A DNA stretch of 64,000 bases from Periplaneta americana. Its lineage: Eukaryota > Arthropoda > Insecta > Blattodea > Blattidae. The stretch is from contig NC_091132.1 in NCBI RefSeq assembly GCF_040183065.1, positions 162,822,102 through 162,886,101 on the forward strand, read 5' to 3'. The translations under genes and the position numbers were made by a program. Shown here piece by piece: positions 1-64,000 of this stretch (its first letter is position 1; every line of letters begins with the position of its first letter). Below the pieces are notes generated by a model, which saw only the letters and a list, made by a program, of their open reading frames with translations, was not told where the DNA came from and searched no databases.

Positions 1-601
1 TATTTTTTCCAGTCATATACTTCTGTATCTTTGCCAAGTTCTGTTAATGTACCAAATTGCTGGAATATATCTTTATACATCTGGGGACTAATAATCGTTC
101 ATATTTTCCTTACAATTTTTTTGATTTGCCCAAAAAGCTGCTCTGGGAAAAGATAACTATGGCCTCCTACAGGAAATACTATCTCAATTCTCCTAACTAA
201 GCGTTGACACTATTCAACAATTTAAAACACATTAGGACCATAGATGTGTTTTTACTTTGTCCTCCACAAGCATTTGATATTAGTCTAACAGTTTCAATGG
301 ATTGGAGGAATTCAGTGTGCGTCAGTCTATGAAAAGCAGCTGAAGAAATCTCATTCGAGGCTTTTGGAAGCTCGTTTTCATTCCACGTATAAATAAATAA
401 ATTATTTGGAGAAAGTTTATCTTTTAAACAACCTTCTACAATAGTAAAATTGTAGGTGTACATCTGTCGAGCATAATAACAAGCCTGATGAGGAATTTTC
501 AGTAGGGGCATATTTTTTTGACAGTCATAGCTAAATGTTTTCACACTGCCATTATTATCTCTCAAAATTTCATAAAAGGCATTCGCACTAAGTGTGAGAA
601 A
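1..601 (-). pseudogene. C-terminal half of a transposase-like gene (family not named)
   Basis: Reads right to left as the continuation of the gene at 2750-3648, separated from it by an inserted element. Visible blocks are FSYDCQKNMPLLKIPHQACY, YNFTIVEG, SNEISSAAFHRL, ETVRLISNACGGQSKN and, after a frameshift near 180-197, IEIVFPVGGHSYLFPEQLFG. An in-frame TGA lies at 99-101, and the same frame then continues to the window edge (TELGKDTEVYDW). I recognise this as a protein family repeated many times in arthropod genomes and usually annotated as uncharacterised. It behaves like a transposon protein, but I cannot assign its superfamily or catalytic residues. The frameshift, stop and large insertion make this copy dead. 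Confidence 0.6.
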
Positions 602-636
602 CCCATTTCTGGCACGTGTGATTCTTCTTTAGGTCT

Positions 637-895
637 TACAAGGAGAGGATACGCTCTGTATATCACCGAATTAAATAACATTTCGTGACATGAAAGTACA
701 AGACGGACTGTTTAAAGTCATACCTGGTATGGGTGGCCAATGACCCCTCGTTTTGAAAATATTGGCTATTGTTTGTGACATACTTCTGTTACGTGCCTAA
801 TAGGAAAGCATTAGACTGTGTAATGGCGTAGCTCATATGGCTGGATGCTGAGTTGCCATCCAGGCAACCTAAGTTCGAATCCTAATGTCTTCTCA
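637..895 (+). repeat. Left inverted arm with a tRNA-like module
   Basis: Contains an A-box-like TAGCTCATATGG near 829-840 and a B-box GTTCGAATCC at 873-882, spaced as in a tRNA-derived RNA polymerase III promoter. About 190 bp upstream of the A box is also conserved in the other arm. That is unusual for a simple SINE, where the tRNA head is normally the 5' end. Confidence 0.65.
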
Positions 896-908
896 TTTTT
901 TAAAGCTT

Positions 909-910
909 GA

Positions 911-957
<47 letters not shown>
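909..957. repeat. (ATT)n microsatellite
   Basis: About 16 uninterrupted ATT units directly before the truncated 5' end of the LINE fragment. A matching TTA-rich tract follows the LINE 3' tail, so the LINE probably landed inside a microsatellite. Confidence 0.95.
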
Positions 958-2010
958 GTTCGATTAATTACAATATGTCTCAGTGAAATGTACAACAGAG
1001 TTCGTATAGGTCAGTTTCTGTCAGATGCGTTTCCAATTCACTGTAGGCTGAAGCAAGGAGATGCACTATCTCCTTTACTTTTTAACTTTGCTCTAGAGTA
1101 TGCCATTAGGAAAGTCCAAGATAACAGAGAGGGTTTGGAATTGAACGGGTTACATCAGCTGCTTGTCTATGCGGATGACGTGAATATGTTAGGAGAAAAT
1201 CCACAAACGATTAGGGAAAACACGGAAATTTTACTTGCAGCAAGTAAAGCGATAGGTTTGGAAGTAAATCCCGAAAAGACAAAGTATATGATTATGTCTC
1301 GTGACGAAAATATAGTACGAAATGGAAATATAAAAATTGGAAATTTATGTTTTGAAGAAGTGGAGAAATTCAAATATCTGGGAGCAACAGTAACAAATAT
1401 AAATGATACTCGGGAATAAATTAAACACAGAATAAATATGGGAAATGCCTGTTATATTCGGTTGAGAAAATTTTATCATATAGTCTGATGTCAAAAAATC
1501 TGAAAGTTAGAATTTATAAAACAGTTATATTACCGGTTGTTCTTTATGGTTGTGAAACTAGGACTCTCACTTTGAGAGAGGAACATAGGTTAAGGGTGTT
1601 TGAGAATAAGGTGCTTAGGAAAATATTTGGGGTAAGAGAGATGAAGTTACAGGAGAATGGAGAATGGAGAAAGTTACACAATGCAGAACTGCACACATTG
1701 TATTCTTCACCTGACATAATTAGGAACATTAAATCCAGACGTTTGAGATGGGCAGGGCATGTAGCACATATGGGCGAATCCAGAAAGGCATACAGAGTGT
1801 TAGTTGGGAGGCCGGAGGGAAAAAGATCTTTAGGGAGGCCGAGACGTAGATGGAAGGATAATATTAAAATGGATTTGAGGGAGGTGAGATATGATGATAG
1901 AGACTGGATTAATCTTGCTCAGGATAGGGACCAATGGCGGGCTTACGTGAGGGCGGCAATGAACCTCCGGGTTCCTTAAAAGCCAGTAAGTAAGTAAGTA
2001 TTAGTATTAT
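957..2010 (+). pseudogene. 5'-truncated non-LTR retrotransposon (RTE-like) reverse transcriptase
   Basis: Encodes the C-terminal part of a LINE reverse transcriptase. Visible are [16 protein letters not shown] (palm), YADDVNML (catalytic YADD), [12 protein letters not shown] and YKLGATV-type FKYLGATV blocks, then the C-terminal block RRLRWAGHVAHMGESRKAYR and GRPRRRWKDNIKMDL. A stop at about 1417 and a frameshift before 1488 break it. The 3' end is a short (TAAG)n tail near 1984-2000. It is the same family as the minus-strand copy at 9657-10810, which aligns from GTTCGATTAATTA onward. The 5' part, including the endonuclease, is missing. Confidence 0.9.
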
Positions 2011-2504
2011 TATCATTATTATTATTATTATTAATTTTTTTAATTCACTTTCAGTTATCAGCTCCTATATTCGAAGCCATGTTGAAATACGCTGGTATGC
2101 ATCAAAATTAATAAACGAATGAGAAGTGTTTGTGAATGTGAATAATATATTTGTTTCGCAGTAGAAATGCGGAAAAATGTGTGTGACTGTGGACAACCTT
2201 CTTTCATTTGCTGTGCACGGTGCAGGAAATATGCATGTATAGTATGTTTTTATGACATTTATCATAATGAATCAGGTACAAATTGAAGTGGAATAGCTGC
2301 TACAGAAACAGAACAGACACCAGTGACACATCTTACCTGCCTACATGAGCAATGTTTCATTGTTTATCCTTTACAATACAATGTTAGTTAATTAGTAATT
2401 TGTTTAAAACATGATCAAGCGTTCAATACATTGAGAAATATGACATATGTAAACAGATTACTGTGATCACAATATTAATCATTATTAAAAGAAAAAAAAA
2501 ATAT

Positions 2505-2749
2505 AGGACTAATTAAGATTCGAACTGAGGTTGTTTGGATAACAACTCAGCATCCAACCATATGGGCTATGTCGTTACACAGTCTAAAGCTTCCCTATTA
2601 AGTAATTAACGGATATCTGTCACAAACAATAGCCAATATTTCCAAAACGAGGGGTCATTGGCCACCTATACCAGGTATGACTTTAAACAGTACGTCTTGT
2701 ACTTTCATCTCACATAATCGGTGATATACAGAGCGTGTCCTCTCCTTGT
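2505..2749 (-). repeat. Right inverted arm with a tRNA-like module
   Basis: Inverted copy of the arm at 637-895. The B-box equivalent reads GTTCGAATCT on the minus strand near 2519, and the A-box region lies near 2565-2575. The outer end ACAAGGAGAGG matches the left arm; the inner ends diverge into A-rich sequence. Confidence 0.65.
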
Positions 2750-3437
2750 TAGTTCTCTCTCTTTAAATTTTTCCCCTAACTATAGGGAAACTGAACATAT
2801 ATCAGTTGCAGGGCTTCCGAAACCAATATTGTAGAAGGTGTTAAATACCTGTCTAAAAAAACACTGTTTAATTCTCATTGTTACATCAGCTTTTCCGTTA
2901 TACATACGCCATAATTTTTTTATGTTCAGTTCTGATGGCAAATAAAAACGTTGAGCTGTCTTTGAACGACAATAATGTCCCGTACTGCAATTTAAAGACT
3001 CGATGAATGTTTTTACACCAGTACGCTTTGCTTCATTTTTGTGGGAAACTCTATCCCCACCCCTATTTTCACGTGGCATGCTGCTTGATGATGTACATTG
3101 CCTCATAATACGAGCTACGCGATCTTTTCCTATGCGTAGCACACCTAAAAATGCATCTCTACACACAGGAACCATTCTTTTATTTGTTTCACTGACAATG
3201 TAATACTTTGTAGAAACAGATCGGGCTTTCTGGGTTGGGTCGTATTTACGCCTCTTCGGAAGAGTGGACACACAATACTTCATGATGAATGTATCCTGAC
3301 CAATTTTGTCTTTATTTAAATAAAACGTATGGTGGAATGATTTAATGTCCTTCATTGTTAACGAATGACACTGAAATGAAGACTTCGCTTTCCGATGTTC
3401 ACAGGAAGGGTAATGTGGAAGTGAAGAGGCTGCATAT
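2750..3437 (-). pseudogene. Transposase-like gene, exon 2 (family not named)
   Basis: Begins at a splice acceptor (TTTTATTCAG just above 3437) in phase with exon 1 at 3648-3554; the junction codon is AGA. Recognisable blocks are KDKIGQDTFIMKYC, KRRKYDPTQKARSVS, RMVPVCRDAFLGVLRIG, RFYLPSELNIKKLWRMY and FFRQVFNTFYNIGFGSPATD. A single in-frame stop follows DICSVSL, after which LGEKFKERELT continues to the insertion point at 2750. Removing the 637-2749 element and one TSD copy rejoins the frame with the segment at 601-1. The family is a common arthropod repeat protein; its function as a transposase is inferred. Confidence 0.6.
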
Positions 3438-3553
3438 CTGAATAAAAGTAGAGATAAAATGCAATCAGGACACAAAAAGTTCACAGAAATTAATGTTATG
3501 ACATTGAGATCAGCACAGGTGTTCCAACAGTGTTCAGTACAAAATAAACTCAC

Positions 3554-3648
3554 CTTTCCTTCTTGGAAATGTTCCTCTTCCAATTATCCTCGTTGCGTGT
3601 TCGTTTCCTGCCTCGCCATGGATCAGCAGGACTGATATTGCTTTCCAT
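3554..3648 (-). pseudogene. Transposase-like gene, exon 1
   Basis: ATG at 3648-3646 opens MESNISPADPWRGRKRTRNE, followed by DNWKRNISKK. It ends in a clean donor (AG|GTGAGT) at 3554. The basic KRTRN..NWKRN block is the usual N-terminus of this family. The intron (3553-3438, 116 bp) contains stops in the coding frame, and a longer reading frame starting at 3583 simply runs through it. The intron shows that this repeat-encoded gene is spliced. Confidence 0.55.
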
Positions 3649-3964
3649 TTTAAAACAGTAAACATTTATACTTTACTATTTTATAATAGTTTAAGTCACA
3701 CAGTTAAAATATCCAATTCGCTCGCAACGAAGTACAAGTGATAAGTGGTAGAATAGGCGGGAATCATGTGACTTAATTCACATCAGGTATTGGTTAATAG
3801 AAATGTCAGGGATTGTACCTCAATGCTCTGAGGAAATGTTGGTGTTTGAATCTAAAACCTGCTTTAGCAGTGATCAAATGAGTAGGAATTGTCCCTGTTT
3901 ACTTATAAATTATTAGTGAACTTGTATATTTCAAAGCGGAGATATTTTTTGCGAGAAAAACTCA
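3649..3964. other. No gene seen
   Basis: Upstream flank of the transposase-like gene. AT-rich, with no motif I can defend. Confidence 0.6.
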
Positions 3965-4183
3965 TTTTCGCTGAAAAGTGGAAATGGTTTGCATCCATGC
4001 GACTCATATACTAGTACAGGAAATATTCCGAAATTGCTTAAAAATTCAAAGGGTGGATATTAACTCAGATGATGTCCTGCTCACAGGCGAAGTAGATATT
4101 CGTCAGAAGAAGATAAGAGAAAGAAAGGTGACGAAGAAATTGAATATGGAAAAACTGAAGAATGAAGAGGAAAAAGAAAATTA

Positions 4184-5211
4184 GGGAAAAACGTAATACG
4201 GCGAACGCAAAGCTCTGCCCTCGTCCCCTTTCCACTTTTCCCCTACATGCTCACCACACACCCTAGCGGGAAAGAGTGGAAATAGGGGTTTAGGGTGGGG
4301 TGACATCTAGTGTAGGAAAGTGGAACAAAAAGAGTAACGACATCTACGAAGCAAAAGAGGAACTTCGTCCTGTCAGTCTCTCTCTCTCTCTCTCTCTCTC
4401 TCCAGCCTCTCCTTCTCTGTTTCTTGCTTCATGTCTCTCTCTTTTCTTTTTTCTTACGACTTCGCAGGAGGGGAGATTCGATCCGAGAAAATTCGTAACT
4501 AAACCTAAACGCACGCTTTTTGTTCACGCTTTAGACCTGTCGACTACTGAGGCGAGTTGGGGTAGAAGGGAAAATGAATCTATTTATGTTTAAGGGAACT
4601 GCCATAACGTATTGCAGAAGGGGACAATGACCGAATAGCGTGGGTAGAAACTGGTGGGCTTGTGAATGTCGCTTGGTAGGGGTTGACTACGGGGGTGGCA
4701 TAAGTGTTAACGCACACTGGTGGAGCTTTATTGTGTCCGTGTCCAACTTCGTGTACAGACGTAACCATGTGTAGTGATGATCCGTATCGAAGACGTGTAC
4801 TTCTTCCTGAAAATGTCCAGGGAGAATTTGAAGGCGGATACGGTAAGGTACTGTGAGGAGCATGGACTACTTGCTAGTCATTACGAGTGTCCAACCTGTG
4901 AGAAAAAAATACTATTGTTACTTCGAGGACATGCAAAGTTAACAGGTGAGTGTTGTTTAATCAAAACCACATTACAGTGTGTTGTGTTGTGTTGTGTCAG
5001 TACATGTTGTGGACAGTTGTCTAATGCGTATTGCATTGTGGTTGTGGACAGTTGTCTAATGCGTATTACAGTGTGGTAGGCAGTGATCCATCGAAGCGGG
5101 ACAGATAGTAGAGAGAGAGACAGTAGAGAGAGAGAGCATGCAAGCGAGGTGCCGAGCGGCGCGGGTGGGGATAACTTCCCCTACTGGCGTTCGCCGTAAT
5201 ACGTTTTTGCC
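4184..5211 (+). mobile_element. Merlin-like DNA transposon, internally deleted
   Basis: Ends in 25-bp TIRs (4184-4208 and 5187-5211) sharing AAAAACGTA.TACGGCGAAC with two mismatches overall and starting GG. They are flanked by an exact 8-bp TSD, GAAAATTA, at 4176-4183 and 5212-5219. Merlin (IS1016/IS1595-related) elements are known for 8-9 bp TSDs and GG-starting TIRs. The interior carries a single candidate transposase exon (4777-4945), a (CT)n tract near 4378-4405 and GA-rich repeats near 5100-5135. At 1028 bp it is too short to be autonomous. Confidence 0.75.
4777..4945 (+). pseudogene. Candidate first exon of a Merlin/IS1595-type transposase
   Basis: Starts at ATG 4777 and ends at a donor AACAG|GTGAGT (4945). 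The peptide contains ADTVRYCEEHGLLASHYECP and TCEKKILLLLRG. This resembles the N-terminal pattern of arthropod IS1595/ISXO2-type proteins: a CxxxxGLL block followed by a CPxC zinc-binding pair. The catalytic domain is absent from this element. The identification leans on its position inside an element with Merlin-type ends. Confidence 0.45.
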
Positions 5212-5929
5212 GAAAATTACAAGCAAATTTTCAAGAGAAAGCCGTTACAGTAGAATCCACATTTGCAAATAGTAATGGACTGATTTAAAAAGCTGTATAC
5301 ATATAACAGCAGAAGAAACAATAGAATACAGCCAAAGTGTGAGGATTAAAAAACCTTAGGTCACAGGTAAAATGTTGGAGATTTAGGAAAGGAGAAAATG
5401 GAAAAACATCAACACAGAAGAAGGTAGAAGAAAATACAGGAAACTAAACAAGGAACTATGAAGAGAAACTGATAAAATGAAGGAAGACTGGATAAAAAAA
5501 ATGTAAAGAAACAGAGGAGCTAGAGAGAAAAGGCAGATAGACTTGCTATACCTGCAAAGTAAAATGTTTGGACTTCACACGTAAGGACACGAAATTCATT
5601 GGTTGATACAGGACGAAATCTGAAATGAAATAACAGACAAACAAGGAATATGTAAGAGAGTTATATGTGACAAGGGATAGTCCAAATGACTTTGCTATAG
5701 AAGACAAAGCAGCAGTACCAGAAGATGAAAAAGGATTTTCTATTTTAAGGGAAGAAGTTAAACTAATGCTCACAGAAAAAGAATGGAAAAGCAACAGAAG
5801 TTAATGGAATCTCTAATAAATTAGTGAAATGCTTGGGTGAACACAAAAAGGAAATTCTATCATTATGCAATGAAGATTTATAATTTAATATATGTCAACA
5901 TATATGTCGAACTTGGAGTTAGGCCACAA

Positions 5930-6078
5930 AGGGAAAAACACTAGAGGAGAGGGATTCGATACGGTGCTGTGGATTGAACTTCGGCGTATCTCAGTAGTTA
6001 GAGCACTTGGTACGTACAACCAAGAACTCGGGTTCGATCCCCGGCACCAGAGAGAATTTTTCTCCTCTAATAATAATA
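5930..6078 (+). mobile_element. tRNA-derived SINE fragment
   Basis: A tRNA-like stretch from about 5983 to 6052 has A-box TCTCAGTAGTTAGAGC, an anticodon-arm-like pair CTTGGT/ACCAAG and B-box GGGTTCGATCCCC. It is followed by AGAGAATTTTTCTCC, a tail also seen in the unit at 27764-28446. Too isolated and imperfect to call a functional tRNA. Confidence 0.6.
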
Positions 6079-6239
6079 ATCATTGTTATCGTAACAGATA
6101 TATTCTGTAGGACCAAAAATTAATCTTTATGTTTTCTGCACCTTCCTTGTACCAAGCAGTATAGTTGAAATACTCCAGTAGATTTTTGTATATTGTCAGA
6201 TGTATGAAGCAATGTTTAGTGACATTACATTATCTTTAT

Positions 6240-6424
6240 ATATCCGTCTGTCTGTCTACCTACCTGTCTATCTGTCTGTTTGGCCTGTCCAAAATCTCTC
6301 TGTCCGTCCGTCTGTCAGTCTATCCCCTACATCCCTCTGTACGTCGGTCCTTGTGTCCATCTGTCCTTCCATATGTCTGTCTGTTCCTCTGTCCTTTCAT
6401 CAATCTGTCGATCTGCCCATCGAA
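6240..6424. repeat. Degenerate (GTCT)n simple repeat
   Basis: Tetranucleotide tract rich in TGTCTGTC/CCGTCCGT. It opens long frames on several strands that are not genes. Confidence 0.9.
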
Positions 6425-6596
6425 TAATAAGACAAATTTTCAAGAAGAGGAAGAAAACATACCATACCAAGAGGGGTAGTCTGATTACCCCAGAAGGTCT
6501 TTAAAAAATATAACTAACAAAAATAGAAAACTGTAAGTATACAATGCATTATTGTAATGTGAGAAGCTTATTTAAAAACATCACACAGCCAGAAAA

Positions 6597-6826
6597 TGCT
6601 AAATGTTATGTTTTATTTAACGACGCTCGCAACTGCAGAGGTTAAATCAGCGTCGCCGGATGTGCCGGAATTTTGTCCCACAGAAGTTCTTTTACATGCC
6701 AGTAAATCTACTGACATGAGCCTGTCGCATTTAAGCACACTTAAATGCCATCGACCTGGCCCGGGATCGAACCCACAACCTTGGGCACAGAAGGCCAGTG
6801 CTATACCAACTTGCCAACCAGGTCGA
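6597..6826 (-). mobile_element. SINE family 2 (tRNA-Arg-like head), full copy
   Basis: Flanked by an exact 14-bp TSD, CACACAGCCAGAAA, at 6582-6595 and 6827-6840. On the minus strand the head has D-arm GGCAAGTTGGTATAGC, anticodon stem CTGGC/GCCCA with loop CTTCTGT (anticodon TCT) and B-box GGGTTCGATCCCG. The 3' tail ends GCGTCGTTAAATAAA. The same family occurs at 55738-55970, with tail-only pieces at 30985-31053 and 59168-59241. Confidence 0.9.
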
Positions 6827-6840
6827 CACACAGCCAGAAA

Positions 6841-7768
6841 TACTTGTTGTAGCACATGCTGATTTTATACACTACTTTTATAGCTGGGGTAGCCAGTATA
6901 CTCTGTCTGGTATTACGAGTGTTAATATCACTATAGATGTTATAAAACTGTCTTCTTGACACAAAATGCACAAGGCAAACTTCTCAAACCACCAGCTTCA
7001 TCAATGATCGTTTCTCCCATGAATACAAATACTGAGAAGTTCAATACAAATGTTTGTTCGGCAGTTTAGAAAAAGCAGTCACGAGGTTAGGCCACTCAAG
7101 CTTAGGATAATCTTAGTGTTGAAGTATCGTAACATCACTTACAATAATGTACAATTGAAAACTGGGCGTTTTTCAAGTTACGATGTTTGGTGATTCATGT
7201 TTGCATGCTAAATCAGAAATGAGTGCACATACAATTTAACTGGACTGCCATGACATGAGATTGGAACATAGGACGACATTGTAACTTTATTTTCGCCAGA
7301 AGTGGTAGTTACGATAGTAATGTTCTGATTCGTCGATATTTTATTGCAAATAGATGTACTTTTATATATAAAACATTAACCAATGTCAAATGCTCCGTAA
7401 TTTTTTACACATCGAAGTAGATTTTATAAAATTTTAATCCAGCAAAATAATCTACCTATATGTGTCTCGAAATCACAAGATGCCCAACTAAGTGTCTGAT
7501 ATGTTTCAATTGTTATAAAAGACTACCCTTGTAGCAGTGTCTAATTCTGTTTTCTGCACAATGAATTTGTTAAAATATTAAGCGCTAGTCCTTAGTGTGT
7601 GGTATTGAAATTAAGGAAAAGGAGCCATACTCGCACACTGGATGTAAGGTCCAAGACAAAATTATGGAAATATTAGTGACCATAACAATTCGCGATCCAG
7701 ATGCGAAAATAAAAGTGTATTCATGCAATGGGTGATAAATCTGAAAATATATTGCACACTACACTCAC
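6841..7768. other. No gene seen (intergenic or intron of gene A)
   Basis: Lies 3' of gene A exon 3 on the minus strand, so it should be intron toward a zinc-finger exon off the left edge. No coding signal or clear repeat seen. Confidence 0.5.
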
Positions 7769-7854
7769 CTGTCAGGAAACACTTCATCCTCCTCCTCCGA
7801 AGATACTTGCACTTTCTGTTCCTGCTGAACTCTGTCCAGATCGACAAAATCTTT
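7769..7854 (-). CDS. Gene A exon 3: acidic linker of a C2H2 zinc-finger protein
   Basis: Acceptor TTTTCCAG above 7854 and donor AG|GTGAGT at 7769 bound an 86-bp exon (28 codons plus 2 nt). It begins KDFVDLDRVQQEQKVQVSSE and ends EEDEVFPD. It is paralogous to the 83-bp exon 35155-35073 of gene B, with the same phase. In gene B the next exon is the zinc-finger array; for gene A that exon must lie left of the window or be lost. The run of acidic residues suggests a flexible linker; no fold is recognised. Confidence 0.75.
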
Positions 7855-9642
7855 CTGGAAAAGTAAGTAGATAATGAAGAGATGAATATGTGGGTAATCG
7901 CTTTCCTACGTCAGCGACTAACATTAAATGTTAGAAATTTGCAAACCTAATTGATACAATCTCATTTTCAGCAAGGTTGTAATGACTTGCATACAAAATC
8001 GAACTGGTTCTCTCAAACTGCCTTCAATTACATTCTCCATGTATTATTTATATTCGAGGTATTTGCCTGCATTGAAATGCACTGGAATCAAGTTGCAACA
8101 TTGAAAAAGTGATGTGTAATTACATCGCATTCTGCAGAAAAGAACCAAACAAAAATATCTCAATAATTAAATAATTCTAATGATCCATATTTTGAACAAA
8201 GTCAGTCTTATAATTACGCTTTTGGTTAAAGCAATATGTAGGTAAACACATTTATTTGTAAATTTATTACTCTCGTTTAACTTTGAAGTGCATTTTTCTC
8301 ACTTTAGGTATCATACGGGTTTGTTCTTTTCTACAAAATGTGGTCCAATTAACCTGCAAAATAGATAACCAGGATTTTCTACAATATCTGATACAAATGA
8401 AGAGTAAAAATGTATTTATTTACTTATGCATACACTAGCCATGCCCATGTGCTCCGCTGCACCCGTTAGAAATAGATCTAAAGTAATTACATAATTACCC
8501 CTTAATAGGACATTTGATCCAGGGAACATTCGTGTTTGATAGAAGGATAAATCGTTTATTATGTTACTTAATTTAAATTGTATTAAAAAAAAATGAAAAT
8601 GCGATCATTTTGATCCAGTCATAAAAATTATTTTAGGAAATACAGGAAACGAATGCCTATCAAGTTTTCTGTGCATAAGAAGCTATTTTAATCTTACCTG
8701 TCGTCAATTCACTCAGAAGTTACTATAACAACATTATAGCATTATGTCCATCTAGAGAAACTACACTTTCCAATGGTGAATTAATAATTAATTATAAAAA
8801 TCGGTTAATTTAGTTTTCCGATATTACATCATACAAACACAGAAAGATTCTCTGTAGGCTACCATACGTTTCATAGCTTTCGAATGTAGTTGTCCAAGGT
8901 CCCTTATAGACGAAGTCATTTGTTTTTTATTTCATTACACCACCTTAGATGGCATTGTTATTGTAATTTTGAAACTCATTTATCTCATTAAATATTAGTC
9001 CTATCAAGACTTTGCATAGAAAAAAAGTTATCGGAAATTATTTTTAAAGAAACTTTTGTTATGTAATTTTTTCATGAAAATTAATATGGGAGATATTTCG
9101 ATTTATTTAATTCGAGCCCCCTTATAATCCCCCTTTCAAATAAAATATTTTGAATGCCATAGAGCCTAAATTCTAAGTTACAACGAACTTAATTTATATT
9201 CCAATTTTCATATAAATCGGTTCAGCCATTATAACGTGAAAAGGTAACAGACAGACAGACAGACATACAAACAAAAATTTCAAAAAAACGATTTTCGGTT
9301 TCAGGGCGGTTAATTATATATGTTGGGACCAATTATTTTTTGGAAAATCGAAAATTACCAGACAAATTTCGGCTACAGATTTATTATTACTATAGATTTC
9401 GCTGTATCATTGTTGAAAATTTTATTCTCTCAAAATGCAGCCTCTCTAATATGACTTGATGTTCTTTTCAGATAAGAGTGCAGAAAATAAGGGTCTTGCT
9501 TCCACAAATACTTTATCCTGTTTAACTACTAAGTGTTCCAGTGATAGGTACGGTTTATTCTTTGGCCGCTGGGTACCACAGTGATTGAGCGACGGCTGCC
9601 AACAAGGCCCTAAAACTGACGCCATTTCACCTAAGTAAAACT
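7855..9642. other. Gene A intron 2, left part, with an interspersed repeat
   Basis: No coding signal. From about 8430 to 9325 it resembles a dispersed insect repeat: GCATACACTAGCCATGCCC near its start, AAATCGGTTCAGCCATTATA near 9212 and a short (ACAG)n tract at 9249-9266. The repeat assignment is from memory of the style. Confidence 0.4.
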
Positions 9643-9656
9643 TACAGGCATATTTA

Positions 9657-10810
9657 CTTACTTCTTACTGGCTTTGAAGGAACCTGGAGGTTCATTGCCG
9701 CCTTCACATAAGCCCGCCATTGGTCCTAAGTTTAATCCAGTCTCTACCATCATATCCCACCTCCCTCAAATCAATTTTAAAATTATCCTCCCATCTACGT
9801 CTCGGCCGCCCCAAAGGTCTTTTCCCCTCTGGTCTCCCAACCAACACTCTATATGCATTTCTGGATTCGCCCATACGTGCTACATGCCCTGGATTTAATG
9901 TTCCTAATTATGTCAGGTGAAGGATACAATCCCTGCAGTTCTGTGTTGTGTAACTTTCTCAATTCTCCTGTAACTTCATCCTTCTTATCCCCAAATATTT
10001 TCCTAAGAACCTTATTCTCAAACACCCTTAATCTCTGTTTCTCTCTCAAAGTGAGAGTCCAAGTTTCACAACCATACAGAACAACTGGTAATATAACTGT
10101 TTTATAAATTCTAACTTCCAGATTTTTTGACAGCAGACTAGATGACAACAGCTTTTCAACTGAATAATAACAGGCATTTCCCATATTTATCCTGAGTTTA
10201 ATTTCCTCCCGACTGTCATTTATATTTGTTACTGTTGCTCCAAGATATTTGAATTTTTGCACCTCTTCGAAGGATAGATTTCCAACTTTTATATTTCCAT
10301 TTCGTACAATATTCTGATCACGAGACATAATTATATATTTAGTCTTTTCGGGATTTACTTCAAACCCTATCTCTTTACTTCATCAAGTAGAATTTCCGTG
10401 TTTTCCCTAATCGTTTGTGGATTTTCTACTAACATATTCACGTCATCCGCATAGACAAGAAGCTGATGTAACCCGTTCAATTCCAAACCCTGCCTGTTAT
10501 CCTGAGCTTTCCTAATGGCATATTCTAGAGCGAAGTTAAAAAGTAAAGGTGACAGTGCATCTCCAAGTTTTAGCCCGCAGTGAATTGCAAAAGCATCAGA
10601 TAGAAGCTGGCCTATACGGACTCTGCTGTAAGTTTCACTAAGACACATTTTAATTAATCGAACTAGCTTCTTGGGGATACCAAATTCAATAAGAATATTA
10701 TATAAAACTTCTCTCTTAACCGAGTCATACGCCTTTTTGAAATCTATGAATAACTGATGAACTGTACCCTTATACTCCCATTTTTTCTCCAATATCTGAC
10801 GAGTACAAAA
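9657..10810 (-). pseudogene. 5'-truncated RTE-like LINE with TSD
   Basis: Second copy of the family at 957-2010, and longer at its 5' end: it keeps [12 protein letters not shown] (catalytic palm motif A), [16 protein letters not shown] and YADDVNML. A one-base deletion near 10375 and several indels near 9850 break it. Flanking near-identical TSDs read TACAGGCATATTTACT (9643-9658) and TACAGGCATACTTACT (10811-10826), one mismatch, so both ends of the insertion are fixed. The 3' end carries an (AAGT)-type tail next to 9660. Target-primed insertion with 5' truncation explains the structure. Confidence 0.9.
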
Positions 10811-11257
10811 TACAGGCATACTTACTAACCATAATACGTTGTATCTGATATTATTATATGTTATATTAATTATAGAATATTGTACTCACCCTTATGACAG
10901 TAGCTGCTGGAAGTGCTGACCATTTTGAGCTATACAGAGTTAGAATCGCCGTAAAAGACCATTGTTCACATTCACGAGCTTCACTGCACCAATTTGTCTA
11001 ATTACGTCACGAATTTGTATTTCAGTTGTTCAATTGAGCGAAGATTACAGTATATGCATACACTTTGTTTTTTAGTGTTGCCAATAAATAAAAATCTAAC
11101 AGTGTTAGATCTGGGGAATGATCAGGCCAATAACCCCCTACTAATAATTCTCTGACCAAACATAGGGGTGAACTCTGTCATAGACGCATTGCCAGCATGA
11201 GCGGTCGCATTATCCTGTTGAAAATATCCCGTTAACCATTCATGATATGTCAGTTCT

Positions 11258-12366
11258 AATGAAACAAATTAATATAGATTTAAATAACACATTACTATAC
11301 AAGAGTGTATAGATTGTAGGATATGCTGATGATTTGGATATAATGGGAAGGTCACTGCAATCATTAGAAGTATATAACCAGCTAAAAATGACAGCTGTTA
11401 AGATTGGGCTTCAGATTAATACAGATAAGACTAAGCGAATGGTCGAAAGTAGAGATCGACCGGAAATACCGCCAATTTTGGGTGAATTTGAGATGGTGAA
11501 TGAATTTGAGTATTTAGGCATAATTCTTAATTCTAATATTGATAAATGGACAGAAGTACAATGGAGAATTTTACAAGCAAATAAGATGTATTTTGTGGTA
11601 CTGAAAATAATGAAATCTAATTGTGTACATAGAATAACAAAAGTGAAAATTTATAGAACTATTATTATAAACGTCCTATGTTATGGAAGTGAAGCCTCGG
11701 TCATGACAAAAAAAGATGGAAATGGCATTGGGAGCATTTGAACGGAAAATCCTCAGAAGGATTTTCGGACCAGTCCAACAGAATCCACAGTGGAAAATCA
11801 GGTACAACGCTCAATTATATAAATTGTACAATGATAATGATATAGTCACTTTTATCAAGCTTCGAAGACTGGAATGGACTGGTCACATACACAGGATGGA
11901 TGACCACAGGGTATATATGGTGTAAGACCTAAAGGTAGACCCATAAATAGATGGATTGATTCGGTAAACGATTTATTTATTTTATTGGGTTATTTTACGA
12001 CGCTGTATTAACATCTAGGTTATTTAGCGTATGAATGATATGAAGGTGATAATGCCGGTGAAATGAGTCCGGGGTCCAGCACCGAAAGTTACCCAGCATT
12101 TGCTCGTATTGGGTTGAGGGAATACCCAGGAAAAAACCTCAACCAGGTAACTTGCCCCGACCGGGATTCGAACCCGGGCCACCTGGTTTCACGGCCAGAC
12201 GCGCTGACCGTTACTCCACAGGTGTGGACTCGGTGAACGAGGATGCAAGGGTTTTGTTGGGGACAGCAGCTTGGAGGTGAGCGGCAAAGGATAGAGAAGA
12301 ATGGAGGAAAAGGATAGAGGAGGCCAAGGCTCGATTGTGGGCTGTGGTGCCACAGTAGAAGAAGAA
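11258..12366 (+). pseudogene. RTE-type LINE fragment inserted in a mariner, itself split by a SINE
   Basis: An exact 14-bp TSD, GATATGTCAGTTCT, at 11244-11257 and 12367-12380 bounds it. It encodes GYADDLDIMGRSLQS (catalytic YADD), IGLQINTDKTK, FEYLGIILNS, then FERKILRRIFGP and RRLEWTGHIHRMD. After the SINE it resumes KDREEWRKRIEEAKARLW. A frameshift lies near 11715. The tail is short AGAAGAAGAA. It is a different family from the LINE at 957 and 9657. Confidence 0.9.
11972..12226 (-). mobile_element. SINE family 1 copy inside the LINE
   Basis: TSDs GATTCGGTAAACGA (11958-11971) and GACTCGGTGAACGA (12227-12240), 14 bp with two mismatches. The minus strand starts CCACACCTGTGGAGTAACGG, has B-box GGGTTCGAATCCCGG and a body with GGGTAACTTTCGGTGCTGG, and ends GCGTCGTAAAATAACCC plus A-rich tail. 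Other copies: 33361-33620 (-), 43876-44135 (+), 57238-57453 (-) and a fragment near 21530-21640 (-). Confidence 0.92.
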
Positions 12367-13059
12367 GATATGTCAGTTCTTCACACAATGGTCTCAAAAT
12401 AAGGTGTATGCCCTTTCACTCTTTATTGTCTCTTCATAGAAGTAAGGTCCAACAATTCTGTGAGCATTGATGGCACATCACATTCCTATTTTTTCTCCAT
12501 GCTGTGGAACCTCGATCACATGTCGAGGTGTTTCTATTGCCCAGTGCCTGTTATTACGCGATGATACATGTCCATTAAGAAAAAACAATGCTTCATCAGA
12601 AAAAAAAAATCAACTCGGAATCTATTTCATCATCATGAACTTCTTTTATCATCCAGTTACAAAAATTAAGTTTTGAGTTAAAATCAAGGCGTTAAGTGAT
12701 GAACTACAGTTCTTATGAAGGGCTTTAAAATGTTTTATTGCTGGATGGACAGATGTTTTTGTAATTCCAGTCCTCTGTGTTACACATCTCCGAGACTTTT
12801 CAGGCGTACATTTCAAAGCTGCTCCAACTTCGTCAATTTTTTCTTCTGTAATCACACGATATTGTGGTTGTTTTTTTTTTGTCAATTACACAACCTGTTG
12901 GAATAAACTTTATCACTAATTTTGTTTTATTGCCCTCCTGGTTGGAACTGAGTGGCCTGGGAAACAATTTCTAAATTTTCCCCTTATTTTGCCACACAAT
13001 TCCTTTTTCGTATAAGTTTTTACACTGTACGTAAGGTCAAGTACAGAATATCTCACCAT

Positions 13060-14290
13060 TACGCTATTTTGAACACGACTCATCTCTACATATTTCAATC
13101 TCAGACTGACTAGTCATTGAAACATTACATGAAGTATTGAAAGCCGAGAGAGGGGGAGCTGGTCACCCATCAGTTACTCAGCCGCAGTTGCAGCCTAGCA
13201 GCCAATGAATAAACTGGTACTTATTGCTGGAACACTCTATATAAAATAACATCTAATACAGCAGACTCAGAAAATTCAAATTTCGAAATGGATTGATGGA
13301 TGGAAAATGAAATTTATCATTATGGAAGCTTGTAAAATATCAAGAAACTAGTTTCGTGAGAGATAAAGAAAATAATGGCAGATCAACATCCCTAGTAAAT
13401 GGTGTTAATGCTGATTTAATAACAGTAAGTCCAGAAAATTATTAAATATTCTGAAAGTGGAATACGGGGTGGACCATTTAAATTGATACTGTACTATATC
13501 TCCAAAACTAAGTATTGTAGAAATAAATGTCTTGAATAAAAGTTACTTGATATTATGGGGGAAAGTAAATGCCATTTGTCGTGTTTTATTTGCAGGACGT
13601 TGTGATGGTTATTTTAGGGTCAATTTAATTTTTTTAAATAGGAACCTACATTTTTTATGTTGTTTTCTCATTCCTCATAAAAAGCTAAACAACTTTTGTA
13701 TGAAGCACTTTGCAATTGTTCTTACACCAACGTAAATAACAACAAAAATTATGAATGGCATGTACGCAGAGTGCAATGAATGGTTGGACCCATTCGAAAC
13801 AATCCAGCATCACAGTAGGCGAGGAGGCAATGAGACATTGTGTCCGTTGTTTTGTTTACTTTCCACGGTAGGACGGTTTCCTTGTATCTGTCGTTAGTGT
13901 ACTTGCAGTCGCCTTCGAGTCACGTAACAGGCCCGAGAGGTGTTCATGTGTTTGATCTCTCCTGCCTTTTATCTACGTCCATACCACGTTCTGATTGCTT
14001 ACAGCGCGATATTTTCTTCTGGTGGCAAGACTTGGAAATAATTTGTTTTTTGTTTGTTTTTTTTTTTTTTGCATAATTTGCGAGCGAATTGCTTAATTAG
14101 CATATGTACGAGGTTTCACATTGCTATGATCATTACAGTCCGTGCTGTGCCACACTGAACACCGTCAGTTTAATTATAACCACCTGGTACTATGAATCAA
14201 ATTGCAAGGGGAGAATAGATGAGCTGCTGAACAATGTGGTGTATTTTCGTAAATTTGTAACAAAATAAACTCAACTCAGTTATAAACAAA
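13060..14290. other. No gene seen; possible transposon remnant
   Basis: In gene A intron 2. Around 13463 the sequence ACGGGGTGGACCATTTAAAT resembles the end of a mariner-type element, but no partner end or coding was found. Confidence 0.35.
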
Positions 14291-14293
14291 GCT

Positions 14294-14294
<1 letters not shown>

Positions 14295-14351
<57 letters not shown>

Positions 14352-14374
14352 TATTATTATCATCATCATGATCA
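14295..14374. repeat. (ATT)n microsatellite in gene A intron 2
   Basis: Long trinucleotide tract. Flanking sequence resembles that around the tracts at 36003-36150 and 38727-38790 in intron 2 of gene B, so it predates the gene duplication. Confidence 0.9.
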
Positions 14375-14760
14375 TCCTATAACCTTACTTCTTAACATAG
14401 AGACTTTCCAAATCTATTGTGGGTTTTGGATAAACTTACATATCAGTTCGAACCAATCGTGAAATGTCTATGATAGTAATTTGTGGACCAGTACAAGAAA
14501 GAAAAAATTTTGAAAAGTTAAAATAAAATTATGTCCCTATACACAAGAACTTTCTCCACCCATTCGAGATAATATTCTTTTAACTACTGAAAATATATAT
14601 TTGCGAATCATTACTCTATTTCAAATGTAAAAATGAAAGCTGTCCAAGTTTAGGAAATACTACAAACAAGAAAACATTTAATATTGCACACTGCTAATGG
14701 TTTTGACTTAATTAAAAATACACTATCTGTATATCTGTGTACAGATAGCGAAAAACTTAC

Positions 14761-14898
14761 ATCAACTTCAGATTTCACAACTGAAAAGCTAATAGGCACT
14801 GGAGTGTCTTCAACTTTTATCTCTGATTTGATTTCATAACTATGGTCCATGCATTCTGTCTTCATGCCCGTCACTTCCAGTTGTGATAAATTCCCTTC
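14761..14898 (-). CDS. Gene A exon 2: N-terminal region rich in SUMO-type motifs
   Basis: 138-bp exon between acceptor TTCTATAG and donor GAT|GTAAGT, 46 codons, phase 0 at both ends. It begins EGNLSQLEVTGMKTECMDHS and ends VVKSEVD. It contains three psi-K-x-E patterns (IKSE, IKVE, VKSE), the usual SUMO acceptor consensus. It is collinear with gene B exon 2 (same length). An internal ATG exists, but the flanking splice sites and the paralog show this is an internal exon. Confidence 0.85.
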
Positions 14899-15334
14899 CT
14901 ATAGAACATAAAGAAATCATGAATGATTTTAATTAGTTGTTTTAAAATTTACTTCATTTGTAAGCCCTCAATCTCGTTCTACATGGCCGTTATTGGTTAA
15001 CTCTCTCAACACAGGCAACTAATTAGATAAGAAAATTGAAGGTAAAAAAGAGAACAAAATATTAGGGACAGAGGCAATGACTGATAATGGGTCAAGTGTT
15101 GCCTGAGAAAATAATATACTGTACATACTACTGTGATGTGTAAAAGAAAGTGATTTAATTTCTACACCAAGTGTACAATTGTCTTTTCGAGTATGATATT
15201 TTATTAATCATTACTCAGAACAATAACAAATACAAAGTGGAAGGTAACTTTTTACAATCCTTCACACACATAACAGATCATGGCATTTGGGAACATTTTG
15301 TCAAATAATATTTTTTTCAAACGACAATAGTTTT

Positions 15335-15745
15335 TTCCATGTTGAATCTTTCGTACACTACTTTTAACACTTGAATATAAATAAGTGACTAAATGGCGAT
15401 CTTACTCGTGTTAATTGTGTAAGCATGTGCGGCTTACAGTTGTTTCGGTGCTTCTTCACACCATCCTCAGAGCCTACTAGATCTTGGCATCATCTCGAAC
15501 TTCGCTGCCTGTTATGTGGGTGCGTTCGATTCTTGAAGTGTTGAAATGTGGTGTCAAATAGTGTGTGTGTTCTGAAATTGATCTCTGTGTTGAGAATTTG
15601 ATCAGGGTGTGTTTTAGTGTGTCTGTATATTTCATATTATACTAGTGTGTTGAGCTTTGGTTTTTGGGTTGTATGTGTAGGATTTCCATGTCTGTATTTA
15701 TGTTATTGTATGTGTGGTTAGCATTAGCTATGTGTTCGGCATATG
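15335..15745 (-). pseudogene. Penelope-like retroelement fragment (GIY-YIG side)
   Basis: Minus-strand peptide YAEHIANANHTYNNINTDME followed by ILHIQPKNQ resembles the C-terminal endonuclease region of Penelope-like elements (HxxxxxH.....ILH pattern). Copy C of the host repeat lacks this stretch, which supports insertion. Assignment by family resemblance only. Confidence 0.5.
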
Positions 15746-15970
15746 TATAGTTTTTTGTAATATTTCGAAGAAACGAATGTTGCAACGTTGTAGACAATAG
15801 CAGTGTTTACTTCCCGAGATCATTGCATCACAGCATATTGAATGCCGTTTCAATCATCTACTTGGCAGGGGTTTTGAGAGAATGTACACACATATCGTTT
15901 TGTAAACAAAAACATCTGTTGAGAATGCTGTAAAATCAAAATTTATGTAATCGTATCATGTTAATTACGT

Positions 15971-16105
15971 GAACTATGTTATTCGTTATCTATTGTATCG
16001 TTATCGAACTACGTTATTCGTTATCTATCGTATCGTTATTGAGCTATGTTATTCGTTATCTATTGTATCGTTATCGAACTATGTTATTCGTTATTGTATC
16101 GTTTC
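15971..16105. repeat. 35-bp tandem repeat, ~3.9 units
   Basis: Units start at 15971, 16006, 16041 and 16076 (GAACTATGTTATTCGTTATC...). The paralogous copies of the host repeat near 31757 and 60710 hold a single unit, so this is a local expansion. Confidence 0.9.
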
Positions 16106-16627
16106 AGCACTAAATTTAGTACGAACACACACATTACATTTTAAGGCAATTTCATCAATAATACAGTAGAATGAAGAATTATGTATAAAAGAAAATGAAT
16201 CCTTTAAATACAGTATTATTTTACACTGAGGATCACACAGTTGATGTCACTCCAACTCAATTACAATACAATGTTTGAAAGAAATAAACAACTTTGAAAT
16301 TAAATGAAAATGATACACATTAATGTGAGGTACATTGTTAAATTTTGGGTGAAACGAGCGTTGAGGGACTTTCGCAGACTTCTATTGCATTCAAATAAAT
16401 ATAAAATACGATAATTTGGTCCAGGGAGCATCCGTTTTTGGTGCAAACATAATTCGTTTGGCGTGTTTCTTAACTGAAATTAATCTAAGTGGGCCGGTGT
16501 CTATTCCATTATTGGCGGAAGTCCCTCAATGCTCGTTTAACCAAATTTTGTACACCATTCTCTACAGTGTCTTCTAAAGGTACTGTTCAAAGTTTCCACC
16601 AGTTGCGTGTCTGCAACTTCACACTCC

Positions 16628-17315
16628 TTGTGGCATTATTACTTGGGGATCTTCACCAAAAGTGACTCAAGTCCTCAAATTGCAGAAAAGAATACTCAAA
16701 ATCATTAAAAAAGTTCCTATTCGGACTGAAAGTATAAAAATTTTCAGAGAACTAAAAATCTTACCTGTACCTTGCACATATATTTTAGAAACAGTGTGCT
16801 TTATTCATCAAAACATAGATTCCTTTAAAACAAATTCAACCTATCATGAGTATAACACCAGAACATCTCAAAACATACATCTGAATTACCACAGGCTTAC
16901 CAGAAGTCTTAACAGCATATCACATAGAGGCAGCAATTTATATAATAAACTTCCACAGAAAATCAAAGAACGTAACATAAGAAAATTAAAAAAAGAGGTA
17001 AAGAACATTTTATTAACACATATGCCATTTTGCACAAATGAAAATCTAAATTTAAAATTTTAGAATTTAACGTTTCTTGATACTGCCCTTGACCATTTAT
17101 GTTTCAGGTAACTCAGAGTTGAAGAAAAGACAGGGAAAAGCAAAAAGAGAAGATACTAGATAGAACAGTGGAGACTGAAGATCAAGCTTGCATGTCACTT
17201 AATATTAAACTGTTAAATTTATTTAGAATTAGGTCTATTTTTGTATTATATTGTATGTTATGTCATTTTCTTGTAATTCTATTTGGCTAATAAAGATCTA
17301 ATCTAATCTAATCTC
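16628..17315 (+). pseudogene. LINE 3' end with (TCTAA)n tail
   Basis: Encodes PCGIITWGSSPKVTQVLKLQ, KRILKIIKK, YNTRTSQNIHLNYHRL and NLYNKLPQKIKE, the C-terminal reverse transcriptase region of a Jockey/CR1-type LINE. It ends in AATAAAGATCTAATCTAATC. It interrupts the R1 repeat within CACACTCCT|GATCC, judged by copy C at 61076-61086. A CTCCT repeat at both junctions may be a short TSD. Confidence 0.75.
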
Positions 17316-17915
17316 CTGATCCTGTTATCTGTCACGGTATAAGTGAGCAGCTGCAGCGGCATTGTGACCAGTTTTGCCATAAATTAATAATATGTCCAGA
17401 TACTCACGATTAGAAAACAATGACATCTCGTCGTGTTTCAACTGCTTCGAACTGTACGTACCGTGCAACTAATGACGAAGTGAATGTAAGCGTATCGTCC
17501 GCTCCGTACAGCTAGCTCGGCCACATGGTTCGCGTACGTAAGAAACAGTGTTGCCAACGTGTCACAGTCCTGTTCCCATGCAATATGTATACGACTATTA
17601 ACGCGATTTGTTCGAAATCTGTGTTATTTTCCATTCAAATACTACTGTAACATGGCCATACATAGCTTACCCTTTTATCCTACATGAGATAAAAATCCAA
17701 TTTTGAGCAGTTTCATGAAAAACTTAATCATAATTTCAAGTTACAAGAGGCCATTTTCTTCGAAAATCGTCCTTCTGGAAACAAAATATTATTAGACCTT
17801 TTTGTTTGTCATAATTCGAGATATCGTATACCAGAAAGATTGTAAAAGGTTACCTTCCACACTGTACTTTTAGACAAACAAATAAAAAGAATAGCAGGAA
17901 GACTTTTCACTTTAC

Positions 17916-18016
17916 CTCTGATGAAGCTTTATCGTCTCCTATTTCGTATTTGGTATCATGTGCTTGCAAGTCCAATGGATCAAACTCAGGTTCCATCTTG
18001 ATTAAATCCATCACAG
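17916..18016 (-). CDS. Gene A start exon of a C2H2 zinc-finger protein
   Basis: 101-bp exon: acceptor TTCTTTCAG, five untranslated bases CTGTG, then ATG at 18011. Coding starts MDLIKMEPEFDPLDLQAHDT and ends KASSE at donor GAG|GTAAAG. IKME is a SUMO-type motif. Gene B has an exon of identical length and layout (41808-41708). An acceptor before the ATG means an untranslated exon lies further right. Confidence 0.85.
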
Positions 18017-18639
18017 CTGAAAGAAGAGGTTATGTAACTGACAGTGATTTATAGAAACAGAGATGTTGAGAAGCTTTATTACAATTTGCTACTATCTAAT
18101 TCACATGACACTTCCTTGTACTTATCTACTGTCACAATAGCCCTGCCAAGATCCTGGAATTCGTTATCTGCCAGTATCAGCCACTACCCAAATAAAATTA
18201 AATTCATACGCATACCTCCTAGGTACTTGGTCAGTAACTGAGACTTGTCCAGACCTGGCTTCTTGTTAATATTAGTCTATTGGCCGGTTTGTCCAAGTAT
18301 TGTTAGAACACTTAACGACAGTTAAACCTTCAACAGTTTGTTAAATACAGTTTTTCCATTTGTTCAACACCAGTTTCGCTTAACAGATTCTTAACCGTTT
18401 GTTAACTTTAAATTTAGGATTTCAGGCCGTTAATTCATTTAACAAATAGTTAAACATGGCGGATTACACCACAGCTGTTCAGACAAAAGTTGTGAAAATA
18501 ATATGTTATGTTTCTATTTGAGGAATGTTTAGAGTAAGGGCTGGTTTCACCAAGCTTCAGTAAATCAGTCCAAATGAAACATTAACTAGTACTGAACATT
18601 AAAATATTTACACGAGTACGTTTATATGTGCGCTGTCTT

Positions 18640-18770
18640 CGTAGACTTCAAGCTGAGCAGTTATATGTGCCTCGTCACGGTGGCTACGTCATATCTCTCC
18701 GATGGAGCGAGTTGGCTTGCCATCCCTGGGGCCCGTGTTCGATTCTTGGCGATAACTTTTTTTTTATTAA
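18640..18770 (+). mobile_element. tRNA-like SINE remnant
   Basis: GATGGAGCGAGTTGGCTTGC with a later B-box-like GTGTTCGATTCTTGGC, then a T-rich end. Head only, low similarity to the other SINEs in the window. Confidence 0.4.
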
Positions 18771-18957
18771 CGTAACTAATTTTTATACATGTTACCTTTC
18801 TTCATTTTTTTAATTTTTTGTAGTGGAACGAATTATTTCGTAACTCTGGCTCCACTAGGAGAATTTAAAAAACTCTTGGGAGATCAATTTTCTTCCCGAA
18901 ATAATACAAAGATAAACAAACAAATTAAAGACAAATAAAAGAAATACACATGTGGAT

Positions 18958-19215
18958 CTAATACATTGTCCACATGCCACCGGCGTCTATCACTGCCTGG
19001 CAATTTCGGGGCATTGAGTCCACCAGATCGCGGAAATAGTTCTGGTCCTTAGCGAAATCTTCCCAGGTAGCCAGAACTTGATCCCAGAACTGATCTGGAT
19101 TTTGAGGTGGGATGTCTCGATATTTGTCAATCCTCCTATTTTTCATGCTTTTCCGTGAACCGTCTTTGAACGTTTATGGCGGTGTGTGAAGGGTGATTAT
19201 CCTGCTAGAAAATTA
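18958..19215 (-). pseudogene. Tc1-like transposase C-terminus relic
   Basis: Minus strand reads QDNHPSHT (second catalytic Asp region) with frame breaks, then NPDQFWDQVLATWEDF and LVDSMPRNCQAVIDAGG, the conserved C-terminus of Tc1 transposases, ending at a stop at 18958. Confidence 0.65.
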
Positions 19216-19914
19216 AATTTCCATCGGAAAGAAAACGATTATAAATTCCAAGAATCCAGTTCTTTCGCTTCTGTTTTAAAGCCAGTGCAAACATATCTTA
19301 TTGCTAGCTATAATATAATTCTAATAAATGAAAGTTAATATACCAATTAAGTTTTCTTATGTTTGATTGCACATTATGTATTAATTTACTAACATTTCTT
19401 AGGTACTGGTATGTAGTTATAATAATCACTTTCATGTCTTAAAATAAAACTCAGTTGTATGTTACCTAGTTGACTAGTTTCAGCTTTGTCTCCGCCGTTT
19501 TTATGATATTCTAACCTATGATCAGTTTCTTCTAAAATGTTGAGTACCGGTACCACGATCTTCGTGACGCGGTATCTTTAGTGAATTTTTGTGTCATTCA
19601 AATTTTCAAAATGATCGCTTTTTAAATGGTTAACATTATCTCCATTTGACTCTTAATTTTCGAGCAGTTCATATATAACAATTCTGTGTCGAAACGTTCC
19701 CCCATTTTATATTGCAACTAATGAATAATTAAAAATTTAAAGATGGAAATTTCTATCACTAAATTTTATGATAGTTTTACTGGTTCGTTAAGTTAAAGAT
19801 GCTTGGTGAGATATAAAAATGATTTAATGAACCAGTAAATAAATTAATGAATCATTAAAACCTTAATGAAGTTTTGTGAAACCGGCCATAAGACTGATAA
19901 TATATAATTTAAAA

Positions 19915-20500
19915 GATATTTTGGAATATCAATATAGGGAAGATAATCTTTATGAGTCAACAGATTATCATACTGACGCTTATTTCGATGCTGAGCTATT
20001 ATCCATTTAATATTGAGAAAATGTGCGATCTCAACGTGGCAAGAAATTGAAGTCAGATTTGAATATCCTACAAACAGAAATACGCCACTTGTTCCAATTC
20101 ACCAGCTACTATTAGCTCTAGATTCTATGTTACTGGCTCTTCAACTATAGCCGATGTCAATTGTACTTCAAAATACGCAGTGAGTAAATAATAAAATGTT
20201 TCAGCAGCAATTGCTTCTTTAGGACGAAATTACATATAATTTATACATGGACCTGAATTAGAGAATGTTATATGATACGGAATTCTCCTCGGGGTTTTGT
20301 GTACAGTTGACTACACACACATTCGTGTATTTATTATCACCTGGTAGTCATGATGCTGAGATTTTTCTAAACAGAAATTCATTTAGCATTATAAAATATA
20401 ACCATACTTATAATAATTATTATTATTCAATAGAGTCAATGCAACTTTCATTTATCAACTCTCTGTACTGTATGAATCATGGCTAATGTAACGGGTTATG
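19915..20500 (+). pseudogene. PIF/Harbinger transposase relic
   Basis: EYPTNRNTPLVPIHQLLLAL followed in another frame by RFYVTGSSTIADV matches the N-terminal half of Harbinger DDE transposases. LLSPGSHDAEIFLNRNSF (near 20335-20385) matches their WPGSxHDxxIF catalytic block. Frameshifts and stops throughout. Confidence 0.65.
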
Positions 20501-20959
20501 ATTTTACACATGTTTCATGACTTACTCTACAGTACAGAATTTAAATAATAATATCAGCCAATAAGAAGTTGGCAAAATCATTACCAACTGCTGTTGAGTA
20601 GTTACAAAAGTATTAAGGACAGTTAAAGTTAAGTATTGGTTATTTTAAACAAAATTAGGATAAACTCCAGAACACGGACTACACCCTTTCCCTCTCACTT
20701 CAAAATTCCAACGTTGTGCACAGAAAATAAATTATTGGCACTGAAAAGTGCCTTTTGGTAAATACAATGATGCGCATTCGACAAACGCAGACAAAACTGC
20801 TCTTTTTAGTATTTTAAGACATAATTTGGTAGGTTCAGTCCGTGTTCAAAATTATGTTGAAAAAATGGAAAACATCTTAACAAAACGTTAAAAATAAACC
20901 AGCTGTTAATTTAACATTTGTTAAGCCAAATTAAACATTACTTGGAAAAACTGGCCATT

Positions 20960-21902
20960 AAGCTAGCACAAAATATGTCAATACCCAGTAACTTCACTCA
21001 TATATAAAATATAATTATTCTATGTTTAAATTGGCTATCAACAATCGAAGTAAATGTGGCAAAGGTAAGGGCCTGAAATATTAGCTACAATATTTAAAAA
21101 ATGGGTAACACAGATACCAACAATGTGAATGTTCCAAGTTAACGTCTTATTCTACATTGGACTCACATTTTATTTCCAAAGCATCATCAGATTTCATAAC
21201 CCCCAATTGTTAATGAAGTATCCATGTTTGTTTAGTATACAAGTCAACAATCAAGCAAGCATTTTCGTATACTAGCTAATATAAACTTGATTGCTATGCA
21301 CTATGTAGCTTTGGATCATAACTTCTGATGTCACATCCGGCTATTTAGTCAACAATCTAGTTCACTTCAGCTGAAAATGTAGCTTTGAGACACGGTCTTA
21401 GTAATAACATAGGAAATTTCCCTGCAAAATCTATCAAAATCTACAGTAGACGTAAACCTGATTGGCGAGTTGGTATAGCGCTGGCCTTCTATGCCCAAGG
21501 TTCTATGTTCTATGTTCTGGAGTTTGTCCTATTTTACGACGCTGTATCAACATCTAGGTTATTTAGCGTCTGAATGAAAATATGAAGGTGATAATGCCGG
21601 TGAGATGAGTCCGGGGTCCAGCACCGAAAGTTACCCAGCAGATGTTGTTTAGATAACTATCCGAAGACAGGTTGGAATCTAATAAATGACACTAATAAGG
21701 CAACATTCATGAGACAAATAAGCAAGGTGATATTGGGGTGCGGAGGCCTGTTCTCCCTCACCCCTCTTTAATATTCAGTTCGGAAAACTAAAAAGTGCCA
21801 CCAAAGAGCGGTAATAGTAAAAGAAAACACAGAATGATGGTTATATTCTAGTCTGAAGTTCATTTTGATGTATATAAATTACAGATAAAAAGTGCAACTT
21901 AC
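20960..21902. other. Repeat fragments, no gene
   Basis: 21060-21385 is a diverged copy of 31270-31575 (GATTTCATAACCCC, TCAAGCAAGCATTTTCGT). 21455-21500 is the head of SINE family 2 (GGCGAGTTGGTATAGCGC). 21530-21640 is the tail half of SINE family 1 in reverse orientation. Nothing else recognised. Confidence 0.6.
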
Positions 21903-22070
21903 CTCTTCTACAACTGCAAAGTTACGAAACAAATATGTACGGGTAACCACGTATGTGCATATACACCATAAGTGAAACCTTTTCTTTTTGCTTCCGCCTG
22001 GACTCAAAAAAAACGAAAGAGATCCACGCTGCCGTGAATGTGACGACAGTATTTCCTTGCGTTTACTGAA
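21903..22070 (-). other. Candidate 5' untranslated exon of gene A
   Basis: A donor GTAGAAGAG|GTAAGT occurs at 21903 on the gene strand, upstream of the start exon, which is preceded by an acceptor. A similar TTGCAATTATAATAAAAGAG|GTAAGT occurs at 48037 upstream of gene B. The right boundary is a guess; no transcript evidence. Confidence 0.3.
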
Positions 22071-22802
22071 GCGCTTCATGCCTTTGCTGCAGCAAAATGA
22101 GGGTCGAAAAAAATCGTAAGTAGGTCAAATGACTGCAAAATGGTGGAAAATTAATATTGGCTTCTATTTGTGCCGTAATATATTTAACCCTAAAAGAACC
22201 AAACATGTTAAATAATTTCGACTTCCATGATAATGACATGGAATTATTATTACTAGACGATTTTGACAATAATAAACGTTGCAAAAGACCAAAACCAACG
22301 AGTTTCTAACTCGTTGACCAAAACACACATTCCGCCATGATGGATCGTGCAGCTAGAGTTGGGTCGATTCGTGAACGAATCGTTCATTCGAACGACTAAT
22401 AATAAAGAATCGTAAGAATCGATTCGTGGTATCAACGAATCGTCGTTCAAAAGAATCGTAACGAATCGTCGTTCAAAAGAATCGTAACGAATCGTCATTC
22501 AAAAGAATATTAAGGAATCGGCATGGTATCGTAACCCACGATTCTATTCGTTGTTTGATGTAACCTGTCAACGGACATATCCGAACCGTGTCGAATGCTC
22601 CCGAGCGAGAGTGAAATCAAAATATATACTGCATTTGTTAAGTATGGAAAATAATGAACACAAACCTGAAATTTGCATAGTTAAATAGAGATGTAATGCA
22701 AAAAATGTACTTCATAATAAGGTTCAGTTGATAAATTATAATTTAGAGACATTATCTTGGGTAATTTTGTAGACTAATGGAGGTCATGCTGAATGGTTCC
22801 AG

Positions 22803-24276
22803 CCAACGAGCTAGATACTATAGAGAGGCTAAAGACCTCTGATAAGCGCTCCCTGCGGAGGCCAACAGTACTATGGATCGTTCCCTAAAAAACATGGCGG
22901 TCTATAGTACCGCCAGCCTCCGCAAGGAGTGCTTATCAAAGGTACACTGTAACGAGTTGGTACATGTATTATATTTTTCAGATACATCAATATTTAATTT
23001 AAACATTTCGCTATAGGTTTTGTAAAAAGCTGATTTATAAATGAAAAAGTAATAATTTATACTTTAAAATTTCCAAAAATGTCTCATTCCCTCGGATTTA
23101 AATTAAATGTACCGTAAATCATAATATTCGTTGCTGGATAATTAAACCCTCTCAATACAGGTACCATTGCCGCAGAGAATTATAAGATAAGACGGACTGA
23201 GCATAAGCGAAGTATCTGTATTAATAAGTCTGTACCATCAAGAGTTTAGTATTTATTGTGTTTATAGGGCCTACTCCAATTTTCTTTTTATTAATGCGTA
23301 GGGCTCTTTTTGTTACAAAAGAGGAAAGTTAGCACTTGCATCACACACAATTTGTCATTATTGTTCAAAATAATGTAAGAACAGTTTTATTCTGCAAAAG
23401 ACTCTGCCTAGTTGCGAGACACGTGTGAGATCAATGTTTGTTTCAAATTATATTAGACTACACGATGTCTCCATCACGCGACAATATTTGTTTCAAACTA
23501 TAATAGACTACATGATGTCTCCATCACGCGAAAAGAAGTGTAGCTAGCTGTGGCTCCTGTTGTTTCTGATAACAATGTTAATCGTAAGTATCTTATCGTT
23601 TCAATAAATGTGGTGAGTTATGATCATCAGTAACTTTCTATTAGTGTCATTCTTTAATTATTATGTTGCATGCTAAGAGGTTATTTGTAGTTTTAATAAT
23701 TTCAGTTTTCAAAAGTTCTCTGTGTTAATTCCAATTTCAAATGAATTTTTCTCAATAACTTAATTACTGGATATTTTTTTAAATTTTCGCCACTACCTTT
23801 CCTATATTTTACTACTATTAGTTACATACGTCGTCTCTCTTGATATCACCTGGTGAGCACTGAATTACATGATTTCATATTAGGTTAGATTAGCTGTAAG
23901 GTAATTAAATTTGTGACGAAGTCAAAAAATTATTTATTTTTCCTCTGCCGATTAAATTCATCGTCTTTAGGTGCTTTGCTTTGGTTGCATCGAGTATAGC
24001 TTGTCATTTAATATCTGGGCTATATTTAGTGAAACTAATAAAACAGGCCTACAGCTGTTATAAAACGTAAAGTTTTGTGTGTATTTTACTTTTTACTTAT
24101 TAACACAGTCTTAATATGTAACTCAATTCACAATAATACTAACTTCATCACAGTCATTTCCTACAACATCCGAGCCACGCCCCTTTGTTTTGACTAACCG
24201 AAACATGGCGGACCAATGTTCAATTGTCTTCAACTTTCTGAGGTCTTTGTCCTCTCTATAGTATCTAACTCGTTGG
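22803..24276. mobile_element. TIR element nested in the hAT-type element
   Basis: TIR CCAACGAGCTAGATACTATA (left) and its inverse (right, TATAGTATCTAACTCGTTGG). GGTTCCAGCC is duplicated across both junctions (22795-22804, 24275-24284), giving a 6-10 bp TSD depending on where the TIR starts. Near the left end, GATAAGCGCTCCCTGCGGAG and its inverse (22838-22941) form a large hairpin. A related right end, CCACGCCC...CTAACTCGTTGG, lies at about 26110-26203. No coding seen. Confidence 0.65.
23432..23532. repeat. 50-bp tandem duplication
   Basis: Two adjacent near-identical copies, each running from CAATRTTTGTTTCAAA to CTCCATCACGCGA. Confidence 0.85.
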
Positions 24277-24890
24277 TTCCAGCCAATGAGAAAGAGACAA
24301 TCCAATGTCTCGCCTCTTATGCCATCTATGAGAGAGATGTAGAACGTTTTTGTTTTACGCGTGGCTTGCAAAGGAAAGTGTCTTGCGACGATTCAAAAGA
24401 ATAGTTGGAATCGCAGACTGGGAAGAATCGTGAACTCGTTGACGATTCAAAAGAATAGTTGGAATCGCAGACTGAGAAGAATCGTGAACGAATCGTTAGA
24501 ATCGATTCGTAATGTGTGATTGAATCGTTGGAATCGACTTCTGAAAAAGAATCGTGTTGCCCAACTCTACGTGCAGCAAACTCGTAAAGCGAAGTTTTGA
24601 TTTGCTGCACGCTTGCTACAGCGCTGCTGCAGCGATGGTGAAGCAAATGTAATAAAAGAACGGTCTTGCTGCAGCGCTTTACGTCTTGCTTTAAAAAAAA
24701 ACACACGGTTTCCCGAGTTAGAAACAGAAGACTATAGAGTGGCCATGTTGTCCTGTATAGTGCCCTTTGCGGTGCCACCGCGAAACACGGCAGATCTGAG
24801 CTAAGCGCCCACCTTTGTAAAAATTCGTCTGCTTACAATGTTGTATAACGGAGGTAAGAAGTACAAAAAAAAAAAAAACGAAGAAAAAAC

Positions 24891-24961
24891 ATGCCTGTTG
24901 TGTGTACTGCATATAACTGCAATGCCAAAAGGAAAAAGACAACTGATATATCATATTTCAT
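24891..24961 (+). pseudogene. Possible THAP-domain first exon
   Basis: ATG at 24891 reads MPVVCTAYNCNAKRKKTTDI then SYF and a possible donor AT|GTAAAT. MPxxCxxxxC with a following SF/YF is the start of THAP zinc fingers, common in P-type transposases and in host genes. Only about 24 residues are visible and no second exon was found. Confidence 0.4.
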
Positions 24962-25039
24962 GTAAATTTTATGAAGTTAAGTCCATAGTTTTGTTAATTA
25001 GCAGCATTTTTTTTTCATGCATAAATGTGTAACAACGCC

Positions 25040-25450
25040 CGGCATAAACAAAATAAATGGTTCACTGGTAATGTACTTAAACTAAATACAGATAAAACCA
25101 ATACAATTCCGTCTCAGACCCAGTGAAAAACAAATAGCAATACAATATTAAAACTGTATTTCGAAACCGGCATCCTTTATTTCTGCTACTTCTGTCCTTA
25201 CTGCTTATACAAGAAGACGATGAGCTGTAGCTTATAAGAAGTAGGCCTATTTCGAAGACAAACGATTAATCAAATAAATGGTTCACTAGTAATAAAGTTA
25301 AACTAAATACGGATAAAACCGCTACAATTCCGTTTCAAACCTAGTAATAGCAATCAAATATTAAAATTGTATTTCGACACTCGCATCCAAAATAATGCAA
25401 AACTCTGGGGTACGTCGTATTGTTGTTAGTATTTTGACTGGAAGGACATG
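25040..25450 (+). pseudogene. LINE reverse transcriptase relic, internally duplicated
   Basis: LKLNTDKTNTIPSQTQ-like peptides occur twice (about 25040-25180 and 25270-25400), matching the region after the catalytic YADD in Jockey/CR1-type LINEs. DWKDME follows near 25437. Heavily broken. Confidence 0.45.
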
Positions 25451-25459
25451 GAAGAACAT

Positions 25460-25544
25460 AATTGAGCACCCACGTGCAATAATGGGGTAAGTATGAATAT
25501 ATTTCGTAACTATTTATCCCATTATTGTACTTGGGTGCTCAATT
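25460..25544. repeat. 27-bp stem hairpin
   Basis: AATTGAGCACCCACGTGCAA... (25460-25486) pairs with its inverse at 25518-25544 with two mismatches and a 31-nt loop. Possibly a miniature fold-back element. Confidence 0.8.
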
Positions 25545-26235
25545 ATACACTAATAATTATCTGTGGTACCACAGCCCTTGAAAGGCTCAGACAGACCAGC
25601 CGGCTGTTGGCCTCACGTTCACATTTCGATAATAATTATACCTTACTGTAACAAAAAAACTGAAAGCGTGTTTTGTCATGTTTCACCCAAGTTACAAGCT
25701 TGGAGGTAAAGATTGTTTACTACAGATAGGGCCTACTTTCATTCTATATCTTATGGTATAGTAAATAGTTTTGCAACGTGTAGAGACTGGGAAAACAATT
25801 TAATAAAATCATCCCAATCATACTCGTTCATTTTATAGGCAATCTTGCAGGTCGCATTTAAAAGAACCTAGGAATATTAACATTTTCTTCAGTATATTTG
25901 CTAGGACTTCTTGTCATATACTACATGACAATTTTGCTTAGGTTATTCTTTTAAGCATTCCTTCTAGGAATAGCTCAAGTGTTTTAAATTTAGCGTACAT
26001 AAGTTTAGATTAAGTTCCTAGCACGTATTTGACGAAATACTAGGTTTTTCCACTTCAGTTTGATTTATGCAAACGAAATTAAGACAGCTGACGATTCTAA
26101 TGTCAGTTATCACCACGCCCACTTTGTTTTGGGCGCATAAGTTCATTTACTTCAAACATGCCGGCGCAATGACCACTCAATATCTTTCTCTTTCTAACTC
26201 GTTGGTATTTCCCTTACTAGCGCTCACTGTCACTG

Positions 26236-26273
26236 CCAACGAGTTATTATACTAATAATTTACAACTCGTTGG
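26236..26273. repeat. Miniature palindrome CCAACGAG...CTCGTTGG
   Basis: 38 bp beginning CCAACGAGTT and ending AACTCGTTGG with little between. The ends match the terminal motif of the 22803-24276 element; it looks like a collapsed copy. Confidence 0.6.
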
Positions 26274-27760
26274 CCACTGCTATGTCATATTGATTACTTA
26301 TAAAAAGACTTTTAACTCGGAGAGTTACAAAACCATTCCACATCACACGACATAAGGAATCTATAACTGTAGTGAAGTAATTCCAGATAACATGTTAAAA
26401 TGTCAAGGGATATTGTACAGTGAGAAAATAAAGCCAATCAAGATAAACAATCACACGTCATATCAGTGACTACACGAGAGGGGTGTGGTTTAAGACATCA
26501 TGGCTAGGACTAGAATAAGCGCTGGTTCTAGTCAAGGCTTCTAAATTTGGGTCCTAGTCTTGAGGAAGGAATTTTCTCATGAAATTTCTGGAAATGTTTG
26601 GGACTAGTGCCCATCCAATACCGTGATGAATTTCTGGACCTACGATAGAAAGTGATATCGGGTTATGAACAAAAGTTGCAATGGCTCGGATATTATAGTG
26701 GCGACAATTCAATATTGTACTGGTAGGACTATCGTTCACTAACATATCGCTAGCAGTCGGCTGGCTCTTGCCACATACTTTATAAAAGTAATTAGTAATA
26801 TTTATAGCACAGAGAAGAAATCTCCAATCACTGCGCCCCAATTTAGGTTATAATGTATATAGCGAACAGTTCAATGTAACGAGTTATTACAAGTAACTGT
26901 TTGGAAAACATTAAATTTATCTTCTTTGTGTTTTAAAAACATAGAAAGTTGGTTTCCATGTCTTGCTCAATATCCCTCCGCTGTCAAACATAATATTATC
27001 GGACATATTTCAATTTCTGTGGCCTTAAAATATAGGCTACAGAATGCAAGATTCCATTGCAGCTGTAGACTTAAATATCGTGTACTGCTTTGGGATAGAA
27101 TTTTTTTTATTTCTTTCTCACAAAAGCTAATAATTATATCATATTGTTTTTGTGACCGTATGTTTATAATCTTATTTAATAAGATGGAATGCAAATAATA
27201 TGAGGCATAAGTCATGGCAACTATTTTTTTTTTTTCTGAGAATTCGAGCATGGGTGGAAAATGTGAAATATAAAGGTGAAAGGACAAGGAATGGACGAAA
27301 TATATGGACATATCACAACACGCCAACATTTTGCTCCTCATGTTTATTATGGTCATTGCCAAAACATATATATTTAATAAATACCATGCCACGAAATCAA
27401 CCCACAAAATAATTATGAGCTAATGGAATATGCATTTATATTGTTATTCTGTGAACTTACCTCTTTCCTAGATACATAACCACAGCAATGCGGCACTAGT
27501 CATAAAATGACACAGCTGTGTGCTTTTGCGTTGTTGAAACTGCATGCAAACAGTACTGCCAACATATAATCTTAACTGCAAAATACTTTTGAGGCTACTG
27601 TATATTCACTTGAAAAGCTTTTGAATCTGATGAAAGTAGCAACTGTGTTTCTTTATTAAAGTAAGTGATATTCATATAACTGAACACTTTGATCACTGAG
27701 ATTAACTAGCAATAACGCAGTATTATGAGAATTACCTCTTCTACACGAAGTGAATAATCT
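26274..27760. other. No gene seen
   Basis: AT-rich intergenic sequence between genes A and B. Possible donor-like sites on the gene strand (AAAGAG|GTAAGT near 27470; GAAGAG|GTAATT near 27735) are too weak to call. The stretch 27714-27760 aligns with 56689-56735 downstream of gene C. Confidence 0.4.
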
Positions 27761-27763
27761 GTT

Positions 27764-28446
27764 ATTATACGATGAAAGAGTAATGGAACAGAGAAAAATT
27801 CTCTACGGCGCCGGGATTTGAACCCGGGTTTTCAGCTCTATGTGCTGATGCTTTATCCACTAAGCCACACCAGATACCACCCCGGCGTCGGACAGAATCG
27901 TCTCAGATTAAGCTCCAACTCTTGGGTTCCCTCTAGTTCAAACCCGGGTTCAAATCCCGGTGCCGGAGAGAATTTTTCTCCGTTCCATTACTCTTTCATC
28001 GTATGACGCAGAATATCTGCATGGAAATATCATATGTACTTCGGTGCATTAAAATAATATATATGATATGCGTAAATCACTTCGTGATTTAAGACGGCGC
28101 TTATTCCGTCGGATCCCAGCCAACTACTCACTCACAATGAGTGCACCTCAACACGTGTGGACTTCGGTCCTACGTTCATAGACATCTGTGATGTAGTGCA
28201 GGGGGCGGCCACTAGAGGGAATCCAAGAGTTGGAGCTTAATCTGAGACGATTCTCTCCGACGCCGGGGTGGTATCCGATGTGGCTTAGTGGATAAAGCAT
28301 CAGCACGTAGAGCTGAAAACCCGGGTTCAAATCCCGGTGCCGGAGAAAATTTTTCTCCGTTCCATTACTCTTTCATCGTATGATGACGCAGAATATCTGG
28401 ATGGAAATATCATATGTACTTCTGTACATTAAAATAATATATATAC
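27764..28446. mobile_element. Palindromic SINE cluster (tRNA-Tyr-like heads)
   Basis: Inverted arms 27764-27935 (-) and 28212-28383 (+), each with a tRNA-like module: D-arm GGCTTAGTGGATAAAGC, anticodon stem TCAGC/GCTGA with loop ACGTAGA, B-box GGGTTCAAATCCC. Between them sits a second + strand 3' half (about 27937-28075) starting at the B-box. The paralogous flank of gene C (56735-56750) lacks the whole unit, so it arrived after the duplication, possibly in one event. Long frames through it are SINE sequence. Confidence 0.75.
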
Positions 28447-28649
28447 TGTTACCAGTTCATTCAGCATCTATAGGTAGCCAAGTGGCCACATGACTTCAAG
28501 TAAATATGCGATCGAATTAGTCAATGTAGCACTTTGAGTGCTGGGTAAAATTACGGTGCTCCTAATGAAAAATTAATTTTTACTACAATTAAAGGAATGC
28601 ACTAAGTTTTGAAAACTGATTCCACCTTCTTCTTCTAAGACCGATTACA

Positions 28650-29187
28650 CACTATGAACTATGTATTGTGTGAACACCGCTTAGCTTAGTCTAACGTCTT
28701 CACACTACAACGAGAAATATGTTGCTACACAGTGCAGCCATCTCTGTATAGATAATTAAAACACGAGTTTTATTACATCATACGGAAGGCAGTTGGATCA
28801 AAGACCTTGTATATGATACGATACAAGGTTTTACGTTTGTTATGCGATGATAGAAATAAAGTTACACGAATTTGAACATCTGACTTTCTATTAATTGGTC
28901 AATTACATTCAAGTAATATAATTTTATAGGCTATAATTAGGTTAGGTTACCGGTGCAAGCGGGAAATACGTAGCTATGTTTTCAAAAAATTGCTCGGCGA
29001 CCAATGTCAGCTATGCCTTATTTCGAGCGTTACTCCGTGCTAAAAAAAAGAATTTTCCATAGCTCGACAAACATATTACATATTTCTCGCTGAAGTGTGT
29101 AATGGTCCTTACTCTGTGTTAAAGCAAAGCATTTTCTATAGCTTGACAAACATATTACATATTACTCGCCGAAGTGCGTTACGGGCC
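28650..29187. mobile_element. ~540-bp insertion absent from the gene C flank
   Basis: Alignment with 56925-56950 shows continuous sequence in C (TTCTAAGAGG...CACAGTGATTTTC) and an interruption in B. Ends resemble CGATTACACACT / inverted CATTACACACTTCAGCGA. Two diverged ~65-bp units (29040-29100, 29108-29170) repeat near its right end. No coding. Confidence 0.55.
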
Positions 29188-29579
29188 ACACAAGGAATCA
29201 CTGTGATTTTCAAATAATTTTCTAATTTGGCAAAGTAGGTCATATTTTATAAATATATGTAAATAAATAAATGAATTATTGTCACTCTTACTCTACATAA
29301 AATTCCCCTCGAAATGGGAAAGAAAGAGGCGATCCCAGCTTTAATATTTCACGAGTAATCTTTCTCCAGAAAGCTGACTGACGTAGAAATATGTTACGTT
29401 CAATATTTCATATCATGCGGACAATTACAGAGGAAGTTCATGTTATGGAGATATAAATTTGTGTGATTACTTAATTTTTGTATTATAATTAAAATAAACT
29501 AAAATTTCGTATTCTTTGTGGCTATCAGGTTTCACGTGGAATATCCCACATCCTTTTTCAACTTATCCATTTACGTAAA

Positions 29580-29871
29580 TATCACATTCAAACATAATTC
29601 GCCTGTGTGAAGGACCTTATGTTTCTTTTTTAAATTTAAGATTCAGGATAACTCTTTCAACATGCATCGCATTTGAATGGTCTCTTGCCTCTGTGCGTCC
29701 CGCTTGTGAAATACAGATTCCATAGATTAATGCTTTTAGCCTGTGTGAATGCTAACATTTTTTTCCAAGTATACCAATTACCAGAATCACTTTACACACA
29801 CAGAGATTTAGAATAGCCTTATACCTGTGTGAATGAATGCATTTGCACTTAAAAATTACGATGCATGAATT
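29580..29871 (-). pseudogene. Relic zinc fingers 3' of gene B
   Basis: Past the stop, decayed finger pieces remain (for example KRPFKCDAC then a stop, and CTGTGTGAA linker-like motifs at ~25-90 bp spacing). The same relics sit 3' of gene C, so the array was once longer before duplication. Confidence 0.6.
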
Positions 29872-30907
29872 TCACTTGTGTGTACGTGCATGTCTCCTTA
29901 ATTTTGATGGTGCTAAGAAACGCTTTGAACAAATCTCGCACGTGAATGGCTTTTCAGCTGTGTGAATGCGCATATGCTGCTTGAGGTGTCCCGATTCCGA
30001 GAAATCCTTTCCACAAACGTCGCACTTGTATGGCATTTCACCCGCGTGTGAGCGTGCATGTCTGCTTAAATCAGTGGATGCCGAGAAACACTTTCCACAC
30101 AATTCGCATATGAATTCGCCTGTATGAAAGCGCATAATATGCCGCTTTGTGTGTCCTAATTGCGAGAAACACATGCCACAAACGTCGCACTTGTACGGCT
30201 TTACACCCGTGTGTGAGCGTCCATGTCTGCTTAAAACTGTAGATGACGAGAAACACTTTCCACACACTTCGCATTTGTATGGCTTTTCGCCTGTGTGTAT
30301 GCGCGCATGAATCTTAAGATTTGCCTTTAGTAAAAAACTTTTTCCACACACTTCACATTTGAATGGCTTCTCTCCTGTGTGTATGGTTTCATGTCTCTTG
30401 AGCTCTTGTGAGCTGCTGAAAGACTTCCCACAAGTATCACAATGAAATGACATCCCGTTTGTATGTAGAACTGCATGTCTCGTGACATCACGTCGTCTGC
30501 TGAAAGACTTCCCACAAGTATCACAAGGAAATGGCATCCTGTTTGTATGTATGACTGCATGTCTCTTGACATCACGTGGTCTGCTGAAAGACTTCCCACA
30601 AGTATCACAAGGAAATGACAACCCGTTTGTATGTAGAACTGCATGCCTCTTTATATCACTCAGTTGCATGAAAAACTTCCCACAGACGACACATTTGAAT
30701 GATTTTATTTTGTGTGTATCAAAATGAAATTCCAGAGATTCTAGTGTAACAAAACCCTCGTTGCATATATGACACTTGATACAAATATTGCTTATGTCTC
30801 TAATTTCCGCACCCTCTGGTCTGTTGCTTCCGAACTGAGTCCATTTGTCTTGTCGATCAATGCTGGCTTGTTCTTGTGACACACTCTTCTCAACATTATC
30901 CACAATG
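29872..30907 (-). CDS. Gene B exon 4: 11-finger C2H2 array
   Basis: Terminal exon of a probable DNA-binding nuclear protein. It starts at acceptor CCATTTCAG|C (30907), completing Ser with exon 3 and then IVDNVEKSVSQEQASID; there is no need for a start here, since the codon before DNVEK is GTG. Eleven C2H2 units follow: CHICNEGF..., FKCVVCGKFF, three FxCDTCGKSF units with atypical HTNxxxF linkers, then six more, mostly with TGEKP-type linkers. The unit FICELCGKCF has a shortened linker. Stop at 29874-29872. With exons 1-3 the protein is about 450 aa. Transcription-factor function is inferred. Confidence 0.9.
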
Positions 30908-30984
30908 CTGAAATGGATATAAAATTTATCGGTCTACACAATAACCAATTTCGTGAAAAAAAAAAAAAAAAGTATTACGCAAGC

Positions 30985-31053
30985 TGAACAAAATTCCGGC
31001 ACACCGGCGACGCTGATATAACCTCTGCAGTTGCTAGCGTCTTAAATAAAAAA
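30985..31053 (+). repeat. SINE family 2 tail fragment
   Basis: ACAAAATTCCGGCACACCGG through TAGCGTCTTAAATAAA. An equivalent fragment sits at the same place upstream of gene C (59168-59241), so it was present before the duplication. Confidence 0.85.
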
Positions 31054-31269
31054 ACCATAACTATACATCTAAGGCCGTGTCTCAAAGTCCATATTACACA
31101 CTAGTGACTAGCAACTAGATAACTTATAAACTACACATTAGGGAGCTTTGGAAATGTATGCTTCAAACACGGCCTTCTTCATAGACTATTTTTTTAAAAA
31201 CCATGGCATCACTGTGCAGCACTGAATTAAGAAGGCAGTGTACTAATCAGTTTCATTATGAGTTATGTG

Positions 31270-32530
31270 GAAAAGATAAGGGCTTAATATATTACAATTA
31301 TGTTTAAAACCTTGCACAGAAGATACTAACAATGTCAGTGTTCAAAGTTAACGTGTTATTCTACATTATATTTACATTATTTCTCTTCCAAAGTATTTTC
31401 TGATTTCATAACCCCAAATTGCTGATGAGGTATCCTTGTTTGTTTAGTGAACAAGTCATCAATCAAGCAAGCATTTTCGTTTATTGGCTACTACGGACTT
31501 GATTGCTATGCACTACGTAGCATTGGATCATAACTTCTGACGTCACATTCGGCTATTTTGTAAACAACATTGTAGATAGTAGAAGTGTTTACTTCGCGAG
31601 CTCATTGCATCCCAACAGACTGAATGCTGCTCCAATTATCTATTTGGCAGGCTTTCTGAGAGGATGTACACATATACCGATTTGTAAGCAAAAACATCTG
31701 TTGAGAATGCAGTCAAATCAAAATTTATGTAATCGTAACATGTTAATTACATGGATTACGTTATTCGTTATCTATGATGAAACGTTCGTTATTATATGGT
31801 TTCAGCACTAAATTCAGTACGAACAAACACGTAATTTCCGTTAGAGTTTAATGCAATTTCATCAATAATCCAGTAGAATGAAAAATTATGCATAAAACAA
31901 AATTAATCCTTTGAATACAGTATTATTTTACATTGAGGACCACACAGTTGATGTCACTCCAACAAAATTACAATACAATGTTTGGAAGAAATAAACAAAT
32001 TTAAAATTACATGAAAATGATACACAATAATGTGAGGTACACTGTTAAATTTTGTACACTGGTCTCCACATATCTTTTAAAGGTATTGTTCAAAGGTCCA
32101 CCAGTTAGTGTCTGCAACGTTCACATTCATGATCCAATTATCTGTCACGGTATACCCATAAGCGAGCAGGTGCAGTGGCCTGTGACCAGTTTCGCCATAA
32201 ATTAATAACATCCAGATACGATTAGAAAACAATGGCATCTCGTTATGTTTCAACTGCTTCGAACTGCACGTAAGCAGCAATTAATGACGAAGTGAATGTA
32301 AGCGTATCGTCCGCTCCATACAACTAGCTCTGCCACATGATTCGCGTACATAAGAAGCAGTGTTGCCAGCATACCACAGCCCTGTTCCCATGCAATGTGT
32401 ACACGAATATTAACGCGATTTATTCGAAATCTGTATTATTTTCCATTCTAATACTACTGTAACATGGCCATACATAGCTTAATCTATCATCTTACATGAG
32501 ATAAAAATGCAATTTTGAGCAGTATCATAG
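31270..32530. repeat. R1/R2 repeat, partial copy in gene B intron 3
   Basis: 31270-31575 matches 21060-21385. 31560-32530 matches R1 copies at 15780-17700 and 60480-62240 (GTGTTTACTTCGCGAGCTCA, CTGTAACATGGCCATACATA). It lacks the R1 ends and the insertions of the other copies. Confidence 0.75.
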
Positions 32531-32589
32531 TCTACTATATATAGTCACGAAGCTTGAGTTTTGAGGCTGCTAGAAACAATTCTGTGACT

Positions 32590-32700
32590 CTGAAAATATT
32601 AAGAATAGGACAAATGATTATATGACATTTTGTGCTAAGAATGTCTTCGAAACTAAGTTCCGCAAAGGACAGTAACTCCTCGTGAATCACCCTGTAAACC
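32590..32700. repeat. Mariner-type end fragment
   Basis: Inverse of ACAGGGTGATTCACGAGGAG near 32680-32697 looks like a TIR common in insect mariner/IS630 elements, with about 100 bp of flank. No coding. Confidence 0.4.
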
Positions 32701-33166
32701 ACAATGTAAAGAAAGTGGGGTGAGTGACAGTGATTCTCAAATTTCACTCAGTGATTGCTTTGACTAGAACCAGTTGAGTGGTCTTAACATACCCATTTGA
32801 TGATACTTCATTAATCTATCAAAACACAACTTCTCAAAATTTGCTGAACTATATAAATACTCTACATACAAAAGTTTAATTTACTAAATAAAGATAATAA
32901 ATTAAATAAATTACTGCTGATTGCCACAGTCAAAATAAAACGCTACAGCAGAATTTGCCAATGCTTGAAAATATTAATTGGTATTGTAAAAAATAAAGTT
33001 CACCAACTTAAGGATCAATAGAATTAAGACATGTAAAAATAAAAAGTAAATCCTACTGACAATTTGAAGAAGTTTCTATGAAACAGATGTTATAACTTCA
33101 CATTGTTCTCTGTTTTTATTCAGTTCTTGACCAACACCTTCCTTTCTTTAGGTTAACACAATGTTA

Positions 33167-33335
33167 GTCCATTACGTCTCCGTCCATTCGTAATTTGGTC
33201 CTAATTTTACGTTTGTCCAGTTACATGTTTGTCCTACATCAAATTTTGTCCACAAATCTTTCGTCCATGTTATTTTAGTATTAGCCTATGTGAAATTTTG
33301 TCCTATATACATTTTGTCCTTAACTGATCAAGTCC
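33167..33335 (-). repeat. Phased GTCC array, 16-17 bp period
   Basis: GTCC starts at 33167, 33182, 33198, 33215, 33231, 33248, 33263, 33300, 33316 and 33332. A degenerate unit at about 33283 fills the gap. The rest of each unit is AT-rich (often TTTTGTCC). A second copy lies at about 33775-33935. Confidence 0.85.
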
Positions 33336-33360
33336 AAATTTATTTACTTGAAATTAATAT

Positions 33361-33620
33361 ATTTTTTTTTGTTTTATTGGGTTCTTTTACGACGCTTTAT
33401 CAACATCTAGGTTATTTAGCGTCTGAATGAAATGAAGGTGATAATGCCGGTGAAATGAGTCCGGGGTCCAGCACCGAAAGTTACCCAGCATTTGCTCGTA
33501 TTGGGTTGAGGGAAAAACCCGGAAAAAACCTCAACCAGGTAACTTGCCCCGACCAGGATTCGAACCCGGGCCACCTGGTTTCGCGGCCAGACGCGCTGAC
33601 CGTTACTCCACAGGTGTGGA
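33361..33620 (-). mobile_element. SINE family 1 copy
   Basis: Full copy, head at right (inverse of CCACACCTGTGGAGTAACGG) and tail with T-run at left. B-box GGTTCGAATCC (one mismatch in the T arm). Confidence 0.92.
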
Positions 33621-34049
33621 CACCAATAGAATAAAGACATGTAGAAATAAAAAGTAAATTCTACTGACAATTCAAAGAAGATTCTATGAAACAGATGTTA
33701 TAACTTAATATTGTTCTCTGTTTTTATTCAGTTCTTGACCAACACCTTCCTTTCTTCAGGTTTGCACAATGTTAGTCCATTACGTTTTCTTCCATTTGTA
33801 ATTTGGTCTTAATTTTACGTTTGCCCACATACATGCTTCTCCTGCATCAAATTTTGTCCACAAATCTTTCGTCCATGTCAATTTAGTATTATGTGAAATT
33901 TCGTCCTATTTATATTTTGTGCTTAAATATTTAAGTCAATATTTATTTACTTGAAATTTTTATAGCTGTGTTTATTACAAAAAAAGAATCACTGAAATAA
34001 AACATGATATTTATTTTTAGTTATTTCAAAGAACAAAGATCATGCCCAT

Positions 34050-34253
34050 TCATAGCTGCTGTTTCTTAGAAAGTGTATTTTCCTTCTCTAATTTCCATCC
34101 TCGGAGTTCTGAGAGTTGCTGTGTAATTTCATTACAGGTTGATCGATTCTCATATCGCCCATATATCCTGGTTCGATTCTTATTATAAGAGTGGTGTTGA
34201 TAACAGTAGCCATCTTTTATGAACAGTGGTTTATTCCTTTTTTGAAGTAATTA
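34050..34253 (-). pseudogene. FLYWCH-type zinc-finger relic
   Basis: Minus-strand peptide KPLFIKDGYCYQHHSYNKNR, then YGRYENRSTCNEITQQL and a stop at 34050. The F..GY.Y....S..K......C pattern is that of FLYWCH domains, which occur in some Mutator-like transposases and host proteins. It lies between GTCC arrays (left) and a GGAC array (right). Confidence 0.5.
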
Positions 34254-34411
34254 CTTTGCGATCAATACCTGATAATTTTAAGTAATACTAATGTATGCAC
34301 TTCCCTAGCAACACCTGTTCATTTTTGAGTTCTTTAGTACTTGGTGTTATATTCTTGGCATCTGTTTAAAATGTGCTTCAAATATCCGAATATCCAAAAT
34401 AGATCACGATT

Positions 34412-34493
34412 GGAAAATATGTATATTGGACTAAAGTTTGTGGATTAAAATATTTCTGGACGAAATGTTGGATTGAACGAAAATGTTTGGACA
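34412..34493 (+). repeat. Phased GGA(C) array, inverted relative to 33167-33335
   Basis: GGA-starting units at 34412, 34428, 34442, 34458, 34470 and 34489; 34428, 34458 and 34489 are full GGAC. Similar to the array at 55349-55496. Confidence 0.65.
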
Positions 34494-35072
34494 GACATTC
34501 TTGAAAGCTTTCTTTATCTTCAAACCTTTTCTCTCCCTTTCGTAGTAAAAAACAGTTATTTTAGATAATCTTGCCTGCATTTCATACAATGAAAATCTGA
34601 CAGGAAACACAAACTAAAAATGCAGTGAAAAAAGAACAGAGAGTCGAAAAGCTCCAGCTAAGTTGGCGTTGCGAGGGTAACACAATGTGTATGTACTGAC
34701 CGGAAAAATTTATTGCAAGTGTTGCAGCACTCGAATTACGCAGCAAGAAAAGCGGCAAACTAACATAATGTACAGGGATTGCAGCCATAGTAGAAATGTT
34801 GCTTATCAAATAAGTGACATGATCGTACTCTAAATGGGATCATGGTCCTCGAAGGACAGCAAAATAGTACAGGGGCATATATAGTAGGAGTTGCAGTATG
34901 TTAATTATCATTGTAACAATTATTTTTGAGAATCTTATGTAATTTCACTATTAAGATATATTCAGGTGTTAATAAGAATAACCACACAAATATAGTAGAA
35001 TTCATTCCCTACATCTTCATTAAATTAAGTTCTGAAAGAACGGAAGAAGAAAAACCAGCACAGTACACTAAC

Positions 35073-35155
35073 CTGTCAGTCAACACTTCATCCTCTTCTG
35101 AAGATACTTCCACATTCTGTTCCTGCTGAACTCTGTCCACATCGAACAAATCTTC
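35073..35155 (-). CDS. Gene B exon 3: acidic linker
   Basis: 83-bp exon, acceptor TTTTCCAG and donor AG|GTTAGT; 27 codons plus 2 nt, starting EDLFDVDRVQQEQNVEVSSE and ending EVLTD. Splicing to exon 4 restores the frame (AG+C). One codon shorter than gene A exon 3. Confidence 0.85.
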
Positions 35156-36002
35156 CTGGAAAATGAGTAAATAATGAAGAAAGCTTTAACTGACCATCTG
35201 AGGCTTTGGTTTCGTATGTCACAAACCTGTGTTTGAAACCTAATTAAGACTTTTCAGTAAGGTTGTTATGACTTTTATAAGAAATAGAATTGGTTCCCCC
35301 CTAACTGCTTTGAATTACATCTTTTCAAAAATTCTCCCAAAAATTCTGGTTTTTGCTTGTATTGAAACGCACTGGAGGCAAGTTGCAGCTTTGAAAATAT
35401 CATCATCTGATGTATAATTGTGTTACAAAATACGTAACTAGAATTTGTTACGATATTTGATGTAAATAAACAGTAAAAAATTAAATACTGACACATAAAT
35501 ATATTTGGCTCTATATATCATTGCTCAAACTTTGATATCCCCCAAAAAGACAGACTCTCTAATATGTGTACTTCTAAGATAAATAGCAGAAAATAACGGT
35601 TTTGCCCCCAAACATGCAAATTCGCTTTATTCAATTATACTATAAAATTATATGTAACGTAAAATGTCTCCAGGGCTTGAGAAGATTCACAACTCGAAAA
35701 CGAATAAGGAACAGAACGTGAAATTTATCACCATTGTGGAACATTGCAAGCTAATAAGGAACTGTTTTCATACACGTAAAGAATGTCATGGCAGTTCGAA
35801 GTCCGCAACAAAGGTTATTAATGCCGATTTTTATAACTCTAAGTCCAAGAAATTATAAAAATATATGGATTAAAATATATACAAAATGCAGAATGAATCA
35901 ATTGCGAGCAGATGATAGCTACTGAACAACTGAAAAATGGGGCGTATTTTCACAGATTTGTTTATTACAAAATAGAACGAAATCCTTTATAAACGAAACT
36001 GT

Positions 36003-36089
36003 CTTATTATTATTATTATTATTACTACAACTGCTATTGCTACTGTTGTCATCATCATTATTATTATTATTATTATTACTGTTATTATT

Positions 36090-36124
<35 letters not shown>

Positions 36125-36150
36125 TACTATTATTATTAATATTATTTTAA
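36003..36150. repeat. (TTA)n-rich microsatellite
   Basis: Interrupted trinucleotide tract in gene B intron 2. With the tract at 38727-38790 it brackets a 2.5 kb stretch missing from the paralogous intron of gene A, where a single tract exists. Confidence 0.9.
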
Positions 36151-36303
36151 TCCTACTTGTCTGTGGTGTAATAATCATGATGATGATCAGGAACACATTC
36201 TTCCATACTGTCTATCCATAAACCACAAAAGAAGTAAATTAAAATCATCAGTACAGTTGCAAAAGACACAGCCCTGTAGTATATATTGACTAGACCTCAA
36301 CTC

Positions 36304-38600
36304 TGGCTACTAAAGTGCTTTCGGAATAAGAAGGCATATAAGGCGGAGCTAGTTCAGGCCGGTCTATCTCGACTAGCCAGTGACAGTGAAGCGGTGTTGC
36401 CTAGTTAAATCGTCGCGAAGTCTCGCTGAAGCATCGCGTATTAGTTTCTTTCTTGCGCGCACAATATTTATGGCTAGGAATGAATTTTAAGCTGTGCCAT
36501 TCGATAGAGCTACGAATTCTGAATCCAACAGTACAAGAATGACAATTATATGTTAACTGGGTCGCGTGTTATCGCTTTAAGACTAAACAGAGATATCCAA
36601 CCTACAATATACAGGATATTTTGCTCTGAAGTCCCTCTCTGTAAACGAAGATAGATTCTGTTTTCTGTTTTCAAATTCAGACGTGGATAGTTTTCCCTTG
36701 TGTAGTGTGTAACTTACCGTAACAATGTCTCTTGAAGGTATTGCAAGTGGCTCTGATGTTTCATCTGTTATACGCAAAAGGATAGTTCTACACTCACAGG
36801 CGAGGAGTACTGATTTTTTGTATATACTGCTTATGATGCAGTGCGTGTCAGTTTTTCACAAACAAAGAATTTGACTGCAGAGGCGTGTGGTTTAGAAGTA
36901 CTGTACATAAGTTATCTTGTATTCTTGGATAGGGCAAAGAGACAATTCAAATAGGTGGTATACCAGTATTTACCTCTCCTGGAAAATAACGCAAAATAAA
37001 CGTGATAATTATTTGGATGATTTTCAGAACCGTGTACTACTTCATCGTATGATATTTTAAATAGACTATAGTAGTACTATGTGTTAGCAGTGCCATTATA
37101 GAACTTAGAAAGCAAGAAGAAAGCTGAGAATAACCAAAGATACGATTTCCGCTTTTCATTGCAATATTATAGTGGTATATGACGAAATATTGCTTAAACG
37201 TATGAGATATTTGATTGATATTGTAAACATAAACACTCTTGCCTCTTTTTCGATGAGTTATACGAAGAGTATTAACAACGTTCTTCCTTAAGAGCATTTA
37301 AAAACTTTATAAGATAAGCAATTTAATTACATTTCACTTTTAAAATAAATACAGGCATGCTAGAAACGAGAAGATTTTACAATTTCGAAGCTCAATTTAT
37401 ATTTTAAAAACCTCGCGTTATATATAATATAGGTCTATTACATTGTATACGTTTTTCTAATATACAAATTTACCTTCAATATATTAACGATATTATTGGG
37501 TTATGGTTTTCACATTCACTAACTACCTCCGCTCGTAGGATATGCCACAGGCCAGAATGATAGAACATAGAACCCTGGACCTCAAGGTAGGTATAAGCCT
37601 GAGGATTAAATTAAATTAGATAGGCTTGATTTAACAAAGTAAAAGAAAGTAATCTTCAATTTCAGTATGAGTACTGAATTAGACCTACATATCAACAGAT
37701 ACGCTTATATTCTTATAGCCGGATTCTTAGCCAGAATATAGAACCTTGGACCTCTAGATACGTAACAGTTAGAGAATAAAATTGAATTAGATAGACTTAG
37801 TTATACAGAGAAAAATAAAATAATCTACAGTTTCAGTATGAATACTGAATTATGTATGAACACATAATTATTATGCTTATGTTGCATTATAACCGGATTC
37901 GTAACCAGAATATAAAACGCTGGACCCTAAGTAAGGTATAAGCTAGAGAATTAAATTAAATTATATAGGCTCCATTTAACAGAGGAAAAATAAATTACTT
38001 TTCAACTTCAATATCAATACTAAATTACGCATCTACAAACATGTTAACGTTTTCTTATCGCTAGATTCATAGGCTGCCTCTACAAACAAACTGTATCTCA
38101 TCTTTCCTCTGGAGAAATAAACAATAATAAATTGAGCACTGCTGTACAAAGAAGTCTGAACATTTGGGTAAAGTTTCTCGCCCTTAATTTTTTTCAGGAG
38201 ATAATTTCCACATGTCAGATAGTGCAATACAATATGCAGCATTCCTTTTTTAAATTAAGACATTCTTTGTTTGACATTAGCAAAGTAAATTTCTACATAT
38301 GTCACTTTATTTCGCAAGTTAGTGACTCCAAGATCTACTGATCTGTGAAGCGAAGAATAATAATTGGGATGAAAATTACTTCAGTAAGAGTAATTATATT
38401 TAAACATTACACATCATGAGGGAACAAGTCTCGACCCGTCCGCTCGCTGCACCCAGCAGCGACTGATACTGATATTTTCTGTCCTTATCTGTTGTCTCTG
38501 TCTTCCACGTCTCGTGCACCGTGTGACAACGCCGTACTGCTGCTATCACTCGATTGGCGTAGGCCATATGCCTTCTTATTCTGAAAGCGCTATAGCAACA
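36304..38600. mobile_element. Unclassified 2.3 kb TIR element
   Basis: Imperfect ~36-bp TIRs share GAATAAGAAGGCATAT with flanking GCTTTC blocks (36304-36339; 38566-38600 inverted). The interior is AT-rich with a three-unit tandem repeat and no recognisable protein; the longest frame (37297-37037, minus) matches nothing I know. A TSD was not resolved. Confidence 0.6.
37552..38075. repeat. ~175-bp tandem repeat, 3 units
   Basis: Units begin CCAGAATATA/CCAGAATGAT at 37552, 37731 and 37905 and are clearly diverged, so the expansion is old. Confidence 0.85.
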
Positions 38601-38726
38601 GGCATCTATAATGGACACCGATCAAAATACCCCTTATTTCTCATGAAAAGCAAAAACTGAATACATTACAGTGGACTATAATGGACTTCATGTTGTCAGC
38701 AAACAGCTGGATACATTAAAAGACGG

Positions 38727-38789
<63 letters not shown>

Positions 38790-38790
38790 T
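38727..38790. repeat. (TTA)n microsatellite
   Basis: About 20 TTA units in gene B intron 2. Confidence 0.95.
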
Positions 38791-38799
38791 TCTTATAAA

Positions 38800-40916
38800 C
38801 TCATTTCTTAGCAAACTGGGTGAACTTCAAAATCTTTTGTCAGTTTTGAATAAACTTATGCTATATCAGTTTGAACCTATGTTTCAAAGTCTAACATACT
38901 AATTGCTACACCAGTACAACAAAGGAAAGTTCTATAAAGTCCAAATAAAATCCCGTGATGTAACATTAACTTTCCCCGTGCATTCCAGATAATTCACTGT
39001 TACCAACAGAATTATACATTTGTTTATTATTATACTATTTACAATGTAAAAATCAAAGCTGCCAAATTTAGAAAGCATTGGAAAAAAGAGAACAGTTAAT
39101 AATGTTCAAGATTGTTAATATAAGGTGACCAGACATTCCAATTTGGCCGGGACAGTACCGGTTGTCTGATTCATGTCCCTTTGTCCCTACCAGGTTCAGC
39201 TGCCATGCGAAAAAGGTCCGGTTTTCTCAAGTCAAATGAAGTGACCAAAGATTTAAGATTCTAAATGTAAATGTTTAACTTTCAACATTAGTGAATAGTT
39301 ATGAAGGAGTGTAGGCGAAGTTAGCATGCTAGTGTTAGGTTAAGTATTGGAAAAAAGAACTCACGTCATGACGTAACAATGTTTCTCGCATTTCATCAAG
39401 TAAACCCAATACAAAAATGAGTCAGTAGTAAAATTCCTAGCATGTCAGACATGACATTCTGTATTCAATAATACAGGGACATCATTTTATTTCTACTATC
39501 ACTTCTAATAATAGGCTGGCTATAACTTTGGATTAATGACTGAGAACTGGAAAAAACGATTGCTATCTCCTTCCACGACTGCAGTTCGATGATACTGGCA
39601 TAAAATACAAACAAATCACTTTACTAGGTATAGGAGGAAAGAAAATTAGTTCACCCATTTACGTAAACTAGGAAATATCGCGATTTTGTGTTTGTATTTT
39701 CCAATAGAATTTCTCTTTAATCAAAATATAGTATAGTATTAACAATAAGTGAGTTTTCTCACGAATTGAGCTATCCAGTCGGACGTATTCATTATGCAGT
39801 GTATATTATACTGACTACAACATTTTAGCATACAATAAAGAGTGTGAATCTAAATTGAAAAATAATCATTATATAGATATTTGGACACATTTTTTAAAAT
39901 GGTGGCCGTTGATTTCCATACATGCTTCAGTTCTTTTCTGCATATTATCGCACTATAGACTATTGTACGTAATTCCAATTACCGGTAGCAGTTTGTTCCT
40001 TCGTAATAGTAACTCATGTTGAAATAATTCTGTACCTACCCTATAAAAGAGTACCTTAGGTACTGTAAATTAAGTCTTCATTCTTCCCGATCTCAAAAGA
40101 TAAAATTATACAGACATGCCGAGTATTGTCCATCCAAATGATTCTGTCGCAGGGTCGTAGACATGAGGGGGGGGGAATCACATGACAGTTTATTACTTAA
40201 CGAGGCCCTTTTATTTTACTTATTTTTAACAGTTGTATAATATTACGTAGACTTCCAATTCCTAACAGAAATTAATATTTTCAGAAAAGAGATAAGACAG
40301 ACCAGCCATTAGCTTTTACAGAGGGTCGAGCAGAAGTGTGTGGGGAGGAAACTAGGATGCGACGTAGGCAAATGGACGACAGTACAAGTACGAAAATATA
40401 ATTCAATATTGAAATCTCTTTCGTCACTGGAAAACGCGAATATTTTTCTGGAACATACTATACTCACTAACTCAGTACTGTTAACTATGACTGTAAGGCA
40501 ACTTTGACTGCATATGCCACCTTGGTTCTGTGTGGGATTGGAAGTTCACTAGTAGAGGAGGTGGGAGTGAAGTACATTTAAAAACTAAGGTACAATAAAA
40601 ACTGAAGTAAAAGTAAATTGATGTCCCGGTATAATATGGCATGTTGAATCAATTTTGCAACCATAAGATTATTTACGTTTTCATGGCTCATAAGTTGAAG
40701 CCCCTGTAAGTGCAGAAGGATAGAGGGAGCAAGAAGTAATTATGTAGTATTTTGTACCTGAATCGGCAAAATTACAACCAAGAGGGGGATCTTGTGATAG
40801 TTACCTATTTGGTCCCAGCTTGGACTCTGAGGAATGTGGTCCCTTATGTTAATGGCTATGACATACTTAAAATAAGCACTACTGGTACATCTGCATATTA
40901 ATAGTGAACTACTTAC
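38800..40916. other. Gene B intron 2, right part; no gene seen
   Basis: 38800-39130 aligns loosely with gene A intron 2 near 14375-14660. At 39124-39220 TGACCAGACATTCC and GGTCCGGTTTTC resemble an hAT-type miniature element end, unconfirmed. A G9 run lies near 40168. Confidence 0.4.
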
Positions 40917-41054
40917 ATCAACTTCAGACTTCACCATAGGAAAGGTAATAGGCACTGAAATGTGTTCAACTTTTATCTGTGATTTGAGATCCCAGCAGTG
41001 GTCCACGCATTCCGTCTTCATACCCGTCACTTCCAGATGCGATAAATTGCCTTC
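40917..41054 (-). CDS. Gene B exon 2: SUMO-motif-rich region
   Basis: 138-bp exon, acceptor TTTTCTGTAG, donor GAT|GTAAGT. Begins EGNLSHLEVTGMKTECVDHC and ends MVKSEVD. Carries IKVE and VKSE motifs; the IKSE of gene A is LKSQ here. Phase 0 at both ends. Confidence 0.9.
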
Positions 41055-41707
41055 CTACAGAAAATAAAGTCATCTTGGATAAAATTATTGACCTATTTTA
41101 AAGTACAATATATGTGTAATAACTTACAATCTAGTTCTGCTTGGCAATCACTGACTATTTCAACATAGACAACAAATTAAAGAGGAATACAGAAGGCAGA
41201 ATAGGAACTAGATCATAAGAGACACAGGTAACGTCTGATAAAAGGCTAGGGTTCCTTCCGAAAATACTTTACATAGGTACTACAATAATACTGTATGTGT
41301 AACAGACGCTGATTTAGATCCTATACAATCTGTGTAAATGTTTTTCGAAGAAGAATATTTGATTCATAAGGACAATACCGAAGTGGAACTGTGTGCTAGT
41401 TATGTGAGCAAATTATCGCTCACAATATATCCAAGATTGTTTTAAATATGCTACAGAGATGACAAATGTAACCATAGCAACTTTACAGTATTTCGCCATT
41501 AACAGCTACTTGGAAGAAATTCCTAATACTATCAACGTGTAAGAGCTAACTGCTAGCATATTACCACTTTATCCACAGCAGAAGTGAAAGATCCTACGGT
41601 GAAGCACTCTAATTTAGTCTACTGAATATAAAGTGCAAAATGTATATTTTTCTTGCACTGTCAAGCAAACAGATAAACAAAATAGATAGTGAGTCTTTTC
41701 AGTTTAC

Positions 41708-41808
41708 CTCTGATAAAGTGTTATTCTCCCCTATTTCGTAGGGGTCATCCTGTTGTTGTAAGTCCAATGGATCAGAGTCAGGTTCCATCTTGATCACATC
41801 CATCACTA
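41708..41808 (-). CDS. Gene B start exon
   Basis: 101-bp exon: acceptor TTTTTTTCCAG, untranslated TAGTG, ATG at 41803, MDVIKMEPDSDPLDLQQQDD to TLSE, donor GAG|GTAAAC. The start is chosen because the paralogous exon of gene A has the same ATG, length and acceptor. An untranslated exon must lie to the right. Confidence 0.9.
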
Positions 41809-42262
41809 CTGGAAAAAAAGGTTGCATAATTGGCAGTGATTGACACAAAATGAGCTGTGATGAAACACTTATTTCAATTTGCTATCACAGAACTAATTTA
41901 ATTTTCTAAACATGTCGGTAAGTAATAATGTTACATAGTAATATGATCATATTCCTCAACCACCCAGGCATGGTCACTCTGGCCTTTGCGGTTGGTCACA
42001 CTGCTTATATCTCCATTTAAAATTTAATTGCGCAGCTGTGATTCTGTGCAATTGTTTATTGTTGTTGATAAAGACCTCTGTCATAGGGGTTTGTTTGTAA
42101 CTGCCTCTGGCAGTATTTTATTGCATTTATATTATTTCGGGCAGTATGGCAGACCATGCCTGGGTGCTCACTGACTAGCAAGCCTTCTCCTTCGTATAAT
42201 GTGAATTTGAAAATCCTAAGATCATAAATAACAAACGTGGCTCTTCGAATGCAGTGAATGTA

Positions 42263-43152
42263 CACTGGTGGCCATAATTCTGGAAACTTTTTGTTTTTGT
42301 ACTGAATTATTATAACATCTGCATTGATTCACAGATTTATACAATTGAAAATGTTACTCATGACTGTTTCGTTAATTATGGGGTTATAATAAAGGTATTA
42401 TATTAAATCCTGAATATTTTAACAATAAATAATCATTACTATGTGGGAAATTATGTTTTTGTCGTTTAAGATCTAAATATTAATTTCAGATTTCATTATA
42501 ATTTCCCATTATTTACTGTAATAAAAACTGGCCCATTTTATATTTTAAGATTATTGTTCATCGGTAGAAGCATTGTTGAGCACTGTTAGCATAAAATGTG
42601 GACATTATTATTGTGTTTCTATCATTAGTCTGACTTAAGATTTCGTTAGGTTAACATCTGATTGCTTTACAACAAATTTTATTGATCATTTTATCACAAT
42701 GGATCCACGAAAGGACTGGACACCTTCTAGGGCAGTCACGCTTCGAGAAGAAGGCTACACATTCAAGGAAATTGCAAGAAAATTTGGTAATGGTGCTACA
42801 GTGTCTGGCATCCAGAAGGTATGGCAGAAGTACAAATCCACAAAATCTTGTAAAGGAACACTTAGGGCTGGTAGAAAACCTAAAGTAAGTACAAGAGATG
42901 TGAGGCAGATTTGTCGATTACTATTGAAAGATCAAAGGAACTCTTCTAAACGACAAGAATATAATTTCCCACATAGAAATGATTATTTATTGTTAAAATA
43001 TTCAGGATTTAATATAATACCTTTATTATAACCCCATAATTAACGAATCAGTCACGAGTAACATTTTCAATTGTAAAAATCTATGAATCAATGCAGATGT
43101 TATAATAATTCAGTTCAAAAACAAAAAGTTTCCAGAATTATGGCCACCAGTG
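42263..43152 (+). mobile_element. Tc1-type element with 192-bp TIRs
   Basis: Begins CACTGGTGGCCATAATTCTG and ends with its inverse; TA on each side (42261-42262, 43153-43154). The arms 42263-42454 and 42961-43152 match over 192 bp. The ~500-bp centre retains only the DNA-binding part of a transposase. Non-autonomous, apparently recent, since the arms are nearly identical. Confidence 0.9.
42699..43031 (+). pseudogene. Truncated Tc1 transposase: helix-turn-helix only
   Basis: ATG 42699 gives MDPRKDWTPSRAVTLREEGY then TFKEIARKFG (first helix-turn-helix), GRKPKVSTRDVRQICRLLL (start of the second), then reads into the right TIR for its last ~25 residues. No catalytic domain. The open frame is intact for 110 codons, so a DNA-binding fragment could be made. 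Confidence 0.75.
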
Positions 43153-43159
43153 TAAATGC

Positions 43160-44160
43160 TCCTAATTTCAACAGTACTATATCACGATGGTATGAGGACG
43201 ACAAAGGAAGTAGCCTCTTATGATCTCGATTGCAACGAAGATTTCGTGATAGTAAGCGAGCATGTGTCAGAATCTGAGTTAGAGCTGAGTGATGTTAGTG
43301 AGAGCGATGATCAAAATATGAATGATGATCTTCGGGTTCACGAATAATGTGTCTCACATTCCAAGAAAGAATAGGACTGTCGTTCAGGTATCCTCCATGC
43401 ATCACTCAAATCTTTTTGATGATGTAAGTGATAAATCAGAAATTATTGCATGTTATAACTTGACTAATGGTGACATGAAGTGTGCACAAAATAGCTGTGG
43501 TCGCCGAACCAGACGCTGGCCTACGGCCATATTTTTTTTAGAATTCTTCACATTAGCACAATTAGTGCATTTATCATGTACAGTTCCTACAATGACAACG
43601 AATTAATTTCCAGAATGTTTTTATCATGAAGAATCTTGAAAACGTACTCGTAACTCCCGATATGCATTATTAGAAACAACAAGTTCATTACTTTTGAAAC
43701 CCGAGTCTCCAGCAGAAGACTCTTTGGCTCTAAAACGGCTGTGTCATCATTTGAAGAGGAACTTGAGAAGCAGAAAAATTTCTATACCTGTCCGCCAAAG
43801 AAGCAACAGAAAAGAGCATACATTTGTCATTGTTGCAGGAAACCTCTCTGTTTGGAGTGTACAGTGAGGACATGCTTGTCCACACCTGTGGAGTAACGGC
43901 TAACGCGTCTGGCCGCGAAACAAGGTGGCCCGGGTTCGAATTCCGGTCGGGACATATTACCTAGTTGAGGTTTTTTCCGAGGATTTCCCTCAACTCAATA
44001 TGAGCAAATGCTGGGTAACTATCGGTGCTGGACCCCGGATTCATTTCACCAGCAATATCACTTTCACTTCATTCAGACGCTAAATAACCTGAGATGTTGA
44101 TACAGCGTCGCAGAATAACCCACTAAAAAAAAAAGAGACATGCCATAACTGCAATGGCAC
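43160..44160 (+). pseudogene. piggyBac transposase remnants
   Basis: An acidic N-terminal piece (VSESELELSDVSESDDQN, about 43250-43345) is followed at once by C-terminal blocks: KNRTVVQVSSMHHSN, RRTRRWPTAIFF, then QKRAYICHCCRKPLCLEC (43790-43865), continuing after the SINE as TCHNCNG. The missing middle includes the catalytic core. Frameshifts throughout. Confidence 0.65.
43876..44135 (+). mobile_element. SINE family 1 copy in the piggyBac cysteine-rich region
   Basis: TSD GGACATGC (43868-43875) / AGACATGC (44136-44143). Head CCACACCTGTGGAGTAACGG, B-box GGGTTCGAATTCC, tail CAGCGTCGCAGAATAACCC plus A10. Confidence 0.92.
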
Positions 44161-44690
44161 ACGGTAAGGAAAAATTGAAGTAAGTGAAAAGAAGATCCCA
44201 AATAAATATATGTAAATTGCAATGTTTCAGTGTATCCTAAAAAATATATTACATTTTTAGAATTTGTAGTTTTATAACAAAAGGACGTTCTTGTTAAAGT
44301 AAAGACCAATTATGTACTATGCAGGGTCTAATCTGAAGATTAACATCGAAAAATGTGTAAAAGTGCAAGAAAAAAATCACAGAATTGATCATTTTGAAAA
44401 TCCCTTTAATTTTAACAACATTTATGACAGCCTTAAATATTATCAAAATAGTATCTTTATATTATTCATTTAAATAATTTCAATGTGACAATCTTGTTTC
44501 AGACATATTGAAATATATCTGGAATAATTTTCAGTAGTCTGTGCTGTTTTGTTATTTTTATATATATTTTTTTTCTCAGCGGTCTCTGTGACCATGTCTG
44601 GGTGAGTGTGCAACTTAATTTAGACCTGGGTGGTTAAGGGATATTTACTAATCTGTAATTCTGACGAAAAATCAACTACATTTATTTTCG

Positions 44691-45291
44691 GTCTTACTAA
44701 TAAAAACTCTAAATATACAGACGTTTAACTGTCTTATACTTATACAATGAGTAGCTCGTTTATAAGTCGTGTGTAAATTCCTTACTAATAATCACTACAT
44801 ACGTCGTGTATAACAGTATGACTGTTACATAGCTACGTCATAGTTTCGTCATTACTTCGTTACGAAAGGTAATAGAATATCTGAGGTTCTCTATTGCATC
44901 CGGTAGAGGGCTCTAGTGTGGCGTGTTAAATATCGATAGTACAACTGGCTCTAATCGATTACCACACTACATTTTGGTCAAAGAGTACAAGCTACAGCAA
45001 TATTATTCTTATTATTCTGTGCTCTTTGGTTTGTTCTTCTGTGGTTACAAGGTAACCATCATCATAAAATGACAGTCGATACGAACAGCTGTTAGAGGGG
45101 CGGCCATTTTTTCGCTATATACAACGCTTAAACAAGGGGTTTCGTGTATATAACTACTGCAAAGCAATTCCCATTGTATAGTTACAGCCTGTTTATACGT
45201 CCATAGCTTGTTCACGGTTTATTAGTAACGTTTTCTGTCTCAACTCTGCATAAGTCTCGTATAAAAACTATACACGGTTTATTAGTAAGAC
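44691..45291. mobile_element. Miniature TIR element, 601 bp
   Basis: 14-bp TIRs GTCTTACTAATAAA at both ends. Internal AAACTATACACGG repeats near the right end. No coding and no clear TSD. Confidence 0.6.
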
Positions 45292-45834
45292 TGTTTATGT
45301 ACAGACAATGTACTTGAAATATATTAACGAGTCTATAATATGGTACTGATTTTACCATTGTTTTTGGCTAAATTAAATGGCTGTGCTAAAGGATTCATGT
45401 TATTCCCATATTACATATTGGGATCACTTTGTACCGGTCAGTGTAACTTTGTACCTGTTCCCGATTTTATACAAGATTTAATTTCACATATCCTAAGTGT
45501 GATAGGGTCTATATCTTTGGTGCTTAAGCCCATCTCCATAACCCAAAATCTCTATGCCTTGCTTTCTATCTATTATGTCCGGTCCCTGAAGAATATCTAA
45601 GGCTCCAAGTGGTAAATATTATATTCTGTTTATAGTAGCTGGTTTATGTACGATTTTCAGCTATATATATTTTATGTATATAATTTTATTTTACCATTAC
45701 AATTATTATAAATGTTAATGCTCATTCTCTCTTCTTTAAAATACAATAATAACCTAGTTGACATAAATAATTCCATGTCCTGCAAAACTCATAAAATTAA
45801 TCCGACAGTGCTGTTTTGGTTCGATTCCAGGGTT

Positions 45835-46185
45835 ACTTTGTGCCAACAAATAAAAACAGATAATGTTCAGTCATATGACTTATTGTAATCTAAATTGCTA
45901 TGGTAATTACTTAACACAATATTATTATTAACAGTTTGAACGTTTTCGCCGAATCTTGGCATCTTCAGACATAATTAGTTCACATCTTATGAAAACATTG
46001 GAATACATATTAAAATGTGTTAAATAATGTAAGGAATCTTGCAGTTAAAAGTTAAAAACATCAAAAAGATAAAAACAATTATACATATGAAGTCACTATA
46101 TATTTCATATAATTAAGCATATTTAACTAAAACCAGTGCAAATGTGTGGCGAATATTATCTGTTTTCATTTGTTGATACTTGACT
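45835..46185. mobile_element. Miniature TIR element, ~350 bp
   Basis: CAACAAATAAAAACAGATAA near the left end and its inverse (one mismatch) near 46160-46182. Contains GCCGAATCTTGGCATCTTCA, similar in style to Penelope-like ends. Boundaries approximate. Confidence 0.5.
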
Positions 46186-46189
46186 TACT

Positions 46190-49100
46190 GGAACTTATAA
46201 AAGATGAATTCTAAATTACTTTGTACTGCTACAGTTTTGTAGGCAAAAGCATTTAAATTTGATTATTCATAAATTTAATCAATTTGTTTATTAAATAACA
46301 TCAGGCAGTTATTACATGAAATTAATATAGACTAACTACTAGCTCTACTACAGACACACTTTTAATTTTCATTGAAGAATTTATTTATTTATTTTTATTA
46401 CTAAGTGCCACACAGTTGACTCATTAATGAAATTTCTTTGACCGTGTTTATTTAAGTATTGTTCTAATTTTTACACTCGTCTTGTATTTCCATAATGGAT
46501 TGAAATTTTTAGATGCCATGATGTCAAAAGGATTCCCCAAAGAGAAGACAATGAGCAATAATGCAAGATATTACAGGAAACACAACAGATTATAAACACT
46601 ACAAACTTTGTCAACAAGAAGCTATATGTTTGTGTTCCATCATAAGGCAAACAATAGTGATAAATTGCAAAATAAACACACAAATATGTTTTCACCGAGT
46701 GTGTTATTTCTCTGTGCTATGATCATTTTGTTATGGTCTTAAGTAAAGGCCTACAGTCAATGGCTTTGAACTGCATGGTCCCATCTCCAAATAGAAAATC
46801 AGTGGTAACGTCAAGAAGGGAAGGCAAATGATGTGACCTGACCAATTTGAAGTAAGAAAGAAAATTAATAAGTTAGTAAATAAAGAGGGCACATGTGAAC
46901 GGAATAGGCCTATGTTAAGATTGTGAAGAATATGATTAGCGAATTAAAAATAACTTATATCAAATGTTTGTGTAGGCAATAAACACATAAAAATAATGTT
47001 TATATTTTCGTTTGTAGTGCTAGTACATTGTAGGCCTATTGCTATATATATGGTAAATATTCTACGTTTTTGAATAAACTTTTGGTGAATTTTTACTTTG
47101 ATATTGCTAGTATAGGGAATTAAAAACAAACACTGAAAATACATTATTTTTCTAGATTGGAGTAGTAGAAACTCGATGTGATAAATGGGATAACTGTGGT
47201 ACCACCCAACCCGCCCTAAATAGGTTCCTTACGGATATAGGAAAATCGTCGTACTTGAAAGAAGGCGGCCATATTTCGTCTTATAATGTTATTTGAGGTG
47301 GAGTGGGAGAATATTGCAGTGTCGCCAACTGTGGTAATCATACATATTATCATACACACCTAAACAAACCTAACCTAAAGTGCTACACACCTATTGTAAA
47401 CATTCCTCACGTTTAGCACACCTGTCGTAACTTTCCTCACAGTTTCATTTCCTAAGTCGATATTGGCATCCCTGCTACACCTATAAAATGTCGTCTGCGG
47501 GAATTCTGAGTCATCTAATTCAAGTGAAGTGTAATTGCGACACTGTTAATTACGTTTCCGAAGTTGTTTCTGTGTTATCTTAAGGAATTATTTTGTCATT
47601 GCAGTGATAATTGCACTTATATTGTACAATAAACATTTAAATGTGTCGTGGCTGAGATAAAAGTGTTCTAAATTGATTTCCTGCTCCAAAACTACAGTAA
47701 TAAACGTGTGAATATTCGTAAGAAGTCCGTTGTAAGTGGCCGTAGGAAACTAAAAATTGACCGAAATGAAATTAATAGGAAAATACTTATGTGATACAGT
47801 TTCCGCAGTTAGCCATGTAACTCTGTACCACCACTAAATGTAAAATTTCACCTTTTAAAAATATGATTCTTGATTCAACCCGTAAAATATGTAGATTTCT
47901 TAAATAATTCATTTTTAAACAATAATTTGAAAAAATATTACTGTAGGTAGGCTACAGTAAGAATAAAAATATGATACAAGTGGTACAAAGTTACATCAAA
48001 TGACTTTAGCTATTAAAATGTATATAGCCTACTTACCTCTTTTATTATAATTGCAAGCGCGCTTACACGTATTTTTGTTTATAATTTCAATGTTTAAACC
48101 TAATAACCACACTTCAACAATGCCCAATATTCCGTCTCCTTTCAAAACTAGAAAATAGATTTAAATGGAGTCAAACGTTTTCACATAAGATTTAATTGCA
48201 TTCAAAGGTTTCACACAGGACTACCGATACTCTACAAAATGAATATAACACGATGGATTTAACTGCAGTCACGCTAGAATCAAAAATCTTGTAACGCAAG
48301 AATATAGATATTTCAAGAATATCAGATTATGTTACTGTAACCTCATTGTTACAGGAATACTCGCACAGTAAGTACATATAGCCTGAGGACTGTTTTGAAC
48401 GTTGATTGCAAATGGTCACGTAGTTATATTCTGGTATTAGCGTAATTCACTTGACCCACTTCAAATATAGAAAAACGAATGCAGTAAAATTTACCACGGC
48501 TGCCACTACTCTGTTGATAATAAGAGACAGGGGTCAGAGGTTGTTGGTACACGGCCTTCTTGATTTTAATATTTGTTAAATTTAATAAGAAAAAGTAGCA
48601 ATTTGTTGTTTATTTATTTATATTGCTGATAATTGTAACATCAAATATAAATAAACAAAACAACTCTAGCTCGCCCCTGAAAGAGTATTACTCATAGTCA
48701 GGGGCGGATTCCTGAAATGAAATTAAGAAGTATATAATACAATATTTGTGTTATGTCTACTGCCATGATCTAGACTACTACACAATAAGAATATATAAAT
48801 TGAAATTTACATTTATTTCTAAAATTCATACCTAACTTTTTAAATTAAATACTACAGCTATTAGAATTGACAAGATTAGGATATATAAATATAAACTTGT
48901 TATAGGCTATATTCTTGGGCCTAAATTAGCCTGCTATGATTAAATAGGCTACTCTAGCAGTGTTGCATTTTGGTTCAAACAATCTTGAAGAATTGATACG
49001 GTACCTTTTGTTTCATAACTATGAGGTTGGAATATACACTTTAATATAATTCTACCACATTTTAATTCCCAAGTCGTTTTGCTTCTATTCCACCTAAGTT

Positions 49101-49212
49101 AACCTTCTATTTTAAGGCGAAATACGCTACAGTGCAAGACACAATTATTAATGATTAGGCCTACTTGGTACACGTCACCTTTCCCAATTGAACGGAGACG
49201 TAAGATATTTTT
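46190..49212. other. No gene seen
   Basis: AT-rich stretch right of gene B. A donor-like AAAAGAG|GTAAGT at 48037 on the minus strand could be a 5' untranslated exon of gene B (see findings). The motif AACTTTGTACC and variants recur across 45425-47995. Confidence 0.4.
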
Positions 49213-49440
49213 ATTTTGCTTGGTTATTTAACGACGCTTTATCAACTACGAGGATATTAGCGTCGATGGGATTGGTGATAGCGAGATGTTATTTGGCGAT
49301 ATGAGACCGAGGTTTCGCCAAAGATTACCTGACATTTGCCTTACGACTGGGAAAAACCTCGGAAAATACCCGACCAGGTAATATGCAACTCTGAATCGGC
49401 AGGCAAGCGCCTTAGCCGACAGAGCTACGCCGGTGGCTGC
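49213..49440 (-). mobile_element. SINE family 3 copy
   Basis: Minus strand: head GGCAGCCACCGGCGTAGCTC, weak B-box (GATTCAGAGTTGC), body with GTTTTTCCCAGTCGTAAGGC, tail AAAGCGTCGTTAAATAACC. Possible TSD CGTAAGATA/CGTAAAATA. The tail is shared with families 1 and 2. Confidence 0.8.
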
Positions 49441-49444
49441 CGTA

Positions 49445-50590
49445 AAATAGCAGATGTCAATGTCAGTGTGTGCTAGTATATTGTCAGAATAAAATGAATG
49501 TAGTGAATAAGTTTAAATTATGTCAGATATACTTCTGAAAACTAAACCGTGTTACGAAATGGCGGTAAAAGTAAAATAGTGATGTAACGTCTAAGCTTAT
49601 GATGAAAGTAGAATGACTAATTATATTCAAGACTAAATAAAATCTGTGTTTACTTATACACGTTTCAATCCATACTCTCTCTTAACTCCCGAGTCATGAG
49701 TAGGGTACAGATTTTTAAAATGTAATTTTAGGTGCCTAAAATAGGCTTAAAGTGTAGGAAATAGTATCTAAAGAATTGAAAACAGGCTCTAAGAAAAAAT
49801 AACGCTTTCTTTAAAAACATATTCCAAATCATCAGAAATTCACTTTTAGAACGGAATAATTTTAAATGCTTATATACTGTTACCACCACTACTTCTAAAA
49901 GTACAACAACAACAAATACAGTATCTATGTTACTAGTTATATATAAACTAAACAATTAAATGTGAAAAATAAGTTTTAGACATAAATTCAGTACACAAAC
50001 AAGCCAAATATGATCAATTTTTACTAAGAGTTGTTTATTAATGTCCTTAACTAGCTTCACAAATTAGTAATGCTTTTCCTAAATTTTCAACTGAAAAGCA
50101 ATGCCGTCTCTCACTCAACACAATTTATAGCCTATGCTGAAAATGAATGCTCCACATACTCTGGTTGAAATAACAGGAGGGTATTTCAGTTTTGGTACTA
50201 GTTGTATAGCAATTTTATACTATAAATCCATGTTCTTCCGAGCTAGAATGTCTGAAGCAGTACACAGGTCCTTCAGCCCTACATTTCTCTGCAGAACTTG
50301 CTCCAGATTATCCCTTTTTTCCAGCAGAACCAGCAACAGATTTCGAATTTAAAAACAAATTTTCGGAATAAAAATGTGTGTTTTGACCTATTAGAAATAA
50401 AACATACTTAATAGGTCAAAATAGGTTTGTCTACAAAATAGACATTTTTAGATGCTATTAAAATACCAATATTAGACATAGTTTTATATGACACATGTAC
50501 TTACAAGTTTGTATGAACTTATCATTTAAGGATTTAAATAGTAATTTAACTTAAATCCGAAGTCCTCTTTCTCCTCTTGTTTTTCCTTGA
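49445..50590. other. No gene seen
   Basis: AT-rich. Frames of 60-75 codons here match nothing I recognise. Confidence 0.5.
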
Positions 50591-50599
50591 ACTCATCTT

Positions 50600-51400
50600 A
50601 CTTCTTTTTTTTTCTATACCTCTTTTTTTCTCTCTTACTTCTCTTGAAACATCAAGGATACCACACACAAAATAATGGGAACCACACTACCTAGATACAA
50701 CTTTCCATGTTCTTTTTCGTCCGGATATGCCTCGAACATGCGGGTATCGGCGATGATATTCTGGCTTACTTCTAATATGTTCAACAGAGAGTTTAAAATC
50801 TGAAATACAGAGCACACAACAGGCGAAATGATCTGACATCCTAGATCTAGTGAGAATCCATCTCACATCCTGATTATCGGCCTCCAAATGAAATTCAGCT
50901 TGCTCGAGGTATCGTTCATCATAAACTACTTCACGCCAAGGGGCTCTAACTCACTAATAAAGTATTTCAGATCCTGGACTGTAAGGGTACCTGAGGTATA
51001 AGCAGTCTGTCTATTACCTTCCAGAAGAGTTTGCAAAAATACTGCCGCCAAATCAGTGCTACAAGTATCCGTTTGCAACACGAACGTCTTGGAAAAATAC
51101 GTCATAGCTATCACAGAAGGAGAAGTAATAGCTTCCTTAAGTTTGCTAAAGGTGTTAACCCACTCCCGGCCACATGCAAAACGAATTTGGCGGTATTGAT
51201 TCCATTGTCACTTTTATTTGATTGCAGGCAGTAAATCCTCCTGAGCACTACTACTAATAATAATTTAAACTGAGGCCATCGCTGGATGATAGTCTCATCT
51301 GTTTTATAACAAACTCCTTCTAAGTAGCTACTTACTCTACTGTCATGTGGAATGGAGGACTTTGTAGGAGACATGGGGAAAGATCTCGGCATCGTGACCG
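50600..51400 (-). pseudogene. Gypsy-type retrotransposon RNase H relic
   Basis: Minus strand reads FACGREWVNTFSKLKEAITS, then FSKTFVLQTDTCSTDLAAVF (RNase H start, catalytic TD), GNRQTAYTSGTLTVQDLKYF and, in another frame, HLEADNQDVRWILTRSRMSD. This is the order of Ty3/Gypsy polymerase tail and RNase H. Frameshifts near 50930 and 51115. No LTRs recognised. Confidence 0.7.
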
Positions 51401-51932
51401 TATTCGAAGTCAACAATCAAAAAGTAAGAAAACCGTCATTGTTACTCGTGATGAATACAATGGTGTCTGCAAACAATTCGGCACTGTAAACAAACTTGGA
51501 GTTAATTGGTTTATTTATGATTTGAAGATTCAGATCAGTGGTCATCAGCACAGTGCACCCTCGGGCTAGCGTCACTTACCCGCGGATAAGAGATTGCACT
51601 ATGGTCCACCATAGCTGCTTGCAGGTATGCTCTCTACCTCTCCGCCTGCTGCACAACGGCGCATATAATGTTGCACAGAATACTCTTTACTTACATATTT
51701 CAGCGTGTGCTGATGACCAATGATTTAGATAATATTTACAATAACTGAATAAGTGCGGTGAAGAGACTGAAATTTAAAAAAATTCGAAAAAAGGGTGGGT
51801 CCAAAACAACAAGATTTACGACAGTAATGAACTACAGATTTGAAAAAATGTTTACACTAAAAGACACTAGTGAAGAAAGAATATTATGGTGTGTTTGAAC
51901 TTAGAGAAATTCCATTGTAACATGTGATTTCC

Positions 51933-51934
<2 letters not shown>

Positions 51935-51973
<39 letters not shown>
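51935..51973. repeat. A39 run
   Basis: Homopolymer. Could be the tail of a retro-inserted sequence to its left, or to the right as a T-run on the other strand; no source gene recognised. The frame beginning at 51979 (MMYKKLLEEYFGKNWKEN) is unassigned. Confidence 0.9.
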
Positions 51974-51974
<1 letters not shown>

Positions 51975-52143
51975 GCAATGATGTACAAAAAATTGCTAGA
52001 AGAATATTTTGGCAAAAATTGGAAAGAGAATGCAGAATTACGAGGGTACAGTGTTCTTCTGGAAAGCAGAGCTAGAGATGAACAACCACAACATTGCAAT
52101 TCTGTTCTTTGTGACTGTTTCGAATTGGATGCCAAGCATTGCA

Positions 52144-52202
<59 letters not shown>

Positions 52203-52236
52203 TATTACTATTATTATTATTATATTATTATTATTA

Positions 52237-52282
<46 letters not shown>
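52144..52282. repeat. (TTA)n microsatellite
   Basis: Long trinucleotide tract with a few interruptions. Gives spurious low-complexity frames. Confidence 0.95.
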
Positions 52283-52283
<1 letters not shown>

Positions 52284-52439
52284 ATTTTCTTTAATGTTGT
52301 GTATCTCTGATTAGTAAAAAGATGTCACTTTCTAAAAACTCAACCTTGTGACTTAAAGTTTGAATAAGGATTACATATTTCGTTTCTGAACATGAAGTAC
52401 TAACAAAGATAACAAACTTGAAACTCAAGTAAAGTTAAT

Positions 52440-52876
52440 TTGAATAATTTCGAGGGAAAAATTGTTCCGGGGCCGGGTATCGAACCCGGGACCATTGGTT
52501 AAACGTACCAACGCTCTCCCACTGAGCTACCCGGGAACTCTGCCCAACACCGATCCAATTTTTCCCTCTATATCCACAGACCTCAAAGTGGGCTGACAAC
52601 AGTCAAGCAACCAACATTAGTTGTGCACACTAACTCTGTGTGACTTTAAATTGTGGTTTTCTGTTACGTACAGTGACGAGTATTATGCAAAAAGGGAGCA
52701 ATTTTTCCCTGACTGTTGTCAGCCCACTTAGAGGTCTGTGGATATAGAGGGAAAAATTGGATCGGTGTCGGGTAGAGTTCCCGGGTAGCTCAGTGGGAGA
52801 GCGTTGGTACGTTTAACCAAAGGTCCCGGATTCGATAACCGGCCCCGGAACAATTTTTCCATGGAAATTATTCAAA
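52440..52876. mobile_element. Palindromic element with an Asn-tRNA-like module in each arm
   Basis: Arms of about 165 bp (52440-52605, 52710-52876), inverted and nearly identical, with a ~105-bp centre. Each arm folds as a tRNA: D-arm GCTCAGTGGGAGAGC, anticodon stem TTGGT/ACCAA with loop ACGTTTA (anticodon GTT, but C at position 33), T-arm CCGGGTTCGATACCCGG in the left arm. The sequence before the tRNA (CTCTATATCCACAGACCTC) is also conserved. No TSD seen. Confidence 0.75.
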
Positions 52877-52879
52877 ATT

Positions 52880-55345
52880 GAAACTCTCTTAATTTTGCAG
52901 CAAGAATAATTATTTTGCGTTTATTATGTGTGTAATATTGTAATGCTGTTACTTGTCATGACGTTAATTCAGGAAAAATATTTTTGCGTTTCAAACCTGT
53001 TAAAATATTCCAATTTGTTATTTGATAATTATTTTAGTTTTAAATTTTTCATTGAAGTATTCAACTGTTCAAATACTAAACAGCTGTTTTCATGCTTTCC
53101 AATATTTTTTTTCAAAAAGTAATTTTAAAACCGGTATTAATAACTTCACTCTTATTTTTCAAAACATAATATCGCCCATCTTTTTTTTTTTTCAAAATTA
53201 AACAATGAAAAAAATTTACGTAATCAATATTTTGAAAACATAATCTAGGCACAAAATTCTTTAGTTCTGCACTTTTTTCGATGAAAAAGGGTGAATTTTA
53301 ACAATGAATACAGTTTTTCGTTCCTTCAATGAAATTAAAGAAAATGTTGGAAGAAAGCTCCTCAATTCCTTATGCATCTAAAGCTCTCACATCAACAGAA
53401 CAAAGATATAGCAAAACAGAATATAGAATTGATAAGTTTGTGTTTTGATGCTGAAACATTCTGACAATATATCTCTGAAAGGGATTCAGTAAAGGTTCAA
53501 ACTGATCATAATTTCATGTATGTGTGTGTGTATGTGTTTGTGTGCTCTCACTTGAATTTCAGAGACAGCTGACGATAAACATGGAATTTCCTTGTTCCCA
53601 ATCTGAACCCGTTGGGGTGTCATTGACAGCCAAAATTTATCTCTGTATCAGTCGTACCACAAAATCAATATATAAGTATATAATTAAATTTATACTAGAA
53701 GATTTTTTTACCCCTTGACCGCTGTTTTCCTATTGTTTTTAATATGACTTTAGAAACTATAACTCAGAAATTCAGAACACATTGTATTAATTCTTAATTT
53801 ATACACAGAATAAAGATACAATATAAACTCGCAATAAGTCATTGTTAACATAGAGACTAATATTCTGAGAGATGTATATAGGTTTTTTTTTTTTTTTTTT
53901 TTTTTTACAAATTAAGAGATTATATGCACAACGCCTATCTTACTATATTGGCAAGGTGATTATACAGTTAGAATTTAACAGTAACACATATTCGGGCATG
54001 AACAACAATATTTTGAGAGACGTATATTTTAGAATTAATACAGTATTATTTTCAGTTAGCTTACGTACTTCCACATACTACAGTAACAACATGACAGAAG
54101 TATCTGTGAATTGTTTTCTCACAGTTGTAAATTTTTTTTCTTCCTCTTTTTGTATAAAATATAGTTCAGAATGTGAAAATACGGAATTAATGTCTGCAAT
54201 TTTGTGAGACTGTCCTTGAGATTAATTTTAATTTGGCCATTAGAAATGCCAGTCGCATTGAAATTGCTGTTAGGCTACTTAAAATCGAAAGATATGTTAG
54301 TATCATAGGAATGCGTGGAATAAAAACATCTTCTCTTTTCGTTTTTCCAGTTAATAGTGTCACTTCTATTACGTTTTGCATGGATTTTTTTTACACCATT
54401 TCCTCTTACATTGCATAATTTTGTGTGTCAATATTTCTCAACAGTACTATTGGTGATTCAATACAAAATATTAAATTATATGGCAGCAATCCGCGTGGTT
54501 TCAAAGATTTCAATGGGTCCCGAACTTCCTGTATCAACAACTGCAGTGTCGCCATCTGTGATTCACATGTGTCGATTTAGAAGGGATTAACACGTTGTAT
54601 GAACTTCACATGAACGAAATGTACGAGCACACTATGAGCTATTACTTTTTCATGGGAATAAGTTCATGTCGAAGCAACTGCATGGGAAAAAGATGTTGGA
54701 AACATTCAATAATTTATTTATTCCTTTAGAATATACATCCCGTACGTAAGAGGGTATAAACCAGAACCATATTCCTATTCCTCGTAATCTGTTGATTTAT
54801 TTTCTTTGGTCCAGGATAGAGTACTTCAATGCAACGAAGGGAAGTTATTTCTTTAATTTGTGTCACAAATTGTCGATTGAGACTCAACAAATAATGCATG
54901 AACTATGAATCAATAATATGAATTAGTCAGACAGTGTACGAATAGTGTGGTTGAAGGATTCCACTCTCAAATCCAACGACTTGTGATGGCACATCACGTG
55001 AACATTTCGCGATTCATTAGCCATTTGCAACAACAGAATCGGAAACAGAACGTTTAGTAACCCAGGTCCTTGTTGGCATACAAATATTAAGCGGCCAGTA
55101 AATATACTGTAGCCTATATCAATAATCAAACGAGAATATTCAACATTGTCCGTAATATTACCAAGATTATAAAGACAGGAATGAAAAATTTCGATATCTC
55201 AGAGAGACATCATATTATTTGAAATTATATAGTGACCCTCAAGAAGAACAATAGATGTATCTTTTGTATTAAGTACCATAATTAGGCGATAAGAAAAATT
55301 TTTCAACACATTCCTTGCAGTTTGCCTTGTCGGATATTTTAGGGA
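52880..55345. other. No gene seen
   Basis: AT-rich with a short (TG)n near 53522 and a T24 run at about 53883-53906. No coding or clear repeat. Confidence 0.45.
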
Positions 55346-55348
55346 AAT

Positions 55349-55496
55349 GGACGCATTTGTGGACATTTTTAAGAAGAGGACTTGCTGACAGTGGACCTTT
55401 TCAGGTAAGGACATTTATATGGCATGGACGAATTTTCAATACGGACATTTCTAAACGTTGGACATTTTGGTAGAGAGGACCTATTGCAAAATGGAC
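55349..55496 (+). repeat. Phased GGAC array, 10 units
   Basis: GGAC starts at 55349, 55361, 55378, 55393, 55409, 55426, 55443, 55460, 55477 and 55493; the last six intervals are 17, 17, 17, 17, 17 and 16-17 bp. Sequence between motifs is variable. Same design as 33167-33335 in reverse. Confidence 0.9.
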
Positions 55497-55606
55497 CATA
55501 TCTCACTTAACCGACGAAGAGTGTTAGATGGTATCAGTGTTTCACAAATAATCAATTTGTCACAATAATGATCAGTAGAAGACTGTTAAAATACTGAAAG
55601 AGTATG

Positions 55607-56455
55607 CTGTGTGGATAAGCTTCAGAGCTTCTACCGCGTTGTCTTGGTGTTGGTGGCTGACGTTTCGACTGCAGTGTTGTGGTCATCTTCAGAGCAGTTG
55701 TTGCGAGCCGGTATATATATAATAGTCTCCATGGGGGGGTCGACCTGGTTGGCAAGTTGGTATAGCGCTGGCCTTCTATGCCCAAGGTTGCGGGTTCGAT
55801 CCCGGGCCAGGTCGATGGCATTTAAGTGTGCTTAAATGCGACAGGCTCATATCAGTAGGTTTATTGGCATGTAAAAGAATTCCTGCGGGACAAAATTCCG
55901 GCACATCCGGCGACGCTGATATAACCTCTGCAGTTGCGAGCGTCGTTAAATAAAACATAACATTCAACATTCCATGGGAGAGTAGTTGCGGTGATAGGTC
56001 GTAGGCTCTCCTTCTGGCATCGGATTGGTCCTACGTTGTCCAATCCGGTTGAGGTCTGTATGAAGGGGAGTATCCATATTAAATACTGGCCCTCATAAGG
56101 TCCGAAAGAGTGACCTTGATACCGTGCCCGATGTCCAGGTGAAGGGGGGGCCGCGTACATGTGGAGACCTGGTTCCTAAGTATGATCTTGGAACAGACTT
56201 CCCCATGAGTTGCTGAGTTGTAACCCCTCGTCCTTGTTGATGTTGTCGGGATGGTGTTTGATGTGGAAGGCTTCTTTAACCAGTCTTCTGTATAAGTTGT
56301 CTTCTTTATCTATTATCCTGATATTGTCGATATTGAAAATGACCACAACAGAGCGGTCGAAACGTCAGCCACCGACACCAAGACAACGCGATATAAGCCC
56401 TGAAGCTTATCCACACAGCATATATACCAGACGCGGAAGCCTACGCGACCACTTA
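55607..56455 (-). mobile_element. Penelope-like element with inverted ends and 14-bp TSD
   Basis: Exact TSD ACTGAAAGAGTATG at 55593-55606 and 56456-56469. About 85 bp at each end are inverted copies (CTGTGTGGATAAGCTTCAG; CTGACGTTTCGAC). Minus-strand peptide DNLYRRLVKEAFHIKHHPDN, NINKDEGLQLSNSWGSLF resembles the C-terminal region of Penelope-like proteins. A SINE family 2 copy interrupts it (55738-55970). Most of the element, including reverse transcriptase, is missing. Confidence 0.7.
55738..55970 (+). mobile_element. SINE family 2 full copy
   Basis: TSD TCCATGGG at 55728-55735 and 55971-55978. Head GACCTGGTTGGCAAGTTGG, loop CTTCTAT (anticodon TCT), B-box GGGTTCGATCCCG, tail GCGTCGTTAAATAAAACATA. 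Confidence 0.92.
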
Positions 56456-56739
56456 ACTGAAAGAGTATGTTTAATGCGTCAAAATATACACTAGAAATCT
56501 TAGCAATAAACAGAACAAAATTTCACTACGATCTGAAAATCAGAGGAAACATCACTAGGTACTTTTTATTGTACTTGCATCTGAAACAAGCGAAACACAT
56601 ATATATCACAAAACACGTGTAACATAGATGGGATCTACATTTAATTTACGATCACTGAAATTAACATATCATTAACAAGTAATAACACAGTATCGTGATG
56701 AGATGTACGCTTCTACACAGAAGTGTATAACCTCCTGTT

Positions 56740-57235
56740 GTCAGTTCAATCAATATCGGTAAATAGCCAAGTGATCACCGGAGTTCAATTAAATATGCGA
56801 ACAATTAGTCAAAGCAGCACCTGGAGTGTTGCGTAACAATAAGGCGCACCTAATGAAAAATTGATTTTTACTACAATTAGAGGAATGCGCCCCAAAGTTT
56901 TGAAAACGCAATCCGCCTTCTGCTTCTAAGAGGAAACCACAGTGATTTTCAAATAATTTTCTGATTTGGGGAAGTACGTCAAATTTTATAAACATATGTG
57001 AAATATATGTAAATAAGTAATAGAATTATTGTCAATTTTACTGTATCAAATTATCTTCTTAATGGTGAAGAAATGGTCGATTGCAGCATTAATACTTCAC
57101 GAGTAATATTTCTCCAAAATGCTGACTGACGTAGAAATATATTGCGTTCAATATATCATATTATGGAGATTATTACACAGAAGAAGTTCATGTAATGGAG
57201 ATCTAAACTTGTGTGATTACTTAATTTTTGTATTA
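56740..57235. repeat. Segmental duplicate of 28447-29580 (3' flank of zinc-finger genes)
   Basis: Runs collinear with the gene B 3' flank (AATGAAAAATTGATTTTTAC, GTGATTTTCAAATAATTTTC), lacking its two insertions. Confidence 0.8.
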
Positions 57236-57237
57236 TT

Positions 57238-57453
57238 TATTTTTTATTTTATTGGGTTATTTTACAACGCTGTATCAACATCTAGGTTATTTAGCGTGTG
57301 AATGAGATAAAGGTGATAATGTCGGTGAAACGAGTCCGGGGTCCAGCACCGAAAGTTACAAAGCATTTGTTCATATTGGGTTGAGGGAAACCCCCGGGAA
57401 AAACGTCAACCGGTTAACTTGCCGCAATCGGGATTCGAACCCGGGCCTCCTGT
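57238..57453 (-). mobile_element. SINE family 1 copy, head-truncated
   Basis: Tail and body as in the other copies; stops after the B-box (GGATTCGAACCCGGGCC) and runs into T-rich DNA. Absent from the equivalent gene B flank near 29500, so it inserted after duplication. Confidence 0.88.
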
Positions 57454-57584
57454 TTTTTTTATTAGATTTAAAATCATATAAAAATGAGTATTCTTTATTG
57501 CTGTCATATTTCACATGGAATATGCTACATGCCTTTTGAACTTATCCATATACGTAAGCATATTCAGCAAGTATCACATTGGAA

Positions 57585-57891
57585 GATAATTCGCCTGTGT
57601 GAAGGACCTTATTTATTTGTTATTATTTTTTTTTTTTTTAACTTTCCGATTCAGGAGAACTCTTTCAAAATACATCGCATTTGAATGATCTCTTGCCTCT
57701 GTGTGATTGCAGAGGCTTGTCAAATACAGAATCCATAGATTAATGATTTTAGCCTGTGTGAAAGTTAACATGTTTAACCAAGTGTACCAATTACCAGAAA
57801 CTCTTTACACGCACACCCATATTAAGAAGGACCTTATTTCTGTATGAAAGCATGCATTTGCGCTTAAAAAACGATGCATATGTATGGCGTT
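57585..57891 (-). pseudogene. Relic zinc fingers 3' of gene C
   Basis: Same decayed units as 29580-29871 (GKRSFKCDVF then a stop). Confidence 0.6.
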
Positions 57892-59104
57892 TCACCTGTG
57901 TGTACGTGCATGGCTCCTTAATTTTAACGATGCTAAGAAACGCTTTCCACAAATCTCGCACATGAATGGTTTTTCGCCTGTGTGATAGCGCATAACATGC
58001 TCCTTTCGGTTACCTGATTCCGAGAAACCCTTTCCACAAACGTCGCATTTGTATGGCTTTTCACCTGTGTGAGAGCGTACATGTCTCTTTAAAGATGTGG
58101 ATTCCAAGAAACCCTTTCCACAAACGTCACATTTGTATCGCTTTTCACCTGTGTGAGAGCGTACATGTCTCTTTAAAGATGTGGATACATAGAAACCCTT
58201 CCCACAAACGTCACATTTGTATGGCATTTCACCCGTGTGTGAGCGAGCATGTATGCTTAAATCAGTGGATGCCGAGAAACACTTTCCACACAATTCGCAT
58301 ATGAATGGCCTTTCGCCTGGGTGAATCCGCATAATATGCCGCTTGGTGTGTCCTAATTGCGAGAAACACTTTCCACAAACGTCGCACTTGTATGGCATTT
58401 CACCCGCGTGTAAGAGTGCATGTCTTCGTAAAACTGTGGAAGACGTGAAACACTTTCCACACACCTCGCATTTGTATGGCTTTTCGCCAGTGTGTATGCG
58501 TGCATGAATGTTAAGATTTGCAATTTGTAAAAAACATTTTCCACACACTTCCCATTTGAATGGCTTCTCCCCGGTATGTATTGGTGCATGTCTCTTGAGC
58601 TCTTTTGATCTACTGAAAGACTTCCCACAAGTATCACAATGAAATGACATCTCGTTTATATGTAGAACTGCATGTCTCTTGCAATCATGTCGTCTGCCGA
58701 AAGACTTCCCACAAGTATCACATAGAAATGACTTCCTGTTTGTATGTACAACGTCATGTCTCTTGCCATCACGTGGTCTGCTGAAAGACTTCCCACAATT
58801 AACACAATGAAGTGACATCCCGTTTGTATGTAGAACTGCATGTCTCTTTATGTCACTCAGGTTCAAGAAAAACTCCCCACTGACGTCACATTTGAATGAT
58901 TTTATTTTGTGTGTATCAAAATGAAATTCCAGAGATTCCAGTGTAACAAAACCTTCGTTGCATATATGACACTTGATACATATATTGCTTATGTCTCTAA
59001 TTTCCGAACCCTCTGGTCTGTTGCTACCGCAATGAGTCCATTTGTCTTCTCGATCAATGCTGGCTTGTTCTTGTGACACACTCTTCTCAACATTATCCAC
59101 AATG
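57892..59104 (-). CDS. Gene C zinc-finger exon: 13 C2H2 units, two damaged
   Basis: Acceptor CCATTTCAG|C at 59104 as in gene B, then IVDNVEKSVSQEQASIDRED and 13 finger units to a stop at 57892. Unit 2 (FKCDVSGEFF) has Ser for the second zinc Cys; unit 6 (FKWEVCGKCF) has Trp for the first. The C-terminal part has two extra YKCDVCGKGF..STSLKRH units compared with gene B, which look like a recent internal duplication. The frame is otherwise open. Earlier exons are not in the window, so expression cannot be judged. Confidence 0.85.
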
Positions 59105-59167
59105 CTGAAATGGATATAATATTTATCAGTCTACACAATAATTAATTTCGTGAGAAAAAAATATTGC

Positions 59168-59241
59168 GCAAACAGGACAAAATTCCGGCACACCGGCGAC
59201 GCTGATATAACCTCTGCAGTTGCGAGCGTCGTTACATATAA
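59168..59241 (+). repeat. SINE family 2 tail fragment
   Basis: ACAAAATTCCGGCACACCGG to GAGCGTCGTTACATATAAAA, in the same position as 30985-31053 in gene B. Confidence 0.85.
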
Positions 59242-59803
59242 AAACCATAACTATACATCTAACTTTATACGCATATGTATATTTATTCGTGCATATCTAT
59301 TTAGAACTCTGAAATTTGAAAAAAAAAAAAATAGTTTCCAATCACGTCGCAATTAAATTGCATTTCAGGTGTTTGAATACGTACATGGTGATTTAAGTGC
59401 CCCTGCTTTATGAAGAGCTTTATATATACATCGCATCTGAATGACCGTACGCAAAATGTATTATAGTGTTGTACTGCCTTGGTGCATAGCTTTCTTGTAA
59501 GCGTTATTTGGGGCGCTGATTCAGAAAATGGCATTGGGTAGACCGTACCAGTTGTACAGTGCCTCCTCTGTTCGGCCGGACCATTCTGCGGCCTTGGTCT
59601 GGGTGAAGATTGGCACGCCAGCCGCCAGAGTTACACGTAAACGACCGCCAAGTCCGACTGATCTACGAACGCACTGTAGATTCTTTAGGCAATGTTCCAT
59701 TTACGTAACAATATAGAGAATATAAGGTAACCACTTACAATCCTTCACACATATAACAGATCATTTATAATTTGGTAATGTTTAGATAATAGTACATTAT
59801 GCA

Positions 59804-59917
59804 ACGAGCCTATAATGAAGGTAATTAAGAAGTGAGTATGGATATTTATTAAACGAGCGCAAGCGAGTTTCATAATTTTCATACGAGCTTCTTAATTACC
59901 ATTATTATAGGCGAGTT
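59804..59917. repeat. Large hairpin
   Basis: GAGCCTATAATGAAGGTAAT and neighbours pair with the inverse at 59880-59917 (ATTACCATTATTATAGGCGA) around a loop of about 45 nt. TTTATGCTCGACCAT at 59935 and its inverse near 60437 suggest the ends of the surrounding miniature element. Confidence 0.7.
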
Positions 59918-61109
59918 TCATACGACTTTTTATGCTCGACCATATTTCTAACTTGATATTATTAATTTTATTGTATCTGACCTGGAGCCATGTCCCGTAT
60001 GTTGTGAGATGTGCGCAGACGCGAAAGTATTGATTTTTTCCGAGGAACAGATGTCCACATTGACCTTGCTAGGCCATAAGAACCTACAGAGATAACATTG
60101 AAATTAAATTAGTCATTGAAAAACGAGATGACAAATTGAATTCATTTGAATATTATTTACAATTAACGCTAATTATTATAGTAACAGAACATAACCTTCT
60201 GCGACAGTATTGGATTTCCAGCCTCTGGGACTTTTCGCTAATTCTCTTTCGATTGCATATCCGAGAATAATCCATACTTGCGGTTTTATAACGGTAGAGA
60301 GCTGACCTGTCATTGGCTGAACAGTTGTGACCTGAGTCGTCATTGGCTGATGGACCTGACCTTTAATGAGTAGGTGTACTTTAATGACATGCATTAATGG
60401 TCTGCTACCAGGTGTATAATTACTACATTTCGGCATGGTCGAGCATAAATAATATTTTCTCATACGATCAATAGTTTTTATAATATTTCGACAAAACGAA
60501 AGTTGCAATGTTGCAAAGTTGTAGGCAGTAGCAGTGTTTACTTCGCGAGCTCATTGCATCCCAGCAGAATGAATGCCGCTGCAATCATCTATTTGGCAGG
60601 CTTTTTGAGAGGATGTACACACATACCGTTTTGTAAACAAAAACAACTGTTGAGAATGCAGTCAAATCGAACTTCATGTAATCGTAACTTGTTAATTACA
60701 TGGACTACGTTATTCGTTATCTATGATGAAACGTTCGTTATTGTACGGTTTCAGCACTAAATTCAGTACGAACAAACACGAAGTTTCCGTTAGAGTTTAA
60801 TGCAATTTCATCATTAATACAGTGGAATGAAAAATTATGCATAAAACAAAATTAAACCTTAAAATACTGTATTAGTTTACGTTGAGGACCACACAGTTGA
60901 TGTCACTTCAAGAACATTACAATACAATGTTTGGAAGAAATAAACAAATTTCAAATTAAATGAAAATAACACACATTAATACGAGGTACACTGTTAAATT
61001 TTGTACACCATTCTCTACTGTATCTTTAAATGGTATTGTTCAAAGTGTTCACCAGTTGGGTGTCTACAACTTTCACACTCCTGATCCAGTTATCTGTCAC
61101 GGTATACCC

Positions 61110-61849
61110 AGTGAATAGGGATTATAAAGAATGGACACCGAGCGAATTTTCCTGTGTTTTGTTTCTCTCTGCGCCAGCGGCTAGTTCTACTTTAAAGCGC
61201 TGGAAGTAGTGTAATCGAGCATACGCTAAGATAATTGAGACTAGAGTTAAGGCACAGGATCCAAACATCGCCTACCTTATTGCATAATCCAGTAACACTT
61301 TGCTTCAAATAAATTCAAGTTAACAGCTTTTCCTTATTTCTCAGTGACAAACTAGTTGTAATAATAATATTTTATATTTCAGATATAATACATTATATTA
61401 TAAAATAATATAATACATTATAAACTTAAGTATCGAATTCGTTTAATATTTGTATAACAATATAATATAGGTATATGGCTTTACTCCTCGTAAGAGTTTT
61501 GTTTTTCCATTTTCAGCGCTATCAAATCAATACAGATTTTAATTGTTGTTGGGGTCAACGTCTCAACTCTCATTATAAAGGAACTCTAGAGTATAGACAT
61601 TGCAGTTAATGAAGGATTTATTATTTTATGGATCCAATTTATTTTATTTGAGAACATAATGTACCTAGATGTATTAATTGTATGTGTTATATTTCCGCTG
61701 TGTCGACTGCTAGCTGGTGTGATGTCAGCGCCAACTCTAGGGAGAAAGCAGAATCTGACGCTTTAGCTGGTTTGAAGGTCATTGAAATCAGTCTGGCTAC
61801 ATCAAAGGTACCGACGCGAAGTGTCCATTCTTTATAATCCCTATTCGCT
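61110..61849. mobile_element. 740-bp miniature element with 29-bp TIRs and 9-bp TSD
   Basis: TIRs 61110-61138 and 61821-61849 (AGTGAATAGGGATTATAAAG, one mismatch across the arms). Exact TSD GGTATACCC at 61101-61109 and 61850-61858. The empty site is visible in the other R1 copies (GGTATACCCATAAGC near 32150). The 9-bp TSD suggests Mutator type; no coding. Confidence 0.85.
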
Positions 61850-62369
61850 GGTATACCCATAAGCGAGCAGCTGCAGCGTAATTGTGACCAAGTTCGCCAT
61901 AAATTAATAACCTCCAGATACTCACGATTAGAAAACTGTGGCATCTCGTTGTGTTTCAACTGCTTCGAACTGCACGTAGCCTGCAACTAATGAAGTGAAT
62001 ATAGGCATATTGTCTGCTCCATACAGCTAGTTCGCCCATATGGTTTGCGTATATAAGAAGCAGTGTTGCCAGAATGCACAGCCTGTTCCCATGCAATGTG
62101 TACACGACTATTAACGCGATTTATTCCAAATATGTGATTTTTTCCATGCAAATACTACTGTAACATGGCCATACATAGCTTACTCTATCATCCTACATGA
62201 GATAAAATTCAATTTTGTGCAGTTTCATGAAAAACTTAATGAAAACTTTAAGTTATAAAACATCATTTTTTTCGAAAACCACCTTTATTGGAAGAAAATA
62301 TTACTAGACTTTCTTGTTTGTCATAATTGGAGATATCATATCCAGAAGGATTTTAAAAGGTTACCTTGC

Positions 62370-62735
62370 ACCATGATATTACAATGCTGATTTGTTACAT
62401 TATCCGTAAAAGCATCTAGATGGTTATCTTGGTTCTGGGTTCAACTTTACAGGCAGTTGCTCATCGGAGTTTCTACTATATTTCTTAGTTTTTGTTTTTG
62501 CGTGCGTATCAGTTATTAAGAATTCTGAGTGTTTACGCACTTCCAACTGCATTTTACATCTGAAACAATGTATTGTGAAAAATAAGTTCTTAATTATATC
62601 ATACTTACGATATTTTAGAAGATCTGTATAATTATATTCTCACTCATATCGTTTCATTTTTGACGATCGAGCATCGTAAAGGAGTGACCAGTTCACAACG
62701 GTCGTACTTGAATCATCGCGAATTACTTTGCTATA
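62370..62735. other. No gene seen
   Basis: Flank between the R1 copy and the mariner-type element. Nothing recognised. Confidence 0.5.
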
Positions 62736-64000
62736 TACAGAGTGTATACAAGTGATTCATCAGGTTTTGACATTGTATAGATTAAAATTTATAATGTCCA
62801 CCCATTTGTACTCATAACCAATAGAAAGAGCATATTCTTAAATTTGGTATTCTTCATTTCAGATTTCATTCTGACTCTTCAGTGACTCACTAGCGGCGGT
62901 TGGTAAAATAGTGACTGATCAACAGAAAGCATTTTGTGTTTTGGAATATCAAAGCACTCAATCCATCATCACTGTGCAGCGTGCATTCCGGAGACAGTAC
63001 AGAGGAGACCCACCAACCCACCAAAGCATTCTGCGGTGGTATCGACAGTTGAAAGAAAAAGGGTGCTTGTGTAAAGGCAAAAGCTCAGGACGACCAAGTG
63101 TTGCAGCTGAAAAAGTGAAGAGACTCCGAGAGGCATTCGCTCATAGCCCACAAAAATCAACACGTCGCCCAAGTCGCGAACTGGACATTCCAAACGCAAG
63201 TGTGTGGAAGATTCTGCAAAGGCGATTACGCCAGAAAGCGTATCGCATACAACTGCTGCAACATTTACGGCCAAACGACCTCGTCATCAAAAACGAATTT
63301 TGTTATCGTTTCCAGGCAGCATTGGAAGATGACGAATTTGCCTCTCGGCTCGTGTTCAGTGATGAGGCGACGTTTCACCGGAGTGGGAAGTTGAATCTTC
63401 ACAATATCCGAATATGGGGCACAAGAAATCCCCGTGTTACAGTGGACATTGAAACAGATTCTCCAAAATTGAATGTTTTCTGTGCTGTCTCAAAGAGCAC
63501 GGTTTACAGACCCTAGTCTTTGGTGACAATACCGTGACGAGAGCGACGTATCTACAAACTGACAAATCACAACACAAACTTCATCTTCCATCAAGACGGA
63601 GCTCCGCCTCATTGGCATAGAGAAGTGCGTCGATAACTGAACGAGGAATTTCCAAACTGGTGGATTGGGCGATGTGCTCAGGATGATTTGGCACTACTCA
63701 GGTGGCCCCCACGGTCTCCTGACTTCACAGCTTGTGATTTTTTTATTTGGGGGGTATGTGAAAGAGAATGTTTACATGCCACCTATGCCGACAACATTGG
63801 CTGAACTCTGGTATCGCATCACTGCTGCGCTGAGGAACATCGACAATGGCATGCTCCGTGAATGGGACGAACTGGACTACCGCATAGATGTGTGTTGGGT
63901 AACACGAGGGCACATAGAACATTTGTAATGATATGTACAGAACTTGAAAATGTGCTCTTTCGATTGGCTATTAGTACAAATGAATGGACATTATACATTT
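62736..64000 (+). mobile_element. Mariner/IS630-type element, right end outside window
   Basis: Subterminal inverted repeat TTTATAATGTCCACCCATTT (62788) and inverse (63949-64000), about 58 bp visible. The left outer end is near ACAGAGTGTATACAAGTG; the right outer end is past 64000. Confidence 0.75.
62911..63928 (+). pseudogene. Mariner/IS630-type transposase with DUF4817-like N-terminus
   Basis: N-terminus TDQQKAFCVLEYQSTQSIIT, then QPPT-type PPTHQSILRWYRQLKEKG, GRPSVAAEKVKRLREAF and DIPNASVWKILQRRL (two helix-turn-helix parts). Catalytic Asp blocks: VFSDEATFHRSGKLN (about 63355), IFHQDGAPPHWHREV (about 63585) and RSPDFTACDFFIWG (about 63715). C-terminus LDYRIDVCWVTRGHIEHL. Frameshifts near 63515 and 63750 and a stop near 63635 inactivate it. 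Better preserved than the relative at 10895-13059. Confidence 0.9.

Follow-up and report, generated by a model that had tools for sequence, protein, structure and literature searches.

Phased GTCC arrays at the inverted ends of a probable Phantom/Muta-type Mutator-like element with a FLYWCH relic

Arrays of the window and the family behind them

The window (the whole analyzed stretch of 64,000 nucleotides from Periplaneta americana, C16:162822102–162886101) contains arrays in which the tetranucleotide GTCC, or GGAC in the opposite orientation, recurs at steady spacing. In the first array, exact GTCC units start at 33167, 33182, 33198, 33215, 33231, 33248, and 33263, forming a seven-unit chain with steps of 15–17 that runs to 33266; after a step of 37 across a gap, the array resumes at 33300, 33316, and 33332. 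The second GTCC array is degraded, with exact GTCC only at 33775, 33856, 33871, and 33903, and is followed by a GGA(C) array at 34412–34492 (steps of 16, 14, 16, 12, and 19; full GGAC in three of six units). A stronger array of nine GGAC units at 55361–55496 (− strand; steps of 15–17) was absent from an earlier note on this DNA. In 300 first-order Markov simulations of the window, the maximum chain length was 2 in 289 runs and 3 in the other 11, compared with the observed chains of 7 for GTCC and 9 for GGAC. The phased arrays reported in the earlier note are thus real.

The second GTCC array and the GGA(C) array lie in the arms of a non-autonomous element of the Mutator/Phantom type at 33759–34508 (strands are given where one was assigned). 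Its left arm (33759–33948, + strand) comprises a GGTTTGCACAATGTTA end and the degraded GTCC array, and its right arm (34412–34508, − strand) the GGAC array and a GAAAGC end. The decayed FLYWCH relic at 34125–34241 (− strand) derives from the N-terminal region of a FLYWCH+MULE transposase reading frame. The element is flanked by target-site duplications, TTTCTTCA at 33751–33758, where the paralogous loci L046 and L047 have the same site, and TTTCTTTA at 34509–34516, which matches the left one at 7/8 positions.

A local tandem duplicate of the left arm with ten GTCC units occupies 33151–33361 (+ strand), with TTTCTTTA beside it at 33143–33150. At the duplication junction lies a unit (33364–33622) that we take to be tRNA-type SINE-like. 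Copies of this unit, 88–95% identical to the one at the junction, are found in the window at 11972–12229, 33364–33622, 43877–44134, and 57234–57456. The stretches 33016–33361 and 33624–33964 are direct duplicates with 88% identity, whereas L046 and L047, on the same contig to the right of the window, contain this stretch only once and lack the SINE-like unit at the junction. Hence the first two GTCC arrays represent one left end that was duplicated locally, not two ends, and the proposal that three arrays enclose the relic does not hold.

Elsewhere in the window, 84-bp tandem units at 29869–30684 and 57869–58848 presumably represent C2H2 zinc-finger exons; together with L046 and L047 beyond the right edge, they may belong to a tandemly duplicated zinc-finger gene cluster. 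Two short tandem arrays at 22434–22520 and 24387–24489, 1.9 kb apart, share GAATCG/CGATTC words and are possibly another repeat-ended element.

We searched the host genome (3.23 Gb, 91 contigs) with positions 33100–34600, which gave 2985 first-look candidates, 40 of which were scored. Apart from the window copy, 39 copies were scored, of which 35 start at query 645–666 (window 33744–33765) and 29 stop at query 1385–1394, with more right-array pieces listed beyond. This right limit is the place where the window copy lacks ∼74 bases of its right array, not the true end of the element. Alignment of 36 of the 39 fetched copies yielded an 823-bp consensus with the left end GGTTAGCAGAATGTTAGTCC and, read inward from the opposite side, GCTTTCAGGAATGTTTGTCC. 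The consensus has ten GTCC at 17–177 (steps of 15–17 and one double step) and ten GGAC at 651–804 (steps of 14–17 and one double step), more than are left in the right arm of the window copy, which shows 64 differences from the consensus in 730 aligned bases. Each long terminal inverted repeat (TIR) thus combines a terminal motif with short tandem repeats, as in type 2 Foldback-like elements.

Target-site duplications of 8–9 bp (at least 7/8 or 8/9 flank bases matching) accompany 22 of 32 scorable copies, nine of them perfect, compared with 2/992 for mismatched pairs. The 32 remain from 39 fetched copies after exclusion of L046 and L047, which represent the same insertion as the window, and of five more without a clear end. 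This length falls within the 8–10 bp of Phantom/Muta-type Mutator-like elements. On average, 37 copies diverge from the consensus by 4.6%. The 823-bp family is an old, high-copy, interspersed, non-autonomous family present on many contigs with common ends. These ends, and the target-site duplications outside them, bear out the idea that the arrays form a transposon's inverted ends.

FLYWCH and MULE coding beside the arrays

At 54903–55512 (+ strand), the window holds a second, truncated element, the 3′ part of a transposase-bearing family, with an outer end CTTAACC at 55512. It comprises a C-terminal relic of a MULE-type transposase (54947–55054, + strand; no Pfam match for the fragment itself) and, as its right arm, the array of nine GGAC. 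A genome search with 54850–55520 gave 343 first-look candidates, and 40 were scored; besides the window element these include 39 others, 36 of which stop at query 662–666, at or next to the predicted end at 55512, and several scored relatives are also matches of the transposase query described below. None of the 39 aligns before query 54, indicating that the second element is cut at 54903. To the left of this second array, no target-site duplication partner matching at 7/8 or 8/8 was found.

A 153-residue transposase query, taken from a locus without a chain of three in its 1.5-kb flanks (L061), gave 3292 first-look candidates, 150 of which were scored. Twelve of these loci, roughly one in every 12 rows of the list, were chosen manually, and 1.6 kb downstream was read; several seem to be of the same subfamilies, so that they are not 12 independent cases. 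Chains of GGAC reach at least four units in 9 of the 12 and at least three in 11, and GTCC chains never exceed one. Six simulations per locus reached at most three for GGAC or GTCC and at most four for any 4-mer. The best-phased 4-mer with at least three different letters is GGAC or the overlapping TGGA at 11 of the 12, including L088, where a chain of three is no better than simulation. At the twelfth, L083, it is CATT, with GGAC at 5.

The four loci with the longest GGAC chains were also read upstream, and all four have a GTCC chain of at least three at a distance of 0.65–1.1 kb. By eye, target-site duplications were recognized in E6 (8/8) and E13 (8/9), and none in E15 and E4. None of the four is a full element; they are short derivatives that retain the 3′ part of the transposase. 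A scan of viral contigs for a 5-unit pattern returned 63 stretches, just one of which (70% GC) had chains of at least four on both strands, and a relative there was rejected; a transposase scan of the same kind of contigs gave eight stretches by pattern, none of which was confirmed.

Profile searches located at least 150 FLYWCH places and at least 150 scored matches to the MULE catalytic domain (PF10551) in the host. The 153-residue region lies directly behind same-strand PF10551 matches at C4:49612068/49612377, C10:103010097/103009665, C12:92299474/92299751, C13:38678375/38678690, and C16:157786446/157786013. The FLYWCH finger is N-terminal at L061 and L077, where the transposase stretch follows the FLYWCH match within at most 1 kb on the same strand. 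At L061, the pieces DATF and MMDFELS may belong to a DDE triad. At L077, a FLYWCH match of 49.2 bits (cut-off 23.6) and transposase frames stand behind a GTCC chain of four; the frames are broken, the C terminus is lost, the downstream GGAC chain has just two units, and the MULE profile scores 15 bits, below its cut-off of 27.6. Among the loci read, none was an intact, full-length element that has both arms.

We turned the 30 best-scoring of the at least 150 FLYWCH loci, which are not a random sample, to the sense strand and inspected 1.5-kb flanks. A GTCC chain of at least three occurs upstream in 13 and a GGAC chain of at least three downstream in 11, with both in nine; wrong-orientation chains never exceed two. 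Neither chain of three is found within 1.5 kb in 15 of the 30. With both chains at 9 of these 30 loci and GGAC chains of four or more at 9 of the 12 transposase loci, the suggested tie between FLYWCH/MULE coding and the arrays is supported. A FLYWCH+MULE element with a divergent FLYWCH domain and without GTCC/GGAC arrays, L078 (C10:54962700–54967700), represents a second lineage in the same genome. Together with the 15 loci that have no chain, it indicates that FLYWCH-MULE coding does not require GTCC.

At L055, L058, L063, L066, L070, L073, and L076, FLYWCH is cut shortly after NADM-DN/YN residues, and the GGAC array starts within ∼50 bases; this truncated FLYWCH plus GGAC derivative has apparently been amplified. 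In the window relic itself, decay precludes a Pfam FLYWCH match. The same frame in the 823-bp consensus does match, with 28.8 bits (cut-off 23.6) over profile positions 2–40 of 62. Because the last part of the domain is missing, the consensus FLYWCH piece is unlikely to bind DNA by itself.

That GTCC would be read by FLYWCH has one alternative of some weight, if still an unlikely one. The transposase might recognize the tetramer through a part other than FLYWCH, or the reader might be a host protein, e.g. a regulator of a promoter within the arm. The lack of the last part of FLYWCH in the consensus and in several short elements fits this alternative, and promoters are also present in MULE TIRs (PMC6446971). 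Against it, just GTCC and words overlapping AATGTCCA recur as an inverted phased 4-mer in the 1.5-kb flanks of the 30 FLYWCH loci. In a FLYWCH-domain tree of 32 rows, moreover, the array label falls mostly within one group. Good support is limited to 5 of the 28 inner branches and the label changes six times, so that a single clade of array-bearing FLYWCH domains is weakly supported, a tendency and not proof. A precedent for reading by a finger is Galileo, whose N-terminal finger binds several sites in long TIRs (PMC3688188).

Tetramer, pitch, and spacers

We measured 18 arrays, namely the two arms of the 823-bp consensus, the second window array, and the FLYWCH-locus arrays of at least five units. 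Of 150 steps, 143 fall within 14–17, with a mode of 16; the 146 steps within 12–18 average 15.5, or nearly 1.5 turns of B-DNA. The core ∼(A/T)TTn-GTCC-A is common to the 30 units of the two 823-bp arms and the second window array.

When the left and right arms of the consensus are aligned, the score exceeds that of 300/300 spacer shuffles; beyond the outer 40 bases, it is reached by 1/300. The left-arm tetramers are 92.5% identical in the right arm, whereas the spacers are 68% identical versus 65% in the shuffles. Tetramer and pitch are accordingly the best conserved part, as the earlier note had proposed. Its further statement that these are not ordinary TIRs stands only in part: the arrays do occupy inverted ends, but the arms are diverged TIRs, and TIRs of tandem repeats had been described before for Muta, Tm1, Phantom, and Foldback elements (PMC5225508, PMC3169594, PMC3688188).

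The arrays might instead be minisatellites that arose by slippage inside transposon ends, with the tetramer as the leftover of a common unit and without a role. Spacer identity within arrays does lie above composition in 18 of the 18, and amplification is clear at L066, where a 30-unit chain has a spacer identity of 0.79 versus 0.45 expected. L055 and L076 are likewise amplified arrays with similar spacers, indicating that slippage also acts. For the two arms of the 823-bp consensus and the second window array, however, identity and composition are 0.43/0.37, 0.46/0.35, and 0.36/0.30, i.e. just 6–11 points apart, whereas GTCC and pitch hold; the comparison between the arms points the same way. 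Slippage as the whole explanation is thus improbable. Chance, with three arrays flanking an unrelated FLYWCH gene relic, might draw on the missing Pfam match of the window relic but is refuted by copies across many contigs that repeat the same arrangement with target-site duplications.

At L066 (C1:9191453 onward), the GGAC arm has grown in a satellite-like manner, with matches listed from 9191643 to 9195367 (∼3.7 kb), often every 31 bp, and the array adjoins a FLYWCH piece cut before its last ligands. Genome-wide, three GTCC at steps of 15 and 16 gave 2293 matches, a count of matches and not of elements, the start of whose listing is dominated by this expansion. The reversed pattern, a control that is not small, gave 674; GCTC in the same frame gave 70 and its reverse 210.

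Non-CpG divergence in the inserted copies is 5.8% for tetramers, 4.1% for spacers, and 4.5% for the interior; at G/C alone, the values are 6.4, 9.4, and 7.6%. We do not claim selection on the tetramers of inserted copies, which show no overall sparing and some at G/C alone. As the tetramers were not spared after insertion, any constraint acted on the source elements.

Candidate mechanism and known systems

We consider it highly probable (roughly 85%) that the element at 33759–34508 is a decayed non-autonomous Mutator-like copy of the Phantom/Muta type with foldback-like ends, in which GTCC is a candidate FLYWCH site and the phased arrays would load the transposase. The transposase of intact elements would have a FLYWCH finger at its N terminus, followed by a MULE catalytic domain, and this finger would read GTCC in the form TTn-GTCC-A. 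The WRKY fold, which is related to FLYWCH, reads a short GAC-type core, and it is by this kinship that FLYWCH is proposed to read GTCC. For a FLYWCH model from structure prediction (mean pLDDT 76.7), the match to the solved FLYWCH domain 2rpr has a TM of 0.74, and that to a WRKY–DNA complex is weak (E 0.56).

Many weak sites ∼1.5 helical turns apart could allow several transposases to line up at one end, and an array of them may give a 4-bp signal sufficient specificity for a 3-Gb genome. With sites at half-integral turns, neighbors would lie on opposite faces, letting several transposases assemble; assembly on repeated sites has been proposed for Galileo (PMC3688188). Slippage could then alter the length of an array, and short copies retaining both arrays together with part of the transposase frame (here the FLYWCH piece) could have been moved in trans.

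More tentatively, and short of an even chance in our estimate, the signal itself may be a comb, i.e. a 4-bp FLYWCH site repeated at ∼1.5 turns, whose specificity would come from number and spacing and not from a contiguous TIR. The spacers of such a comb would be free to drift. Tm1, and presumably also Muta1, keeps a similar pitch with other repeats, so that the pitch may reflect the packing of transposase on DNA. Divergence appears to have stripped the repeat to a candidate site, ∼TTn-GTCC-A at a 14–17-bp pitch, and the same family has a FLYWCH finger. The family thereby offers one short oligonucleotide and one finger as a testable pair, and thousands of first-look candidates in one genome form a large natural collection of arrays varying in unit number and spacing.

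Elements of this kind were known before, and from its sequence features the host family appears to be a further FLYWCH-MULE with tandem-repeat ends. In finger, MULE domain, and target-site duplication, the features by which it was assigned, it resembles the Phantom group (group 20). Members of that group, found in arthropods and other hosts, have a MULE transposase with a FLYWCH or SWIM finger or none, TIRs of 18–613 bp or none, and target-site duplications of 8–10 bp (PMC6446971). Complete MULEs with TIRs of 80–640 bp are reported from two Blattodea species; the main text of that paper does not mention Periplaneta, FLYWCH, tandem, or subterminal, and its supplement may already list the host family (PMC13359780). 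In the open-licence literature, we found no published description of the family. Galileo, the source of the functional model, is a P-superfamily foldback element that likewise has tandem-repeat TIRs with several sites for an N-terminal finger; unlike the host family, it belongs to a different transposase superfamily, and its finger is THAP, not FLYWCH (PMC3688188).

The closest known elements appear to be Tm1 and Muta1. Tm1 of Meloidogyne resembles the host family in its Phantom-type FLYWCH+MULE transposase, FB-like composite TIRs of variable length, asymmetric outer motifs, MITE-like derivatives, and target-site duplications (8–10 bp in Tm1), and its motif A1, CGGTTAA, shares GGTTA with the GGTTAG/GGTTAA ends found here (PMC3169594). 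It differs in its nematode host, in a target-site duplication that is most often 9 bp, and in its 13–15-bp repeat, whose pitch is near the 14–17 bp of the host family; the 14-bp Motif C consensus CGATTCAGTATCCGC is not the host unit, which is TTn-GTCC-A with variable spacers (PMC3169594).

In Aedes, 10 of 14 MULE families have tandem-repeat ends, including Muta1, which is classed as type 2 Foldback and excises and reinserts in yeast with 8–9-bp target-site duplications (PMC5225508). The host family resembles Muta1 and other Muta elements of Aedes aegypti in its FLYWCH + putative DDE transposase, 8–9-bp target-site duplications, terminal motif with subterminal tandem repeats, and non-autonomous derivatives with variable repeat numbers (PMC5225508). 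The Muta1 TIR has a short terminal motif and nine 12-bp subterminal repeats with 3–4-bp spacers; the resulting pitch of 15–16 bp is like that of the host family (PMC5225508). In contrast to these 12-bp units, it is a few positions around GTCC that are fixed in the host family. Its distinctive feature is that the arms are conserved mainly at GTCC and in their pitch, whereas the spacers have drifted.
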